This document shows positions 1 to 64,000 of a DNA stretch of 64,000 nt, piece after piece. The DNA is from Lactiplantibacillus songbeiensis (GTDB lineage Bacteria > Bacillota > Bacilli > Lactobacillales > Lactobacillaceae). The notes under the pieces are model-generated. The model was not told where the DNA came from. It did not search any database and saw nothing but the letters and a program-made list of their open reading frames with translations. How positions within the stretch are numbered: the stretch's first letter is position 1; every line of letters starts with the position of its first letter. The position numbers were made by a program, and so were the translations under genes. The DNA lies in assembly GCF_005405125.1 (NCBI RefSeq), contig NZ_BJDL01000012.1, forward strand, positions 1 through 64,000. The letters run 5' to 3'.

Positions 1-64
1 TGAACGACTTATCACCAGTAGTGTTCGAACAACAAACTGTTAAATTATAAGTTCCAACTTTTGG

Positions 65-400
65 GGTACGCCTCAAGCCCGGTCTTCAAAACTGGTCTTG
101 GTCTAAGTCCGAGTAGACCACTCGCACTAAGGCCAACGACACGGCTGAGCATTTTAGGAACCAACCTCTCGGCTAAATAACTGAACTGAAAGTAATCAAT
201 CGTTAATTTTTCGATTACCGTCAGTTAACGTCGGGCGGGCCAGAATTGGCTCAGTGGTATCGTTTATCTTGGTCGGTGATTTTCCGGCCTTAGATAAAGC
301 CCGGCTTTTGAGACCGCTTTTGGGCTCAGAAACGCGGCCACCACGTTCCAGCTGATTCTGGACCAACCAGAGTGGCAATTTAAACCAACTAGCACCAAGC
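65..400 (+). repeat. Composite inverted-repeat element, left end truncated (modules C and A)
   Basis: A reversed C module (about 68-175, containing GACACGGCTGAGC and TTTTAGGAACCAACC) is followed by a linker of about 50 nt and a forward A module (about 224-378). The A module is bounded by CCAGAATTGGCT and AGCTGATTCTGG. The right terminal sequence, ending ACCAACTAGCACCAAGC at 400, matches the inverted ends of other copies in this window. The far end of the C module is missing here. The short ORFs read through this region are repeat-derived and not treated as genes. Confidence 0.8.
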
Positions 401-487
401 GTAATTATTGAAACGTAATACCTGTTACAAACTGCAACTAACACCGAGGGACATTAGTGACCGCTAAAAAAACTCGTAACTGACAAT

Positions 488-513
488 AAAAGCCTGGCTT
501 TTACACCAGACTT
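488..513 (-). terminator. Terminator of the glucosaminidase gene
   Basis: On the minus strand, AAGTCTGG and CCAGGCTT form a short hairpin with one mismatch, followed by a TTATT run, just after the stop codon at 520-522. Confidence 0.55.
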
Positions 514-519
514 ACTTGT

Positions 520-1608
520 TTACTCTTCAGTTTCAGTGGTCTCACTAGTAGTCGTCGCAGTGCTTGATGCTTCTGCTTGACTACTGCTTGTTGAACTACT
601 GTCCGTTTTACCTGTTGATTTCGTACTGCGCTCATCGTTGCTAGATTGACTGCTTGTCGCTGATTGACTCGTGGCAACGGCATTGGTCGTACTACTACTA
701 CTACTGTCCGTTGTCTTCGTCTGGGTCTTCACCGCTGGCTTGAATAACTTGTTGTGCGCCGCAATAACATTGGCTTTAAGTGGACTCGTGTGCATCACCG
801 CACCCTTTGTCATCCAGCCTTTCTTCGTACCAGCTTTAACCCGATACCAAGTCTTGGTACCAGACGTCTTCGTTCCCTTCATATCAATCGCCACGATTTG
901 GTCAGCATACGTCTTACTCGAGCGCGAGGTAATTCCGCTGCGTGTGTTCACAATATGTGAATAAATCTTATGGTTCGACGACTTCATAATTGTGTAGGCC
1001 TTGTAAGGCGTATAAGTTGCTGCAACATATTTCTTATCGAAACGTTTATGCAGATTCCAAGTGGCAATAATCCGGTCCAACTGTTGACCATACGCTGAAT
1101 TCGTGGAATAGCGTGACGATAAAGCGGCGGTCGCTTTTTGATACGTCTTCGCATTGGCGCGCCACGTACCAGCATAATAATTAGCATCCCAAGCCGTTCC
1201 ATGGCGTAAGGTCTTGGCATTATCAGTCATTGACGCTTTAATGGAAGGATACTTCCGGAACTTAGCATTGGTGTAATATAACGTCCCATTCGACGAATAT
1301 TCCGCCGTACGCATCGAAACGGACTTCCCTTTATAACTGCCTTTAATTCCATAATAATTTTTAGCGGTCTTAGATAAAGTACTCTTGCCCCAGCCACTCT
1401 CAACGATAGCTTGCGCGACCATTACGGACCCGTATAGTTTGTACTTTTGAGAAACTTTCAACGCGTTTGGGCCTAGTTTATTAATAAAACTAGTCTGCGT
1501 TGAAGCAGCGACCCGCGGCGTTCCTATCCAGCCAACTAGGGTCACCAAAATGATTAATCCCAAAAGGAACTGTTTAGCGATTTTATTTTTTGAGACTTGC
1601 TTAACCAT
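520..1608 (-). CDS. Secreted glucosaminidase (GH73 peptidoglycan hydrolase) with SH3-like module
   Basis: The protein is a 362-residue cell-wall hydrolase, counting from the ATG at 1608. The frame stays open upstream, but that Met is followed by a Lys-rich start and a hydrophobic signal peptide (about residues 10-35), and a GGAG precedes it. A glucosaminidase domain follows (about 40-190), with the expected catalytic Glu at about residue 70 in an ESGWGKS motif. A GW/SH3-like segment (about 205-280) ends in GWMTKGAV and probably binds the wall. The last 60 residues are rich in Ser, Thr and Glu. There is no LPXTG sorting signal. It stands alone with its own terminator. The family cleaves glycan strands during cell separation or autolysis; the exact bond cannot be read from sequence. 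Confidence 0.85.
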   Translation of the reverse strand: MVKQVSKNKIAKQFLLGLIILVTLVGWIGTPRVAASTQTSFINKLGPNALKVSQKYKLYGSVMVAQAIVESGWGKSTLSKTAKNYYGIKGSYKGKSVSMRTAEYSSNGTLYYTNAKFRKYPSIKASMTDNAKTLRHGTAWDANYYAGTWRANAKTYQKATAALSSRYSTNSAYGQQLDRIIATWNLHKRFDKKYVAATYTPYKAYTIMKSSNHKIYSHIVNTRSGITSRSSKTYADQIVAIDMKGTKTSGTKTWYRVKAGTKKGWMTKGAVMHTSPLKANVIAAHNKLFKPAVKTQTKTTDSSSSSTTNAVATSQSATSSQSSNDERSTKSTGKTDSSSTSSSQAEASSTATTTSETTETEE

Positions 1609-1906
1609 AAATTGCCAACTCCAATATGTATTTTTGAACTCAGTTCGTATTATGCCGGAACTGGCCGGGAGTTTCAAGTGTTTAAACCTTGATAAATCAA
1701 CGTTTGTAACCTGACACCCGTGTTAACTAGCGCCTGATACCCTAAGTTTGCAATTAGGTTACAGTTCTGTGACAATTGCCATTTAGCAGGTATGTTAAAA
1801 AATACACAATCTATCTATGTAATCGTTCGCATTCTGGTGAGATTTGAAATATACTGGAAGTGGACGGCTGACCGTTCAAGGCATATTTTTGGAGTGGTGA
1901 ATTGTT

Positions 1907-2926
1907 ATGAAAATTATCGAGCATCAAGCAAATGGGATTAATTATTATACCCTGGTCAATAATTATCATATGAGTGTGACGATTATGGACTGGGGCGCAA
2001 CTGTCACCGCGATTCGCACCCATGACAAAGACGGCCAATACGCCAATGTGGTCTTAGGCTTTGATAAGGGTGAGGATTACATCAACTATCGTTCCTTTTT
2101 CGGCGCCAGCATCGTCCGCGTGGCGGGCATCATTAAAAATGCCAAATGGCGTAATTATGAATTAACACAAAATTTTGGTGAGCATCATTTAAACGGCGGC
2201 AACATGCCGCAGATTGCATTTGAACCCTGGTTTCTTGAACGTAAGCTTCAGACCAAAGACCAGGTTGGCCTCGTCATGCAGTATATTACGTTAGATGGTG
2301 AAAATGGCTACCCCGGGACGATGACTATCACCGCCGATTTTGTTTTGGATAACCACGGTAAATTTACGATCAGTTATACCGGTAAGAGTGATAAAACCAC
2401 CCTCTTCAATCCGGCTAACCATAGTTATTTCAACCTGAGTGGTAATGCGGAACGCCTGATTGATCATCAAGTCTTAAAAATTAACGCCGATGAATATTCA
2501 AGCTTGAACAAGCACAATCTCCCCACTGGCAAGCTGCCATGGGTAACCGACTCACCGTTTGATTTTCGTGATCGAACCGAGATTGGCCCGCAGATTGCTA
2601 AGATCAAGGGTGGGCTGCGACATGGGTTCGTGTTAAACCACACTCCCCACCCACAAGTTGAACTATTAGATCGCGTCAGCGGCCGTAAAATGACCATGCG
2701 TACGAATGCTAAAGCAATTGTGGTCTCTAGCGCCACCAATTATCGTGATGACCGCTACAAGCTCAACGGTGGTCAGCCGATGCGCTCACAACTTGGGATT
2801 TCTTTACAGGCGCAAACGTTACCTGACGCCATTCATCACAAGGAATTTGGTAATATCATCATTAAGCCGAATGTCCCTGTGACTTATCAGACGGCCTATC
2901 AATTTTCTAATATTTATGACGTTTAA
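1907..2926 (+). CDS. Aldose 1-epimerase (GalM-like), catalytic Glu position is Gln
   Basis: This 339-residue cytoplasmic protein belongs to the galactose mutarotase superfamily, which interconverts alpha and beta anomers of free sugars. Family hallmarks are present: the FNPANHSYFNLSG segment, containing a conserved His, and the C-terminal LPDAIHH motif. The residue aligned by me with the family's catalytic Glu, just before AQTLPDA, is Gln301 (codon CAG at 2807-2809). Activity may therefore be reduced or the substrate different. The ATG is preceded by GGAG. No other galactose gene lies nearby, so the physiological sugar is unknown. It is followed by a strong terminator shared with the convergent gene. 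Confidence 0.85.
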   Translation: MKIIEHQANGINYYTLVNNYHMSVTIMDWGATVTAIRTHDKDGQYANVVLGFDKGEDYINYRSFFGASIVRVAGIIKNAKWRNYELTQNFGEHHLNGGNMPQIAFEPWFLERKLQTKDQVGLVMQYITLDGENGYPGTMTITADFVLDNHGKFTISYTGKSDKTTLFNPANHSYFNLSGNAERLIDHQVLKINADEYSSLNKHNLPTGKLPWVTDSPFDFRDRTEIGPQIAKIKGGLRHGFVLNHTPHPQVELLDRVSGRKMTMRTNAKAIVVSSATNYRDDRYKLNGGQPMRSQLGISLQAQTLPDAIHHKEFGNIIIKPNVPVTYQTAYQFSNIYDV

Positions 2927-2944
2927 CAACATTAAAACTATCAA

Positions 2945-3004
2945 CACAAAAAAGTGAAACTACTGAGAATTCCGCTTGGAAAATTCAGTAGTCTCACTTT
3001 TTTA
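2945..3004. terminator. Bidirectional terminator between convergent genes
   Basis: AAAAAAGTGAAACTACTGA pairs with TCAGTAGTCTCACTTTTTT across an AT-rich loop. Runs of T on both strands let it serve the galM-like gene and the convergent 3031-3384 gene. Confidence 0.85.
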
Positions 3005-3030
3005 TATTTTTTAATAATCCCCTAAATAAC

Positions 3031-3384
3031 CTAACACCCACCAATACCACCAAACATGATCGGCGAAAATATAATGCCAGCCGCGATATTACGTTTGCGC
3101 ATTTCGTCCGCGTCAATCTTGCCAGCTTTCACATCGGCTTGCAATTCGCGATAGATGGCCATCACCGGTTCTGGTACCCGATGATTATGAATGTAATACG
3201 TTGAAATATCATGAGTTAGATTGGTAATGACATCCAAATACGGTTTGTCATTATTTAAATCCGTCGCATTAGTCAATAACAGCTTTTGCATCTCAGTGTC
3301 ATGGTCAGCCTGAGCAGCCGTGTAAGCAGCACTCAACTGATCCGTTAATGTCGTGACTAATGCTTCAGTCGTTGCTTGATCCAT
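3031..3384 (-). CDS. Small helical protein, possibly enterocin A immunity-like
   Basis: This is a 117-residue protein with no signal peptide, preceded by a G-rich ribosome binding site and an ATG at 3384. It looks mainly alpha-helical. The central stretch, with a Tyr-Tyr pair, a His and PEPVMAIYRELQ, resembles the four-helix immunity proteins of class IIa bacteriocins. That match is from memory and weak. No bacteriocin structural gene is visible nearby, so it would be an orphan. The C-terminus is odd: a hydrophobic segment ending GGIGGC, with the terminal residue Cys. It sits 28 nt downstream of the HAD hydrolase gene, and co-transcription is likely. Function is otherwise unknown. Confidence 0.6.
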   Translation of the reverse strand: MDQATTEALVTTLTDQLSAAYTAAQADHDTEMQKLLLTNATDLNNDKPYLDVITNLTHDISTYYIHNHRVPEPVMAIYRELQADVKAGKIDADEMRKRNIAAGIIFSPIMFGGIGGC

Positions 3385-3412
3385 TTTTATATCCCCCCAA
3401 AAAACGTCGTGA

Positions 3413-4225
3413 TTACCTTAAAAGTTGACTTTGAATCGTTTTCAAGACCCCATCGTGTTCATTATCCCACGCCGTTACATGGGCCGCAACTGCTTGGACG
3501 CTGGCATCAGCATTGACCATCGCATAGCTATGCGCCGCAAAGCGCAACAATGGCACATCATTATCGCCATCACCAAATGCCATGACTTCTGTTGGTGCCA
3601 CTTGCCAACGTTGCATTAGCCACTGCACGGCAGGTAACTTACCAACACCGGCATTAACCACATCGACCACCCCATAGCCACTATCATGGGCTTTTAAACG
3701 GCCATCAAAGCGCGTATTCAACTCAGTCACTAATTGTGCCGCTTGTTCCGGTTGGGTTGAGACACTGATTTTCTTGATCTGGTCATCAACCTGAGCTAAG
3801 TCCGAAACTTGTTGCAAGTTATCATAGAACTTCTTCGCCGCATCAATCAACGCTTGGGGAGCGCCGACTTCCGTATATGATCCCTTGGCACCGACTAAGA
3901 TCAAATAGGCCCCGTCAAAGACGGATTGATGGCGATCAACCGTTACAAACTGTTTAAGTTGGGCTGCTGACAAACTACCATCAAACAATTGCTGATCTTG
4001 GCTAAAAATCGAAGCCCCATTTTCAGCAACCATCACTAAGTTATCGGCGGTCATACCAGCAAATAATTGCTTCAAATGATCATACTGATTGCCTGATGAC
4101 AAGACCAACTTAATATCACGCGCGGCCAACGCCGTCAACGTTTGTTGTAATAAGTCACGATTATAACTCTGGTCACCGTGTAATAGCGTGCCATTCAAGT
4201 CCGTTGCGATTAATTTAATTGCCAT
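3413..4225 (-). CDS. HAD superfamily sugar-phosphatase-like hydrolase (Cof type)
   Basis: This 270-residue protein has the Cof-type HAD-IIB arrangement. Motif I near the N-terminus reads DLNGT, motif II is a Ser in VLSSGN, and the C-terminal metal motif is GDGDND. In motif I the second Asp, which acts as acid/base in phosphatases, is replaced by Asn10. Members of this family dephosphorylate sugar phosphates or flavin precursors. The replacement raises doubt about catalysis but also occurs in relatives, to my recollection. The ATG at 4225 has an AAAGGAG site. It probably forms an operon with the small gene downstream. Confidence 0.85.
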   Translation of the reverse strand: MAIKLIATDLNGTLLHGDQSYNRDLLQQTLTALAARDIKLVLSSGNQYDHLKQLFAGMTADNLVMVAENGASIFSQDQQLFDGSLSAAQLKQFVTVDRHQSVFDGAYLILVGAKGSYTEVGAPQALIDAAKKFYDNLQQVSDLAQVDDQIKKISVSTQPEQAAQLVTELNTRFDGRLKAHDSGYGVVDVVNAGVGKLPAVQWLMQRWQVAPTEVMAFGDGDNDVPLLRFAAHSYAMVNADASVQAVAAHVTAWDNEHDGVLKTIQSQLLR

Positions 4226-4290
4226 TTTTGGGAAACTCCTTTAATTTCTAATACGATGTTTGCGCTTATTGGATGCGTCTTTCCAATATA

Positions 4291-4430
4291 GTTGGTCTGG
4301 ATCGACGCTGGAACGTGATGACCACTTTTGCGAGCCCAAAATCGTCTCACAAGCCGGGCTTTTACTAGGTCGATAAAATTTACTCGCCCAAGTAAAATTT
4401 CACCACTGAGCGTCATCCAGGCTACCCTCC
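4291..4430 (-). repeat. Solitary A-module hairpin repeat, variant with CTGGAT arms
   Basis: Outer arms CTGGATCGACGCT (4298-4310) and AGCGTCATCCAG (4409-4420) pair with one bulge. Internally, TTTTACT pairs with AGTAAAA. The motifs GGAACGTG and CACCACTGAG are shared with other A modules, but the outer arms differ in sequence on both sides, as expected for a maintained stem. Confidence 0.8.
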
Positions 4431-4602
4431 TAAATAACCGACTTGTGGTTGATTACAGACAATCATAACTCACTAGCCAGTCATTTCATTGTGTCTAGAC
4501 TAATTTTTACAATATGATAACTCCTGATTTGAACATGTTCATAATTAATCACTCAACTAGAATAGATACTCAAAACAGGTTCTCTTCAACGTTAGCCCGT
4601 CT

Positions 4603-4831
4603 AACTAACGCCGGGCGGACCAGAATTGGCTCAGTAGTGTCGTTTAACTTAGCCGAAACGTGTTCCCTCCAACTGCTTCCTGAGCTTGCTACGCCATGAC
4701 AACCACTCGGAAAATCACCGAGTCATTGTCATAGCTAGGCAATGCTCAGAAAGCAGCCCGTTGGCTCTCACACTCTTGGCTCAAAAACGCGGCCACCACG
4801 TTCCAGCCAATTCTGGTCCAACCAAAGTGGC
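4603..4831 (+). repeat. A-module repeat interrupted by a B repeat
   Basis: The left arm CCAGAATTGGCT (4620-4631) and right arm AGCCAATTCTGG (4805-4816) are intact, with flanks GGGCGG and CCAACCAAAGTGGC. The normal internal hairpin is replaced from about 4653 to 4776 by a B repeat, so one element lies within the other. Confidence 0.85.
4653..4776 (+). repeat. B-family structured repeat nested in an A module
   Basis: It starts CCGAAACGTGTTC, contains GCTTGCTACG and CTAGGCAATGCTC, and ends CACACTCT, as do the other B copies. An inner hairpin ACTCGG...CCGAGT is present. The arms CCAACTGCTT and AAGCAGCCCGTTGG pair and differ in sequence from those of other B copies. Confidence 0.8.
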
Positions 4832-4877
4832 AACTTCAACCAACTTAAAAATAATGCCATAACTATTATTATGCACC

Positions 4878-4912
4878 AAAAAAGGAACCACCGCTATTGA
4901 CGATGATTCCTT
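4878..4912 (-). terminator. Terminator of glmS
   Basis: On the minus strand AAGGAATCA pairs with TGGTTCCTT, followed by a run of T residues, about 50 nt after the glmS stop codon. Confidence 0.8.
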
Positions 4913-4963
4913 CTAACGACCTGACGCCGTGCCCACACTTGCGTAATCAGGTCTTATTTCAAT

Positions 4964-6781
4964 TTATTCGACCGTCACACTCTTAGCTAAGTTCCGTGGC
5001 TTATCAACATCCAAGCCCTTATTCAAGCTGGTGTAGTAAGCTAATAATTGACCAGGAACAACACTCAAAAGTGCCGTCATCCGTTCATCAACAGTTGGTA
5101 AGATGATCGTATCGTCTGGCTTAGCCAAAGCATCCGTCACGATAGTAATCGTCTTGGCGCCCCGCGCTTCAACTTCTTGCAAGTTAGAACGGGTCAACCC
5201 AGCTGTATTTTGTTGGGTGATAATCCCAATAACTGGTGTATCTTTTTCAATTAAAGCAATCGTCCCATGCTTCAATTCCCCCGAAGCGAACCCTTCAGCC
5301 TGAACATATGAGATTTCTTTAAGCTTCAACGCTGTTTCCAACGAAACCGCGTAATCTAAGCCCCGGCCAATGTAGAAAGCATTCGGCGTCTTCAATAAGT
5401 CTGCCTTAGCTAACTTATCGAAAGTGGCTTTTTCATCGACTAATGCTTGCATCCCATTAGCAACCAACGCCAATTGTTGTTTAACATCAAAGTCTTTAGC
5501 GGCTGGTTGATCGTCAGCTTCGCCTAATGCTTTCGCTAAAATAGCTTGTAACGCGATTTGGGCGGTATAAGCTTTCGTTGAGGCGACCGCAATTTCAGGA
5601 CCCGCATGCAATAACAGCGTGTAAGTCGCTTCACGAGACAACGTCGAGTTTGGCACGTTGGTAATCGTTAAGCTTGGGAAGTTTTGTTCGTTGACATTCA
5701 ATAAAACTTCTCGACTATCAGCCGTTTCACCGGATTGAGTTAGGAAGATGAAGAATGGCTTCTTAGATAATAATGGTTGGTTATAAGCAAATTCAGATGA
5801 CACGTGCACTTCAGTTGGCACATTAGCTAAGGATTCAAATAACCGAGCGCCAACTAAACCAGCATGGTAACTTGTCCCAGCTGCCACGATATATAACCGA
5901 TCAGCTGCCTTTAAAGCATCTAGCAATTCGGCATTAATTACTGGTTGGCCGTCATCGTTCAAGTAAACTTGTGACAACTTCCGCATGACGTTTGGTTGTT
6001 CATCAATTTCCTTCAACATATAGAATGGGTAAGTCCCTTTGTCGGCTTGGGCAGCATCGATATCAACATGGAACGTGTCGCGTTCAACCGCATTACCTTG
6101 TTGATCGGTGATTTTGATTTCGTCGGGTTTAACGACCACGATTTCGCCATCATGCAATTCCAAGTAATCTTTAGTTTGATCAAGCATCGCTAAACTATCA
6201 GAACAAACGACATTAAAGCCATCGCCAACCCCAATCAATAAGGGACTCTTGTTTTTAGCCACGTATAAGGTATCTGGGGCTTCTTTGTCCATTAATAAGA
6301 ACCCATATGACGAATGACCTAATAAGCTTAAGGTCTTCCGGAAAGCGGCTAAGGTATCTAAACCTTCCTTAGTCACAAAGCGGTCAACGAGTTGCACGAT
6401 GACTTCAGTATCAGTTTGTGACGTAAATTCAACATCACTTAAATAATCATTTTTTAAATCTTGGAAGTTTTCAATGACACCATTGTGAACCAAGTAGAAA
6501 CGGCCATCCGCTGAAACTTGTGGATGCGCATTAGCAACACTTGGTTCGCCATGAGTTGCCCAACGCGTATGGCCAATCCCAGTTGAACCTTGAACGTTAG
6601 CGCCGACTTCTTTACGTAAGTCGTCGATCCGGCCTTTTTCTTTAACCAAATAATCTTGGCCATTTTGGTCATTAACATAAATACCCGCTGAATCATAGCC
6701 ACGGTATTCCAATTTTTCCAAACCATTCAATAAAATCGATACAGCACTATCTTTACCAGTTACACCAACAATTCCACACAT
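4964..6781 (-). CDS. glmS: Glutamine-fructose-6-phosphate aminotransferase (isomerizing)
   Basis: GlmS makes glucosamine-6-phosphate from fructose-6-phosphate and glutamine, the first committed step towards UDP-GlcNAc for the cell wall. The 605-residue protein is of usual length. It begins MCGIVG, so Cys2 is the glutaminase nucleophile after Met removal. The N-terminal glutaminase domain (about 1-240) is followed by two SIS sugar isomerase domains; TQSGET and the C-terminal DKPRNLAKSVTVE are typical. An AAGGAAGA site precedes the ATG. The gene is monocistronic with its own promoter, leader ribozyme and terminator. The product of the nearby glmM gene performs the next step. Confidence 0.98.
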   Translation of the reverse strand: MCGIVGVTGKDSAVSILLNGLEKLEYRGYDSAGIYVNDQNGQDYLVKEKGRIDDLRKEVGANVQGSTGIGHTRWATHGEPSVANAHPQVSADGRFYLVHNGVIENFQDLKNDYLSDVEFTSQTDTEVIVQLVDRFVTKEGLDTLAAFRKTLSLLGHSSYGFLLMDKEAPDTLYVAKNKSPLLIGVGDGFNVVCSDSLAMLDQTKDYLELHDGEIVVVKPDEIKITDQQGNAVERDTFHVDIDAAQADKGTYPFYMLKEIDEQPNVMRKLSQVYLNDDGQPVINAELLDALKAADRLYIVAAGTSYHAGLVGARLFESLANVPTEVHVSSEFAYNQPLLSKKPFFIFLTQSGETADSREVLLNVNEQNFPSLTITNVPNSTLSREATYTLLLHAGPEIAVASTKAYTAQIALQAILAKALGEADDQPAAKDFDVKQQLALVANGMQALVDEKATFDKLAKADLLKTPNAFYIGRGLDYAVSLETALKLKEISYVQAEGFASGELKHGTIALIEKDTPVIGIITQQNTAGLTRSNLQEVEARGAKTITIVTDALAKPDDTIILPTVDERMTALLSVVPGQLLAYYTSLNKGLDVDKPRNLAKSVTVE

Positions 6782-6814
6782 AAGTTATAATCTTCCTTTA
6801 CTGTTTTGAATTGT

Positions 6815-6960
6815 TTCTAGCTGCGTGATGGCTATCTCTGTCACTAATCTTACGACTAGTTTTTGTAAGCCACCTGTAGAGTGCAGTCCCTGATGTCACC
6901 CGTCGATTGTCGATAAACATCATCCTCGTCAACTTTAGAATCTAAAGTCCTGGCGCTATT
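6815..6960 (-). ncRNA. glmS ribozyme in the glmS leader
   Basis: The minus strand carries the recognisable core: GCGCCAGGACTT just 3' of the predicted cleavage site (between 6957 and 6956), then GTTGACGAGGATGATG, GTTTATCGA and a GGGTGACATCAGG segment. This RNA self-cleaves using glucosamine-6-phosphate as cofactor and so represses glmS when product is abundant. It lies between a sigma-A promoter and the glmS start, as in other Firmicutes. The 3' boundary is approximate. Confidence 0.93.
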
Positions 6961-7027
6961 CCGCTTTAACCAATTATGAATCGGTCTAGATTAACCTCCG
7001 ATTGGTATATTTCCTAGAAACATTATT

Positions 7028-7056
7028 ACTTTAACGTTGTAAGCGTGAAATGTCAA
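7028..7056 (-). promoter_or_regulatory. glmS promoter
   Basis: Minus-strand TTGACA (7051-7056) and TAAAGT (7028-7033) are separated by exactly 17 nt, upstream of the ribozyme. Confidence 0.85.
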
Positions 7057-7103
7057 CTGTATTCGTCATTGGTATGCGTCCAATTATTGATGTATACCAA
7101 TTT

Positions 7104-7140
7104 AAAAAGCACGCCAATCATAGGATTGACGTGCTTTTTT
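7104..7140 (-). terminator. Terminator of the cdaA-cdaR-glmM operon
   Basis: AAGCACG...CAATC and GATTG...CGTGCTT form a hairpin with T runs on both strands. It lies beyond the B repeat that follows the glmM stop. Confidence 0.8.
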
Positions 7141-7252
7141 AGGTTTTATCATTTCATTTGGACTAAATTGGTTTGTTCGGCGAGTCCCTAATCAGCTAGG
7201 AATTGATAGTAGTTGTTAAGGTTTGGTTAAATGCGGTTGCGTGTTTTACTTG

Positions 7253-7394
7253 CCGAAACGTGTTCAGCCCAACTGCACCCTCCGCTTGCTACGCCAAGCC
7301 AACAACTCGGAAAACCACCGAAACGTGCTCATTCGGGCTGAGGATTCCGCTGGCTAGGCAATGCTCACCCTCAAACCGCCCTCATTCACACTCT
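7253..7394 (+). repeat. B-family structured repeat overlapping the glmM stop codon
   Basis: It begins CCGAAACGTGTTC and ends CACACTCT, with CTCCGCTTGCTACG and CTAGGCAATGCTC inside. A second partial start (CCGAAACGTGCTC, about 7317) suggests a partial duplication within the element. Its last two bases belong to the glmM stop codon (7393-7395). It occupies the operon's 3' untranslated region. Confidence 0.8.
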
Positions 7395-8751
7395 AAGCTG
7401 TAACCCCAACTTCATCCTTAACCACAGCCACGATCCGATCAACATAAGCGCTAACCAATTCATCAGTCTTAGCTTCGGCCATAACCCGGAGTAGGTCTTG
7501 CGTCCCTGAAGGGCGAACCAAAACCCGACCGTCGCCAGCCATTTCCGTTTCAACTTCAGCAATCACGGCTTTAATCTTATCGTTGTTTAAAGCAGCCTTC
7601 TTGTCTTGAACTTTAACGTTAACTAACTTTTGTGGATAAGTAGTGACTTCGCCAGCTAATTCAGACAACTTCTTGCCAGTTTCTTTCATGACATGGAGCA
7701 ATTGAATCCCAGTTAACATCCCGTCACCAGTCGTATTAAAGTCTAAGAAGACCACGTGACCAGATTGTTCACCACCGAGATTGAAACCGTCTTTCAACAT
7801 TTCCTCAACCACGTACCGGTCACCAACTTGAGTTTGTTCACTGTGTAAGCCGGCCGTCTCTAAAGCTTTGTACAAGCCTAAGTTACTCATAACCGTTGTA
7901 ACAACCGTGTCTTGTTTGAGCTTGCCGCGTTCGCTTAAGAACTTCCCACAGATATACATGATCTTGTCACCGTCGATGATGTTGCCTAATTCATCAACCG
8001 CGATACACCGGTCACCGTCACCATCAAAGGCCAACCCAACTTGGGCACCCTTTTCAACGACGAATTTTGATAAGGCTTCAGGATGGGTTGAACCGACCCC
8101 TTTGTTGATGTTCAAGCCATCTGGTGAAGTCGCCATCGTTTCAAAGTCCACGTTTAAATCAGCAAAGATCCGTGACACTAAGTTACTAGTCGAGCCATTC
8201 GCCCCATCGACCGCCAAATGAATCCCACTTAAATCATCGGGAATCGTTTGTTCCAAGAATTGAGAATACTTTAAGTTACCTTCTGGGAAGTCTGCAACCG
8301 TCCCCAAACCTTCAGCGGCTGGCCGTGGTAAGTCGTCGGTTGGTTGTTCGAGTAAAGCTTCAATTTCTTCTTCTTTGGCATCAGACAACTTAAAGCCGTC
8401 GCCACCGAAGAATTTAATCCCATTATCTTCAACGGGGTTATGTGACGCTGAGATCATAACCCCAGCATCAGCATCTTGAATCCGCACTAAATAAGCAACC
8501 CCAGGCGTGGTGATGACGCCTAAGCGTAGGACTTCAATTCCAGCTGAAAGTAACCCGGCAATTAAAGCTTCTTCCAACATTTGCCCAGAGATCCGGGTAT
8601 CACGAGCGACTAAGACCCGTGGTTGCGCATCTTTATCTTCAGCATGTTCCGTTAAGACATAGCCACCGGCCCGGCCTAACTTAAATGCTAATTCAGGGGT
8701 TAAACCAGAGTTAGCAATCCCACGGACACCATCAGTACCAAAATATTTCAT
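7393..8751 (-). CDS. glmM: Phosphoglucosamine mutase
   Basis: GlmM converts glucosamine-6-phosphate to glucosamine-1-phosphate for UDP-GlcNAc synthesis. The 452-residue protein carries the phospho-serine loop ISASHNP (about residue 100), the metal-binding loop FDGDGDR (about 240) and the C-terminal phosphate-binding RPSGTQ, in the family order. The ATG at 8751 follows GAGGTAAAG. It is the last gene of cdaA-cdaR-glmM, the conserved Firmicutes cluster in which GlmM can bind and inhibit CdaA, linking wall synthesis to c-di-AMP. A B repeat begins at its stop codon. Confidence 0.97.
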
Positions 8752-8777
8752 CGTTTCTTTACCTCATTTCAAAATTT

Positions 8778-9752
8778 TCAATCATTTTTAACCGTTATTT
8801 TAACTTTAATTGAAGACGGACTAACCGAAGCGACCCCATCTTCATCGCTGGATGATAGATCCACCGTTTTGGTCGTCGACTTAGTCACATCCGTCACATC
8901 AACATCCACAGCCAGCTTATCTAACTTCGCTAACGCCGCTTTCGTTCCCGTAACCGTCACTTGTTTCGTATCAGTCGCAAACGAATAACTCGTATCAGCT
9001 TCCGTCTTACCACTCGCCTTTAAGTCGACGGCGACTTTTTTCGTATCCGTCGCTTGCTTAATGGGAATATACACGGAAGTCGTCGACGGTGTCAAGACCA
9101 CGTTCAAGGTTTGACCATTAGCATCTAGTGCTTCAATCATCGCTTGCTGGTTCACTGACTTCGTTAAGTTTTTCTCGGTGTTCACCACGGCAACCACTTT
9201 AGCCACTTTGCTGACTTCATTGACTGCCCCAGTTACTTTAACCGAAGACGTCCCTAACCGTGGCGTCCCGACTTCGTAGCTGGATTCAACGTTACTCTTG
9301 TTGAAGTCCGCGCTAACTTTGTAGTTGGCCGTCCGTCGTGGCTGAATGTTGACTTGAATATATTTTTGACTCAATGAATAGCTTAATTCTTTGTTTAAGC
9401 CATCAACTTGAATCTTCACGCTATGCCGCCCGACCGATAGTCCGGACAGATTCGCATACACTTTAAAGTTTTGCGTATTCGCAGTCGTCGTGACTAAGGC
9501 CGCGGGACCCGCAATCTTGACTTTGATATTTTCAGGATAACCGGTCACAAAGTACTTGGTACTATTCACATTTAATTCCAGGGGCGCACTGATACTAACA
9601 CTCCGATTGGAAGTTGCAGTCGTTGATGAACTATTCGTCAACAAGCTGCTCGTGTGATTAGCTTTACTAGAATTCACGTAAGCAAATAAGACCAGCGCAC
9701 ATAAAAGGGCCAGCAGTCGCATCGACCAGGCACTATTCATAAACTTTTTCAT
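8778..9752 (-). CDS. cdaR: CdaA regulatory protein, YbbR domains
   Basis: This 324-residue extracytoplasmic protein is anchored by one N-terminal membrane segment (about residues 8-26). A Ser/Thr-rich linker follows, then about three or four repeated YbbR domains of roughly 80 residues, with recurring V-x-V-x-G patterns. It modulates the diadenylate cyclase CdaA. Its ATG overlaps the cdaA stop codon by four bases (ATGA), indicating translational coupling. glmM follows after 26 nt. Confidence 0.93.
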   Translation of the reverse strand: MKKFMNSAWSMRLLALLCALVLFAYVNSSKANHTSSLLTNSSSTTATSNRSVSISAPLELNVNSTKYFVTGYPENIKVKIAGPAALVTTTANTQNFKVYANLSGLSVGRHSVKIQVDGLNKELSYSLSQKYIQVNIQPRRTANYKVSADFNKSNVESSYEVGTPRLGTSSVKVTGAVNEVSKVAKVVAVVNTEKNLTKSVNQQAMIEALDANGQTLNVVLTPSTTSVYIPIKQATDTKKVAVDLKASGKTEADTSYSFATDTKQVTVTGTKAALAKLDKLAVDVDVTDVTKSTTKTVDLSSSDEDGVASVSPSSIKVKITVKND

Positions 9753-10591
9753 TTACGCGGCCCCCCTCCAAAGATTCGAGCAAACCAACTTTGAATGGCA
9801 TTTTGTTGGGTCGCATCTTCAGGTGTTAAGAGCACTTGGCGGAAATAACGCAAGTAATTCTCCCGCGTCATGCCCCGCATCAACTCGTTATCCTTCGTAA
9901 TTGACACTTCGCCGGTTTCTTCCGAAATCACAATTGTCAACGCATCGGTCACTTCACTAATTCCAACAGCCGCACGATGCCGGGTTCCCAATTCTTTGGG
10001 AATCAAATTGCTTTCAGATAATGGTAAATAAGCCGCAGCCACCTTGATTTGATTATCTTGAATAATAACCGCACCATCATGCAACGGCGTATTCGGAATG
10101 AAAATGTTAATTAACAATTCCCCCGTAATATCAGCATCCAGCGCGATTCCAGTCTCGATATAATCTTCTAGACCAGTATCCATCTTGATGGACATCAGCG
10201 CCCCAATCCGGCGTTTTGCCATATATTGGATGGCTTTATCCAACTCTTTAATCATCCGCTCTTCGTCTTCATTTTGCCGCTTACCACGCACAAACATCGA
10301 CCCGCGGCCTAAATGTTCTAAGCCCCGACGAATTTCAGGCTGGAAAATGATAACCATTGCAATGACAGCCCAGTTAATCACTTGGTCCATGATCCAAGAA
10401 ACTGTATCTAGACCAATGACCACACTGAGGAACTTAACAATGGCAATCACAATGATGCCACGGAATAGCTGGACTGCTTTGGTTCCTCGCAGTAAGACGA
10501 TTAGTTCGTAAATAACGAACCAGACGACCAGAATGTCAAGGAGCCGCACCAAATTGGCAATGGTGAGCCAGTCGCTCCAATTGAAGTTCAT
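9749..10591 (-). CDS. cdaA: Diadenylate cyclase CdaA (c-di-AMP synthase)
   Basis: CdaA makes the second messenger c-di-AMP from two ATP; in Firmicutes this controls potassium and osmolyte transport and wall integrity. The 280-residue protein has about three N-terminal membrane helices (residues 10-80) and a cytoplasmic DAC domain with the DGA (LHDGAVII) and RHR (LGTRHRAA) catalytic motifs. AAGGAGG precedes the ATG. It is first in the cdaA-cdaR-glmM operon, with an extended -10 promoter about 35 nt upstream. Confidence 0.97.
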   Translation of the reverse strand: MNFNWSDWLTIANLVRLLDILVVWFVIYELIVLLRGTKAVQLFRGIIVIAIVKFLSVVIGLDTVSWIMDQVINWAVIAMVIIFQPEIRRGLEHLGRGSMFVRGKRQNEDEERMIKELDKAIQYMAKRRIGALMSIKMDTGLEDYIETGIALDADITGELLINIFIPNTPLHDGAVIIQDNQIKVAAAYLPLSESNLIPKELGTRHRAAVGISEVTDALTIVISEETGEVSITKDNELMRGMTRENYLRYFRQVLLTPEDATQQNAIQSWFARIFGGGPRK

Positions 10592-10625
10592 ACTCCCCCT
10601 CCTTACGAAAATGTTTTACTTTCAC

Positions 10626-10634
10626 ATTATAGCA
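10626..10634 (-). promoter_or_regulatory. cdaA operon promoter (extended -10)
   Basis: The minus strand reads TGCTATAAT, a perfect extended -10. A TTGACG lies further upstream but at too long a spacing to be a standard -35. Confidence 0.7.
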
Positions 10635-10720
10635 CGGGCACCCCCTAGCGTTGCGTCAATTCATGAGATGACTGAAAAAACTCGGGTGAGATGCCGATTG
10701 GTTCTAATTTGGATTAAAAT

Positions 10721-10763
10721 GGCCACTCTGGTTGAGCCGATTCTGGCCCGCCCGTCGTTAATC
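10721..10763 (-). repeat. A-module scar
   Basis: The outer flank GCCACTCTGGTTG is joined directly to one arm (AGCCGATTCTGG) and the opposite flank CCCGCCCGTCGTTAA. The other arm and the whole interior are absent, as after deletion between inverted arms. The rest of the gap from 10592 to 11003 holds the cdaA promoter and AT-rich sequence upstream of the next gene; I see no gene in it. Confidence 0.75.
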
Positions 10764-11003
10764 AACGCCATCGATATGCTTAGTCAGAGATCAACCAGCC
10801 AAGTCAAAAAAATAGCTGATTAACCTAACATAGTTGATAACTTGTTCTTTTAAAACCATACCAATAATCGCGACTTATTGGCAAATTTGACGCTTTTATT
10901 TCATCTTAGTCCAAAAGAACTTGAATAAATATTAAGGATACTGTTATTTAATATAGATTAGCTTATATTTCTGGTAAACTAATAGTGAAAGTGTGGTGAT
11001 CAA

Positions 11004-11663
11004 ATGACTCGTCTTCAGCGCTGGCTGATTCGTCTGATTTATTGGACATTTATCGGTTTCGCAGCGCTTTCGATCCACGGTGCGTTTTCATTTTTATTGT
11101 TAAATACGACGCTGGCTTACATTCCGATCGAACTCAGCTTTTGGCTGACTGATCGACGTTCAAGCTTCATGTTTTGGGTGTTGGCAATCATTTGGTTGCT
11201 CTTCTATCCGAACGCGCCGTATCTGATGACGGACCTCTTCCATTTAAGTTTATTGAATCCGTATGCGGTAAATGGCTTACTCAAATTCGACCTAGCCATG
11301 TGGCGTGACTTTGCGTACTTAGTTGGACCAACGATGGTTTCAGTAATCGTTGGGACCTTCAGTGTGGATCAGCTTGCCAGTGAATGCCAACGACGCTTAC
11401 ACCTCACAAAGTTGCCGGGTGGCCGGGCACTGATCAGCACGCTACTATTTCTATTTGCTGCGATTGGTGTCTATGTCGGGCGGTTCTTGCGTCTACATTC
11501 AATCTACTTGCTGATTACACCGCAATACATTATTAAACAATTAATCGATATGTGGTCCTTAAAAATGCTCGCCTTTGTTTTCATTATCTGGGGCTTGCAA
11601 CTACTGATTTATGTCGTTTGGCGCTTTACCCTAGCTGCCGCTAAAACCACTGTCTCTAAATAA
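11004..11663 (+). CDS. DUF1361 family membrane protein
   Basis: This is a 219-residue integral membrane protein with about six hydrophobic segments. The motif FYPNAPYLMTDLFHL, after the third segment, is the signature I associate with DUF1361 proteins. No enzymatic function is known to me for the family. It is transcribed opposite to its neighbours as a single gene: an AT-rich promoter region precedes it and a strong terminator overlaps its stop. Confidence 0.8.
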   Translation: MTRLQRWLIRLIYWTFIGFAALSIHGAFSFLLLNTTLAYIPIELSFWLTDRRSSFMFWVLAIIWLLFYPNAPYLMTDLFHLSLLNPYAVNGLLKFDLAMWRDFAYLVGPTMVSVIVGTFSVDQLASECQRRLHLTKLPGGRALISTLLFLFAAIGVYVGRFLRLHSIYLLITPQYIIKQLIDMWSLKMLAFVFIIWGLQLLIYVVWRFTLAAAKTTVSK

Positions 11664-11705
11664 AAAGACTTTGACTGACCGATTTTCGGTCGTCAAAGTC
11701 TTTTT
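11662..11705 (+). terminator. Terminator of the DUF1361 gene
   Basis: AAAGACTTTGACTGACCGA pairs with TCGGTCGTCAAAGTCTTT, followed by TTTTT. Confidence 0.9.
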
Positions 11706-11724
11706 ATCTTTTTAGATTAAAATT

Positions 11725-11876
11725 GCCACTCTGGTTGGGTTAGAATCGGCTGGAACGTGGTGGCCACGTTTGTGAGCCATAGTACGGTCTCGCAAGCCGG
11801 GCTTTTACTAAATCGGAAAATCACCGATTAAGTAAAACGACACCACTGAGCCAATTCTGACCCGCCCGTCGTTAAT
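11725..11876 (-). repeat. Solitary A-module hairpin repeat
   Basis: The flank GCCACTCTGGTTGG is followed by arm AGAATCGGCT (11742-11751) and the opposite arm AGCCAATTCT before CCCGCCCGTCGTTAA. Internal stems: ACGTGG/CCACGT, GAGCC/GGTCTC, and TTTTACT/AGTAAAA. Confidence 0.85.
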
Positions 11877-11939
11877 GAACAGGTCATTATCACTGATTAA
11901 TTCATTTTAACCAATCAAACTGTCCCTAAGCAATCATCC

Positions 11940-12914
11940 TTATTTAATGGCCTTAACGGTAACATCAAATGGTTGCCCATACTTGGCACCGGTTGTGTCA
12001 GCAAATTCAGTTGGTAATTGATAACCGCTGGGCAAATGGTTGGCAATAAACATCCCAAGACTTTCATGCACGGTGTCGGTTCCAGCGACTGGCTGACCAG
12101 CTTTAGGCTGCCAATCAGTCGTTGTAAAGGTTTGCGTCTGACCGACTACTTGACCGTTGGCGTGATAAACGACGTCAACACTGTTATCCTTTGATGGAAT
12201 ACCTTCCGTTAAGTCAACCTTCAGCCCACCAAACGTTGATTCTGTCCCTTGATAGCCTTGGCCAGCATAGACCCAGCCTTCGACCGGCCCAGCTTCGGTT
12301 GCACCTGCCACGTGATAGTACAAACTACCCTCGCGCGTTTTAATTTCTGCACCAAAAACTTCGAATAATGTATCAGCCGTGACTGCCTTGGTATCCACCT
12401 TAGTTGCCTTATATTGGGTATATTTTGGATCGACCCATAGCGTATTCTTATGCATATTCGCTAATTGATAATGGATAATTTTACTTGGTAAAGCGACCTT
12501 CTTAGTTGTCTTAACCCGCTTAATCCCACCAGCAAATACATCAGTATCACGACCACCATAGACATAGCCACGATAACGGCCATCCATACTGACCACTTTA
12601 TAATAAACGGACCCCCGATTCGTTTGGGCAACCCGATAAGCCCGGAAATAATCCGTTGACTTCTTAGATGTCGCTAATTGCTGCATCTGGTCTTTGCTCG
12701 CAATAAGCTTAGCGCCTGCGACCGTTCCCGGCTTACTATAAAGGGCATTAGTCCCAGTCGCCGTCATGTTCCGATTATAGCCTGCTGTTTCTAATGTCAC
12801 ATTACTAACAATCGTTGCTTGCCCCGCAGCTTTGACTGGCTGACTTTCCGCAGCGACACCCAGACTCGTTACGGCAATCCCTAAAGCTAATGCCGTTTTA
12901 ATTGATTGATTCAT
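11940..12914 (-). CDS. Secreted cell-surface protein with two SH3-like repeats
   Basis: The chosen start is the ATG at 12914, eight codons into the open frame, because GGAGGAA lies just upstream of it and inside the longer version. The 324-residue product has a signal peptide (about 1-30, ending VKAA). Two related modules follow, each with a YY pair and an aromatic-Gly end (GYVYGGRD, GWVYAGQG) before FGG or AGG. These look like SH3/GW-type wall-binding repeats of lactobacillary exoproteins. The C-terminal 90 residues form a different domain (VDVVYHANGQVVG onward). No sorting signal is seen. The function, presumably surface or wall associated, is unknown. Confidence 0.75.
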   Translation of the reverse strand: MNQSIKTALALGIAVTSLGVAAESQPVKAAGQATIVSNVTLETAGYNRNMTATGTNALYSKPGTVAGAKLIASKDQMQQLATSKKSTDYFRAYRVAQTNRGSVYYKVVSMDGRYRGYVYGGRDTDVFAGGIKRVKTTKKVALPSKIIHYQLANMHKNTLWVDPKYTQYKATKVDTKAVTADTLFEVFGAEIKTREGSLYYHVAGATEAGPVEGWVYAGQGYQGTESTFGGLKVDLTEGIPSKDNSVDVVYHANGQVVGQTQTFTTTDWQPKAGQPVAGTDTVHESLGMFIANHLPSGYQLPTEFADTTGAKYGQPFDVTVKAIK

Positions 12915-13042
12915 TTTGTCATTTCCTCCAAACACACTTTTATCTAGACTGACTTCAGTATAACAGGGAACGTTTGGATAGCGCTTTAAATTCAGGTTAA
13001 GAAACGAACCGGTACTAAATGCGTCTCACTATTTTGACCATC

Positions 13043-13082
13043 AAAAAATGAGCTTGAGGCTTTGAACGCCTCAAACTCATTG
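13043..13082 (-). terminator. Terminator after the MarR gene and its B repeat
   Basis: AATGAGTTTGAGGC and GCCTCAAGCTCATT form a 14-bp stem with one mismatch, followed by TTTTTT on the minus strand. Confidence 0.85.
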
Positions 13083-13100
13083 GTTTTTATTTTTAATTAG

Positions 13101-13223
13101 CCGAAACGTGTTCAACAAAGCTGGGGACTCCGCTTGCTACGCTAGGTCAACCACTCGGAAAATCACCGAGTCATTGACCTAGCTAGGCAATGCTCGACCC
13201 CAACCCGCTTTGCTTCACACTCT
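13101..13223 (+). repeat. B-family structured repeat supplying a stop codon
   Basis: It starts CCGAAACGTGTTC and ends CACACTCT. It contains CTCCGCTTGCTACG, an ACTCGG/CCGAGT hairpin and CTAGGCAATGCTC. Outer arms CAAAGC and GCTTTG pair, as do TGGGG and CCCCA. Its end encodes the last two residues and stop of the MarR gene (13215-13223). Confidence 0.85.
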
Positions 13224-13721
13224 TGGATCGCTGTACCCAGCATGGGCACTCCGCTTATCATGCAAGCCGCTAAACCCGCTAAAGCCCATCGTGGTCGCTT
13301 TCTTTTCCGCGTCAGTAATATAACGTAGCGTATCATTTGCCCGCTTCTCGCCGTACACTTGTAACCATTGATGGAACCGTTTGTTAGAGGCATCGCTAAT
13401 GGCTTGTTCTACTTTTAGACCAGTTGGGGTCAATGACAGATACTTGATCCGACGATCCTTAGTGTTAGTCGTCTGATCAATATACTTCAAATCCAGCAAT
13501 ACGTTGATCTGCCGTGCAATTGCACTTCTTGAGACCCGTTGTTCGTTGGCAATTTTAACCAGCGTTAACGGTTCCTCACTCGTCGCAATCATCTGCATCA
13601 CAATGTAAGCTTCAAACGTAATCTTGTATGGCCGGGTCGGCACGGATACAAAATCACCGATGTACTTCAAAATGTGCATATAAGTTTCAACGAATTGATC
13701 ATGGATTTCTGTTTCTGTCAT
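13215..13721 (-). CDS. MarR family transcriptional regulator
   Basis: This 168-residue DNA-binding protein has a winged-helix domain (about residues 35-110), with a recognition helix around NEQRVSRSAIARQINVLLDL and a wing with KDRRIKYLSLT. GGGGGG precedes the ATG. The C-terminal 30 residues are poorly conserved in appearance, and the final Arg-Val plus the TGA lie inside a B repeat. The original gene may have ended elsewhere. The Na+/H+ antiporter gene lies upstream on the same strand, 140 nt away. The ligand and targets are unknown. Confidence 0.88.
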   Translation of the reverse strand: MTETEIHDQFVETYMHILKYIGDFVSVPTRPYKITFEAYIVMQMIATSEEPLTLVKIANEQRVSRSAIARQINVLLDLKYIDQTTNTKDRRIKYLSLTPTGLKVEQAISDASNKRFHQWLQVYGEKRANDTLRYITDAEKKATTMGFSGFSGLHDKRSAHAGYSDPRV

Positions 13722-13862
13722 TGTTTATCCCCCCGCATGGTTTAAAAACCAAAATAATCCCGTTTAGAACTCCAATTTAATTGCCAGTTCTAATTGTTCA
13801 CTATCAATACTATTCTAACCTAATTATAACCGAGAACTATTACATTGCAATAAGTAAATTAA

Positions 13863-15995
13863 TTATTCCTCATCACTTTCGCCATCATTGATCATAATTA
13901 AATTTTCAGAATAATTGATGAATTGACGCAAACGTGCCGCCGTTCGTAAGCTAATTTGCCCACTTTCAACTAAGTGCTGCACACCAGCTCGCTCAGCCCC
14001 TAAGCTCTTAATTCGTAGGGTCTGTACTTGCCGTTCATAGTCATCACGTGACACACTGTGCCCCGGCTTGGCACTTTCAATTCGATTCCGGTAATGCACA
14101 ATCAAATGATACAACGCTTGCTGATCAAACTGTTGTTCATCGACATTGGCTTGCTTCAAATACTGTGACAATGCCTTGATAGCGGCTTTAGAAGCGACTC
14201 GTTGAATGGCTAATTGTTCGGCGCGCAAGCGATCGCTGTCACCAGGCGCTAGCCACATCCGCAAGCCTTGCATCCCGCGACTAAACATCAATCGTAGTGA
14301 ACGCAAGGTCGGCAGTCCGGGCTTATGCGCCGCTTGTGACAACCGCTGCTCCCGCCGATCAATCCGCCGCAAGTAAGCTTGGATACTCAGCTTCGACACG
14401 TCATGGTCAGCTAACATGGCCTTAACGGCTTGACGCTCACCAGCTAAAGCCACAAGCCGCAACTGCATCTCATCGGTTAACATCGGTTGCAGTTCATCTT
14501 CCGTTTGCGAAGCGACTTCCAATCGCCGAATCTGAAATTGCTGATCTAAGATCAAGTCATATGCCGCTCGTTGATTGGCTGGTCGCCGATGTTCTTCAAT
14601 ATTTTGCACGGCTAACCGCAGCACATAGATGCGGGCTTGCTTATACGTAATCTTTTGCGGGGCCTCATCATCAACGAACTCGTCATCGGCTGGTCCACCA
14701 GCAATGACTGCATCGTCTTCATCTAAGCTAGAACCTCGAGTCACAAATGGTAAGGACTTCGCTGCCATAAACGGCAAGATACCAGCCGCCGCAATCAGAC
14801 TCACAACAATCACGCCCGCTGCAATAAAGAGGACTAACGCGCGTTCTGGGAAAGCATCACCCGTCGCAATGACGGTTGGAATCGTAAAGACCCCGGCCAT
14901 CGTAATCGCGCCACGAACCCCTGACAACCCAGATAAAGCGGCCGTCCGCAGACTGGGCTTGGACTTCGTCTTATCTCGCAACCGCATCATCAACATGTAG
15001 CCGTACGTCCAAGCGACTCGAATCAGGAGTAAAATCCCCCATACAATCAAGACATCAAATAATGCATGTAAAGTATTAGTATGACTGCCTTCGATCGTGG
15101 CTTTCGTCGCGACCGGCAGTTCAATGCCTAAGATCAAAAAGATAATGCCGTTCAATAAGTAGACAATGATATTCCAGACTTTTTCCGTGACTAATCGTAA
15201 TTCCGGCGCATCTTCAATTTCATGAGAATTTTGAATATGTCCTAAAACCCCAGCAGCCACCACCGCGACGACCCCGGAAGCATGGAACCATTCTTCAGCA
15301 ATAAAGTAAATCGCAAATGGCGTCATGATCTGCAGGACAACGTTAAAGACCATGTCATTAATACCTTCTCGCCGCAAAACGTCACGAATGAGCTGAATAA
15401 TCGTCATCAATGCCAGGCCGACTGCTAAGCCAACTAGACTAATATAAAAGAAATCGCCGACTGCCCGTCCTAAGACAAACGTCCCAGTCACGGCAGCTGC
15501 CAACGCGTACTTGAACCCAATCAAGCCACTGGCATCGTTGATCAGGCTTTCACCACTGACCAGATGTAAAATTTCTTTTGGTAAGTTGACCCCTTCTGAA
15601 ATCGACTGCACCGCCACGGGGTCCGTCGGTGAAAGGATCGCTGCCAGCGCAATGCTGACGGCTAATGGAATCGTTGGAATGAGGACATGAATCAAAAAGC
15701 CCCCTAGAATGGTGGTGATAAACACGAGCACGATTGCATTCGCAAAAATCGCCCCGCGCAGTTCCCATAGTTCTTGCTTAGGAAACTGTCTGCCATCGTT
15801 GTACAGCATCGGCGCAATGAAGGCTAGCATAAACCAGTCCGTTTGCAGTTCAACCCGTACATTTAATAATAAAGCCACTCCTAGACCCAGCCCGACTTGA
15901 ATCAAACTGACCGGGATTGCGACTAGATAGTGGCTTAACACATTCGACAGCAGCACCAGACATGCCAATAAAATAACTAATTCAATCAGTGGCAT
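13863..15995 (-). CDS. Na+/H+ antiporter, CPA1 (NhaP/YjcE) family
   Basis: This 710-residue membrane exchanger would move sodium out for protons in, or the reverse, for pH and salt homeostasis. The first 420 residues hold about 12 hydrophobic helices with the CPA1 core motif ILSPTDPVAV (about residues 125-135) and the FKYAL and GVRGAITMA segments. The remaining 290 residues are a charged cytoplasmic tail rich in Arg, Gln and Glu, as in the YjcE subgroup. The ATG at 15995 has a GGAG at a long spacing. No operon partner is evident. Confidence 0.93.
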   Translation of the reverse strand: MPLIELVILLACLVLLSNVLSHYLVAIPVSLIQVGLGLGVALLLNVRVELQTDWFMLAFIAPMLYNDGRQFPKQELWELRGAIFANAIVLVFITTILGGFLIHVLIPTIPLAVSIALAAILSPTDPVAVQSISEGVNLPKEILHLVSGESLINDASGLIGFKYALAAAVTGTFVLGRAVGDFFYISLVGLAVGLALMTIIQLIRDVLRREGINDMVFNVVLQIMTPFAIYFIAEEWFHASGVVAVVAAGVLGHIQNSHEIEDAPELRLVTEKVWNIIVYLLNGIIFLILGIELPVATKATIEGSHTNTLHALFDVLIVWGILLLIRVAWTYGYMLMMRLRDKTKSKPSLRTAALSGLSGVRGAITMAGVFTIPTVIATGDAFPERALVLFIAAGVIVVSLIAAAGILPFMAAKSLPFVTRGSSLDEDDAVIAGGPADDEFVDDEAPQKITYKQARIYVLRLAVQNIEEHRRPANQRAAYDLILDQQFQIRRLEVASQTEDELQPMLTDEMQLRLVALAGERQAVKAMLADHDVSKLSIQAYLRRIDRREQRLSQAAHKPGLPTLRSLRLMFSRGMQGLRMWLAPGDSDRLRAEQLAIQRVASKAAIKALSQYLKQANVDEQQFDQQALYHLIVHYRNRIESAKPGHSVSRDDYERQVQTLRIKSLGAERAGVQHLVESGQISLRTAARLRQFINYSENLIMINDGESDEE

Positions 15996-16028
15996 CTAAG
16001 TGTTGCATCTCCTTCTTGTTCTATTTAG

Positions 16029-16928
16029 TTAGGCGTCTTCCCCGATAATCCGCACTTCGGTCTCAAGGTGAACCCCAAATTTTTCAAACACAACGGCTTG
16101 AATATGATGAATCATATCCATATAATCAGTCGCCGTTGCATGGTCGACATTAATGATAAATCCAGCATGCTTTTTGGAGACTTCTGCGCCGCCCATTCGG
16201 GTGCCTTGTAGGCCAGCATCATGGATTAGTTTACCAGTAAAGTACCCAGTTGGTCGCTTAAAAACACTCCCACAAGATGGCCACTCTAACGGCTGTTTGG
16301 AAGCTCGCAGACGATTTAATTCATCCATCCGAGCTTGGATCTTCGTTTGATCACCCGGCTTCAAGTTAAACGTCGCTGAAACGACCGTGTCTTCATAATC
16401 TTGAATGGTACTGTGCCGATAGCCAAAATCTAACGCTTCATTAGAAAGCGTCTTAAGTTGTCCATCGCGCGTTAAGACCGTGACTTCCTCCACAACTTCA
16501 CTAATCTCACCGCCATACGCACCGGCATTCATAAAGACCGCCCCGCCAACACTACCGGGAATGCCAGCCGCAAATTCGACACCGCTTAAACTAGCTCGGC
16601 AAGCCGCTTTGGTCGCATCAATCATCGCCGCCCCAGCTTCCGCCACGACCCGTGTCTCGCTAGTGTGGATTTGATTCATTTTAGTCAAAATAATGGTTAA
16701 ACCGCGAATCCCGCCATCTTTAACAATCAGATTGCTGGCATTGCCAATCACCGTTAATGGCATGTCACGGTCATTAGCAAAATCAATCAGACTTTTAGTT
16801 TCGCTGATTGACTTGGGAAAGGCAACGTAATCGGCCGGACCTCCAGTTTTCGTATTTGTATAATGACTAAGCGATTCGTCTTTTTTTATTTCAATGGCTG
16901 GAAACGTGGCCAACACATCTTGGGTCAT
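16029..16928 (-). CDS. murB: UDP-N-acetylenolpyruvoylglucosamine reductase
   Basis: MurB reduces enolpyruvyl-UDP-GlcNAc to UDP-MurNAc with NADPH and FAD in the cytoplasm. The 299-residue protein has the FAD-binding segments [12 protein letters not shown] (about residue 62) and [15 protein letters not shown] (about 125), and the catalytic SCGSVFKRP (about 223). Length is normal. AAAGGAACC precedes the ATG. It appears to be monocistronic: 282 nt of AT-rich sequence separate it from the upstream gene. Confidence 0.97.
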
Positions 16929-17210
16929 AAGTGAGGTTCCTTTCGTCTTTCAAATTGGTCAATTGTTAATCAACCGTTAAAACTCGCTAATCTTTATTAT
17001 AAAGCTAGCTGCATGATTAATCACAAAGTAAGCGTTTTACTACTCGAAATTTTATCTATTCATGAGTTAATTTAACAATAAGCACGTGATATTAGGCTTA
17101 CTTTTCATTACTAAATCAGTATACTACAACGTTATCATTTGTGAATAATCTTTCAATCCAACTAATCCTGATCAAAACTGACCACAACTATTGCTTAATC
17201 ATAGCACGTT

Positions 17211-18113
17211 TTAATCGCTTAATAAATGACGGCACACCGCATGACTGGTAATCGCACTGGTCGGATCAACCGGATTAGGGCCATGCGTGGCAACGGCCGT
17301 TAAGAACGCGCGAATCAATGGTGCAAAGCCACGTTTCTCTAGTGTTGGCGTCCAATCTGGGAAGGCCGTTGTTTGTGTTTGGGCTGTTTTAAAATGCGTC
17401 AACGTACTCAGGTTCGTCACCATCGCACGTTGGGCCGTCGCTTGAACCGTCGTTTGTTCCAAGTTAACCCCGCCATACATATTCGTCACGACCTGCAACT
17501 GCTCATGCGCCGTTTGCGCTGAGAAGTAGCCTTGTTCCAAACGACCATCTTCAGTCGCTACGATCCGGCCATCCGTACTCATTAACGGTTCATCTAATAA
17601 AAATAACCCGGTATCGACCGTATGGATCATCAAATCAAAGACCGCATCTTCCACCAGTTGGCCCCCCGTTTCACGGACTTTTTCAGCAAAAATCAAGCGT
17701 TTATCCGGCAAAGCCTTTAACTGCTGATTATATGGGGCAAACCGGCGATTGAAACCACAAGTTAACAACAAATGCCGAGCCGCTGCTAAGTCGTACAAGC
17801 TTTGGACCGCCGACAAATCTGTCGCCACTGGTTTATCCACATAGACATTAATATCATGCAGCAATAATTGTTTAATGATGGCCGCATGGGTCGCTGTCGG
17901 CGTGTGCACAAATACGGCGGTCGGCTTAGCGGCAATCAACTCATCCAAGTTAGCATGCGTGTGGGTAAAGCCGTATTCGGCCGCTAATTTAGCCCGCTTT
18001 TCCGGATTACGGGTCGTTAAGTGAAATTCATATTGATCCTGCATCGCTGCCATCACTGGCAAGTATGCTTTTTGCGCAATATTGCCTAATCCTAAAACCC
18101 CAATTTTTAACAT
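17211..18113 (-). CDS. Gfo/Idh/MocA family NAD(P)-dependent oxidoreductase
   Basis: The protein is 300 residues from the ATG at 18113, chosen because GAGGAAACT immediately precedes it; the frame extends four codons further. The N-terminal Rossmann fold has GVLGLGNIAQKAYLP, and the conserved Lys lies in VYVDKPVA (about residue 93). Members oxidise or reduce sugars and inositols; YceM-type virulence-factor-like relatives are similar. The substrate cannot be told from sequence. It is a single gene, and its upstream region contains a full composite repeat. Confidence 0.88.
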   Translation of the reverse strand: MLKIGVLGLGNIAQKAYLPVMAAMQDQYEFHLTTRNPEKRAKLAAEYGFTHTHANLDELIAAKPTAVFVHTPTATHAAIIKQLLLHDINVYVDKPVATDLSAVQSLYDLAAARHLLLTCGFNRRFAPYNQQLKALPDKRLIFAEKVRETGGQLVEDAVFDLMIHTVDTGLFLLDEPLMSTDGRIVATEDGRLEQGYFSAQTAHEQLQVVTNMYGGVNLEQTTVQATAQRAMVTNLSTLTHFKTAQTQTTAFPDWTPTLEKRGFAPLIRAFLTAVATHGPNPVDPTSAITSHAVCRHLLSD

Positions 18114-18176
18114 AGTTTCCTCCATCTATTTAACCGCCGAATGCGGTACAATTAATTTATTAGCATGATCGTCAAA

Positions 18177-18562
18177 CCTAGTTGGATTGTCCACTGCCAC
18201 TCTGGTTGGGCCAGAATCGGCTGGAACGTGGTGGCCGCGTTTGTAAGCCAAAATTTGGTCTTACAAGCCGGGCTTTGACTAGGACCGGGCAAAACACCCG
18301 CTCCAAGTCAAACGACACCACTGAGCCAATTCTGACCCGCCCGACGTTAGTTAGTCGGTAGTTATAAATTAACAGTTCAAGTCATCAATTTAGCCGAGAG
18401 GTTGGGTCCTAAAATGCTCAGCCGTGTCGTTGGCCTTAGTGCAGGTGGTTTTCCTGGACTTAGACCAAGGCCAGCTTTAAAGACCGATTTTGGGCTTTAA
18501 AATGGCCCACGGCGTTCCAGCGTTTTAGGACCCAACCGGCAGACGGCAAGTTCAACCAGCAG
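18177..18562 (-). repeat. Full-length composite inverted-repeat element (A and C modules)
   Basis: The ends CTAGTTGG...TGCCACTCTGGTTGG and CCAACCGGCAGACGGCAAG...CCAGC are imperfect inverted repeats. Reading from the left, a reversed A module (about 18196-18345, arms CCAGAATCGGCT and AGCCAATTCTG) is followed by an AT-rich linker of about 50 nt. A forward C module (18400-18536) comes next, with arms GGTTGGGTCCTAAAA and TTTTAGGACCCAACC, which pair perfectly. It is the most complete copy here. Confidence 0.88.
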
Positions 18563-18607
18563 TTAACGTTTTAAAACTAACTTATGTTCGAAAGGATGGT
18601 CCACTGT

Positions 18608-19363
18608 ATGAAATTTATTTCTTGGAACGTCAATGGCTTGCGAGCCGCTGTGAAGCATGGCTTCTTAGATAGCTTTAACCAATTTGATACCGACTTTATC
18701 GGGATTCAAGAAACCAAGCTGCAAGCTGGGCAAATCGATCTTGACCTCCCCGGCTACTATCAATATTGGAATTATGCCGAACGTAAAGGCTATTCCGGCA
18801 CCGCAATTTTCACCAAGCATAAACCCAATGCCGTTACTTATGGCATTGGCGTCCCTGAATTGGATACGGAAGGCCGGGTCATTACACTGGAATATGACAA
18901 TTTTTACTTTATCACCTGCTACACCCCAAATTCCGGTGGTGAATTGAAACGGCTCGATTATCGTCAGACTTGGGAAGATGCCTTTTTAGCCTACATTAAC
19001 GGCTTAGACGCCAATAAACCGGTTATTTTCTGTGGTGATCTGAACGTTGCCCATGAAAATATCGACTTAAAGAATTGGCGCAGTAATCATCATAGTGCCG
19101 GTTTTACCGATGAAGAACGGGCCAAGTTCAATACGCTGCTCAGTAATGGCTATACTGATACGTTCCGTCACTTCTATCCTGATCAGACTGAAATCTATTC
19201 TTGGTGGAGTTACCGTGCTCAAGCGCGCGCCAATAATTCCGGTTGGCGGATTGATTACTTTATTACGTCGAATCGATTAGTCGACCGGTTAATCAATGCC
19301 CGTATCTTAACGACAATCATGGGATCAGACCACTGTCCAGTTGAACTCGATATTCGCCTTTAA
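18608..19363 (+). CDS. xth: Exodeoxyribonuclease III (AP endonuclease)
   Basis: This 251-residue protein, from the ATG at 18608, belongs to the ExoIII/ExoA family, which nicks DNA at abasic sites and trims 3' ends in base excision repair. Motifs in order: SWNVNGLRA, GIQETK (metal-binding Glu), CYTPNSGGE, GDLNVAHE, and SDHCPVELDI (catalytic His). The first two Met codons of the open frame were rejected because family members begin MKFISWN; an AAAGGA lies 12 nt before the chosen start. It may be co-transcribed with the DnaQ-like gene 84 nt downstream. ung, from the same repair pathway, lies nearby. Confidence 0.96.
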   Translation: MKFISWNVNGLRAAVKHGFLDSFNQFDTDFIGIQETKLQAGQIDLDLPGYYQYWNYAERKGYSGTAIFTKHKPNAVTYGIGVPELDTEGRVITLEYDNFYFITCYTPNSGGELKRLDYRQTWEDAFLAYINGLDANKPVIFCGDLNVAHENIDLKNWRSNHHSAGFTDEERAKFNTLLSNGYTDTFRHFYPDQTEIYSWWSYRAQARANNSGWRIDYFITSNRLVDRLINARILTTIMGSDHCPVELDIRL

Positions 19364-19447
19364 GGCCAACCAAATTACTTTACAACTGATCCGATTGCCC
19401 TTAAAATGACAATTATTAAAATGACTCTATGAAATCAGGTGAACCTT

Positions 19448-19984
19448 TTGAACTTTGTTGCCATGGACTTCGAAACCGCTAGTGGGAAACGCGATAGCGC
19501 CTGCTCGCTAGCCTTAACCATTGTCCGCAATAGCCAAGTCGTTGATGAATTTTACACGCTCATCAAACCCGAAACTGAATTTTTCTGGCGCAATATCCAA
19601 ATTCATGGGATTCATGAAGCCGATGTCGCCGATGCACCTAAGTTTCCAGAAGTTTGGCAGCATATTGAACCCTTTTTCCAGCGTGACCGCTTAGTCATCG
19701 CCCACAACGCCCCATTTGATACCGGTGTTTTACGGCAGACGCTCGCGCATTACGGCATCAGCGCTCCTGAATATCTGTCGATGGATACGGTCAAGACGAG
19801 TAAAAAATTCTACCCTGAATTACCAAACCACAAACTAGATACGATGTGTCGCGCCCTCAACATTGACCTGGAACATCATCACAATGCGCTCGATGATAGT
19901 TTGGCCTGCGCCAATATTTTATTAGCCGAAGCTGCTAATTTTGGTCCTGAACGCCTGAAACCGTTTGTCCGAGTTCAAGGCTAA
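19448..19984 (+). CDS. DnaQ-like 3'-5' exonuclease (DEDDh)
   Basis: This is a single-domain exonuclease of 178 residues. Exo I is DFETA, Exo II lies around VIAHNAPFD, and Exo III contains HNALDDS, giving the DEDDh set. The chosen start is TTG at 19448, because AGGTGA lies 5 nt upstream and overlaps the alternative GTG at 19439. It lacks polymerase and BRCT domains, so it is a stand-alone proofreading-type or nucleic-acid-trimming exonuclease. It follows xth, and both probably serve DNA repair. Confidence 0.88.
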   Translation: MNFVAMDFETASGKRDSACSLALTIVRNSQVVDEFYTLIKPETEFFWRNIQIHGIHEADVADAPKFPEVWQHIEPFFQRDRLVIAHNAPFDTGVLRQTLAHYGISAPEYLSMDTVKTSKKFYPELPNHKLDTMCRALNIDLEHHHNALDDSLACANILLAEAANFGPERLKPFVRVQG

Positions 19985-20030
19985 AAATACAACGATTTAA
20001 TCTTAAGCAAATCATCAATTAATACAACCA

Positions 20031-20067
20031 CGTGAGGTCACCTATACAAGTTGGCCTCACGTTTTTT
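20031..20067 (+). terminator. Terminator of the xth-dnaQ-like pair
   Basis: ACGTGAGGTCA and TGGCCTCACGT form a stem with one mismatch, followed by TTTTTT. A tandem 13-base repeat (GATGCTAGTTAAT, twice) follows at about 20078-20104. Confidence 0.85.
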
Positions 20068-20210
20068 CATCCATTTGATGCTAGTTAATGATGCTAGTTA
20101 ATGATTCCGTTTGCCTTTTTTATGCTGGTCCGCTTTGAAACCTATAAGCTACCTTGACCTAAAACCAAATCACCAATGGCTCAGCTAAAATAAACTAACT
20201 GATCAGTCAT

Positions 20211-20360
20211 TAACGCCGGGCGGCCCAGAATTGGCTCAGTGGTGTCGTTTATCTTAGTCGGTGACGTTCCGACTTAGATAACCCCCGGCTTGCGAGACCG
20301 CACTTCGGCTCGCAAACGCGGCCACCACGTTCCAGCCAATTCTGGGCCAACCAGAGTGGC
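20211..20360 (+). repeat. Solitary A-module hairpin repeat
   Basis: TTAACGCCGGGCGG precedes arm CCCAGAATTGGCT, and the right arm AGCCAATTCTGGG is followed by CCAACCAGAGTGGC. Internal stems include TTATCT/AGATAA and TTGCGAG/CTCGCAA. Confidence 0.88.
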
Positions 20361-20396
20361 ATCCTAAGACTATTTTGATTGAAACATGCTTCAGCT

Positions 20397-20912
20397 TTAA
20401 ACCGGCAATACCATATCAATCGCACAGACCTTCTCACCAGTAGGATCGACCACTTGATAAGCAGTCGGCGTCACTGATTTAAAGCCGAGTTGCTGATACA
20501 GCTTAACAGCCCGCGTATTACGCGTTTGCACCGTTAAGAAAAGTTCCGCTAAAGTACTAAAGTCACGCGCCCAAGTAATCAGCTCTTCGACCAAGGCTGT
20601 GCCTAAACCGTTGCCCCAGTATTGCTTTAAAACGGCCACACCAATCTCTCCGCGAGGCTTTAATAAATCTTCCGTGGCTTGTACGGTACCGACTCCGATC
20701 AACTGCTGATCCAAGACGGCGACAAAAATCGTATTGGTCGTGGTCCGCGTAATCTGCTCAATCTGCGCCCGTTCATCGGCTTCACTCAATTCCCCGAGAC
20801 CGTCATCGACCGTAAATGTGTTTGATTCCGTTGCTAACTGCAGTAATAATGCTAATAATTGCGCCGCATCGGAAGCTTCCGCTGGGCGTACATCGACAAC
20901 TTCAGCTGTCAT
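20397..20912 (-). CDS. GNAT family N-acetyltransferase
   Basis: This 171-residue protein, from the ATG at 20912, is preceded by GAGGGG eight nt upstream; a GTG overlapping the tsaE stop is the alternative start. The acetyl-CoA binding region (about residues 95-125) contains YWGNGLGTALVEEL, close to the Q/R-x-x-G-x-G/A pattern, and QLGFK closes the fold. The acceptor is unknown; it resembles RimI- or RimJ-type acetyltransferases and follows tsaE, a common arrangement. It is the last gene of ung-pta-tsaE-GNAT. Confidence 0.88.
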   Translation of the reverse strand: MTAEVVDVRPAEASDAAQLLALLLQLATESNTFTVDDGLGELSEADERAQIEQITRTTTNTIFVAVLDQQLIGVGTVQATEDLLKPRGEIGVAVLKQYWGNGLGTALVEELITWARDFSTLAELFLTVQTRNTRAVKLYQQLGFKSVTPTAYQVVDPTGEKVCAIDMVLPV

Positions 20913-20917
20913 GTTGC

Positions 20918-21379
20918 TCACCCCTCTAACGAATCCGCTAACTGTTGATAGTGTTTGCCATGGGCTTGGAGCGTAATGGTTCGGTCATCATCTTGATCAC
21001 CGGAACGTTTGAGGGCAATCCGTAAATAGGTCGTCGGCAACAACTCACTAATGAATTGTGACCATTCGACAACGCTGACGCCATCACCATCAAAATACTC
21101 ATCTAAGCCTAAATCTTCAGCGCCACCATCTTCCAGTCGATACACATCCATGTGATACAGTGGCAAACGCCCTTGATGATATTCACGCACCAACGTAAAG
21201 GTTGGACTTTTAACATTGCGGTCGATCCCTAAACTTTGGGCTAACCCTTTGGTAAACGTGGTCTTCCCCGCACCAAGGTCGCCGTCTAATAAGATTAAAT
21301 CGCCTGGCTGGACCAATTTTCCAAGTTTAGCACCTAGTTGCATGGTTTCCGCTGGCGATGTGACTGTGATTGCATCCAT
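20918..21379 (-). CDS. tsaE: tRNA threonylcarbamoyladenosine biosynthesis ATPase TsaE
   Basis: TsaE is the ATPase that works with TsaB and TsaD to form t6A at position 37 of ANN-decoding tRNAs. The 153-residue protein has Walker A GDLGAGKTTFTKGLA (about residues 34-48), the conserved SPTFTLVREY switch and the HMDVYRL segment. Length is normal. Its TGA sits within the ribosome binding region of the GNAT gene. It is downstream of pta, with about 100 nt between. Confidence 0.96.
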   Translation of the reverse strand: MDAITVTSPAETMQLGAKLGKLVQPGDLILLDGDLGAGKTTFTKGLAQSLGIDRNVKSPTFTLVREYHQGRLPLYHMDVYRLEDGGAEDLGLDEYFDGDGVSVVEWSQFISELLPTTYLRIALKRSGDQDDDRTITLQAHGKHYQQLADSLEG

Positions 21380-21483
21380 AATTTATCCAAAATCCTCCAT
21401 TCAAACTAACTCTTCTTATTATAGAAAAAACGGGCTAAACTTCAAAGTTCAAGCTCCGAAGTTTTTCCCGCTTAACAAACAAA

Positions 21484-22464
21484 TTAGGCTTCTAACCCTT
21501 GAGCTGCGGTAATAATCGCAACTTTATAGACATCCTCTTCACTAGCGCCCCGTGATAAATCAGACACTGGTTTGTTCAACCCTTGCAAGATTGGTCCAAC
21601 GGCTTCAAAACCACCAAAGCGTTGTGCAATCTTGTAGCCGATGTTTCCAGACTGTAATTCTGGGAAGACAAAGACATTCGCATGACCGGCTACTTTTGAA
21701 CCTGGTGCTTTTTGCAAACCGACCTTTTCAACAAAGGCCGCATCAAATTGCATTTCACCATCAATAGCAACATCAGGAGCGGCTGCTTGCGCTTTAGCGG
21801 TTGCTTCTTGCACTTTAGTCACCATATCGCCCTTAGCGGACCCCTTAGTTGAGAAGCTCAACATAGCCACTTTAGGATCAATATCAAAGACTTTAGCCGT
21901 GGCTGCACTTTGAGTGGCAATTTCAGCTAAGGTATCGGCATCCGGATCGATATTAATGGCACAATCTGCGAAGACATAACGTTCGTCACCCTTTTGCATG
22001 ATGAACGCCCCACTGATTCGATGTGAACCAGGCTTGGTCTTAATAATTTGTAAAGCTGGCCGAACCGTATCTCCAGTTGGATGAACGGCGCCAGAAACCA
22101 TGCCGTCTGCTTGGCCCATATACACGAGCATCGTCCCAAAATAGTTTTCATCTTCGAGCATCTTGGCAGCTTGTTCTGGGGTATTCTTCCCTTTACGCCG
22201 CGCAACTAACGCATCCAGCATCGCTTGTTTGTCAGCAGCGGGATACGTGGCGGGATCTAATACTTGCACACCGGTTAAATCGGCCTTCAAGTCCTGCGCA
22301 ACCGCTTCAATTTTGGCGCTTGGTCCTAAAACGATTGGCTTAACCAAGCCGTCAGCCGCTAATCTAGCAGCGGCACCGACGATCCGTGGTTCAGTACCTT
22401 CGGGAAAGACAATTGTTTGATTTTTACCAGTAATTTTTTGTGCTAATGCTGTAAATAAATCCAT
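21484..22464 (-). CDS. pta: Phosphate acetyltransferase
   Basis: Pta interconverts acetyl-CoA and acetyl phosphate; with acetate kinase it produces ATP from pyruvate, a route fed by pyruvate dehydrogenase or pyruvate formate-lyase. The 326-residue protein is the short single-domain form. Recognised segments are FPEGTEPR, the central GMVSGAVHPTGDTVRPALQ and the C-terminal GLNKPVSDLSRGAS. GGAGGG precedes the ATG. It follows ung by 26 nt and is likely in one transcript with it. Confidence 0.97.
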   Translation of the reverse strand: MDLFTALAQKITGKNQTIVFPEGTEPRIVGAAARLAADGLVKPIVLGPSAKIEAVAQDLKADLTGVQVLDPATYPAADKQAMLDALVARRKGKNTPEQAAKMLEDENYFGTMLVYMGQADGMVSGAVHPTGDTVRPALQIIKTKPGSHRISGAFIMQKGDERYVFADCAINIDPDADTLAEIATQSAATAKVFDIDPKVAMLSFSTKGSAKGDMVTKVQEATAKAQAAAPDVAIDGEMQFDAAFVEKVGLQKAPGSKVAGHANVFVFPELQSGNIGYKIAQRFGGFEAVGPILQGLNKPVSDLSRGASEEDVYKVAIITAAQGLEA

Positions 22465-22490
22465 GTTGATGACCCTCCAATAAAAGTAAA

Positions 22491-23183
22491 TTAATTTTTG
22501 AGACTAACGTGTTCTGGAAGCTGCCAATTGATCGGTTGTTCGCCAAAGGATTCTAAGGCAATGTTGGTCTTGGAAAATGGTTTCGAGCCAAAGAACCCGC
22601 GATAAGCTGATAACGGACTCGGATGTGGGGCTTGTAACACCACATTGGTCTGCGTATCAATCAGCTTAATCTTAGAACGGGCGGCTTTACCCCATAAGAT
22701 AAAGACGACTGGCGTTGGCCGTTCTGACAAACGTTGAATGGCCACATCGGTCAAGCGTTCCCAACCCTTGCCAGCATGTGAGAAAGCCACGCCATTTTGA
22801 ACCGTCAAAACGGAGTTGAGCAACAAGACCCCCTGCTTAGCCCAGGCTTCCAAATAACCATGGTTAACGGGCGTACAGCCGACATCATCCTGTAATTCCT
22901 TATAAATATTGACCAGTGACGGCGGGACTTGGACCCCGGGCATCACCGAAAAACTGAGACCATGCGCCTGATTGGGCCCATGATACGGATCTTGACCTAA
23001 AATCACAACCTTGGTATCAGCAAACGGCGTCCATTCAAAGGCCTGAAAAATGTGATACATATCGGGATGGATATTTTTAGTCCGATATTCAGATTTTAAA
23101 AAAGCATGTAATTGCTGGTAATAGGGCTGTTCGAATTCGGGTTCCAGCACGTCCCACCAATCAGTATGAATAAACGCTTTCAT
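22491..23183 (-). CDS. ung: Uracil-DNA glycosylase
   Basis: Ung removes uracil from DNA at the start of base excision repair. The 230-residue family 1 enzyme has the water-activating loop [18 protein letters not shown] (about residue 67) and the leucine loop [13 protein letters not shown] (about residue 192). The ATG at 23183 is used rather than the GTG three codons upstream, because AGAGGTG would be the ribosome binding site. An extended -10 (TGCTACAAT) lies about 20 nt upstream. Confidence 0.97.
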
Positions 23184-23298
23184 CCTTAACACCTCTTGAT
23201 TTATTGTAGCATACTCAAAACCAGTAATGATAATAATTCTGAATTAGCTGACAAACATGTTAAAATGGTTTTATTAAGACAACTAAGGATGTGACATC

Positions 23299-24168
23299 AT
23301 GATTTCGATTATTGCTTCTGACATGGATGGGACCTTGTTGAATAATGAAATGACGGTTTCTGACTTCAATGCCCAGGCCATTTTAAAAGCCCAGCAACAA
23401 GGCGTGCATTTCATCGTTTCAACCGGCCGCCGTTATTCTGAAGCCCAACCGTTGATTGCCGCGCAAGGAATCACAGCGCCCCTCATTACCTTGAACGGTG
23501 CCGAGGTGTACGATGCCTCCGGTAAAATGTTGGACATGGTTCCAATTACCAAAACGGTTTCACGGGCGATTTTCCACACCTTAAGCGCGCAAGGCTACTA
23601 CTTCGAAGTCGTGGGAACTGATGGGGTTTATTCCAATAACAAAGTTAAACGTATTGAAGAAATTGCCTACTTATTAACCAATCTTAATCCCGATACATCT
23701 TTTAAAATTGCAATTTCATTGGCGTCAGCGCGCTTGGAATTGATGGATATTAACTATGTCGATGATTATAATGACCTACTGAATGATCCCAAAAAGCATA
23801 TTATGAAGATCATTGCCTTTAGCCAAGAAGGGCCGAAAAAGCTACAGCCACTTTCAGATGAGTTACTGGCTAAACATTCGTCCATCAAGATCACCTCATC
23901 ATCGCGGTCAAATATTGAAATCAACAATATCAACGCCCAAAAAGGGATCGCCGTTGAACGTTATGCCAATATGCTGCATACGCCAATGAGTGACGTGATG
24001 GCAATTGGTGACAACAACAACGACGTTTCCATGCTTAAACTAGCTGGAACCAGCTATGCGATGGGCAATGCATCCGTTGAAGTTAAACAATTAGCCAATC
24101 ATTTAACGGATACGAACGTTAACGATGGCGTTGGTAAGGCCATCTTGGAAGTACTCGCGCAACAATAG
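23299..24168 (+). CDS. Cof-type HAD phosphatase
   Basis: This 289-residue protein has a complete HAD-IIB set: DMDGTLL at residue 8, VSTGR motif II, a Lys in motif III near KKHIMK, and GDNNNDVSML as motif IV. It probably dephosphorylates a sugar phosphate or similar small molecule, like YidA and YkrA relatives. AAGGATG precedes the ATG. The LURP-one-like gene follows after 24 nt and is likely co-transcribed. It is transcribed divergently from ung. Confidence 0.92.
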   Translation: MISIIASDMDGTLLNNEMTVSDFNAQAILKAQQQGVHFIVSTGRRYSEAQPLIAAQGITAPLITLNGAEVYDASGKMLDMVPITKTVSRAIFHTLSAQGYYFEVVGTDGVYSNNKVKRIEEIAYLLTNLNPDTSFKIAISLASARLELMDINYVDDYNDLLNDPKKHIMKIIAFSQEGPKKLQPLSDELLAKHSSIKITSSSRSNIEINNINAQKGIAVERYANMLHTPMSDVMAIGDNNNDVSMLKLAGTSYAMGNASVEVKQLANHLTDTNVNDGVGKAILEVLAQQ

Positions 24169-24192
24169 TTTACCGGGAAATGAGGGTTTGAA

Positions 24193-24759
24193 ATGCGTAA
24201 ATTATATTTCAGCCGCAACAGCTTCGCCAAAGGTGCTCGCATCGTCCGCGATGGGCATAACCAATCACATTACTTGCTCGTTGGCCGTTGGGGACGGCGC
24301 CAAGATGCCTTGAGTCTCTACGCCATTCATGGCGAACTGCTTGCCGAAATTAAACAAACCTCACTTGGCCTTTTGCCGAAGTTTGATTTGTATTACAATC
24401 GCCAAAACGTCGGCTCAATTAGTAAGACGCTCGGCTTTTGGCATGAAATGATTTTCGTGCGCAAGCTACGTTGGATTATTATGGGCAGTCTTAATTCTGA
24501 AAGCTACCGAATCTACCATGGTACCGAACTCGTCATGACGATGCGTCCAGTCGTCACGTCAAATGGTGAGGCCTTTGAATTAGCGATTACTGACGAAAGT
24601 GCCGAACCACTTTGTATTTGTATCGCCGCTATCCTAGATCACTGGCAAAAGCCAACTAATCGTGAACGGTCGCGATTACCTAAGAGTGGCTACAATGTTA
24701 CTTTTGGCGAAAGCAACTATACGTTACACCCGCATGAAAAATTACCATTACCGAAATAG
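24193..24759 (+). CDS. LURP-one-related (YxjI/tubby-like) protein
   Basis: This 188-residue cytoplasmic protein has an N-terminal pattern matching LOR proteins: MRKLYFSRN, then a short DALSLYAIHGELLAEIKQT strand pair, then GLLPKFDLY. The family adopts a tubby-like beta barrel and may bind phospholipids or act in membrane stress; its biochemical role is not established. GAGGGT precedes the ATG. It is the second gene of a two-gene unit with the HAD phosphatase and ends at a clear terminator. Confidence 0.7.
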   Translation: MRKLYFSRNSFAKGARIVRDGHNQSHYLLVGRWGRRQDALSLYAIHGELLAEIKQTSLGLLPKFDLYYNRQNVGSISKTLGFWHEMIFVRKLRWIIMGSLNSESYRIYHGTELVMTMRPVVTSNGEAFELAITDESAEPLCICIAAILDHWQKPTNRERSRLPKSGYNVTFGESNYTLHPHEKLPLPK

Positions 24760-24760
24760 C

Positions 24761-24795
24761 CAAAAAGTCACTCACAATTTGTGGGTGACTTTTTT
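24761..24795 (+). terminator. Terminator of the HAD-LOR unit
   Basis: AAAAAGTCACTCACAA pairs with TTGTGGGTGACTTTTTT, with one G-T pair. Confidence 0.88.
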
Positions 24796-24819
24796 GATAA
24801 CTTGTCGTTGGTGAAGCTT

Positions 24820-24970
24820 GCCGCTCCGGTTGGTCTGGATTGATGCTGGAACGTGGTGGCCACGTTTACGAGCCAAAAAAACGGTCTCGTAAGCTGGGCT
24901 TTCACTAAATCGAGAGAATCACTCGCTTAAGTGAAACGACACCACTGAGCATCATCCAGCCCGCCCTGCG
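24820..24970 (-). repeat. Solitary A-module hairpin repeat, CTGGAT variant
   Basis: Arms CTGGATTGATGCT and AGCATCATCCAG pair. Internal stems ACGAGCC/GGTCTCGT and TTTCACT/AGTGAAA are changed on both sides relative to other copies. Confidence 0.85.
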
Positions 24971-25063
24971 CTATTATTACTGACTCATTGCTTGCTTGAT
25001 TAATTGATTTAAAATCCCGTTTAAATCATATTGACTCAGTGACGGTTACAATTTAACCCAACC

Positions 25064-25618
25064 TTACATATAACGCACATTATTTAGCTCTAGCAACGCT
25101 TTGAGTCGCCGCTCGTTGTCCTCATCTAATACGATTTCATTCTGATGGAGACACTTTGACAGGCCAATCCCCATCCGCGTAATGACGTAAAGATTAGACC
25201 CAGAGCGTTGATCAATCAATTCTTTATAATAAGATGCCAATAGCTCCCGGAGCGGCTGGTCGTGTTGGTCATCGAGATTGGCAACTAAATCGGTAATCAA
25301 TCCTAAGGCAACTTCAGCGCGGTCGTGACCGCCAGCATACCACTTCACTGCTTTCATATTATCCGTACTCCCCCTATGGAACAGCACACTGAAGAATGAT
25401 CGTTTCGGCTTAGGCGGCGTTAATCCTAATAAAGCATCCGTCGTGACGTCAAACAACTGGCTTAACCGAACTAAGCTTTCTAGATCTGGATAGCTGCGAC
25501 CTAACTCCCACTTCGAAATCGTCTGACGCGTCATTAATAACTGCGTCGCTAAGTCTTGTTGCGACCACCCTCGCTGTGTGCGCTGTACTTTGATATTTTT
25601 TCCAACTGATAGTTTCAC
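25064..25618 (-). CDS. XRE family transcriptional regulator
   Basis: This 184-residue protein starts at GTG 25618, chosen because GGGGGA lies nine nt upstream; the open frame extends 25 codons further without a site. The N-terminal 60 residues form a Cro/C1 helix-turn-helix (QRGWSQQDLATQLLMTRQTI, with SKWE). The C-terminal half is helical and may sense a signal or dimerise. Such single regulators often control stress or transport genes; no target is evident. It is monocistronic. Confidence 0.88.
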   Translation of the reverse strand: MKLSVGKNIKVQRTQRGWSQQDLATQLLMTRQTISKWELGRSYPDLESLVRLSQLFDVTTDALLGLTPPKPKRSFFSVLFHRGSTDNMKAVKWYAGGHDRAEVALGLITDLVANLDDQHDQPLRELLASYYKELIDQRSGSNLYVITRMGIGLSKCLHQNEIVLDEDNERRLKALLELNNVRYM

Positions 25619-25755
25619 TGTACCAGTCCCCCATTTCATTCGAAATCCCAAAGCTCGCCCGAATTCATTGCGCCAACAAAAAGTAGGGCGCAATGTGCCG
25701 TTGCACCCTTATCAGGCAGGCATTTGATGACTAATCCAACACCTATTATACCCCA

Positions 25756-25796
25756 CAAAAAAATGAGCTAAGTCATCGAACTTAACTCATTTTTTG
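25756..25796 (-). terminator. Hairpin upstream of glnQ end, terminator for the XRE gene
   Basis: AAAAAATGAGTTAAGTTCG and GAACTTAACTCATTTTTT form a long stem with T runs on both strands. On the minus strand it lies after the XRE gene and before the start of the glnQ 3' region, so it may serve transcription from either side. Confidence 0.75.
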
Positions 25797-25807
25797 ATTG
25801 CCTGCAT

Positions 25808-26542
25808 TTACACATTAATCACTTTATTCAAGAAATCTTGTAACCGCGGACTCTTCGGATGGTCAAAGACGTCATCCGGCTTGCCGCTTTCTTGAATCAA
25901 CCCATCGGCCATAAAGACAACCCGATCGGCGACTTCTTTGGCAAAGCCCATTTCATGGGTAACCACAATCATCGTCATCCCATCAGCCGCCAAGCGCTTC
26001 ATGACATCCAAGACATCACCGACCATTTCGGGGTCCAAAGCTGATGTGGGTTCATCAAACAACATGATCTTCGGATTCATCGCCAAGGCCCGGGCAATCG
26101 CGACCCGTTGCTTTTGCCCACCAGATAAAGATTTCGGCATCGCATCGACCTTATCCGCTAATCCAACAACATCCAACAAGTGCCGTGCTGTCTTTTCAGC
26201 TTCGGCTTTGGACGCTTTTTTGAGCTGAACCGGCGCTAACGTAATATTTTGTAAGACTGATAAATGCGGAAATAGATTGAAATGTTGGAAGACCATCCCA
26301 ATATTTTCACGCACTAAATTAATATTTGTGCCTTTATCTGACAAATCATAACCACTAATAATAACTTGGCCTTGTGTTGGTAGTTCCAAGTCATTCAAGC
26401 ACCGTAAGAAGGTACTCTTCCCAGAACCGGATGGCCCAATCATGCAAACGACTTCGTTATCTTCAACTTCAAGATTCAAGCCCTTTAAAACTTCATTGTC
26501 GCCATAACTTTTGTGTAGATCTTTAACCACAACTTTTGCCAT
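25808..26542 (-). CDS. glnQ: Glutamine/polar amino acid ABC transporter ATP-binding protein
   Basis: This is a 244-residue ABC ATPase that energises import through the GlnPH-type permease encoded just upstream. Walker A is GPSGSGKST (about residue 35), the signature LSGGQKQR (about 135) and Walker [14 protein letters not shown] (about 158), with the switch His in VTHEMGFA. The ATG at 26542 is preferred: its GGAGG site lies inside the end of the upstream gene, only two nt separate the two genes, and the longer frame starts within that gene. Confidence 0.96.
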
Positions 26543-26544
26543 GT

Positions 26545-27981
26545 TTAGTTCATCCTCCTTTGAACCCAATTAGATAACCAAGTCAATAAGGTAATCAGAA
26601 TCAAGTAGATAATCGCAATCATTAACCAAATCTTGAACCCTTCAAAGTTCCGCGCAATAATCAACGTCCCAGTCTGAGTTAATTCAACAATCCCGATAAC
26701 TGACAAGATCGAGGTATCCTTTAAGGTAATGATGAACTGGTTGATAAATGATGGAATCATGATCCGAATTCCTTGTGGCATGATAACTTTACGCATTGCG
26801 GTCCAGTATGGTAACCCTAATGAACGGGCGGCTTCCATCTGACCATCATCAACCGCTTTAAAGCCCCCTTTAACAAAGGCCCCGGTATACGCCCCTTCAT
26901 TCAGCATTAAGGTAATCATCCCAGCGATAAACGCTGGAATCTTAAACCCATGCCCAATCAAATCAGGGAACCCAATATAGATGAAGAACGCCAAAACCAT
27001 TAGTGGCATCCCTCGGAAGATGTAAATAATCGTGCTAGAAATGGCTGGCCCTAGCTTACCTGGCATCACGCCTAAGACCCCTAAAATCACACCCATAACC
27101 GTGGCTAAAATAATAGAAATAACCGTTAATTCCAACGTCATCCACAGCCCATTACCAATCGTTCCAATATTTTGTGTAAAGAGCCCGATAAAGGTCCGGC
27201 TGCTGGCCGTTTCGCCAGTTAAGGATGCTTCACTAGAATGTAAATATTTATCAATAATTTTCTTATAGGTGCCATCCGCTTTAATTGCGGCTAACCCGGC
27301 GTTAAACTTCTTTAACAGTTCGGCATTTTTGCCTTTTTTAACGGCGAAGCCATAATCCCCGGCATCATATTGTTTCGACACAATCTTCAAGGCAATCCCG
27401 TTTTTGATCCCGTAAGACATGACCGGATAATCTTCAAAACAAGCCGCGGAGTTACCGACTTTAACATCATTATACATGTTGTTTGATTCGTTGAAATACT
27501 TAATCTTGAACCCATACTTGCTTTCAATCGACTTGGCATAAGTGGCGCCGGCTGTCCCGGTCTTCAAGGCCACGGTCTTGCCCTTTAAATCTTTGAACGT
27601 TTTGACTTTACTATCTTTAGCAACAGCCATAACGACCCCAGATGTATAGTAAGCTTTAGAAAAATCAAACGTCTTTTGCCGTTCGGGCGTCACATTCATC
27701 CCGGCAATGACCCCATCAACTTGATTGGCGCTTAATTGCTGGACGGCGGCCCCAAAACTGATTGCTTTTAACTTATAATTGATGTTTTCTTTTTTAGCAA
27801 TCGCATTTAAAATATCAATATCAATACCTTTATATTTACCACCCTTAGCCTGGAATTCAAACGGGGCAAACGTGGTATCCGTCGCGATGGTATAAGTCTG
27901 CGCATGCGCAGTGGCTCCAAGTGAGAACCAACTGCCAAGTGCAGCCAATACCATGACAACAGCAACTTGCCATTTCTTCAT
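26545..27981 (-). CDS. glnPH: Glutamine ABC transporter, fused substrate-binding and permease protein
   Basis: The two functions are fused in 478 residues. A signal peptide (1-27) and a type-3 periplasmic-binding domain (about 28-250: [27 protein letters not shown]) precede a His/Glu/Gln permease domain with about five membrane helices (270-475), including the EAA-like stretch [20 protein letters not shown]. The binding domain should sit outside, tethered by the permease. AGGAGGG precedes the ATG. A GlnR-type box 37 nt upstream suggests nitrogen control. glnQ follows directly. Confidence 0.95.
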
Positions 27982-28017
27982 GATGAGACCCTCCTAATTC
28001 GTTCTACCTCAACGGTA

Positions 28018-28034
28018 TGTCATAAAATATAACA
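28018..28034. promoter_or_regulatory. GlnR/TnrA-type operator upstream of glnPH-glnQ
   Basis: TGTCATAAAATATAACA fits TGTNA-N7-TNACA exactly. It overlaps the likely -10 (TTATAT on the minus strand, with TTGGTG 17 nt further up). This implies repression by GlnR when glutamine is plentiful. Confidence 0.75.
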
Positions 28035-28286
28035 TAGATTATGAATTCACACCAACACAAATTATAATTATTTTCTAATTTTATTTTAATGATTGCGGTA
28101 TCATTTTGAGTTTACTTAACTTTCTTAAGCAAATATGGTCAGTGAACGAAGAAAACGAGGAAAAGCCGCTTAATTTGCGTTTTTTCAGTTTTTTGATTTT
28201 GCCATTAACCGGTGACAGTTTGACACAGTGCTTAATCTAAACCTGCTGCCTACATTTAATGCAAGTTAATTATTTATTGGCCTTAC

Positions 28287-28410
28287 GCTTGGTACTAGTT
28301 GAAATTGCGGCCTGCTGGTCGGTTCTTAAAACACTGGAACGCCAATGACACCACGTTCCAGCCGATTCTGGGCCAACCAGAGCGGCAACTTAATCCAACT
28401 GGCACCAAGC
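28287..28410 (+). repeat. Composite element with internal deletion
   Basis: The ends GCTTGGTACTAGTTG and CAACTGGCACCAAGC are inverted repeats. Inside, the outer end of a C module (GCCTGCTGGTCGGTTC through CTGGAACGCC) is joined near 28344 to the right end of an A module (CACCACGTTCCAGC onward). The linker and most of both modules are missing. Between 28035 and 28286 I see only the transporter promoter region. Confidence 0.82.
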
Positions 28411-28439
28411 AAGCATAGCTTAGTCTGTGACTTAACCGC

Positions 28440-28478
28440 AAAAAAAGCATCCAAGACTAACAAGTCCTGAATGCTTCA
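28440..28478 (-). terminator. Terminator of smpB
   Basis: On the minus strand GAAGCATTCAGGACT pairs imperfectly with AGTCTTGGATGCTT before a run of seven T residues. Confidence 0.8.
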
Positions 28479-28490
28479 ATCAAACTGTTA

Positions 28491-28961
28491 TTAATAATGT
28501 TTCATCACGCGATCAATTTGACGTTGTTGTTCGCGCTTCTTAATATCTTGCCGTTTGTCGTATTCACGTTTCCCATGAGCGACCCCGATTAAGACTTTCG
28601 CAAAGCCATGCTTCAGATACATCTTCAAAGGAATAATCGTAACCCCTTTGGTTGTGGTGGCATCGCCAATCTTGCGAATCTCTTTTTTGTGAAGTAATAG
28701 CTTCCGGTTCCGTAATGGATCAACGTTGAATCGATTACCTTCCATAAAGGGGCTGATATGCACATTCATCATAAAGGCTTCACCATTACGAATCTGCACA
28801 TACCCATCCTTCAAGTTAACACGACGATCACGGACGGACTTAATCTCAGTCCCCGTCAAAGCAATCCCCGCTTCATAGGTATCCTCAACGGCATAGTCAT
28901 GCCGCGCCTTCCGGTTTTGCGCGAGGGCGGTATCTGGATGTTTACCGTGTTGTTTGGCCAT
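28491..28961 (-). CDS. smpB: SsrA-binding protein SmpB
   Basis: SmpB binds tmRNA and delivers it to stalled ribosomes in trans-translation. The 156-residue protein has the family's beta-barrel segments ([20 protein letters not shown]) and the basic C-terminal tail, with [17 protein letters not shown], which reaches into the decoding centre. It lies 29 nt downstream of rnr, encoding the RNase that degrades trans-translation substrates; the secG-est-rnr-smpB order is common in Firmicutes. The tmRNA gene itself is not in this window. Confidence 0.98.
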
Positions 28962-28990
28962 TGCCGCACACCCCCTAACGTTTACTTAAA

Positions 28991-31423
28991 TTAACGCCGG
29001 TTATCGTTGCTGGACCGACGATTTTGACTACTGTGGTTATTGTTACTATTATGGTTCCGATTATTTGTATTAGTCGTGCTACGATGGTTATTGTTACCAC
29101 GATAACCGCCATTACTATTGCGATTGCCATTGCGGTTATTGCCGCTATTACCATTACGATTGTTGTTGCCACCGTTACGATGATAGTTGCCATTGCCGCC
29201 GCGACGATTGTTACCGCGATAGTTATCCCGATGTTCTTGTTTTGGTAATAAATCAGTCTTTGGTGCTTCTTCAGGATTAAGCAACTTAAAGTCCACTTCA
29301 CGCTGATCTTTATCGACCCGCATTAATTGTACTTTAACTGGTTGCCCGATTCTAAAGGTCCGATGGGTCTTCCGACCAACTAAAGCAAGTTGCTTTTCAA
29401 CATATTCGTAATAGTCATCGTCCATCACACTGATATGCACAAGCCCTTCGACCGTGTTTTCCAATTCAACAAATAATCCAAACTTCATGACTGAATCAAT
29501 CACAGCGTCAAACTTCTCGCCAACATGATCGGCCATATATTCGGCTTTCTTCATTGAATCAACGTCACGTTCAGTGGCAATCCCCCGCCGTTCATTGTCA
29601 GAAGTGGTTTCCGCAATGTTGGGCAAGTTATCCCGGTATTTGGCCCGAGCTGCTTCGCCCGTGCCATTTTCGGCATAATGGCGAATCAAACGATGGACCA
29701 TCATATCCGGATAACGCCGAATTGGTGACGTAAAGTGGGTGTAGTATTGCGCTGCTAACCCAAAGTGACCTAAGGATTCATCAGCATACCGTGCTTGCTT
29801 CATACTCCGCAGCATCATGACTGAAACCATGGCTTCTTCTGGTTTGCCCGCAACCTTCTTCAACACATCTTGTAACATTTTTGGCTTAACATCTTTGGAA
29901 GAACCGGTGACATTAACACCAAAAGTCGTGACGAATTCAAAGAAACTCAACATCCGATCAGCATCCGGTGTCTCATGGACCCGGTAGATGAATGGCACCT
30001 TGAGTAAGCTATAATGCTTGGCAACCGTTTCGTTGGCCGCTAACATAAAGCTTTCAATCATCCGTTCAGCCAATCCCCGTACCCGTAATTGGATATCGAT
30101 TGGATGGCCGGTTTCATCAACGATGATTTTGGCTTCATTATCATCAAAGTCAATCGCCCCACGATGACGACGGTTCTTATAGAGAATTCGATGTAGATCG
30201 CCCATCGCATCAAACATATCAACTAAATCAGCATATTTTTCACGAGTCTTAGGGTCATGGGCTTCCAAGATTTGGTTAACGGCATCATAAGTCATCCGTG
30301 CATGCGATTTAATCACACTTTGGAAGATCTTATGATTGACGATATGGCCTTCTTGGTCGATTTCCATTTCACAACTCATTGCTAACCGTTCAACATCAGG
30401 ATTCAAAGAACAGATACCGTTTGATAAGCGCCGTGGCAACATTGGAATAACCCGGTCAGTTAAATAAACAGATGTCCCACGTTTGAATGCTTCGCGGTCT
30501 AATTCCGAGTTTTCAGTGACGTAATGACTCACATCAGCGATATGCACCCCTAAATGGAAGTTACCATTCGGTAAGCGCCAAGCCACAACAGCATCATCTA
30601 AGTCTTTAGATTCGGCGCCATCAATAGTGACCAATGGTTGATCGGTAATATCCACGCGACCTTTTTTATCTTCTTCCGTGACATAGTCCGGAATGCGATT
30701 AGCTTCATCAGTGACTTCTTCTGGAAAGACAGATGGTACTTCGTGTTGGTAGACCACTTGTAAGACGTCCATCCCAGGATCATCAACACTCCCGATGACT
30801 TGCTTAGCAATCCCAACAATCCGCGTTGGATTTTGCGCATCCGGATATGCTGAAACTTCAGCAATGATGACTTCCCCTTCAGTCGGATGAATACCTTGAT
30901 CAGTAATTAATAATTCATATTTAGAAAGTTTCTTTTCTTTGATTTCAACTTTACCAATGAAACCAGGGTTCTCATGGCTAGGTACAAAAGCACCAACGAT
31001 TTGAGAATAGTTCCGTTGCGTAATGCTGACAATCTTACCTTCAGGACCACGATCAGAACCGGGCCGAGCTGGCCGAATAATTTCGACTTGCACGTCATCA
31101 CCGGTAAATGCAAACATCGTATTGTCCGGATTAATGTAGATATCAGGCAAATCGGGATCATAGCGCACGAAACCAAAGCCCTTGTCATTTCCATGGAAAG
31201 AGCCATCGACTAATTTCGTTTCTTGTACAATCTTGAACTGATCATGATCATCAGTGGTGACTAATTTTTTACGCTCCATATTAGCCAATTCTTTGACCAA
31301 AAAAGTGAACGCGGTTGATCCTGTAAAATGCAATTCATCACTCAACCGTTCCACACTGTAACTACGGTCGGGATGACTTTGCAAGAAAGTAAGAATTTGT
31401 TCTTGTAAGTTAGATTCTGACAT
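28991..31423 (-). CDS. rnr: Ribonuclease R
   Basis: This 810-residue processive 3'-5' exoribonuclease degrades structured RNA. In order it has an N-terminal helix-turn-helix (1-65), cold-shock domains (about 70-230), the RNB catalytic domain (about 255-585, with DDAVVAWRLPNGNFHLGVHIADVS carrying catalytic Asp residues; shown only in part), and an S1 domain (about 635-715). The last 80 residues form a low-complexity Asn/Arg/Gly/Ser tail with few other residues, much longer than a simple basic tail. It is encoded by imperfect repeats of Asn and Arg codons, and probably binds RNA or ribosomes. Start is ATG after GAGGTAA. Confidence 0.97.
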   Translation of the reverse strand: MSESNLQEQILTFLQSHPDRSYSVERLSDELHFTGSTAFTFLVKELANMERKKLVTTDDHDQFKIVQETKLVDGSFHGNDKGFGFVRYDPDLPDIYINPDNTMFAFTGDDVQVEIIRPARPGSDRGPEGKIVSITQRNYSQIVGAFVPSHENPGFIGKVEIKEKKLSKYELLITDQGIHPTEGEVIIAEVSAYPDAQNPTRIVGIAKQVIGSVDDPGMDVLQVVYQHEVPSVFPEEVTDEANRIPDYVTEEDKKGRVDITDQPLVTIDGAESKDLDDAVVAWRLPNGNFHLGVHIADVSHYVTENSELDREAFKRGTSVYLTDRVIPMLPRRLSNGICSLNPDVERLAMSCEMEIDQEGHIVNHKIFQSVIKSHARMTYDAVNQILEAHDPKTREKYADLVDMFDAMGDLHRILYKNRRHRGAIDFDDNEAKIIVDETGHPIDIQLRVRGLAERMIESFMLAANETVAKHYSLLKVPFIYRVHETPDADRMLSFFEFVTTFGVNVTGSSKDVKPKMLQDVLKKVAGKPEEAMVSVMMLRSMKQARYADESLGHFGLAAQYYTHFTSPIRRYPDMMVHRLIRHYAENGTGEAARAKYRDNLPNIAETTSDNERRGIATERDVDSMKKAEYMADHVGEKFDAVIDSVMKFGLFVELENTVEGLVHISVMDDDYYEYVEKQLALVGRKTHRTFRIGQPVKVQLMRVDKDQREVDFKLLNPEEAPKTDLLPKQEHRDNYRGNNRRGGNGNYHRNGGNNNRNGNSGNNRNGNRNSNGGYRGNNNHRSTTNTNNRNHNSNNNHSSQNRRSSNDNRR

Positions 31424-31445
31424 TATTTACCTCATTTTTAATAGT

Positions 31446-32201
31446 TTATTTATAAATCGTTTTTAAATAGGTTAAAACCGCTTGTTCTAATTGATGGTGG
31501 GCCGTATTAACCGTTAAGACGTGACCAGCCGTTGGATACCAATGATAGTCAACAGGTAGTCCCTGTGCCTGCAATTGATCCCGCAAACGTGGTGCTCCCG
31601 TAGCATCAATCAAGGCATCTTGACCGCCCTGCGCGATAAAATACGGCCGGGTCAAATGCACTAATTGGGGTTGAATCACCGTTTTGGTGAATTGACCAAC
31701 TGCCGTTAACTGGGCCGCCACCGCGGGCTTCAAGTCAGTTAAAATTTGGGCTTGAGTCGTCGGATCTAAGTGCTGACGCGCCAGCAACTGTTGGCTACGC
31801 TGGATAAACATGTCCGCGACTGCTGTGGTTGCTGTTGGTAAAACTGGCGAACTAAAGATACCGCCGCCCAATAGTGCTGGATCATCGGCCAAGGCCAACG
31901 TGGCAAATAGGCCACCCAAAGACAAGCCGAAAATACTAACTTTAGTATAGCCTTTTTGACGCACAAATGATATTGCGCGTTGCGTATCTTCCCACCACTT
32001 AGCTGGTGAGCCTTGCGTGACAATATCACGCGGATCATCCGTGGCATGTCCCGTGAATTGAGGGGCGTAGACGCTATAATTGGCCCGCTCTAAAACCCGA
32101 GCTAACATGCGGACATCGTTAGCACTCCCTGAATACGCGTGTAACAAGATGACGACTTGATCACCATGTTCAAAGAAAAAAGGTTTCGGTTGTTTGAGCA
32201 C
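31446..32201 (-). CDS. est: Carboxylesterase (Est30-like alpha/beta hydrolase)
   Basis: This 251-residue protein has the nucleophile elbow GLSLGG (Ser about residue 94), an oxyanion LLHAYSGS loop near the N-terminus, and a C-terminal His in AGHVLTV. It resembles the thermostable carboxylesterase Est30 family, which hydrolyses short-chain esters. The start is GTG at 32201, preceded by AGGTG. It lies between secG and rnr, the usual place for this esterase in bacilli and lactobacilli, and is 22 nt from rnr. Confidence 0.92.
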   Translation of the reverse strand: MLKQPKPFFFEHGDQVVILLHAYSGSANDVRMLARVLERANYSVYAPQFTGHATDDPRDIVTQGSPAKWWEDTQRAISFVRQKGYTKVSIFGLSLGGLFATLALADDPALLGGGIFSSPVLPTATTAVADMFIQRSQQLLARQHLDPTTQAQILTDLKPAVAAQLTAVGQFTKTVIQPQLVHLTRPYFIAQGGQDALIDATGAPRLRDQLQAQGLPVDYHWYPTAGHVLTVNTAHHQLEQAVLTYLKTIYK

Positions 32202-32216
32202 CCTTAAACACCTGCC

Positions 32217-32248
32217 TTAAAAAAAAGCCTCCTGAAATCACAGGAGGA
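32217..32248 (-). terminator. Terminator/attenuator between secG and est
   Basis: CCTCCTGTG and its partner CAGGAGG form a stable stem, followed on the minus strand by CTTTTTTT. It should limit read-through from secG into est-rnr-smpB. Confidence 0.8.
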
Positions 32249-32255
32249 CGGTCGG

Positions 32256-32492
32256 TTACTTCGATGAATACCAAGCTAAAGCGAGCGCGACGACGAAGAA
32301 AATAATTCCGAGTACGACGGTCACTTTTTGCATGAAGGCTTCAAACCCACGAGGCTTTTGCTTGGCGAACAAGTCGTCAGCCCCACCGGTTAATGAAGAC
32401 ATGGCATCATTTGTCTTAGATGGTTGCATCATTACCGCCACGATAATGATGATGGAAACGATTAAAATTATCGTCATTAATGTATTATACAA
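32256..32492 (-). CDS. secG: Preprotein translocase subunit SecG
   Basis: SecG is a 78-residue auxiliary subunit of the SecYEG channel. Two membrane helices (about 5-22 and 55-75) flank a loop with the conserved stretch SSLTGGADDLFAKQKPRGFE. The start codon appears to be TTG at 32492, seven nt after GGAGGAC; an internal ATG (codon 6) has no site of its own. It is followed by a hairpin terminator before est. Confidence 0.95.
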   Translation of the reverse strand: MYNTLMTIILIVSIIIIVAVMMQPSKTNDAMSSLTGGADDLFAKQKPRGFEAFMQKVTVVLGIIFFVVALALAWYSSK

Positions 32493-32571
32493 AAAAATGT
32501 CCTCCTAAAGAGTCCGCTATGTCTATAACAATTTAACATATTTGGGCTTACTTTTCCAGTCCAGTGCTGAA

Positions 32572-34143
32572 TTACTTCTTTTCTAAAGCTGGTGCTGGTG
32601 TGTTAGCGGTTAACTGGTCAATTTGCTGGCGGACCCAGGCGCGATTATTACGATCCGTTAAGATAATTAAGGTATCGCCGGCACGCATTAACGTATCGCC
32701 ATGTGGAATCACCTGACGTTCACCCCGCCGAATCGCAATTAACAGCGATTCTTTCGGCCATTGAAAATCACGCACCTGGTGGCCTTCAATCACAGCGCCT
32801 TCAAAGATTGGGACTTCCAATCGATCTTGCACGCCGCAATATTCGCGCCGCTTCGGTTGAGTCAACTTTTCCAACAACGCCTCATAGATTGGCGCACCAC
32901 CTAAAAGATCAACGACCAAGTAGGCAGTCAGTGATACTACTGCTAATGGCATTAAATGCTGTAAGGTGCCAACCATTTCGGTAATCAGTAAAATCGCTGT
33001 GAATGGGGCTTTACCAATCCCGGCAAAATAACCAGCCATGGCAATAATGATAAAGTTCGTCACATATTGTGCTGGCATCCACCCCAAGGCGACAGCTGTT
33101 TGCGCATAAATAGCGCCTAAAATGGCCCCTAATGACAGAATCGGCAAGAAAATGCCCCCGGGTAAGCCGGAACCGTATGAAACGGTTGAAAAGACAAATC
33201 GTAACACGAAGATACCAATTAAAGCCGTCAAAATTGGTGGCAACTTGGCTAAATTCAAGATAACGGCATTCCCGCCACCAAGAAATTGTGGCCACCATAA
33301 CCCAATCGGAATCACTAACATGAACGGTACGATGCCATTCAACCAACTTGGCAATCGCAACTTAGCGTACCAATTTGGCATTGTCAGCGTCACATTTTGA
33401 TAAAGATAGCCCAGAATTCCTAGAAAGACTCCCAGACCAATTAAATTACCATATTGGGTTAACGGCAAAGTTTGCGCATAGGGAATGTGCAGAACTGGCA
33501 CTAAGCCAAAGAAGTTCAAAGAAATAAAATTGCTAGCAATCGCGCTGGCCAAGGCCGTAGTCCAAATAATCGGTGAAAAATTATGATAAACTTCTTCTAA
33601 CACAAACAAGGTACTGGCAATTGGGGCATTAAACGCCGCGGACAACCCGGCGGCCGCCCCACCAGCAATCAAAGAACGCCGATCCGCCCCGGTCTGATGC
33701 GTGGTTTCAGCAAAGCCTTGACCAATCGTGGCTCCTAACTGAATCGATGGCCCTTCCCGACCAAGGAATAGGCCAGAACCAATCCCTAAAATGCCGCCAA
33801 CAAATTTCTTCCATAAAACCGGCCACCACTGATAATCCAATTCCCCAGCTAATTGGCCTTCAACTTGCGGAATCCCTGAGCCTTTAATATCTGGCGTCTG
33901 CTTGACCAGGAGACCGACCAGAAAGGCGACTAGTAGGCTTAGACCAATCCATGGGAGGACTAGCCAAGGGGTCGCGTTAATCTGGCTGTAGACCCACTGT
34001 ACCAGTGTCAGCCCACGTTCGATACAATACCGAAAAATACTAACCACGACACCGGCAACGAGGCCAACTAATAAGCCGCGCCCAATTTCATTAAACCGGG
34101 TTAAATCCAGATGTCGTTTAATGGGTTGATGCTTCACTTTCAA
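32572..34143 (-). CDS. ClC family chloride channel/H+ antiporter with TrkA-C domain
   Basis: This 523-residue membrane protein has the ClC anion-selectivity motifs GSGIPQVEG, GREGPSIQLG (with the gating Glu) and GLPGGIFLP, across about 10-12 helices (residues 20-430). A C-terminal TrkA-C/RCK-type domain (about 435-510) may bind a nucleotide or ion and gate the protein. ClC exchangers move Cl- or F- against protons; this subtype looks chloride-like, not the fluoride-specific CLC-F. The start is TTG at 34143, preceded by GAGGG. Confidence 0.93.
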   Translation of the reverse strand: MKVKHQPIKRHLDLTRFNEIGRGLLVGLVAGVVVSIFRYCIERGLTLVQWVYSQINATPWLVLPWIGLSLLVAFLVGLLVKQTPDIKGSGIPQVEGQLAGELDYQWWPVLWKKFVGGILGIGSGLFLGREGPSIQLGATIGQGFAETTHQTGADRRSLIAGGAAAGLSAAFNAPIASTLFVLEEVYHNFSPIIWTTALASAIASNFISLNFFGLVPVLHIPYAQTLPLTQYGNLIGLGVFLGILGYLYQNVTLTMPNWYAKLRLPSWLNGIVPFMLVIPIGLWWPQFLGGGNAVILNLAKLPPILTALIGIFVLRFVFSTVSYGSGLPGGIFLPILSLGAILGAIYAQTAVALGWMPAQYVTNFIIIAMAGYFAGIGKAPFTAILLITEMVGTLQHLMPLAVVSLTAYLVVDLLGGAPIYEALLEKLTQPKRREYCGVQDRLEVPIFEGAVIEGHQVRDFQWPKESLLIAIRRGERQVIPHGDTLMRAGDTLIILTDRNNRAWVRQQIDQLTANTPAPALEKK

Positions 34144-34152
34144 CCTAGACCC

Positions 34153-35046
34153 TCACTTTCCATTGAGTTGTGTTGTCAGAACCGACTGTAGTGCGGCCAA
34201 GGTCGCTGGCGTAGAACCTAGCAACTGTTGAATCCACTTTGGTCCATCCGCGCGCCACAACAAGCCCAGTATCACATCACCGACTAAGTCAGCGGTACCT
34301 AAAGCAGCCTGCAAACCGGCCACAAAATCAGGATCACACGCAAACGCTGATAACACGAGTGGCACCAGTTCGACTGCTTTCGGTGCTTGAATCGCCGTTT
34401 GAAAATGTTGAAAGCCGACTTGACCAGTCGTCACGATAATATTGTCACCGGTCAAATGTCCATGCACCAATTGATTCGGCACGACTGGATGCGCCGCTAA
34501 ATACGCCGTGCGTTCGGCGGCAAAGTTTGGTCCTAGTTGCCCCCAATCAGCGTGGTTGCTAACTGCTGCTTGATCGACCTGATTGAAACTAGTCACATCA
34601 AGATTGAGTTGCAAGAGTGCTTGACCAATTTGGCGTCCTAACGTTTGTTTTGCTAACGGTTTGGCCGTCGTCTTAAAATTAGTCAACGGCACCCCTAGTA
34701 GTGGCTGATAAATGACATAATAAAATTGATAAGCGTCAAAAATAAATCCTGCATGTTTTAAAGTCGGCACGGCCACTGATAACCGTTGTAATCGCGTTAA
34801 ACTAAACCGTTCTGTTTGATAACGATCCCGGGTATTCGGTGCCACATTGGCTGGCGGAAAGATGGCGACGTTTAGGCCACCGGCTTGAAAGACCGCTGCA
34901 AAATCACTTTTAACTGGTTCAAGGGCCTTAAATGGCTCATTTTCACTGGCATAAATTTGCCGAATCAATGGTTCGAAACTCGCCGTTGATGTCTGGACCG
35001 CTTGCCAGTCCGCCCATTGATTAAGTTGATGTTGGAAATAATCCAT
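34153..35046 (-). CDS. APH-fold phosphotransferase-like protein, probably a pseudokinase
   Basis: The protein is 297 residues from the ATG at 35046 (GGAG eight nt upstream; an ATG two codons earlier is too close to the site). The layout resembles aminoglycoside phosphotransferases: an N-lobe with a GVPLTNF hinge, then a C-lobe. The catalytic-loop equivalent reads HGHLTGDNII, with His where Asp of HGD is expected, and the next metal site reads GFQHF instead of a D-containing motif. Catalysis by the usual mechanism is doubtful. It is 9 nt from the ClC gene, so a regulatory link is possible. Confidence 0.65.
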   Translation of the reverse strand: MDYFQHQLNQWADWQAVQTSTASFEPLIRQIYASENEPFKALEPVKSDFAAVFQAGGLNVAIFPPANVAPNTRDRYQTERFSLTRLQRLSVAVPTLKHAGFIFDAYQFYYVIYQPLLGVPLTNFKTTAKPLAKQTLGRQIGQALLQLNLDVTSFNQVDQAAVSNHADWGQLGPNFAAERTAYLAAHPVVPNQLVHGHLTGDNIIVTTGQVGFQHFQTAIQAPKAVELVPLVLSAFACDPDFVAGLQAALGTADLVGDVILGLLWRADGPKWIQQLLGSTPATLAALQSVLTTQLNGK

Positions 35047-35052
35047 TTTCAT

Positions 35053-35415
35053 TTCTCCTTTAAATGCTCGTATGCTTATTTTACCACGACATTCAAATTC
35101 TGACGGCGGTGGCCTTCAGATTAATGCTAGGAAGACTTTTTGCCATTTCGGTTGAACCGTTTTGGGTTAGCTCGACTATAACTGTCCCCATTACTAGAAC
35201 TGTAGCGCAATTCGACCCAATCTTTTATCCGATTTAAGCCCTTTGAACCATCGTTTCAAGCCCATCAAAGTCTGCAAACAAAACGGTCACAAATGTCACC
35301 TATACACCCAAGTATCTACCATGGTTACAGCCTAATTTATCGAAAACAGGTTGGTTAAGTTCACACTAATTAAACACGAAAATTAATTAACCATTCTAAC
35401 CCCATAACTAGCCAC
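35053..35415. other. Intergenic stretch without recognisable features
   Basis: The 360 bases between the APH-like gene and the composite element contain no ORF with a ribosome binding site, no clear terminator and no strong promoter. A stretch near 35135-35175 is faintly similar to an A module end but is too degenerate to call. Confidence 0.5.
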
Positions 35416-35552
35416 ATTTGGTACTAACTGAAATCGCCGCCTGCCGGTTGGTTTCTAAATGACTGAACTGAAAACAATCAATCATTAATTTTTAATTCCT
35501 GTTAATTAACGTTGGGCCAACCAGAGTGGCAATTTTAGCCAACTATCAAATT
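35416..35552 (+). repeat. Composite element scar (both hairpin modules deleted)
   Basis: The inverted ends ATTTGGTACTAACTG and CCAACTATCAAAT remain. Between them, GCCTGCCGGTTGGTTTCTAAA passes directly into the linker (TGACTGAACTGAAA onward). The linker passes into TTAACGTTGGGCCAACCAGAGTGGC, with no C or A interior left. Confidence 0.82.
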
Positions 35553-35598
35553 TCCCCCAATCAGCCAAACCACAGCGACAATTTTTACTCAGCTAACC

Positions 35599-35635
35599 AA
35601 AAAAACAACGCCACCCAAATTTCGAGTAGCGTTGC
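35599..35635 (-). terminator. Terminator of pox
   Basis: On the minus strand AGCAACGCTACTCG pairs with GGGTGGCGTTGTT, followed by a run of T residues. Confidence 0.8.
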
Positions 35636-35656
35636 TAATTAATTTACATCCACAAT

Positions 35657-37399
35657 TTATTTAGTGACTTGGTCCAAGAAGTAACCGTATGGGTGTAAGC
35701 CCTTAGTTTGATACTTCTTAGTGAAGGCATCAACATCGGCTTGTGTCGTCCACTTATTGGTTTCCAAAGCCATGTGTTCCGTCGTAAATGGCATCTCGTG
35801 AGTCAACTTAACATCGATCAAGACTGGCTTGTCAGTTGCTTGAGCTTTAGCTAAAGCATCCTTTAAGTCATCTAAGGTCCGAACGGTGAAGCCAACTGCG
35901 CCCATACCTTCGCCGACTTTAGCCCAGTCGGTATCAATCAAATCAACCCCAGATAATGGTTGTTTACTGTCATCAGTCTGTTCAGCTTCAATAAAGCCTA
36001 ACGTTTCGTTACTGAAGACGAAGTTAATGATGTGCAAGTTGTATTTCACTTCAGTTAAGAGTTCTTCGCAAAGCATCGCGAAGCCACCATCACCACTTAA
36101 ACTATAAACATCGCGGTCTGGGTAATACGTCTTCGCAGCAATCGCAGCAGACATCCCATAACCCATCGTTGCATATTGGCCAGAAGTAGTCCACTTTTGA
36201 TCACCATGCAAGTTGATCAACCGCATGAAGTTAATGTTAACATTCCCAACATCAACCCCGAAGACGGCCCGATCACTAGCTAACTTGTTGATTTGATCAA
36301 AGACTGGTTCTGGACGAAGTGGTTGGCTGTCGTCATTAGCAAAGCTATCTTGCCAGTCGCGCCAGTTCTTGCGATTCAGTAATGAAGCTTTATAGAAGTC
36401 AGATTCAGGTAATTCAGTACCCTTGTCAGCTAAAGCTTTTAAGGCTTTCTTAGCATCCGCTAAGATGGCCACATCAACATGATGACGCTTGCCGAGCTTT
36501 TCACTGTCAATATCGATTTGAATGACTTTAGCCCGTGGGTTGATTAAGAAGATGCTAAATGGCACATCGTTGCCGACCCAGAGGATTAAATCATTAGCAA
36601 ATCCAGCTTCAACGCCAGGCTTAGGCGCAACCCGACCAGTTGAGCCAAGATAATTTTCATATTCATCTTCCACAATGCCCTTCGCTAAAACGGAAGAAAT
36701 CATTGGCATATGGAACTTTTCCGATACCGCTTTCAATTCTTTGCTAGCATGCTTAGCACCAATCCCGAAGTAGATTAATGGGGCTTTGGCATTTTTGATT
36801 AAGTCCCAAGCTTCATCAATCCGCTTTGGATCTGGTTCTGGCATGATTGGTTGTTGATATAAATTAGCCGTTGGTTGGAACTTATCTTCAATTTCAGTCC
36901 AGCCTAAGTCTTTTGGTACCGTGACAACGGCAACCCCGTTATGCTTGTATGCTTGACGAATCGCTTCGTCATACATTTGTGGGATTGATTCCGCAGTCAT
37001 TGCGGTCCGATTCCAAACTGAAACATCGTCAAAGATTGGTTCCTCATCGATAGCTTGGAAGAAGTCCACGTTCATCCGCTTAGTTGGGACTTGGGCGATG
37101 ATCGCAACCACTGGGGTGTGATCATGCTTGGCATCATATAACCCATTTAACAAATGAACCGCACCAGGGCCAGCTGACCCAAAGGTAACTCCGACTTTAC
37201 CAGTTAACTTAGCTTCAGCGGAAGCGGCAATGGCGCCAGCTTCTTCATGGCGAACTTGGACATAATGTAAGGTATCTCTGCGTTCGTAAATGGCTTGCAT
37301 CCCGGAATCAAATGACCCACCAGGTAACCCATAGATGTTTTTAACACCCCATGCTTCTAAAACTTTTAAACCGGCTGTAGCTGCTTTAATTTTACTCAT
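35657..37399 (-). CDS. pox: Pyruvate oxidase
   Basis: Pox converts pyruvate, phosphate and oxygen to acetyl phosphate, CO2 and hydrogen peroxide, using ThDP and FAD. The 580-residue protein shows all three ThDP-enzyme domains: the N-terminal PYR domain with the catalytic Glu in RHEEAGA (about residue 52), the central FAD-binding domain, and the C-terminal PP domain with SGDGGF and a distal Asn (about 435-470). AGGAGTGACG precedes the ATG. The gene is single. Together with pta and an acetate kinase elsewhere it gives aerobic acetate production. A perfect cre site 50-60 nt upstream suggests CcpA control, in line with known glucose repression of pox in L. plantarum. Confidence 0.96.
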   Translation of the reverse strand: MSKIKAATAGLKVLEAWGVKNIYGLPGGSFDSGMQAIYERRDTLHYVQVRHEEAGAIAASAEAKLTGKVGVTFGSAGPGAVHLLNGLYDAKHDHTPVVAIIAQVPTKRMNVDFFQAIDEEPIFDDVSVWNRTAMTAESIPQMYDEAIRQAYKHNGVAVVTVPKDLGWTEIEDKFQPTANLYQQPIMPEPDPKRIDEAWDLIKNAKAPLIYFGIGAKHASKELKAVSEKFHMPMISSVLAKGIVEDEYENYLGSTGRVAPKPGVEAGFANDLILWVGNDVPFSIFLINPRAKVIQIDIDSEKLGKRHHVDVAILADAKKALKALADKGTELPESDFYKASLLNRKNWRDWQDSFANDDSQPLRPEPVFDQINKLASDRAVFGVDVGNVNINFMRLINLHGDQKWTTSGQYATMGYGMSAAIAAKTYYPDRDVYSLSGDGGFAMLCEELLTEVKYNLHIINFVFSNETLGFIEAEQTDDSKQPLSGVDLIDTDWAKVGEGMGAVGFTVRTLDDLKDALAKAQATDKPVLIDVKLTHEMPFTTEHMALETNKWTTQADVDAFTKKYQTKGLHPYGYFLDQVTK

Positions 37400-37447
37400 G
37401 ACAACGTCACTCCTTAGATTTATGTTGTCAAATCGGATACCTCAATT

Positions 37448-37462
37448 AGTAAGCGCTTGCAA
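37448..37462 (-). promoter_or_regulatory. cre (CcpA binding) site upstream of pox
   Basis: On the minus strand TTGCAAGCGCTTACT fits WTGNAANCGNWNNCW at every position. It lies in the pox leader, where CcpA could block transcription. Confidence 0.8.
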
Positions 37463-37879
37463 TTAATCGAATTAATTAAGTCCATTATGCCAATGGACCT
37501 CTCTCAGCGCCGACCAGACTTCTCTGACTCAACTTATGTCATATAAATTTACAATATTTTTGACATTCGTCAGTTGGGCGAAAGGTTATCTCCCTCGTTG
37601 ACAAACACATCATACAACTTAGCTAAACCATAAGTCAAACGATATTCACAAACTAAGTCAAGCCGCGTTACAAGTGCATTAATGAGCAAAAGTGCTTAAG
37701 CCCGTCAATTAGGCATTCCTAATTTTAAAAATCAGTAAAAAACTTTTTATATATTTTTTTGATATTTTTCAATGCTAAAAAGCAATAGTTATTCTAAATA
37801 AGTTCATCAAAAAATTCAATCAATCACGCTAAAACCACGTCTGGCTTGCGAGTTCGGCGCTTGTGTAACCACTCACTAA
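37463..37879. other. pox upstream region
   Basis: This AT-rich stretch should contain the pox promoter. A plausible pair is CTGACG and TAAATT near 37550-37580 on the minus strand. I see no gene, RNA or repeat in it otherwise. Confidence 0.4.
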
Positions 37880-37894
37880 TTGTAAGCGTTGACA
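37880..37894 (+). promoter_or_regulatory. cre site overlapping the -35 of a small RNA promoter
   Basis: TTGTAAGCGTTGACA fits WTGNAANCGNWNNCW exactly and shares its last six bases with a TTGACA box. Confidence 0.78.
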
Positions 37895-37917
37895 TTGCTG
37901 TCAAAACGGCCTAGACT
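37889..37917 (+). promoter_or_regulatory. Promoter of candidate small RNA
   Basis: TTGACA (37889-37894) and TAGACT (37912-37917) are separated by 17 nt. No ORF follows; a terminator lies about 65 nt beyond the expected start. Confidence 0.75.
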
Positions 37918-37923
37918 AGAGAT

Positions 37924-38014
37924 GTATCTATTAGACAGCCCCTAGACCCCAACGTGTTTAGGCAGCGCATGCCAAGCATCAAGTTATCAGTTAGCTGGTA
38001 ACTTTTTTCTTTTG
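37924..38014 (+). ncRNA. Candidate small RNA, probably CcpA-controlled
   Basis: A transcript of about 90 nt is predicted from the promoter above to the terminator at 37981-38014. That terminator has AAGTTA...CAG paired with CTG...TAACTT, then a T-rich tail. Two further hairpins are visible: CCTAGAC/GTTTAGG around CCCAACGT, and GGCA/TGCC. The first loop and its left flank are C-rich (GCCCC and CCCC), able in principle to pair with Shine-Dalgarno sequences. No ORF with a ribosome binding site is present. The function is inferred only; the RNA family is unknown to me. Confidence 0.65.
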
Positions 38015-38047
38015 AGCTTTAGTTCAAAAAACTGAATTTGCTGCACA

Positions 38048-38079
38048 TAAAAAGAGCCACTCCTAAGAGTGACTCTTTT
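38048..38079 (-). terminator. Terminator of the glycolytic operon after eno
   Basis: On the minus strand AAAGAGTCACTC pairs with GAGTGGCTCTTT, followed by TTA. It is also readable on the plus strand. Confidence 0.85.
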
Positions 38080-38093
38080 CGACAATCGTCTGA

Positions 38094-39434
<1,341 letters not shown>

Positions 39435-39499
39435 TTAATTTTGCTTGTAATAGGTTCACAACCTATTATAGAAAGTTGTGACTGAACTTGCAATGAAAA

Positions 39500-41487
<1,988 letters not shown>

Positions 41488-41520
41488 TGTTAAAATCCTC
41501 CTAGAATTTACGAGTCGTAT

Positions 41521-41559
41521 AAAAAAACGGCAAGGAGAGTTTGCCTCCCCCCGCCGTTT
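41521..41559 (-). terminator. Intercistronic terminator between gap and pgk
   Basis: On the minus strand AAACGGC and GCCGTTT, with GGAGGC-type inner pairs, form a stem followed by TTTT. A second hairpin AAACCG/CGGTTT (about 41560-41577) lies just upstream of it. This should separate abundant gap mRNA from the rest of the operon. Confidence 0.75.
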
Positions 41560-41600
41560 AAACCGTATGCGGTTTTAAAGTTCTAACAAACTAATTTATA

Positions 41601-42623
41601 TTAGAGAGTAGCGAACTTCAATAAAGTACGTACCATTTGGCAAGTGAAGCCGTATTCGTTATCGTACCAAGCAACAGTCTTAACTAATTGGTTTTCACCA
41701 TCAGAAGTAACTTCTGTTTGAGTAGGATCGAAGATTGAACCGAAAGTAGTACCGATAACATCAGATGAAACAATTTCGTCTGCATTGTAACCGAATGATT
41801 CGTTACCTTCAGTATGCTTCTTGATAGCAGCGTTAACTTCGTCAGCAGTAACTTTCTTGTCTAAGATAGCAACTAATTCAGTTAATGAACCGTCAACAAC
41901 ACCAACACGTTGTGCATGGCCTTGTAACTTACCTTGTAATTCTGGGATAACTAAGCCAAGAGCTTTAGCAGCACCAGTTGAATGAGGAATAGTGTTTACA
42001 CCGGCAGCACGTGCGCCACGGAAGTTACCGCCACGTACAGGGCCGTCTAACAACATTTGAGTTGAAGTGTAAGCATGGATAGTGGTCATAGTACCAACCT
42101 TGAGGCCGAATTCTTTGTTTTCAAAGAATGCAAGTGGTGCAAGGCAGTTAGTAGTACATGAACCAGCTGAAACGATACGGTCATCAGCAGTTAAGATGTC
42201 ATCGTTAACATTGTAAACGATGGTCTTCAAGTCTGAACCAGCTGGTGCAGAAATCAATACACGTTTTGCGCCGGCGTCCAAATGGGCTTGTGACTTTTCT
42301 TTTGATGTGTAGAAACCAGTACATTCGAGAACGAAGTCAACACCATCGTTCTTAACCCAAGGAATGTTTTGAGCTTTAGGTTCAGCATATACACGGTACT
42401 TCTTACCGTTAACAACGATTGAATCGTCAGTAGCTGAAACTTCAGCGTCCAAAGTACCATGAGTTGAGTCATACTTCAAAAGATGAGCCAACAATGCAGG
42501 TGAAGTTAAATCGTTAATAGCAACAACTTCGATATCACTTGACTTTGCACCAAGTTCTAAGATACGACGGAATGCTAAACGACCGATACGTCCGAAACCA
42601 TTAATACCAATTTTTACAGACAT
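41601..42623 (-). CDS. gap: Glyceraldehyde-3-phosphate dehydrogenase
   Basis: This is the NAD-dependent glycolytic GAPDH: 340 residues with the Rossmann motif [10 protein letters not shown], catalytic Cys in [12 protein letters not shown] (about residue 156) and His in the downstream TTIHAYT. Asp in AINDLT suggests NAD preference. AAGGAGG precedes the ATG. It follows cggR by 67 nt, the classical arrangement in which CggR represses the operon in the absence of glycolytic flux. Confidence 0.99.
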
Positions 42624-42690
42624 ACTAGAATTTCCTCCTTGTGGAAATAAAAATATTTTTTATTTTAAAAAGTGACTTCACAGCTGAAGA

Positions 42691-43728
42691 CTACTTTTTT
42701 AAAATCAAGTTAGCAGCACCTTCGTCCGTGATTAAACACGTCCGCTTGGGTGCGATCTTCATATACGCCTCAATCGCGGTGGCTTTGGAAGCCCCACCCG
42801 CAACTGCGAGTATAATCTCCATATTGGCCAGTTCTCCGATCTGCAAACCAATACGTGGAATCCGATAGACAACGTTGCCGTCACTATCAAAGAAATAACC
42901 AAAAGCTTCGCCAACCGCATGTCGCTGCTGTAAAACTTTGATCTGATCCTCAGACATGTTCCGGCGATGTGCCATCGAAACGGCATCGCCCACGCTGTGG
43001 ATCACCACGTTAGCTTGACGAATAATCCCCAACACCTCTTGGATACTTGGTTCCTTAAGGAGTGGTTCATACGTTCGTTCACTGACCTGTTCGGGCACGA
43101 ACAACGACCGGAATTTACCACCGGTGTGCTGTGCCATTTGCGACGCAATCGTGTTGGCTTGAATCGCAACCGATTCGCCAACACCGCCGCGTGCTGGAAC
43201 AAATAACAACTGACGTTTACTAGCAAGTTTGTTAGTTAAGTTATTTGCCACATGTTCCATGGTGTGGCCCCCCATTACCGCAATAATACTATCACCTTCT
43301 GGCAATAATTGCTGTAAGAGTTGGTTGACTTCTTCGCCCATTGACCCAATCACCTTTAACTGGCGATCAGAATCACCGGAAACGATGATACAACGTTTAA
43401 TGTTAAATCGTTGGGCCAACTGGCGTTCCTTTTGACGGATACCCATCAACTCATCCATGAATTGACTCAGTCCTAGCAAAACATCTTTGCCTTGCTGTGT
43501 CAACTGCATGCCCGCCTTATTAGTCACAATCAAATCTAACTTCCGCAACGTATCCGTTTCGGTTCGTAAGGTTCGCTCGCTCACATCTAAGGTTTGAGCT
43601 AATAACCGTCGTCCAACTGGGGCCATCCAATTAATGGTGCGTAATACCAAGTAACGATGACTTAGTAACTCAACCATGTCTGGGGCAATTGCCTCAATCC
43701 ATTGAATATCCGAATGCATGGCATCCAA
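42691..43728 (-). CDS. cggR: Central glycolytic genes regulator CggR
   Basis: CggR is a SorC-family repressor of about 343 residues. The N-terminal 90 residues form a winged helix-turn-helix (LAQTLDVSERTLRTETDTLRKL). The rest is the sugar-phosphate-binding domain that senses fructose-1,6-bisphosphate, with VMGGHTMEHVA and PARGGVGES. Two ATG codons three apart (43728 and 43719) are both possible starts. It is the first gene of the operon, directly after its predicted operator. Confidence 0.96.
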   Translation of the reverse strand: MDAMHSDIQWIEAIAPDMVELLSHRYLVLRTINWMAPVGRRLLAQTLDVSERTLRTETDTLRKLDLIVTNKAGMQLTQQGKDVLLGLSQFMDELMGIRQKERQLAQRFNIKRCIIVSGDSDRQLKVIGSMGEEVNQLLQQLLPEGDSIIAVMGGHTMEHVANNLTNKLASKRQLLFVPARGGVGESVAIQANTIASQMAQHTGGKFRSLFVPEQVSERTYEPLLKEPSIQEVLGIIRQANVVIHSVGDAVSMAHRRNMSEDQIKVLQQRHAVGEAFGYFFDSDGNVVYRIPRIGLQIGELANMEIILAVAGGASKATAIEAYMKIAPKRTCLITDEGAANLILKK

Positions 43729-43740
43729 CCTGCTCTCTAG

Positions 43741-43779
43741 TGGGACGGATTCAGTCCAGCTATGTCGAATAACGACCCA
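43741..43779 (-). promoter_or_regulatory. CggR operator
   Basis: On the minus strand two tandem half-palindromes are seen: GGGTCG-TTATT-CGACA and TGGAC-TGAATCC-GTCCCA. They resemble the repeated CGGGAC/GTCC pattern of the B. subtilis operator and lie just upstream of cggR. I could not assign the promoter hexamers with confidence. Confidence 0.7.
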
Positions 43780-43939
43780 AAGACTTCAAAAAACAAAGCA
43801 CACAACGATAATTTACTACGAAATCTCTGTTGCATACCTCTCTTAACCACAACATGAATTATAGCAGGTTCATGGAGTGGTTGCAAATCATAACACGTAA
43901 CAGCTTATAACCGACTGGTATAAACTATTAGTTTTGTTA

Positions 43940-45274
43940 TTATTCGGTTTTTAAATACTGTTTTCGTTTAGAAGATGACGGAATGTTAAGATTCTCACGA
44001 TATTTAGCAACCGTCCGACGTGATAGTTCGACTTTTTCAGACTTAAGAATCTGAACAATTTTTTGGTCTGAAAGCGGTTTTTCTTTATTTTCGCTATTAA
44101 TCAAGTCAATAATTCGGTGCTGAACGTTGTCAGCGGAGACCATTTTTCCATCTGTGGGACGTTTGCTGACCGCCTTGGTAAAGAAACGTTTAAGTTCAAA
44201 CATGCCGAAATCAGTTTGAATATACTTGCCATTAATACTGCGGCTAATTGTTGACTCATGAACTTGAAGTTGCTGAGCAACATCTCTTAATAGTAAGGGA
44301 CTTAATTCCGTCGTCGTTTGCAAGAAAAACGCCGCTTGTCGTTCAATGATCACGGAGCCAACCCGGAAAATTGTGGCTTCACGTTGTTGCAAACTGCTGG
44401 CAATCCAATCATATTCCGATTTTTTCTCTTTTAAATACTCGGTAAGTTCCTGATCCGTATGCCGACTCATTTGTTGATAATAATGGGATTGGAACTTAAC
44501 GACTGGTTGAGCCATGGATGCCGTCTTCAGCGCCAACTGCCCCTGCTGATTGGTCACGACTAAGTCTGGAAAGATATAACCGGTCGTTTCTTGCCCAATC
44601 GCTGCCCCAGGAGTCGGGCTCAAAGTTCGAACATAATCATAAACACTCGAGATATCCGCTAAAGTGACTTGATACTGCTTCGCCAACCGCTCCCACTGCC
44701 GATTAACCAAGTTATCAAAGTTCTCTTCTAAAATAATGTAAGCTAAATTAGGCGCCGTATCATCGCTTTCAGTTTGAAGCATTAACGTTTCTTGCAAGTT
44801 ACGTGCCCCGACACCTGGTGGATCAAGTTGCTGTAATAAGGTAATCGCATCTAATAACTCAATAGGGGTTGCCCTCATCTCTGTCATCACTTGCTGCTCA
44901 TTCACTTTTAAATAGCCGTTAACATCCACGTACTCAATTAGATGTAAGACAATTTTTCGCAATTTTGTATCGCGCATAGTTAAATGAATCTGATCTAATA
45001 AATATTCAAATAATGAATGTTGATTCGTCGTTGAGACTCGTTCGATAAAGTCTGCATGTGCACTGACATTTTTCGCCGCACTCAGACTTGCATGGTTCGA
45101 ATTCCAATTTGTGTCCACATCAATCAATGGATTTTCTAAGGCCTTTTGGGTCAAGAAGTCGCGTAGTTCCTCAACATTGAACTGCAACATTTGAATTGAC
45201 TGTTGCAGGCGCTGAGTCATTGCGAGCTTTTGGGTCTGCCGTTGTTGTTGGCGAAAACCGGGTCCGATTGCCAT
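43940..45274 (-). CDS. rpoN: RNA polymerase sigma-54 factor
   Basis: This 444-residue sigma factor has a Gln-rich activator-interacting N-terminus (residues 7-50), a core-binding region, a helix-turn-helix (about 335-365) and the C-terminal RpoN box SRRTVAKYRE (about 418). In lactobacilli it typically serves mannose-type PTS promoters with LevR-like activators, which are not in this window. GGGAGGG precedes the ATG. It lies upstream of cggR on the same strand, 211 nt away. Confidence 0.98.
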   Translation of the reverse strand: MAIGPGFRQQQRQTQKLAMTQRLQQSIQMLQFNVEELRDFLTQKALENPLIDVDTNWNSNHASLSAAKNVSAHADFIERVSTTNQHSLFEYLLDQIHLTMRDTKLRKIVLHLIEYVDVNGYLKVNEQQVMTEMRATPIELLDAITLLQQLDPPGVGARNLQETLMLQTESDDTAPNLAYIILEENFDNLVNRQWERLAKQYQVTLADISSVYDYVRTLSPTPGAAIGQETTGYIFPDLVVTNQQGQLALKTASMAQPVVKFQSHYYQQMSRHTDQELTEYLKEKKSEYDWIASSLQQREATIFRVGSVIIERQAAFFLQTTTELSPLLLRDVAQQLQVHESTISRSINGKYIQTDFGMFELKRFFTKAVSKRPTDGKMVSADNVQHRIIDLINSENKEKPLSDQKIVQILKSEKVELSRRTVAKYRENLNIPSSSKRKQYLKTE

Positions 45275-45338
45275 AAATAATCCCTCCCAAATAATATTTA
45301 CAAATACCCCTTGTGTTTTTATCCATAATCCGCTAAAC

Positions 45339-45344
45339 TATAAT
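45339..45344 (+). promoter_or_regulatory. -10 element of the tRNA-Arg promoter
   Basis: TATAAT lies 12 nt before the tRNA 5' end. Alternatively TTGTGT (45311) and TAAACT with a 17 nt spacer could be used. Confidence 0.6.
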
Positions 45345-45355
45345 ATGTTGTTTAG

Positions 45356-45427
45356 GCGCCCGTAGTGTAATGGATCGCACGTAAGATTCCGGTTCTTGAA
45401 ATGGGGGTTCGATTCCCTCCGGGCGCA
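45356..45427 (+). tRNA. tRNA-Arg (anticodon CCG)
   Basis: The 7-bp acceptor stem GCGCCCG/CGGGCGC closes a cloverleaf with anticodon stem TAAGA/TCTTG, loop TTCCGGT (anticodon CCG, reading CGG), and T arm GGGGG-TTCGATT-CCCTC. The discriminator is A; CCA is not encoded. It is followed by a strong terminator. Confidence 0.95.
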
Positions 45428-45431
45428 TCAG

Positions 45432-45461
45432 TTAGCTGAGATAATTATCTCAGCTTTTTTT
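45432..45461 (+). terminator. Terminator of tRNA-Arg
   Basis: AGCTGAGATAATTATCTCAGCT is a perfect palindrome followed by TTTTTT. Confidence 0.92.
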
Positions 45462-45561
45462 GTACGCTCATTTAAGTGCGCCATCAAACTCATACCGCTT
45501 TCATTCTAACATACACCGTCAAACCGCTAAAACTCAGTTGTACACGTGGTAAATGAAGACA

Positions 45562-45607
45562 AGAAAAAGAGATTGGGATCACCCAATCTCAAGCCGTATA
45601 TGATAGA
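45562..45607 (-). ncRNA. Candidate very short transcript antisense-oriented to clpP
   Basis: On the minus strand an extended -10 (TGGTATACT, 45614-45622) is followed about 15 nt later by a perfect hairpin GAGATTGGG-TGAT-CCCAATCTC and TTTTTCTT. That would give an RNA of about 45 nt. No -35 is clear and no ORF fits. It could equally be a remnant terminator. Confidence 0.35.
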
Positions 45608-45663
45608 AACCTAAGTATACCACGTTAACTTTGAAAACGGAATTTTGTTTTTGAGGTTTTTCT

Positions 45664-45682
45664 TTTGACCTTTACTGACCTT
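45664..45682 (-). promoter_or_regulatory. CtsR operator of clpP
   Basis: The minus strand reads AGGTCAGTAAAGGTCAAA, a tandem heptad matching the CtsR consensus (GGTCAAANANAGGTCAAA type) with one or two differences. It overlaps the clpP -35. Confidence 0.8.
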
Positions 45683-45693
45683 AGCGGTAAACT
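45665..45693 (+). promoter_or_regulatory. clpP promoter
   Basis: TTGACC (45665-45670) and TAAACT (45688-45693) have a 17 nt spacer and overlap the CtsR operator. Confidence 0.72.
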
Positions 45694-45750
45694 ACATTTA
45701 TATTAGCAAGTAGCTAATCATCTTTTGAAACTTTAGGAGGCTAACAAGTT

Positions 45751-46341
45751 ATGTATCCAGTTCCGACAGTTATCGAACAGTCATCACGTGGCGAACGTGC
45801 TTATGACATTTATTCACGACTTTTAAAGGACCGCATCATCATGTTATCAGGTCCCATTGAAGACAATATGGCCAACGCCATTATTGCCCAGTTACTTTTC
45901 TTGGATGCCCAAGATTCTGACAAGGACATCTATCTCTATATCAACTCACCAGGTGGGGTCGTTACCGCCGGCTTAGCTATCTATGACACGATGAACTTCA
46001 TCAAATCCGATGTTCAAACGATTGTTATGGGGATGGCAGCTTCTATGGCCAGTGTCTTGGCATCATCCGGGACTAAGGGCAAGCGGTTTGCTTTACCTAA
46101 CTCTGAAATCTTGATTCACCAACCATCTGGTGGTGCTCAAGGTCAACAAACTGAAATCGAAATTGTTGCTGAAGAAATCTTGAAGACTCGTAAGAAGATC
46201 AATGAAATCTTAGCTAACAATGCAGGTCAATCAGTTGAAAAATTAAACCACGATACGGAACGTGATAACTACTTAACGGCGCAAGAAGCCAAAGATTACG
46301 GTTTGATCGATGATATCATGGAAAACAATAGCTTAAAATAA
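45751..46341 (+). CDS. clpP: ATP-dependent Clp protease proteolytic subunit
   Basis: ClpP is the serine peptidase that forms the 14-subunit chamber working with ClpC, ClpX and ClpE. The 196-residue protein has catalytic Ser in GMAASMASV (about residue 98), His in LIHQPSGG (about 123) and Asp in HDTERDNY (about 172). GGAGG precedes the ATG. It is monocistronic, with a CtsR-controlled promoter, so heat and stress induction are expected. Confidence 0.99.
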
Positions 46342-46351
46342 GCGCTGTTTG

Positions 46352-46385
46352 GAACTGAGTTAGCTGCGGCTAGCTCAGTTTTTTA
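46352..46385 (+). terminator. Terminator of clpP
   Basis: AACTGAGTTAGC and GCTAGCTCAGTT form the stem, followed by TTTTTA. Confidence 0.88.
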
Positions 46386-46407
46386 TTTGCCCATTTGTTA
46401 TGAATCC

Positions 46408-46462
46408 CAAAAGACATCCAAGTCAAACGCAGCATATTGCGCTTGACTTGGATGTCTTTTTT
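46408..46462. terminator. Second, bidirectional terminator between clpP and oppA
   Basis: AAAAGACATCCAAGTCAA pairs with TTGACTTGGATGTCTTTT, extended by GCGC-type pairs. On the minus strand it lies beyond the composite repeat in the oppA 3' region. Confidence 0.85.
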
Positions 46463-46471
46463 ACTTCATTA

Positions 46472-46721
46472 AGCTTGGTGCTAGTTGAAATTGCCGCCTG
46501 CCGGTTGGTTCCTAAAATAATCAAGCGTTAATTTTTTAATTCTCGTTAGTTAACGTCGGGCGGCCCAGAATTGGCTCAGTGGTGTCGTTTATCTTAGTCG
46601 GTGATTTTCCGACTTAGAGCCCGGCTTTCGAGACCGCTCTCTGGCTCGAAAACGTGGCCACCACGTTCCAGCCAATTCTGGGCCAACCAGAGTGGTAATT
46701 TATACCAACTAGCCCTAAGCG
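46472..46721 (+). repeat. Composite element, C module deleted, A module intact
   Basis: The inverted ends AAGCTTGGTGCTAGTTG and CCAACTAGCCCTAAGCG remain. The C module is reduced to its outer end (GCCTGCCGGTTGGTTCC, then TAAAA), joined to the linker. The A module has arms CCCAGAATTGGCT/AGCCAATTCTGGG and an inner stem TTTCGAGACC/GGCTCGAAA. It lies between the oppA stop and the operon terminator. Confidence 0.85.
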
Positions 46722-46780
46722 AACGCCATTAAGTTGCTAAGCCATCAGCATGCTTCAAATAATTAACCAAGTTAGTCCCC

Positions 46781-48433
46781 CTACTTGGCCATGTACGCAT
46801 ACTTGTAATTCCATTGAGTCCCAGCGGTATTATGAATAATCCCCTTGGCCTTGGGATTTTGCAAGAACGAGTATACCGTTTGATATAGCGGCGTAATACC
46901 TTGGTCTTGCATAATCACCCGTTCCGCTTGCAGCATATCTTGCCAACGTGCCTGAGGATTATTGGCATCTTGATTCTGCGCTTTTTTCACCAACGTATTA
47001 TATTGACTACTATTATATTTCCCATAATTGTACCCACTGCCAGCCGTCATGATTGCCAAATGTGAAATTGGATCGTTAAAGTCGGCGCCCCAACCGCTCA
47101 AGTAAAGGTCAAAGTTACCTTGTTGGGCTCGTGTTGACGCAACTTTAGCTGGAATATTGGCTAAATCAATCGTCAAGCCACTCAGATTCTTTTCCAATTG
47201 TCCTTTAAAGTATTGTGAAATAGGCTTATTAGGTTCGTCATTAGACGTCAATAACCGCACTGTTAATTTTTTAAGACCGACTTCTTTAAGACCTTCACGC
47301 CACAACTTTTTAGCTAAAGCTGGCTGATATGACGTTGAATTCTTCACTGTCGATTCGGCAGCAAAGTCTTTACCATTCTTCGGATCAGTGGCTAATTCTT
47401 GTGGTACAAAGGTTTTAGCCGTTGTTGACGCATCACCAATAACATTTTTAACTAATGATTGGCGATTGATTGATAATGAGATAGCTTGACGAATCTTCTG
47501 ATTATTCAACGCCTTGCGAACGGTCTTGTGACTATCTTTAAAGTTATAGACTAAGAACGCAGTGATGGAATATGGATACGTTGTATAATCTTTATTCGAC
47601 TTCATATTTTTAACCTGTTCACTAGCTAACTGAGTTAAATCGAGCTTGCCTTCTTGGAACAAGTTCAACGTGGTCGTGGTGCTGGCATTCACACTGTAGT
47701 TAATCTTGCTCAGATGGACCGCTTTTTTATCCCAATATTGGTTATTTTTAACAAATGACCAACTGTTATTCGTCCCAGTCCAACCAGTTAATTTGAACGG
47801 CCCGCTATATAACATATATTGCGCTTTAGTCGCATACTTGCTGCCCCACTTCTTAACGGCCGTTTCGCTGATTGGTCCGAATAAAGGGTACGTCATTAAC
47901 TTTTTGAAATACGTTATTGGTTTTGATAACGTCACAATAAACGTATGCTTGCCCTGGGCCTTAACACCCAATGTACTAGGTGCTTGCTTACCAGCAACAA
48001 TCGCATCGGCATTTTTAACACCGGAGAATAAATAGGCATATTGTGACTTGGTTGCGGGCGTCACTGTCCGTTTCCAAGAGTAGACAAAGTCTTGCGCCGT
48101 AATTGCAGAACCATCGCTCCACTTGGCATTGCGAATCGTAAACGTATACGTCTTGCCATCTTTGGATACTGTCGTTTTGCTAGCTAAGCCAGGGGTAACA
48201 CTGCCATTCTTACCTAACCGATACAAACTTTCGAAGACGTTACCAGTACTGCCATAACCGGACATATTGGAAATATCGATAGAATCTAACGTCGTGGGGT
48301 ACGACAAGTTCAAGACTTGGTTGTTCGCATACTTACCGCTACTATGCTTAGCCCCGCTCTGCTGACCACAAGCGGCCAACACCGTTACTAATACTAAACT
48401 AAAAATAACTGCTAACACTGATCTTTTCTTCAA
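46781..48433 (-). CDS. oppA: Oligopeptide ABC transporter substrate-binding lipoprotein
   Basis: This 550-residue extracellular lipoprotein captures peptides for the Opp importer. A signal peptide ends in the lipobox LAAC, giving lipidated Cys22. The type-5 solute-binding fold follows, with AQDFVYSWKRTVTP and the C-terminal NFDLYLSGWGADFNDP. The start is TTG at 48433, with AAGGGG upstream. The permease and ATPase genes are not adjacent, so this is an orphan binding protein. Upstream, a structured leader with a Cys-rich ORF ends in a terminator 56 nt before the start; I see no good separate promoter in that gap. Confidence 0.95.
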   Translation of the reverse strand: MKKRSVLAVIFSLVLVTVLAACGQQSGAKHSSGKYANNQVLNLSYPTTLDSIDISNMSGYGSTGNVFESLYRLGKNGSVTPGLASKTTVSKDGKTYTFTIRNAKWSDGSAITAQDFVYSWKRTVTPATKSQYAYLFSGVKNADAIVAGKQAPSTLGVKAQGKHTFIVTLSKPITYFKKLMTYPLFGPISETAVKKWGSKYATKAQYMLYSGPFKLTGWTGTNNSWSFVKNNQYWDKKAVHLSKINYSVNASTTTTLNLFQEGKLDLTQLASEQVKNMKSNKDYTTYPYSITAFLVYNFKDSHKTVRKALNNQKIRQAISLSINRQSLVKNVIGDASTTAKTFVPQELATDPKNGKDFAAESTVKNSTSYQPALAKKLWREGLKEVGLKKLTVRLLTSNDEPNKPISQYFKGQLEKNLSGLTIDLANIPAKVASTRAQQGNFDLYLSGWGADFNDPISHLAIMTAGSGYNYGKYNSSQYNTLVKKAQNQDANNPQARWQDMLQAERVIMQDQGITPLYQTVYSFLQNPKAKGIIHNTAGTQWNYKYAYMAK

Positions 48434-48488
48434 AACTCTCGCCCCTTTTACCTTTATTTTTTAAGTTAATCCCCAGAAATCTGGAAAC

Positions 48489-48534
48489 AAAAAACGCCTG
48501 CCTAGAATCTCGTCAGATTCCAAGCAGGCGTTTC
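48489..48534 (-). terminator. Terminator/possible attenuator upstream of oppA
   Basis: On the minus strand GAAACGCCTGC and GCAGGCGTTT form the base of a hairpin, with GGAATCT/AGATTCT pairs above, and TTTTTTG follows. It ends the transcript carrying the 34-codon ORF, and oppA begins shortly after it. Confidence 0.88.
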
Positions 48535-48563
48535 CAATAATAACGTTTTTGAGCTCAATACCG

Positions 48564-48668
48564 TTAGATTGGATGCACTAGTGACGCTTGTAATTCAACG
48601 CAAATAGCCATGTTGTTAGATTCACAACATGGACAGCACATCATCATTTGCGTAGAATTATTAGTCAT
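48564..48668 (-). CDS. 34-codon Cys-rich small ORF (leader peptide or small protein)
   Basis: The ORF runs from ATG 48668 to TAA 48564. It has GGAGTGA as a ribosome binding site with a 7 nt spacer, and its own promoter 34 nt upstream of the ATG. The peptide has Cys at 11, 12, 14, 15 and 23 (MMMCCPCCES). The codons for the CCPCC motif lie in a two-tier stem-loop: inner CCATGTTGT/ACAACATGG (48624-48632 with 48608-48616) and outer ACGCAAAT/ATTTGCGT (48646-48653 with 48598-48605). A terminator follows. It could be a cysteine-sensing leader peptide for oppA, a metal- or thiol-binding microprotein, or an incidental ORF in a structured RNA. No family is recognised. Confidence 0.6.
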   Translation of the reverse strand: MTNNSTQMMMCCPCCESNNMAICVELQASLVHPI

Positions 48669-48701
48669 GATTACGTCACTCCGATTTCATAAGATAGGTT
48701 C

Positions 48702-48731
48702 AGTATAGATAGTGGCACTTACTTTTGTCAA
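48702..48731 (-). promoter_or_regulatory. Promoter of the Cys-rich leader/small gene
   Basis: On the minus strand TTGACA (48726-48731) and TATACT (48702-48707) are separated by 18 nt. It starts just beyond the yjeM stop codon. Confidence 0.85.
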
Positions 48732-48739
48732 GCAGTTTT

Positions 48740-50218
48740 TTAAACGTGTTTAGCCCGAACCTGATACCAGATGGCCCCAGCAGCACCAAATAAGATTGGT
48801 CCCGCCAACATCCAAATGGTATTTTGCACTTTACCATCAACCAAGATTGGTTGTAGTAACGTGAAAATGTTCGCACCTAAGACCACCATGAAGACGACCC
48901 AACTAATAATCGTCGTCCACCGTGGCGACTTATAAACTTCAAACGGTTTGATAATATCGTGATTATGCTTGAACTTTGGAAATGCATAGAGCAAGAACAA
49001 ATATGGCAACGTCATCGACACATTTGACATTAAGGTCAGCACATTATAAAACGCCGATGCATCACTCGTAGCAAAGGACGCCATTAAGATAATCACAATG
49101 ACAATCGCACATTGCACAATCATTGCATAACTTGGCATTTGCTGTTTGTTTAACCGAGTGAATTTCTTAGGCCACAATGACTTGGGCGTACCTAAAATCA
49201 ACGTTTTTAGTGGTGAATAGGTTAAGGTAAAGAACGCCCCACTATAAGCTAAAAACATTCCGAGACCGGTATACCGGGCAAACCACAACCCAATCAGATT
49301 GCTCGTTGCTGTACTCAATCCCAGTGCATTCCCAAGAACATAGCCCAAGTTACGCATCATGACATAACTAATATTCCCCATGTTGGTTGACGGATTAGCC
49401 AGGACTGCCTGCCAGTTCGTACTCATGCCCCAGCAAAAGATTCCGAGGGCATAGCCTAATGTAATGATCACGGCCGCAATAATGATTCCGCGGGGGAACG
49501 TCTTTTCTGGATTCTTCGTCTTATCGACCATCCCGCCAAGGACTTCCAAACCACCATAAGCAAAGATGGCAAACACCGCAAAGCTCATCAGACCAACTGG
49601 ATGTTGATAACTAGGGTTGGGCGAATCTAACAGATCAGTTAACGGTTGCGCAAAGTGACCATGGTTCAACGCCAAAATGACTCCAGAAACCACCAGCAAA
49701 ATCGCATTTAAACTCGTGACTGCAATCCCACCTAGATTGGTGATCCGTACAATGCCTTTGACCCCTTTGATTGAGATAAACGTGACTAAAATCATCCAAA
49801 AACAGGATAATAGACCAATTGTTTGCGTGGCATTCAACCCTAAGAAACTAAAATTCTGTGTCTGGTCACTCCCAAAAAAGGTAGTCGTAAATGGAATCCA
49901 AACTTTAGCCGAAGTCGACACCATCCAAATGATATACGATGCAAACCACATGAAGGTCCCAATAAAGGCAAACCGCGCGTTCACACTCACTTCCAACCAC
50001 TTGTACATCCCACTGCTATCCGACTTAATGGCCGCCCCATATTCCGCCAACATTAAGGCAAATGGAATAAAGAACAAAACCGCCGCTGCTAGATAAAACC
50101 AAATGGAGGCATACCCCATTAGGAAAAAGGCCACCGTTCCGTTTGCAAACCCAAACACGGTGGTAAAAATCATCATTACTAAAGCCGTTAAGGTGATTTT
50201 ATTACTTTTCTCAGCCAT
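48740..50218 (-). CDS. yjeM: Amino acid permease, YjeM-type (APC superfamily)
   Basis: This 492-residue protein has about 12 membrane helices. The N-terminus (LMIFTTVFGFANGTVAFFLM) and the stretch FAFIGTFMWFASYIIWMVS match the glutamate/GABA-family transporter YjeM as I recall it. The substrate is not established; an amino acid such as glutamate or another polar one is likely. It starts at an ATG preceded by a weak site. No terminator is seen between it and the small Cys-rich unit, whose promoter begins right after its stop. Confidence 0.85.
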   Translation of the reverse strand: MAEKSNKITLTALVMMIFTTVFGFANGTVAFFLMGYASIWFYLAAAVLFFIPFALMLAEYGAAIKSDSSGMYKWLEVSVNARFAFIGTFMWFASYIIWMVSTSAKVWIPFTTTFFGSDQTQNFSFLGLNATQTIGLLSCFWMILVTFISIKGVKGIVRITNLGGIAVTSLNAILLVVSGVILALNHGHFAQPLTDLLDSPNPSYQHPVGLMSFAVFAIFAYGGLEVLGGMVDKTKNPEKTFPRGIIIAAVIITLGYALGIFCWGMSTNWQAVLANPSTNMGNISYVMMRNLGYVLGNALGLSTATSNLIGLWFARYTGLGMFLAYSGAFFTLTYSPLKTLILGTPKSLWPKKFTRLNKQQMPSYAMIVQCAIVIVIILMASFATSDASAFYNVLTLMSNVSMTLPYLFLLYAFPKFKHNHDIIKPFEVYKSPRWTTIISWVVFMVVLGANIFTLLQPILVDGKVQNTIWMLAGPILFGAAGAIWYQVRAKHV

Positions 50219-50485
50219 ACTATTTCCCCACTACTCTTTTCAAAATTTTGTAAATCCGTTTTCAAGTAACAATTTTATAGGAAGAACAAAATAATTGCGT
50301 TCAATTTTACTAATAAACTCATGAATTCCCGCTGTGATAATCAATTACTTTCTGTTAATGATTTTTATTAATCAATTTTAAGTCGATCAAACTAACAGCC
50401 GAATTGCATTCACTAGCGGACTTAATTACACTAAGAGATGTTTAGTGCTAGTTGGATTAGAAAAGATAACTTTGGAGGCGACAAT

Positions 50486-51157
50486 ATGGATCCCATCAGT
50501 CAACAACTTTTTAAACACCAACGCGGCAATGCCGAAAAACTGCAAGCCATTGGGTTTCAACAACAGACCGATCATTATGTCCGGCAACAGCCCTTATTAG
50601 CAGGTGCCTTTCAATTAACACTTACTGTAACGTTGCCTAATCAAGTCACCACTACTCTAATCGACAACGAAACACAATTACCGTATACATTGCATCTACA
50701 ACCACAAAATAGCGGCGAATTTGTCGCCCGCGTCCGTGAAGCCTATACCGCTGCCCTAAAAACCGTCATCCAGCAAGCCTTTAGTGCCGATCCGTTTCAA
50801 TCGGCACAAGCCCGCCATTTAATTCAAGCCGTGGCTGCCCAATATCACAACGATCTAGAGCTTCTCTGGCAAAAGTTTCCTAACAATGCGGTTTGGCGCC
50901 GGACGGATACTCAGAAATGGTACGCGGTGCTGCTACAAGTTTCCAAACGAAAGCTAGGCCTAGCCAGTGATGACCTGGTCACTGTAATTGACCTACGCTT
51001 GAAACCAGAACAGCTAGCAACTTTAGTCGATAATCAATGCTACTTTCCTGGCTACCATATGAATAAAAAGCATTGGTTCAGCATCATTCTGGATGATCAA
51101 GTCAGCGATACGGAACTCTTACAACGGTTGGCAGTTAGTTACGACTTAGCCCATTAA
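50486..51157 (+). CDS. MmcQ/YjbR family protein with N-terminal extension
   Basis: The protein is 223 residues from the ATG at 50486, chosen for its GGAGG site; the open frame extends 16 codons upstream. The C-terminal 110 residues match the MmcQ/YjbR double-wing fold: FPNNAVWRRTDTQKWYAVLL, GYHMNKKHWFSIIL. The N-terminal half (about 1-105) is a separate domain also found with YjbR proteins, in my recollection. Members are thought to bind DNA, but no role is proven. A small hairpin (CACTAA/TTTAGTG, 50428-50446) lies in the leader; otherwise 50219-50485 holds nothing recognisable. Confidence 0.8.
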   Translation: MDPISQQLFKHQRGNAEKLQAIGFQQQTDHYVRQQPLLAGAFQLTLTVTLPNQVTTTLIDNETQLPYTLHLQPQNSGEFVARVREAYTAALKTVIQQAFSADPFQSAQARHLIQAVAAQYHNDLELLWQKFPNNAVWRRTDTQKWYAVLLQVSKRKLGLASDDLVTVIDLRLKPEQLATLVDNQCYFPGYHMNKKHWFSIILDDQVSDTELLQRLAVSYDLAH

Positions 51158-51186
51158 GCTTGGTCAGTTGAACAACTGTAGTCGAC

Positions 51187-51227
51187 AAAAAACGAGCCTG
51201 AGATAAGAAATCTCAGGCTCGTTTTTT
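51187..51227. terminator. Bidirectional terminator between the MmcQ gene and whiA
   Basis: AAAAAACGAGCCTGAGAT pairs with ATCTCAGGCTCGTTTTTT, with one unpaired base, and T runs on both strands. Confidence 0.93.
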
Positions 51228-51252
51228 GAATTCAAATCCATCTTTAACGGCA

Positions 51253-52191
51253 TTAAGCATCTTTACGCTGTTGTAAGCCCTCAGCGAATTGATTAATCTT
51301 GCGTAACCGATGATTAATACCTGATTTAGAAATCGGGCCACCAGGGACTAAAGTTCCGAGCTCTTTCAAGCTAACTTCCCGATGTTCCAGTCGTGTCACG
51401 GCCACTTCTTGTAATTTCGGTGGCAATTGCTTTAACCCAACCGTCGCATCAATCAACAAGATATTCTCAATCTGCCGACTAGACGCATTAGCGACCTTGT
51501 CCATATTGGCATTTTCACAGTTCACTAATCGATTGACCGAGTTGCGCATGTCCCGCATAATGCGGACATCCTCAAACTTCAGCATCCCTGTTGTGGCACC
51601 AATCAACGACAAAAAGTCCGCAATCTTTTCAGCTTCCTTAATATACGTGATAAAGCCGCCCCTTCGATCGGTGGTGCGTGAATTTAAGCCATACTGATTC
51701 ATCATTTCAGAAATCATCTTGTTATGTTCTTCATATAGTGAATAGATCTCCAAATGATAACGGGATGTTTCCGGATTATTCACCGAACCGCCAGCTAAAA
51801 AGGCGCCTCGTAAATAAGAACGTACGGCTGCATCGTCCGTTAAGACTTCGGTCGGCGCCACTTCGATAATTTGAAAATCCTTTAAAATGCCTAGATCAGC
51901 TAAGACCATTTCAGTCCCAGTCTTGAGGCGCACGATGTACAGGTTATTTTTATTTAATTTCATTTTACGACGCACAATTAGCTCACTGGTCACGTCATAA
52001 AATTGTTTTAATAACCGATAGATACGCCGCGCGATAGCTGGATTTTCGGTCTGAATATTCAAGATGAAGTGATGATTAGCTAGACTAATCGTCCCGTTCA
52101 TTCGAATCAAAGCCATTAATTCAGCTTTAGCATTCTCGCGATGGACAGCGAGGTTGGTTAGTTCTTTTTTTACTTCACTGGCGTATGACAT
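51253..52191 (-). CDS. whiA: DNA-binding protein WhiA
   Basis: This 312-residue protein has an N-terminal LAGLIDADG homing-endonuclease-like domain (about 20-190: [16 protein letters not shown]) and a C-terminal helix-turn-helix (about 225-300: [20 protein letters not shown]). In Firmicutes WhiA affects cell division and chromosome segregation without cutting DNA. AGGAGGAA precedes the ATG. It is the last gene of rapZ-yvcK-whiA, 11 nt after yvcK. Confidence 0.97.
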
Positions 52192-52202
52192 GGGTGTTCC
52201 TC

Positions 52203-53204
52203 CTAACGTAAAATATCGGAATGGCCAACAAGATTCATCAATTCCGCAACGACTTGGTCACCATTATGAAAGGCACCATTGTCCCGTAACTTCAAAAAGT
52301 TTGACGAAATGACCTTGCAGCCTTGATCCCGTAATCCCCGGAAGTCATGACTGACTTGCCGTGAGACTTCATTAAATTTATGGAAATCCATATAATTATC
52401 CGGTACTTTTTCTGTATTAACTAACACGGTATTGATAAAGTTCTCGCCTAAATGGCGGTTTAAGACCCGCACATGATCGGCATCCGAAAAGTTATCGGTC
52501 TCTCCTTTTTGCGTCATGATATTGCAGATATAAACCACTTCTGCATCCGATTCGCACACGGCGCGTCCGATATTATCAATCGTCAAGTTTGGCAAGATAC
52601 TGGTAAACAAGCTCCCTGGTCCTAAAACAATCTGATCAGCCGCCATGATAGCATCAATGACTGGCTGAACCGCCGCTGGACGCTGACCATTTTTATCCGT
52701 CACCCAAACACGATCGAGCGATTTATGGGCCGCAGTAATCTCCGCTTCTCCGACTAACTCGGAGCCATCCTTAAACTTACCATGCAACGTTAACGCTTCA
52801 TTAGCTGCCGGATAGACATGCCCGTCAACGTCCATCATCTTCGACAATTCTTGGACCGCATCAAAAACCCCTGACTTCATCTCCGTCAATGCCGCAATAA
52901 TTAAATTACCAATCGCATGTCCGGCAAAGAATTGGTCGTCGCCCTGAAAGCGGTATTGGAAAATGTCTTTGTAAATATGCGGTAAATTCGATAACGCCAC
53001 CATAACATTTCGAATATCACCAGGTGGCACCACATTCACATAATTACGAATAATACCTGAAGAACCCCCATCATCGGCCACCGTTACCACCGCAGTAATA
53101 TCAACGTCTTGCTTACGCAAGCCATTGAGGACGACTGGTAAACCAGTCCCCCCGCCAATCACTACGATTTTAGGCCGTTGGGTCTTAAACGTATATTTTC
53201 TCAT
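52203..53204 (-). CDS. yvcK: Gluconeogenesis factor YvcK (CofD-like)
   Basis: This 333-residue protein of the YvcK/CofD-like family binds UDP-sugars and is needed for correct morphology and growth on gluconeogenic carbon. The N-terminal [17 protein letters not shown] and DDGGSSG loops bind the nucleotide sugar. Its ATG overlaps the rapZ stop by four bases (ATGA), indicating coupled translation; whiA follows directly. Confidence 0.97.
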
Positions 53205-54085
53205 GAGCGATTAACTGTTTCCTTCCGTTTTTCCACATCACGGTGACTGATATGGACTTTATAGTCTTTAGCTAAAGCTTCACCAATCCGTTTAGTCAAC
53301 GCAACTGAGCGGTGTTGGCCACCGGTACACCCAATCGCAATCGTCAAACTGGTCTTGCCTTCTTCTTCATAGCCGGGCATGATACTTTGAAGCATCCCTA
53401 AGAATTGTTGATAGAACTTTTCCGTTGCGGGTTGCGACATCACATAATCATAGACCGGTTTATCCAGTCCCGTTTGGTGTTTTAGCTCGGGGATATAGTA
53501 AGGATTTGGTAAGAACCGGACATCCATCACGATATCAGCATCGATTGGCAACCCGTATTTAAAACCGAATGACAGCATTTCAATATGGAACGTTTCATCA
53601 GCGCTAGTTTCAAATTTATCAAAAATTGATTCACGTAATTCACGCGGCGTTAACGTCGTCGTATCAATGACGTAAGAGGCGCGGTCTTTTAATGGGGCTA
53701 ACAAATCGCGTTCTTTGCGGACCCCGTCCATAATCCGCCCTTCCATCGCTAATGGATGGGCGCGCCGAGTCTCTTTATACCGCGAGACTAATTCTTCATT
53801 CGAAGCATCTAAAAAGATAATCTTTACGGATACGAAATCTGTATTGTCCAAGTTAGCTAACATATCGATAATCTCATCGTAAAACGCCCGTGACCGCAAA
53901 TCGATCACTAACGCCACTTTTTCGATTTTACCGGATTCTTCAACTAATTCGGAGAATTTTGGCAACAAAGCCGGGGGCATATTATCGATACAAAAATAAC
54001 CAAGGTCCTCAAAGCTTTGAACAGCGACCGTCTTACCAGCCCCGCTCATGCCTGAAATAATGACCAATTGCAATGATTCTGCCAT
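53201..54085 (-). CDS. rapZ: RNase adapter protein RapZ
   Basis: RapZ is a nucleotide-binding protein; in Gram-negative bacteria it controls GlmY/GlmZ decay, while the Firmicutes homologue YvcJ binds ATP and GTP. The 294-residue product from the ATG at 54085 has Walker A GMSGAGKT (about residue 13) and the C-terminal [10 protein letters not shown]. The open frame begins 30 codons upstream, but a GGAGC site and the family start [12 protein letters not shown] favour this Met. It is first in rapZ-yvcK-whiA. Confidence 0.96.
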
Positions 54086-54181
54086 AGTTTTCGTTGCTCC
54101 TTTTGAACATATTGTTGGTAAGTATAGCATACCGGGTGTGTCTTTTCTAGTTTGCGACTTATTCCGCCGCCGCAAACCACT

Positions 54182-54216
54182 AAAAATGGACTAAAACCCA
54201 TCAGTTCTAGTCCATT
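54182..54216 (-). terminator. Terminator of the DUF308 gene
   Basis: AATGGACTA and TAGTCCATT pair on the minus strand around a 16 nt loop, followed by TTTTA. Confidence 0.8.
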
Positions 54217-54244
54217 GTTAACTCATTAACTTAACTAAGCAACC

Positions 54245-54781
54245 TTAATCACGCCGAGCAAAGGCAATCAAGATCGCGTTGATCCCGAAAACGGCAAAGT
54301 AGAAGCTGACTAACACATTGAATGAGAACGCCGCCACTAATGGGTTGAAGAGCAACATGATCGCTAAAATCAAACTAATCACATCTAAGATGACCGACAA
54401 AATGAAATAACCCATCCCAAAGGTCCGCAAGTGTGACGCTACCACTAAACGTTCAATGGAGTCAATCAGGAACCAAAAGGCAAAGATATAACCTAAAACG
54501 ACGATACCCGTTGGCGCGTGGAACAAAAACAACAAGCCCACTAAAATATCAATAATCGCAAAAACTAATGCGAAGTTGGCGCGTAATCCCGTTTCGCGCT
54601 GTAACTTGGTATACCCGCCAATGGTAGTAATCCCACTAATAATCGCCACAATCGCGAATAGGAAAACCAAACTTAATAACGCTGCTTGGGGTTTTTTGGC
54701 AACAAAGTAAGCCGCAATCAAAAAGACGATCCCGGTCATAAACTCGGTCCAGTCAAACCCCCAACGATGATCATTAAACAT
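54245..54781 (-). CDS. HdeD/DUF308 family membrane protein
   Basis: This 178-residue integral membrane protein has six hydrophobic segments in three similar pairs, as in HdeD-type proteins; HdeD itself is linked to acid resistance in E. coli. The function in lactobacilli is unknown. The ATG at 54781 (MFNDHRWG) is preferred, since GGAG lies 12 nt upstream; earlier in-frame TTG and ATG codons overlap that site. It is monocistronic, with a terminator just downstream. Confidence 0.82.
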   Translation of the reverse strand: MFNDHRWGFDWTEFMTGIVFLIAAYFVAKKPQAALLSLVFLFAIVAIISGITTIGGYTKLQRETGLRANFALVFAIIDILVGLLFLFHAPTGIVVLGYIFAFWFLIDSIERLVVASHLRTFGMGYFILSVILDVISLILAIMLLFNPLVAAFSFNVLVSFYFAVFGINAILIAFARRD

Positions 54782-54884
54782 AAAAGACAACATCTCCAAT
54801 TTTCTTTAACTCCATCATACCAGTAAATGAAAGAGTTTCCAATTTTTCCAAAACAACTTGTAACTTGGTCAATTTTAGCTGAAC

Positions 54885-55196
54885 CTAATCAAACTTAACC
54901 GCAGTCCCATAAGCCGCAACTGACTGAATATCCGTCCCAATTGAGCCAGAGTCAAACCGCATCATCACCACTGCATCGGCACCCATCGCCGTCGCATTAG
55001 CTTTAAGCCGTTCAATTGACGCTTGGCGTGCTTCATTTAACATCTTCGTATAGTCTTTAACTTCACCACCAACAACATTTTTTAACGAAGCCCCAATATC
55101 ACGAAAAACGTTTTTAGATTGCGTGGTCACCCCAAAGACTTCCCCAATAATCGTCTAAGTTTGGCCTGGAATATGTTCAGTTGTGGTTACTAACAT
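54885..55196 (-). pseudogene. ybjQ-type (UPF0145) gene interrupted by a TAG stop
   Basis: The full frame runs from ATG 55196, with AGAGG upstream, to the stop at 54885-54887, and encodes a 103-codon YbjQ-family protein. Codon 14 (55155-55157) is TAG where relatives have Tyr in GQTYEIIGEVFG. The frame is otherwise intact, with well-conserved [20 protein letters not shown] and [17 protein letters not shown]. Translation might restart at GTG 55130, which has GGGGAAG upstream, giving an 81-residue truncated protein. The intact remainder suggests the change is recent, or a sequencing error. Confidence 0.85.
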
Positions 55197-55287
55197 CGCG
55201 ATCATCCTCTTTTCAAATTAGTTTAGCCTCTTAAATATACCGATGTTTCGACTTAACCGCAAGCGATTTCATTTCGACTTTCCCACT

Positions 55288-55320
55288 AAAAAAGGCGACC
55301 AAACCGCTTCGGTTGGTCGC
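55288..55320 (-). terminator. Terminator of argGH
   Basis: GCGACCAACC and GGTTTGGTCGC pair on the minus strand, followed by TTTTTT. Confidence 0.9.
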
Positions 55321-55353
55321 CACAATATCAATGGTCAAATTGATAAACAAGTT

Positions 55354-56760
55354 TTAAGCTTCGCTGTTAAGCGATTGGTACTGAGCTAATTGTTGATTAG
55401 CCCGCTTGAGTTCAGCATTGATCTGATCAAAGCCAGTCCCACCTAAGGAATGCCGCCGTTCAACGGCTACTTTGGCATCCAGATCATGATAGACATCTTC
55501 GTCAATTAATGGCGAGATTTCTTTGTACTCACTCAACGGAATATCCTGTAACGGTCGATTCTTCTTCAGGCCATCCAAGACCAGCTTACCCACAATCGCA
55601 TGGGCTTGACGGAATGGAATCCCTTTATTCGCTAAGTAATCAGCCAATTCCGTGGCATTTGAGAAGTCATTCGTCGTGGCCTTCGCCATGCGCTTTTCAT
55701 TAACCGTTAACGTCGCCAACATCCCCGTAAAGACGTGTAGGCTGGTCAAAATCGTATTAACGGTATCAAAAGCGCCTTCTTTGTCTTCTTGCAAATCCTT
55801 ATTATAGGCTAACGGGATCGCCTTCATGACCGTCAATAAGCCCATCAAGTTCCCATAGACCCGTCCAGATTTACCACGAATCAATTCCGCCATATCTGGA
55901 TTCTTCTTTTGCGGCATAATTGAACTCCCAGTTGAGAATTGATCACTCAAACTCAAATACTTGAATTCATAACTGCTCCAAGAAACAATCTCTTCACAGA
56001 ACCGTGAGAGGTGCATCATTAAGATTGACGCATTACTCAAAAACTCTAAAACAAAGTCCCGATCAGAAACGGCATCCAAACTATTATGATAAACCTGACT
56101 AAAGCCCAATAACTTAGCACTGTATTCCCGGTCAATCGGGAAAGTCGTACCAGCTAAAGCTGCGGCCCCTAATGGCGAAATATCGGTATGCTGCATGTTG
56201 AATTCGAACCGTTCCATATCACGCTTAAACATCTGGTAGTAAGCCAATAAGTAATGCGCGTATGAAATGGGTTGTGCATGTTGCAAATGGGTATAACCTG
56301 GCATAATCGTTTCCACATTTTCACTGGCTTTATTGACCAGTACCGTCTCCAAATCATGCAACCGATCTAAAACCTTTGGCAATTGGTGCTTCATATATAA
56401 ATGGAAGTCCGTTGCCACTTGGTCATTCCGCGAACGCGCCGTATGCAACTTTCCGGCAACGGGACCAATCTCATCCGTTAATAAGGCTTCAATATTCATA
56501 TGAATATCTTCATTAACCGTTGAGAAGTGCAAGTCCCCTGCTTTTAATTGTTGTTCTAATTTTTCTAAACCGGCAACGATTTGGTCAACATCGGCGGCAT
56601 CTAAAATACCGGTCTTTTTTAACATCTTAACGTGCGCTAATGATCCAGTGATATCTTCCGCAGCTAGTAATTGGTCAAACCCAATCGAAGCCCCAAATTC
56701 ATCAACGTACTTGGCGCCGGTTTCGGTGAACCGACCGCCCCACAATTTGCCCGTACTCAT
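55354..56760 (-). CDS. argH: Argininosuccinate lyase
   Basis: ArgH splits argininosuccinate to arginine and fumarate, the last step of arginine synthesis. The 468-residue protein has the superfamily signature [12 protein letters not shown] with the catalytic Ser (about residue 280), the TARSRNDQ loop (about 110) and THLQHAQP (about 155). Its ATG shares one base with the argG stop (TAATG), so translation is coupled. It is followed by the operon terminator. Confidence 0.98.
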
Positions 56761-57995
56761 TAGGCATGTTCCTTCGTACTCTTAGCTTCGGCTTGAGCCT
56801 TAGCTTGCACTTGCGCATTAACTTGAGTTGGCAAGCCCCAAAGCTTGATAAACCCAACGGCAGCTTGTTGATCGAATTCATCAGCAGCCGTGTAAGTGGC
56901 TAAGTTCTTGTCATATAAGGAGTTCGGTGACTTCCGACCTTCCGTGATAACATTGCCTTTGAAGAGTTGAACCCGGACCACGCCATTAACGACTTGTTGC
57001 GTCTGCTTTAAGAAGGCTAACATCGCATCCATTAATGGTGAGAACCAGAGGCCGTTATAAATCGTATCAGCTAACTTTTGTTCAATGATTGGCTTGAAAT
57101 GTGCTAATTCCCGTTCAAACGTCAAGTCTTCCAAATCTTTGTGCGCCTTTAGTAAGACCGTTGCGGCTGGTGCTTCATAGACTTCACGTGACTTGATACC
57201 GACTAACCGGTTTTCGATATGGTCGATCCGGCCAATCCCATGTTCACCAGCAATCTTATCCAACTTAATGATTAAGTCAGCTAAATTCATCTGTTCGCCA
57301 TCTAACGCTACCGGCACTCCGGCTTCAAATGTAATTTGTAACGTGGTTGGCGTATCAGGTGTATCAGCTAAAGCTGCTGTCCGATCGAACGCATCGGCTG
57401 GCGCGCCTTCCCAAGGATCTTCCAAGATCCCACATTCATTAGCCCGGCCCCATAAGTTTTCATCAATCGAGTAAGGGCTGTCCAAATTAATCGGTACTGG
57501 GATATTATGCTTCTTAGCATAATCAATCTCTTCTTCACGTGACCAGTGCCAGTCACGAACTGGGGCTTCAATCTTAATATCTGGGGCTAAGGCGTGGATG
57601 GCCACTTCAAAACGAACTTGATCATTACCTTTACCGGTACAGCCGTGCGCAATCGCAACAGCATGTTCTTTCTTCGCTAAGGTCACTAACTTCTTAGCAA
57701 TTAAAGGCCGTGATAACGCTGATACTAATGGATATTCACCTTCGTATAACGTATGCCCTTGTAAAGCAATTAAAGCATATTCTTCAGCGAATTCTTGCTT
57801 GGCATCGATCATATATGACGCAACCGCCCCTAATTTCAAGGCTTTGGCTTTGATTGCATCCATATCTTTACCTTCACCAACATCAACGCCACAAGCAATG
57901 ACGTCATAACCTTTGTCAGCTAACCAACTGATTGCCACTGACGTATCTAAACCACCGGAATAAGCGAGAATAATTTTATCATTTTGTTTGACCAT
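56760..57995 (-). CDS. argG: Argininosuccinate synthase
   Basis: ArgG joins citrulline and aspartate, using ATP. The 411-residue protein begins with the P-loop [10 protein letters not shown] (about residue 11), then [14 protein letters not shown] (about 115) and [19 protein letters not shown] precedes the ATG. The C-terminal 20 residues are Ala/Gln/Lys-rich ([15 protein letters not shown]). It is first in argGH, with arginine-repressor-like boxes in the upstream AT-rich region. Confidence 0.98.
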
Positions 57996-58116
57996 TGAAT
58001 TGTACCTCCAAAATTTATTGTCGAATTTCTCAATGACAGTATCGTACCACCTGATTTAACTTTATGCAACGTTTTTTGAGAAATATTCGTATTTTTCGAA
58101 ATATTCAGTCTTTTTA

Positions 58117-58130
58117 TGTATTTTTATACA
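58117..58130. promoter_or_regulatory. Putative ARG box upstream of argG
   Basis: TGTATTTTTATACA has perfectly paired arms TGTAT/ATACA around a T-rich centre, like ArgR-family sites. A second weaker candidate (TGAATATTTCG on the minus strand) lies at about 58096-58106. Confidence 0.55.
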
Positions 58131-58173
58131 TTTATACAATTGTTTTTGTATTTATTGTCTCATTTAAAGCCAC

Positions 58174-58208
58174 AAAAAAGCGTTATATCCGGTTGGATAT
58201 AACGCTTT
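58174..58208 (-). terminator. Hairpin terminator between luxS and argG
   Basis: AAGCGTTATATCC and GGATATAACGCTT form a perfect 13-bp stem with a GGTT loop; the minus strand then has a T run. It lies after the luxS stop in the direction of transcription. Confidence 0.9.
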
Positions 58209-58239
58209 GATTAGTCAATTTTAATTTTTTAATCGATCC

Positions 58240-58716
58240 TTATTCAACGACTTTTCGAACGAATGGATCTGAGGAAATGCCTTGTGACAAGATCAATTTA
58301 GCCCATTCCTTAGCTGAGAATAAAGAATGATCTTTGTAATTCCCACAGCTATCAATGGTCGTCCCTTGAACATCAGACCACTTAGCAGGACCAGCGATGA
58401 ACTCTAAGGAAGATTTCAAAGCTTTGGCAACTTCTTCCGTACTGTGTTCACCCCAAGTAATCAAATGGAACCCCGTCCGGCAACCAAATGGTGAACAGTC
58501 AATCACACCAGTCATCCGGTCACGCAATAATCCGGCCAACATATGTTCAATCGTATGCAAACCAGCCGTATCAATGGCAGTCTTGTTAGGTTGAACCAAC
58601 CGTAAATCAAAGTTGGTGATGGCATCACCTTGGGGACCATGTTCCACCGTGATTTTACGAACATAAGGTGCTAAAACTTTCGTATGATCTAATGTAAAAC
58701 TTTCTACTTTAGCCAT
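58240..58716 (-). CDS. luxS: S-ribosylhomocysteine lyase
   Basis: LuxS cleaves S-ribosylhomocysteine to homocysteine and DPD, the precursor of autoinducer-2, in the activated methyl cycle. The 158-residue protein has the metal-binding HTIEH motif (about residues 55-59), the catalytic Cys in [11 protein letters not shown] (about 85) and a later metal Cys in the CGNYKDHS segment. AGGAG precedes the ATG. It is monocistronic, with a terminator downstream. Confidence 0.98.
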
Positions 58717-58778
58717 TCAAAAAACACTCCTCTATTTAGATAATCAGTTAACAAGTCTAGTGTAGCACAACTCCACTG

Positions 58779-61628
58779 CTATTTGGCAGCCGCCATGCGT
58801 GCCCGGTCCCGTTCCAGTACTGGCTTCAAATACTGACCAGTATAACTTTCAGGTACCGCCGCAATCGCTTCAGGGGTCCCTGTCGCAATGACCGTGCCCC
58901 CACCAGCACCACCTTCTGGCCCCAGATCAATCAAATAGTCGGCAGACTTCACAACATCTAAGTTATGTTCAATGATCAAGACCGTATTGCCCGCATCGAC
59001 TAGGCGTTCCAAAACACCGATCAAGCGCCGAATATCTTCACTATGCAACCCAGTGGTGGGTTCATCCAAAATGTAGAAGTTCTTCCCTGACTGTTGCTTA
59101 TGCAATTCAGAAGCTAGCTTCATCCGTTGCGCTTCCCCACCAGAAAGCGTGGTGGCAGGTTGGCCTAGCTTGACGTAACCCAAGCCAACATCCACTAAAG
59201 TTTGTAACTTTCGCCGAATCTTAGGAATCGGTTCAAAGAATTTCAGGGCTTCGGAAGCCGTCATCTTTAAGACATCCGCAATATTCTTCCCTTTATATTC
59301 CACTTCCAAGGTTTCAGAATTATATTGCTGACCATGGCAGACTTCACATGGGACAAAAACATCCGGTAAGAAGTTCATTTCAATTTTCAAGATACCATCG
59401 CCATGACACGCTTCACAGCGGCCACCCTTAATATTAAAACTAAAGCGGCCCTTCTGATAACCTCGTAACTTGGCTTCATTAGTTTGCGCAAATAAATCTC
59501 GAATATTATCAAAGACGCCCGTATAGGTCGCCGGATTACTCCGCGGCGTGCGCCCAATCGGACTCTGGTCAATGTTAACTAACCGTTCGATATTTTTAAC
59601 GCCACTAATCGACTTGTACTTACCTGGTTTTTCAGAATTATTATTGAGCTTTTGAGCCAAAGCCCGCTTTAAAATATCGTTAACTAACGTCGACTTACCG
59701 GAACCAGAAACCCCAGTCACAACGACAAATTCACCTAATGGGAAATCAACGTCAATCTGCTTGAGGTTATTTTCAGCCGCTCCAGTAATCCGAATCTTCT
59801 TGCCATTACCTTGACGCCGTTCCGTGGGTACCGGAATAAAGCGTTTACCGGCTAGATACTGTCCGGTTAATGATTTGCGTGACCGGGCCACTTGTTTAGG
59901 CGTCCCAGCAGCCATGACTTCACCACCGTTTTCACCCGCACCCGGACCAATATCGATAATATAATCGGCCGCCCGCATCGTATCTTCATCATGTTCAACG
60001 ACAATCAGTGTATTCCCAAGGTCACGCATCTTCTTCAATGAACTAATTAAGCGGTCATTATCACGTTGATGTAACCCAATTGATGGTTCATCCAAAATAT
60101 ATAAAACCCCGGATAAATTCGACCCAATCTGCGTTGCTAACCGAATCCGTTGGGCTTCCCCACCAGATAAGGTCCGAGCGGCTCGACTTAACGTTAAGTA
60201 AGCCAACCCAACATTTTGCAAGAACGTTAATCGGTCCCGAATTTCCTTTAAAATGGGTTGTGCAATCACTAAGTCTTTTTCAGATAAAGTCAGCTTTTCA
60301 AAGAACGCTAATTCATCACCAATCGCTTCATCAGAAACGGTCCCGATATGTTCACCGCCGACCTTAACGGCTAAAGCTTTACGATTCAACCGGAAACCAT
60401 GACACGTCTGGCAAGTGAGCTCAGTCATGTATTTCCGCATCACATCCCGGGTAAAGTCACTGCTAGTTTCCCGATAACGACGGTCCACATTATTCATGAC
60501 CCCTTCAAAAACGGCATCGACATCGCGCACACCACCAAAGTCATTTTGATAATGAAAATGGAACTGTTTCCCATCAGAGCCATATAGAACCGTCTGTTGG
60601 TCAGCCTTAGATAAATCTTCAAATGGCACATCCAACGGAATATCTAATTGTTCACAAGCTTGCTTGAGCATTTCTGGATAATATTGCGAGCTGATGGGAT
60701 TCCAAGGTGCCAAAGCGCCTTCAGCTAACGTCAAACTTTTATCAGGAACGACCAAATCTTCATCAACTTCCAGCTTCATCCCTAAGCCTTCACAGTCAGG
60801 ACAAGCCCCCTGCGGCGCATTAAATGAGAATAAGCGTGGTTCCAACTCGCCCACGGTAAACCCACAGACGGGACAAGCGTAGTGTTCTGAGAAGAGAATT
60901 GGATCGCCACCAATCACATCAGCAATCGCATAACCGCCGCTCAAACGCAAAGCGGCTTCAAAAGAATCGAACAGTCGTGACCGATCACCGGGCTTAACCA
61001 CAATCCGGTCAATCACGATTTCAATCGTATGCTGCTGGTTCTTGTTGAGGTCAAAGCTTTCACTAATATCATGAATCTCGCCATCCACGCGAACCCGCAC
61101 GAAACCTTCACGTTTAATCTTTTCAAAAATCTTTTTGTGTTCACCTTTTTTTTGCCGCACAATTGGTGACAGAATTTGCAGCTTCGTCCGTTCAGGCAAC
61201 TGTTGCACCCGGTCGACCATTTGTTCAACCGTTTGACTGACAATTGGCGTCCCGTCATTAGGACAAATCGGCTGGCCAACACGGGCCCACAACAAGCGTA
61301 GATAATCATTGATTTCAGTCACTGTTCCGACCGTGGAACGCGGGTTCTTCGACGTTGTCTTTTGGTCAATCGAAATGGCTGGACTAAGCCCATCAATCGA
61401 ATCAACATCAGGCTTTTGCATTTGGCCTAAGAATTGCCGCGCATAGGCCGATAAACTTTCGACATAGCGCCGTTGACCTTCCGCGTACAGCGTATCAAAC
61501 GCCAAAGAACTCTTCCCAGAACCGGACAACCCCGTAATCACGACTAATTTGTCACGGGGAATCGTGACATCAATATTTTTTAAGTTATGGGCGCGTGCGC
61601 CGTGAATGATTATTTTATCGTTCGCCAA
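58779..61628 (-). CDS. uvrA: Excinuclease ABC subunit A
   Basis: UvrA is the damage-recognition ATPase of nucleotide excision repair. The 949-residue protein has two ABC modules: Walker [10 protein letters not shown] (about 32) and GVSGSGKST (about 640), each with its LSGGEAQR signature (about 490 and 830). A zinc finger lies around CPVCGF...CPDC (about 255-285) and another around CEACHGDG...CEVC (about 740-765). The start is TTG at 61628, with GGAGGC upstream. It follows uvrB by 11 nt, forming the uvrBA operon. Confidence 0.99.
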
Positions 61629-61639
61629 AGAATTGCCTC

Positions 61640-63643
61640 CTAGCTAATCTGTGCTTTTAATTCCATCACCGTATCCCGTAAAGTAGCGGCTTGTTCAAAG
61701 TCGAGCTTCTTGGCAGCGGTCTTCATTTGTTCTTCTAACTTGCTAATCATATCTAATTGTTGTTCGTGCGTCATATCATCGAAATCAGTTTCCAAGAAGT
61801 CATCTTTCTTACCCGCATCGTCGGTTACCTTCGTTGAGGCAATCAAGTCCGGAATGGCTTTCTTGATCGTATGTGGCGTCATATGATGATCCACATTGTA
61901 CTTTTTCTGAATTTCACGCCGACGCGCCGTTTCATCAATGGCGGCCTGCATGGAATCTGTGGTATGTTCCGCATACATGATTACGGCCCCGTGTTCATTC
62001 CGCGCCGCACGACCAATCGTTTGGATCAACGACCGTTCATTCCGTAAGAAACCTTCCTTATCCGCATCCAAAATTGCTACTAAGGACACTTCGGGCACAT
62101 CGATTCCTTCACGCAATAAGTTAATCCCAACTAGCACGTCGAACTTGCCCAGCCGGAGATCACGGATAATTTTCGTTCGTTCCAGCGTCTTAATATCACT
62201 ATGCAAGTAACGAACTTTAATGCCAAGATCCTTCATATAGTCAGTTAAATCTTCGGCCATTTTCTTCGTTAACGTGGTCACAAAGACCCGTTCATTGCGC
62301 TCAATACGCAAGTTGATTTCGCCAACCAAATCATCAATCTGTCCCATAATTGGTCGGACTTCAATCGTTGGATCGAGTAGGCCGGTTGGTCGAATAATTT
62401 GTTGAACCACATGCTTGGTGCGATCCATTTCATAAGGCCCGGGCGTGGCGGACATATAGACGACTTGATTAATATGTTGTTCAACTTCAGCTAATTTCAA
62501 AGGCCGGTTATCCAAGGCACTTGGTAAGCGGAACCCATAATCAACTAGCATCTGTTTTCGAGCCCGATCACCATTGTACATCCCGCGGACTTGTGGCATC
62601 GTGACATGCGATTCATCAACGACCATTAAGAAGTCTTTCGGGAAGAAATCCAGTAGCGTATATGGCGGTTCACCTGGTTTTCGACCATCCATAAACCGGG
62701 AATAGTTTTCAATCCCACTGGTGTAGCCCATCTCACGCATCATTTCAATATCATAAGTGGTCCGTTGCTTTAACCGTTGGGCTTCCAGCAACTTGCCATC
62801 ATCGTTCAATTCTTTCAACCGCGCATTCATTTCGGCTTCAATGCCATCAATAGCGTGTTCCATGGTGTCTTCATTAGTCATAAAGTGGGTCGCCGGGAAA
62901 ATCGCCACATGATCACGATCACCAACGACTTCCCCGGTCAACGCATCGATCTCACGAATGCGATCAATCTCATCACCGAAGAATTCCACCCGCAAGGCAT
63001 GATCGTCACGAGAAGCCGGGAAGATTTCGACAATGTCTCCATGAACCCGGAACCGTCCCCGTTGAAAATCAATATCATTGCGATCAAATTGAATATCGAC
63101 TAACTTGCGTAACAAGTCGTTACGATCGAGCTGCATGCCCACACGTAAGGACACCACGTGATTCTTATATTCAGTCGGATCACCTAAACCAAAGATACTG
63201 GATACGGAAGCGACTACAATGACATCGTTACGTTCAAGTAATGAGCTGGTAGCTGAATGCCGTAATTTATCGATTTCATCATTAATGGCGGAGTCCTTTT
63301 CGATATACGTATCACTCGAAGGGACATACGCTTCTGGTTGATAATAATCGTAATAACTCACAAAGTATTCCACCGCATTATTCGGGAAGAATTTCTTAAA
63401 TTCACCATATAGTTGACCCGCTAAGGTCTTGTTGTGCGACAAAATTAACGTTGGCTTGTTGACTTGGGCAATCACGTTAGAAATTGTAAACGTCTTCCCA
63501 GTCCCGGTCGCCCCCATTAAAATCTGTTCTTTTTCGCCCGCATTAAGTCCAGCCGTGAGTTGTTTAATCGCTGCTGGCTGATCCCCGGTTGGTTGATAGT
63601 CTGAAACTAAGTCAAACCGATTATTATCAATTCGATCGATCAA
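61640..63643 (-). CDS. uvrB: Excinuclease ABC subunit B
   Basis: UvrB is the helicase-like subunit that verifies damage and recruits UvrC. The 667-residue protein has Walker [11 protein letters not shown] (about residue 43), the beta-hairpin [10 protein letters not shown] (about 95), DEAD-like VVDESHV (about 340), motif [12 protein letters not shown] (about 540), and a C-terminal UVR motif (about 628-662). The start is TTG at 63643, with AAGGAGG upstream. It is first in uvrBA. I could not single out a promoter in the region occupied by a B repeat upstream. Confidence 0.99.
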
Positions 63644-63677
63644 GGTGACTCCTCCTTTTTTATCTCGTTTGTTTTTT

Positions 63678-63796
63678 CCGAAACGTGTTCGTCAAAACTG
63701 GCAACTCCGCTTGCTACGTCCACGGGCCACAGCCAGAACCGCTGTCACCCATGGACTAGGCAATGCTCATTGCCAACCCGTTTTGACTCACACTCT
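63678..63796 (+). repeat. B-family structured repeat upstream of uvrB
   Basis: It starts CCGAAACGTGTTC and ends CACACTCT, with CTCCGCTTGCTACG and CTAGGCAATGCTC. Outer arms CAAAACTGGCAA and TTGCCAACCCGTTTTG pair, differing on both sides from the 13.1-kb copy. The inner hairpin is TCCACGGG/CCCATGGA-like. Confidence 0.85.
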
Positions 63797-63801
63797 AACA
63801 C

Positions 63802-63830
63802 AAAAAATAGGCAAGCCACAGCCTCCCTAT
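63802..63830 (-). terminator. Terminator of the partial gene at the window end
   Basis: On the minus strand ATAGGGAGGC pairs with GCTTGCCTAT, with one mismatch and one wobble, followed by TTTTTT. Confidence 0.75.
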
Positions 63831-63891
63831 CAATTACAAAACCGCTATTCATTTTAGCACATCGAACATACTTTCGCCATTAAACAGGTTG

Positions 63892-63999
63892 CTAATCCGT
63901 CGTTAATATTTCATGCGTTAAAGCTTGCAATTTATCTTGGTTGGTAAACGGTTCTGCCAACATTTCTGGCAAAACTGACTTTAAGAAATATTGCACACT
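63892..63999 (-). CDS. C-terminal end of an unidentified gene
   Basis: Only the last 35 or so codons are in the window, ending at the TAG at 63892-63894. The visible residues (YFLKSVLPEML, then EPFTNQDKLQALTHEILT) look helical and charged. I do not recognise the family. The frame was chosen because it is open to the window edge and is followed by a terminator. Confidence 0.5.
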   Translation of the reverse strand, partial: SVQYFLKSVLPEMLAEPFTNQDKLQALTHEILTTD

Positions 64000-64000
64000 G

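Follow-up and report, generated by a model that had tools for sequence, protein, structure and literature searches.

Upstream of oppA in Lactiplantibacillus songbeiensis lies a short reading frame rich in cysteine codons, followed by a terminator, and the question raised by this locus is whether the frame matters for the peptide it encodes or for the control of the gene behind it. We analysed the locus within a stretch of 64,000 nucleotides (the window) and compared it with the corresponding regions of other Lactobacillaceae.

The leader unit and its conservation within Lactiplantibacillus

The unit lies on the minus strand between yjeM (assigned by a match to NF011775) and oppA (assigned by a match to SBP_bac_5). 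It consists of a promoter, a Shine-Dalgarno (SD) site, a 34-codon ORF and an intrinsic terminator, all of which are present as a first-pass annotation of this DNA had claimed. Its features are the following:

48702-48731, minus strand: leader promoter, TTGACA (48731-48726), 18 nt, TATACT (48707-48702); 11 of 12 consensus matches
48676-48682, minus strand: SD site of the leader ORF, GGAGTGA; overlaps segment 1
48673-48680, minus strand: segment 1, 5' arm of helix P1, AGTGACGT; pairs with 48580-48587 and covers the ribosome site
48564-48668, minus strand: 34-codon leader ORF, with Cys at codons 11, 12, 14, 15 and 23
48624-48638, minus strand: proposed regulatory codons TGC TGT CCA TGT TGT (codons 11-15); the Cys cluster recurs before oppA orthologues
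48608-48632, minus strand: P3 hairpin, CCATGTTGT (48632-48624) with ACAACATGG (48616-48608); 9 pairs
48586-48600, minus strand: segment 2 as 5' arm of the predicted antiterminator, CGTTGAATTACAAGC; 13 of 15 positions pair with 48511-48525
48580-48587, minus strand: segment 2 as 3' arm of P1, GCGTCACT
48541-48566, minus strand: P4 hairpin, TAACG...CGTTA; starts at the stop codon and forms the apex of the predicted antiterminator
48511-48525, minus strand: segment 3, terminator 5' arm and loop, GCTTGGAATCTGACG; also the 3' arm of the predicted antiterminator
48485-48534, minus strand: intrinsic terminator, stem 48534-48491 plus T-run; the only terminator-like site found in the region
46781-48433, minus strand: oppA, peptide-binding lipoprotein (SBP_bac_5), TTG start at 48433; Pfam PF00496, E 4.6e-79

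The encoded peptide, MTNNSTQMMMCCPCCESNNMAICVELQASLVHPI, has no match in Pfam or NCBIfam beyond one chance-level row (E 0.46), and the leader returned nothing from Rfam beyond two chance miRNA-type rows; a search of window positions 48300-48900 for a T-box riboswitch (RF00230; Stem I plus the GGGUGGNACC motif) gave no match at E<=1. The terminator stem is separated from the oppA start by 57 nt, and a consensus scan of the minus strand sees no promoter-like site between the two, in agreement with the earlier statement that oppA lacks a clear promoter of its own.

The 34-codon ORF is present in 21 of 21 Lactiplantibacillus genomes, by the alignment each time upstream of oppA, and therefore cannot be attributed to chance. 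The promoter sequences TTGACAAAAGTAAG and TATACT are common to the 21 own-genus oppA leaders aligned, and the OppA of the window is 99% identical to that of a relative (G004). The ORF peptide is 61-91% identical to that of the window across 17 other distinct own-genus peptides, non-Cys residues included. Synonymous differences make up 11.8% of comparisons in the ORF core and 51.2% in the oppA genes of these species; the core is thus nearly frozen at synonymous sites, which argues that the RNA, and not the peptide alone, is constrained.

Helices were followed in a 20-row alignment (A4) covering 19 of the 21 genomes; G018 appears twice, and L011 and L019 are left out. Both stems of the two-tier stem-loop that the first-pass annotation had drawn over the Cys codons exist; the 9-bp stem (P3) is invariant in 20/20 rows, but the outer stem (P2) is weakly kept, with 57% and 83% of cells paired in its two halves. 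Segment 3 is invariant across the 20 rows, and 97.9% of cells in the terminator stem are paired. G018 carries a second copy of the leader under a different promoter; the terminator of this copy is some 50 nt ahead of an operon for an amino-acid ABC transporter.

The -35 region (48713-48733, minus strand) is situated within an [AG]CTTGACAAAAGTAAGT-like sequence that forms an imperfect inverted repeat. This repeat is found in the own-genus oppA leaders and roughly in Pediococcus, and is absent from the second G018 copy; it is a possible repressor site.

Cysteine-codon leaders across the Lactobacillaceae

An oppA orthologue (E<=1e-165) occurs in 151 of the 397 genomes of our family sample, and upstream regions were compared for 100 loci from 98 genomes, 15 of the 151 orthologue-bearing genomes being left out. 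By a fixed rule (an SD-preceded ORF with at least three Cys in eight codons, within 600 nt), a Cys leader precedes the orthologous oppA at 83 of the 100 loci, among them the atypical-looking L177, L205, L224 and L234. Counts by genus code are 4/5 (g12), 16/17 (g14), 7/7 (g15), 22/22 (g16), 5/6 (g21), 10/11 (g23), 6/6 (g24), 4/4 (g25), 1/1 (g33) and 8/8 (g38), with none in g31 (0/11), g34 (0/1) or g9 (0/1); a Cys-cluster ORF before orthologous oppA is found in 13 genus codes. In 20 repeats with shuffled upstream regions the rule matches 0-6 times per 100, the opposite strand gives 0/100, and no other amino acid exceeds 29/100 (Ser) under the same rule. More distant OppA homologues (38-49% identity) have a Cys leader in one of 18 cases and same-genus OppA paralogues (47-52% identity) in none of six, and among the 49 long frames of the window two have such a Cys ORF upstream, one being the leader described here. 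Across 246 genomes sampled from the whole order, ten have the oppA orthologue (E<=1e-150), all of them Lactobacillaceae.

Seventeen loci lack a rule-passing leader: 11 of these have a T-box motif and two are cut by contig ends (L200 and L217). The four remaining, untruncated loci include two with weaker Cys ORFs (L180, with two Cys, and L216, with no usual start codon) and two (L226 and L231) in which neither a Cys leader nor a T-box motif was found upstream of oppA.

The leader peptides themselves are much less widely recognizable. A profile search with the leader peptide matched 27 of the 397 family genomes, of which 21 belong to the genus itself and two of the six others were judged real; a laxer threshold gave 51/397, the added matches being weak. 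A pattern scan of public genomes returned 23 stretches (13 from Lactiplantibacillus, four from Pediococcus, one from an uncultured Lactobacillus, and five from unrelated taxa that were presumed to be chance). A peptide of the CC-x-[PA]CC...NM-IC type was recognized by eye before oppA in 5 of 12 Pediococcus genomes, among seven with a match at E<=0.5. In 30 chosen genomes, inspection by eye found a Cys-rich mini-ORF upstream of 12/12 oppA orthologues (at least 54% identity), and the encoded peptides differ widely (for example, MSLKQFCCCQNCLSTKSMTMVNNVC). Outside Lactiplantibacillus and some Pediococcus, the peptides have little in common with that of the window except the Cys residues.

Terminators recur together with the ORFs, being found downstream of 80 of 110 leaders, versus 3-11 of 110 in shuffles, and stems of at least 12 pairs number 80 in the real sequences and 0 in the shuffled ones; the scan was ungapped, and at least two of the 30 leaders in which it detected no terminator (L021 and L022) merely have a bulged stem. 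In Pediococcus (L058-L062 and L110-L113), a second small Cys ORF can be seen by eye between terminator and oppA, for example MSPGCPC..., MESECNC... or MTVESECSCC.... As a general feature such a second mini-ORF was not found, the rule giving only 10 of 100 loci, mostly TTG-start noise.

Within the genus, a cysteine-synthesis operon has a leader of its own. A strong cysE match (E<1e-50) is present in six of the 21 genomes and absent from that of the window, and none of these matches is over the curated cut-off. The identities of the operon genes, scored in L249 only, are a cysteine synthase/cystathionine beta-synthase type, a cystathionine gamma-synthase/lyase type and a serine acetyltransferase (over the NF041874 cut-off). 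Upstream of the operon, in 6/6 cases, there is an SD site, a mini-ORF (for example, MTQLTSNALNNCCCRTARLLRCSAC) and a GC-rich hairpin plus T-run; promoter-like sequence is visible by eye ahead of the SD site, and the duplex of segments 1 and 2 is modest (-5.1 to -11.0 kcal/mol, by a simple cut). Peptides similar to the operon leader (CCCC..RL.RCSAC) occur before oppA in genus g23. The cysteine-synthesis operon fits as a gene set governed by the amino acid sensed; for oppA, the transporter class alone is known.

The L. plantarum names for these genes are cbs, cblB and cysE, and cysE, cblB, cbs and lp_0783 are among 25 genes induced at pH 5, with log2 inductions of 3.18, 3.69, 3.45 and 2.61, respectively (PMC7645587). 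We infer that lp_0783 is this oppA because it is near clpP, which is lp_0786 in L. plantarum according to a second study (PMC3842655), just as oppA is near clpP in the window.

RNA folding and the proposed switch

The leader RNA folds with -76.5 kcal/mol (z -6.7; 0/200 shuffles as good). Its most informative helix, absent from the first-pass annotation, is P1, in which the SD region (segment 1) is paired with the 3' part of the ORF (segment 2), the duplex of the window having -12.9 kcal/mol. One P1 pair occurs as AU, UA, CG, GC and UG, with two-sided changes in 7/20 rows of A4, and another occurs as CG and UA, with two-sided changes in 3/20. Over all helices of A4, 11 cells have a two-sided change, which 0/500 column shuffles reach; counted as pairs there are three, which 79/500 column shuffles reach, so that the count of pairs is not beyond chance.

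Complementarity persists where the sequences differ. In swapped-partner comparisons, which are independent neither of one another nor of base composition, own duplexes of segments 1 and 2 average -15.6 kcal/mol versus -10.7 for swapped partners (44 dissimilar leaders), and own duplexes of segments 2 and 3 average -14.3 versus -10.9 (27 leaders), several representatives of the latter being no better than swaps (e.g., Pd_L058 25/69 and X_L148 64/69). Against shuffles, the first duplex has a mean z of -2.3 and reaches p<=0.05 in 24/44 leaders, and the second does so in 13/27.

In the window, segments 2 and 3 (CGUUGAAUUACAAGC with GCUUGGAAUCUGACG) are paired at 13 of 15 positions, and this pairing is kept in 99.6% of cells. 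Within the genus the antiterminator has no two-sided change and column shuffles are equally good, so its support there consists of sequence identity and folding. The first-pass annotation had favoured another partner, the loop GAATCTA, which repeats a part of the terminator and could pair with its 3' arm. The repeat is real in the window, but the loop is kept in only 3 of 22 own-genus leaders; the loop-terminator pairing is therefore no conserved feature and was rejected as the antiterminator, for which the 3' part of the ORF with the terminator 5' arm is the better candidate.

With a ribosome modelled as stalled on the Cys codons, the window RNA preceding the terminator 3' arm is predicted to form the antiterminator with P4 at its apex (-22.3 kcal/mol at the first Cys of the cluster, -21.8 at the last). 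Averaged over 27 representatives, all with a detected terminator, upstream pairing of the terminator 5' arm in the stalled model is 0.69 versus 0.50 with a shuffled spacer (higher in 27/27), and in the model without a ribosome it is 0.41 versus 0.67 with a shuffled 5' part (lower in 25/27); when the ribosome is placed at the stop codon, the value is 0.24, partly owing to the shorter free RNA. By these computations the antiterminator would be exclusive with the terminator and would be freed by stalling. Since the fold with the completed terminator (-48 kcal/mol) is more stable than the antiterminator fold under stalling (-22 kcal/mol), the switch has to be a kinetic one.

We propose, with a probability of roughly 0.87, that the element is a ribosome-mediated transcription attenuator controlling oppA, and that charged tRNA-Cys is the signal it reads. 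Cysteine attenuation of oppA had been put forward in the first-pass annotation, and at the level of sequence the recurring Cys-cluster ORFs, the terminators, the complementarity of segments 1 and 2 and of 2 and 3, and the cysteine-operon leader all argue for it; translation, stalling, read-through, the response to cysteine and the supply of cysteine by OppA are what we infer from them. When cysteine is plentiful, the ribosome would pass the Cys codons and P1-P3 would form in its wake, making segment 2 and the SD site of the leader itself inaccessible; the terminator would then form and oppA would be off. When cysteine is short, the ribosome would stall at codons 11-15 and leave segment 2 free to pair with the terminator 5' arm, RNA polymerase would read through into oppA, and OppA would import peptides as a cysteine source.

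Other explanations have to be weighed against this attenuator. The main alternative of the first-pass annotation was a free, metal-binding microprotein rich in Cys. In this reading, here widened to redox-binding peptides, the peptide would be made from a transcript of its own and oppA would lie behind it by coincidence. The strong SD site and promoter, and a peptide well conserved within the genus beyond its Cys residues, would suit a microprotein; across genera, however, little except the Cys cluster persists, the near-frozen synonymous sites indicate constraint on the RNA, the position before oppA is kept, and the window peptide has only the chance-level family match given above. Because mostly the Cys alone are common outside Lactiplantibacillus and some Pediococcus, the microprotein does not fit, and we consider it extremely improbable.

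We think equally little of an independent small RNA, about 200 nt long, that acts in trans, perhaps together with the peptide, its terminator simply marking its end. Such an RNA would account for the element's own promoter and strong terminator and for the fact that the entire transcript is highly conserved within the genus, and trans action of leader peptides is possible, the leader peptide peTrpL reportedly acting in this way; outside Lactiplantibacillus, however, the architecture and the gene behind it are kept although the RNA differs in sequence, and oppA itself is without a visible promoter-like site. A Cys leader could also act chiefly on translation or through Rho, a mechanism proposed for mycobacteria, instead of via the intrinsic terminator. 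The sequestered SD site of the leader would agree with this, as would the Cys leaders without obvious terminators that precede cys operons in Actinobacteria (PMC1262725), but the presence of an intrinsic terminator in most leaders (80/110) and of a competing upstream partner for it make this route very improbable here.

Possible exchange with T-boxes and relation to known systems

A T-box motif precedes oppA at 11 loci without a rule-passing Cys leader, ten in g31 and one in G140, all judged by motif only. By the specifier rule (GAA-n-codon-purine), the specifier is AUG (Met) in all 11 motifs, and a Cys specificity of the oppA T-boxes was rejected on that ground. Both a T-box motif and a Cys mini-ORF are present at L234 and L235, the motif of L235 lying 739 nt upstream. 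At L234, a Met-type T-box motif at -400 and the mini-ORF MCCCCCTDRVGSLRKQER at -89 stand before the same oppA, possibly as a double gate. In g31 (L207-L210, L213 and L218), a conserved MTRIRFHKIIAWLVFWRGSSRGS-like mini-ORF is seen by eye between T-box and oppA; one of these mini-ORFs was compared with Pfam and NCBIfam and has no match. In L106-L108 Rfam gives no T-box at gathering score, but below it the T-box is clear in L108 (E 6e-19) and L107 (E 1e-15); L106 was judged by motif only.

The amino-acid ABC operon that has a Cys leader in G018 (L028, C1 1273000-1284000) has a T-box motif upstream in G000, G004 and G009, with the specifier AUG by the same rule; the motif is backed by Rfam below the gathering score in G004 and G009 and stands as motif only in G000. 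The first permease of the G018 operon has an orthologue (E<=1e-60) in 4/21 genomes, including that of the window (locus L253). As the alternative element is Met-type and not Cys-type, the sensed pool could be sulphur amino acids broadly.

Somewhat short of even odds, in our estimate, is the wider idea of a family-wide, RNA-run cysteine regulon in which repeatedly rewritten Cys leaders, exchanged with Met T-boxes, would set oppA import and cysteine synthesis jointly, with a double gate in some lineages; candidates for double gates may be L234, where a Cys mini-ORF comes after the Met T-box, and Pediococcus, where another Cys mini-ORF stands between terminator and oppA. A Cys attenuator acting on both peptide import and cysteine synthesis would account for cysteine sensing in many lactobacilli, would predict cysteine supply as the role of this OppA family, and would mean that the sensor of one gene has been swapped between leader peptide and T-box within one family.

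Leader-peptide transcription attenuators of the E. coli type serve trp, his, leu and ilv. The mycobacterial Cys leader ORFs of Canestrari 2020 are said to be leaderless. Among Firmicutes, there are a Leu attenuator of the S. aureus ilv-leu operon (PMC5794164) and His leaders on hisS/hisZ in bacilli (PMC2965389). In Actinobacteria, Cys-codon runs occur before cys or cbs genes, with no conserved terminator hairpin found (PMC1262725). SAM riboswitches have been lost from almost all Lactobacillus genomes of one comparative study, other cysteine/methionine devices being used (PMC3766115), and Met-specific T-box riboswitches occur in Lactobacillales (PMC3771891). The kind of attenuator is known; among the matches listed in searches of the open-access literature, we found no description of a Cys leader before oppA or cbs in lactobacilli, nor of a Cys form using an intrinsic terminator in Lactobacillaceae.

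The oppA leader shares with leader-peptide attenuators a short ORF with regulatory codons, an intrinsic terminator and a competing antiterminator and, with those of Firmicutes, the replacement of T-boxes by leader peptides on related genes. The actinobacterial and Lactobacillaceae leaders have in common Cys-codon runs upstream of cys or cbs genes; unlike those polycysteine leaders, the Lactobacillaceae ORFs have an SD site and a terminator. Met-type T-box motifs precede the same genes, namely oppA (g31 and G140) and the orthologous ABC operon (G000, G004 and G009), but the T-box is a tRNA-binding RNA without an ORF, its specifier here being AUG, whereas the oppA leader is a Cys ORF. In contrast to known attenuators, the leaders described here would sense Cys and would control the gene for a peptide-binding lipoprotein in one case and a cysteine-synthesis operon in the other, and the 5' arm of the protector helix is the SD region of the leader itself.
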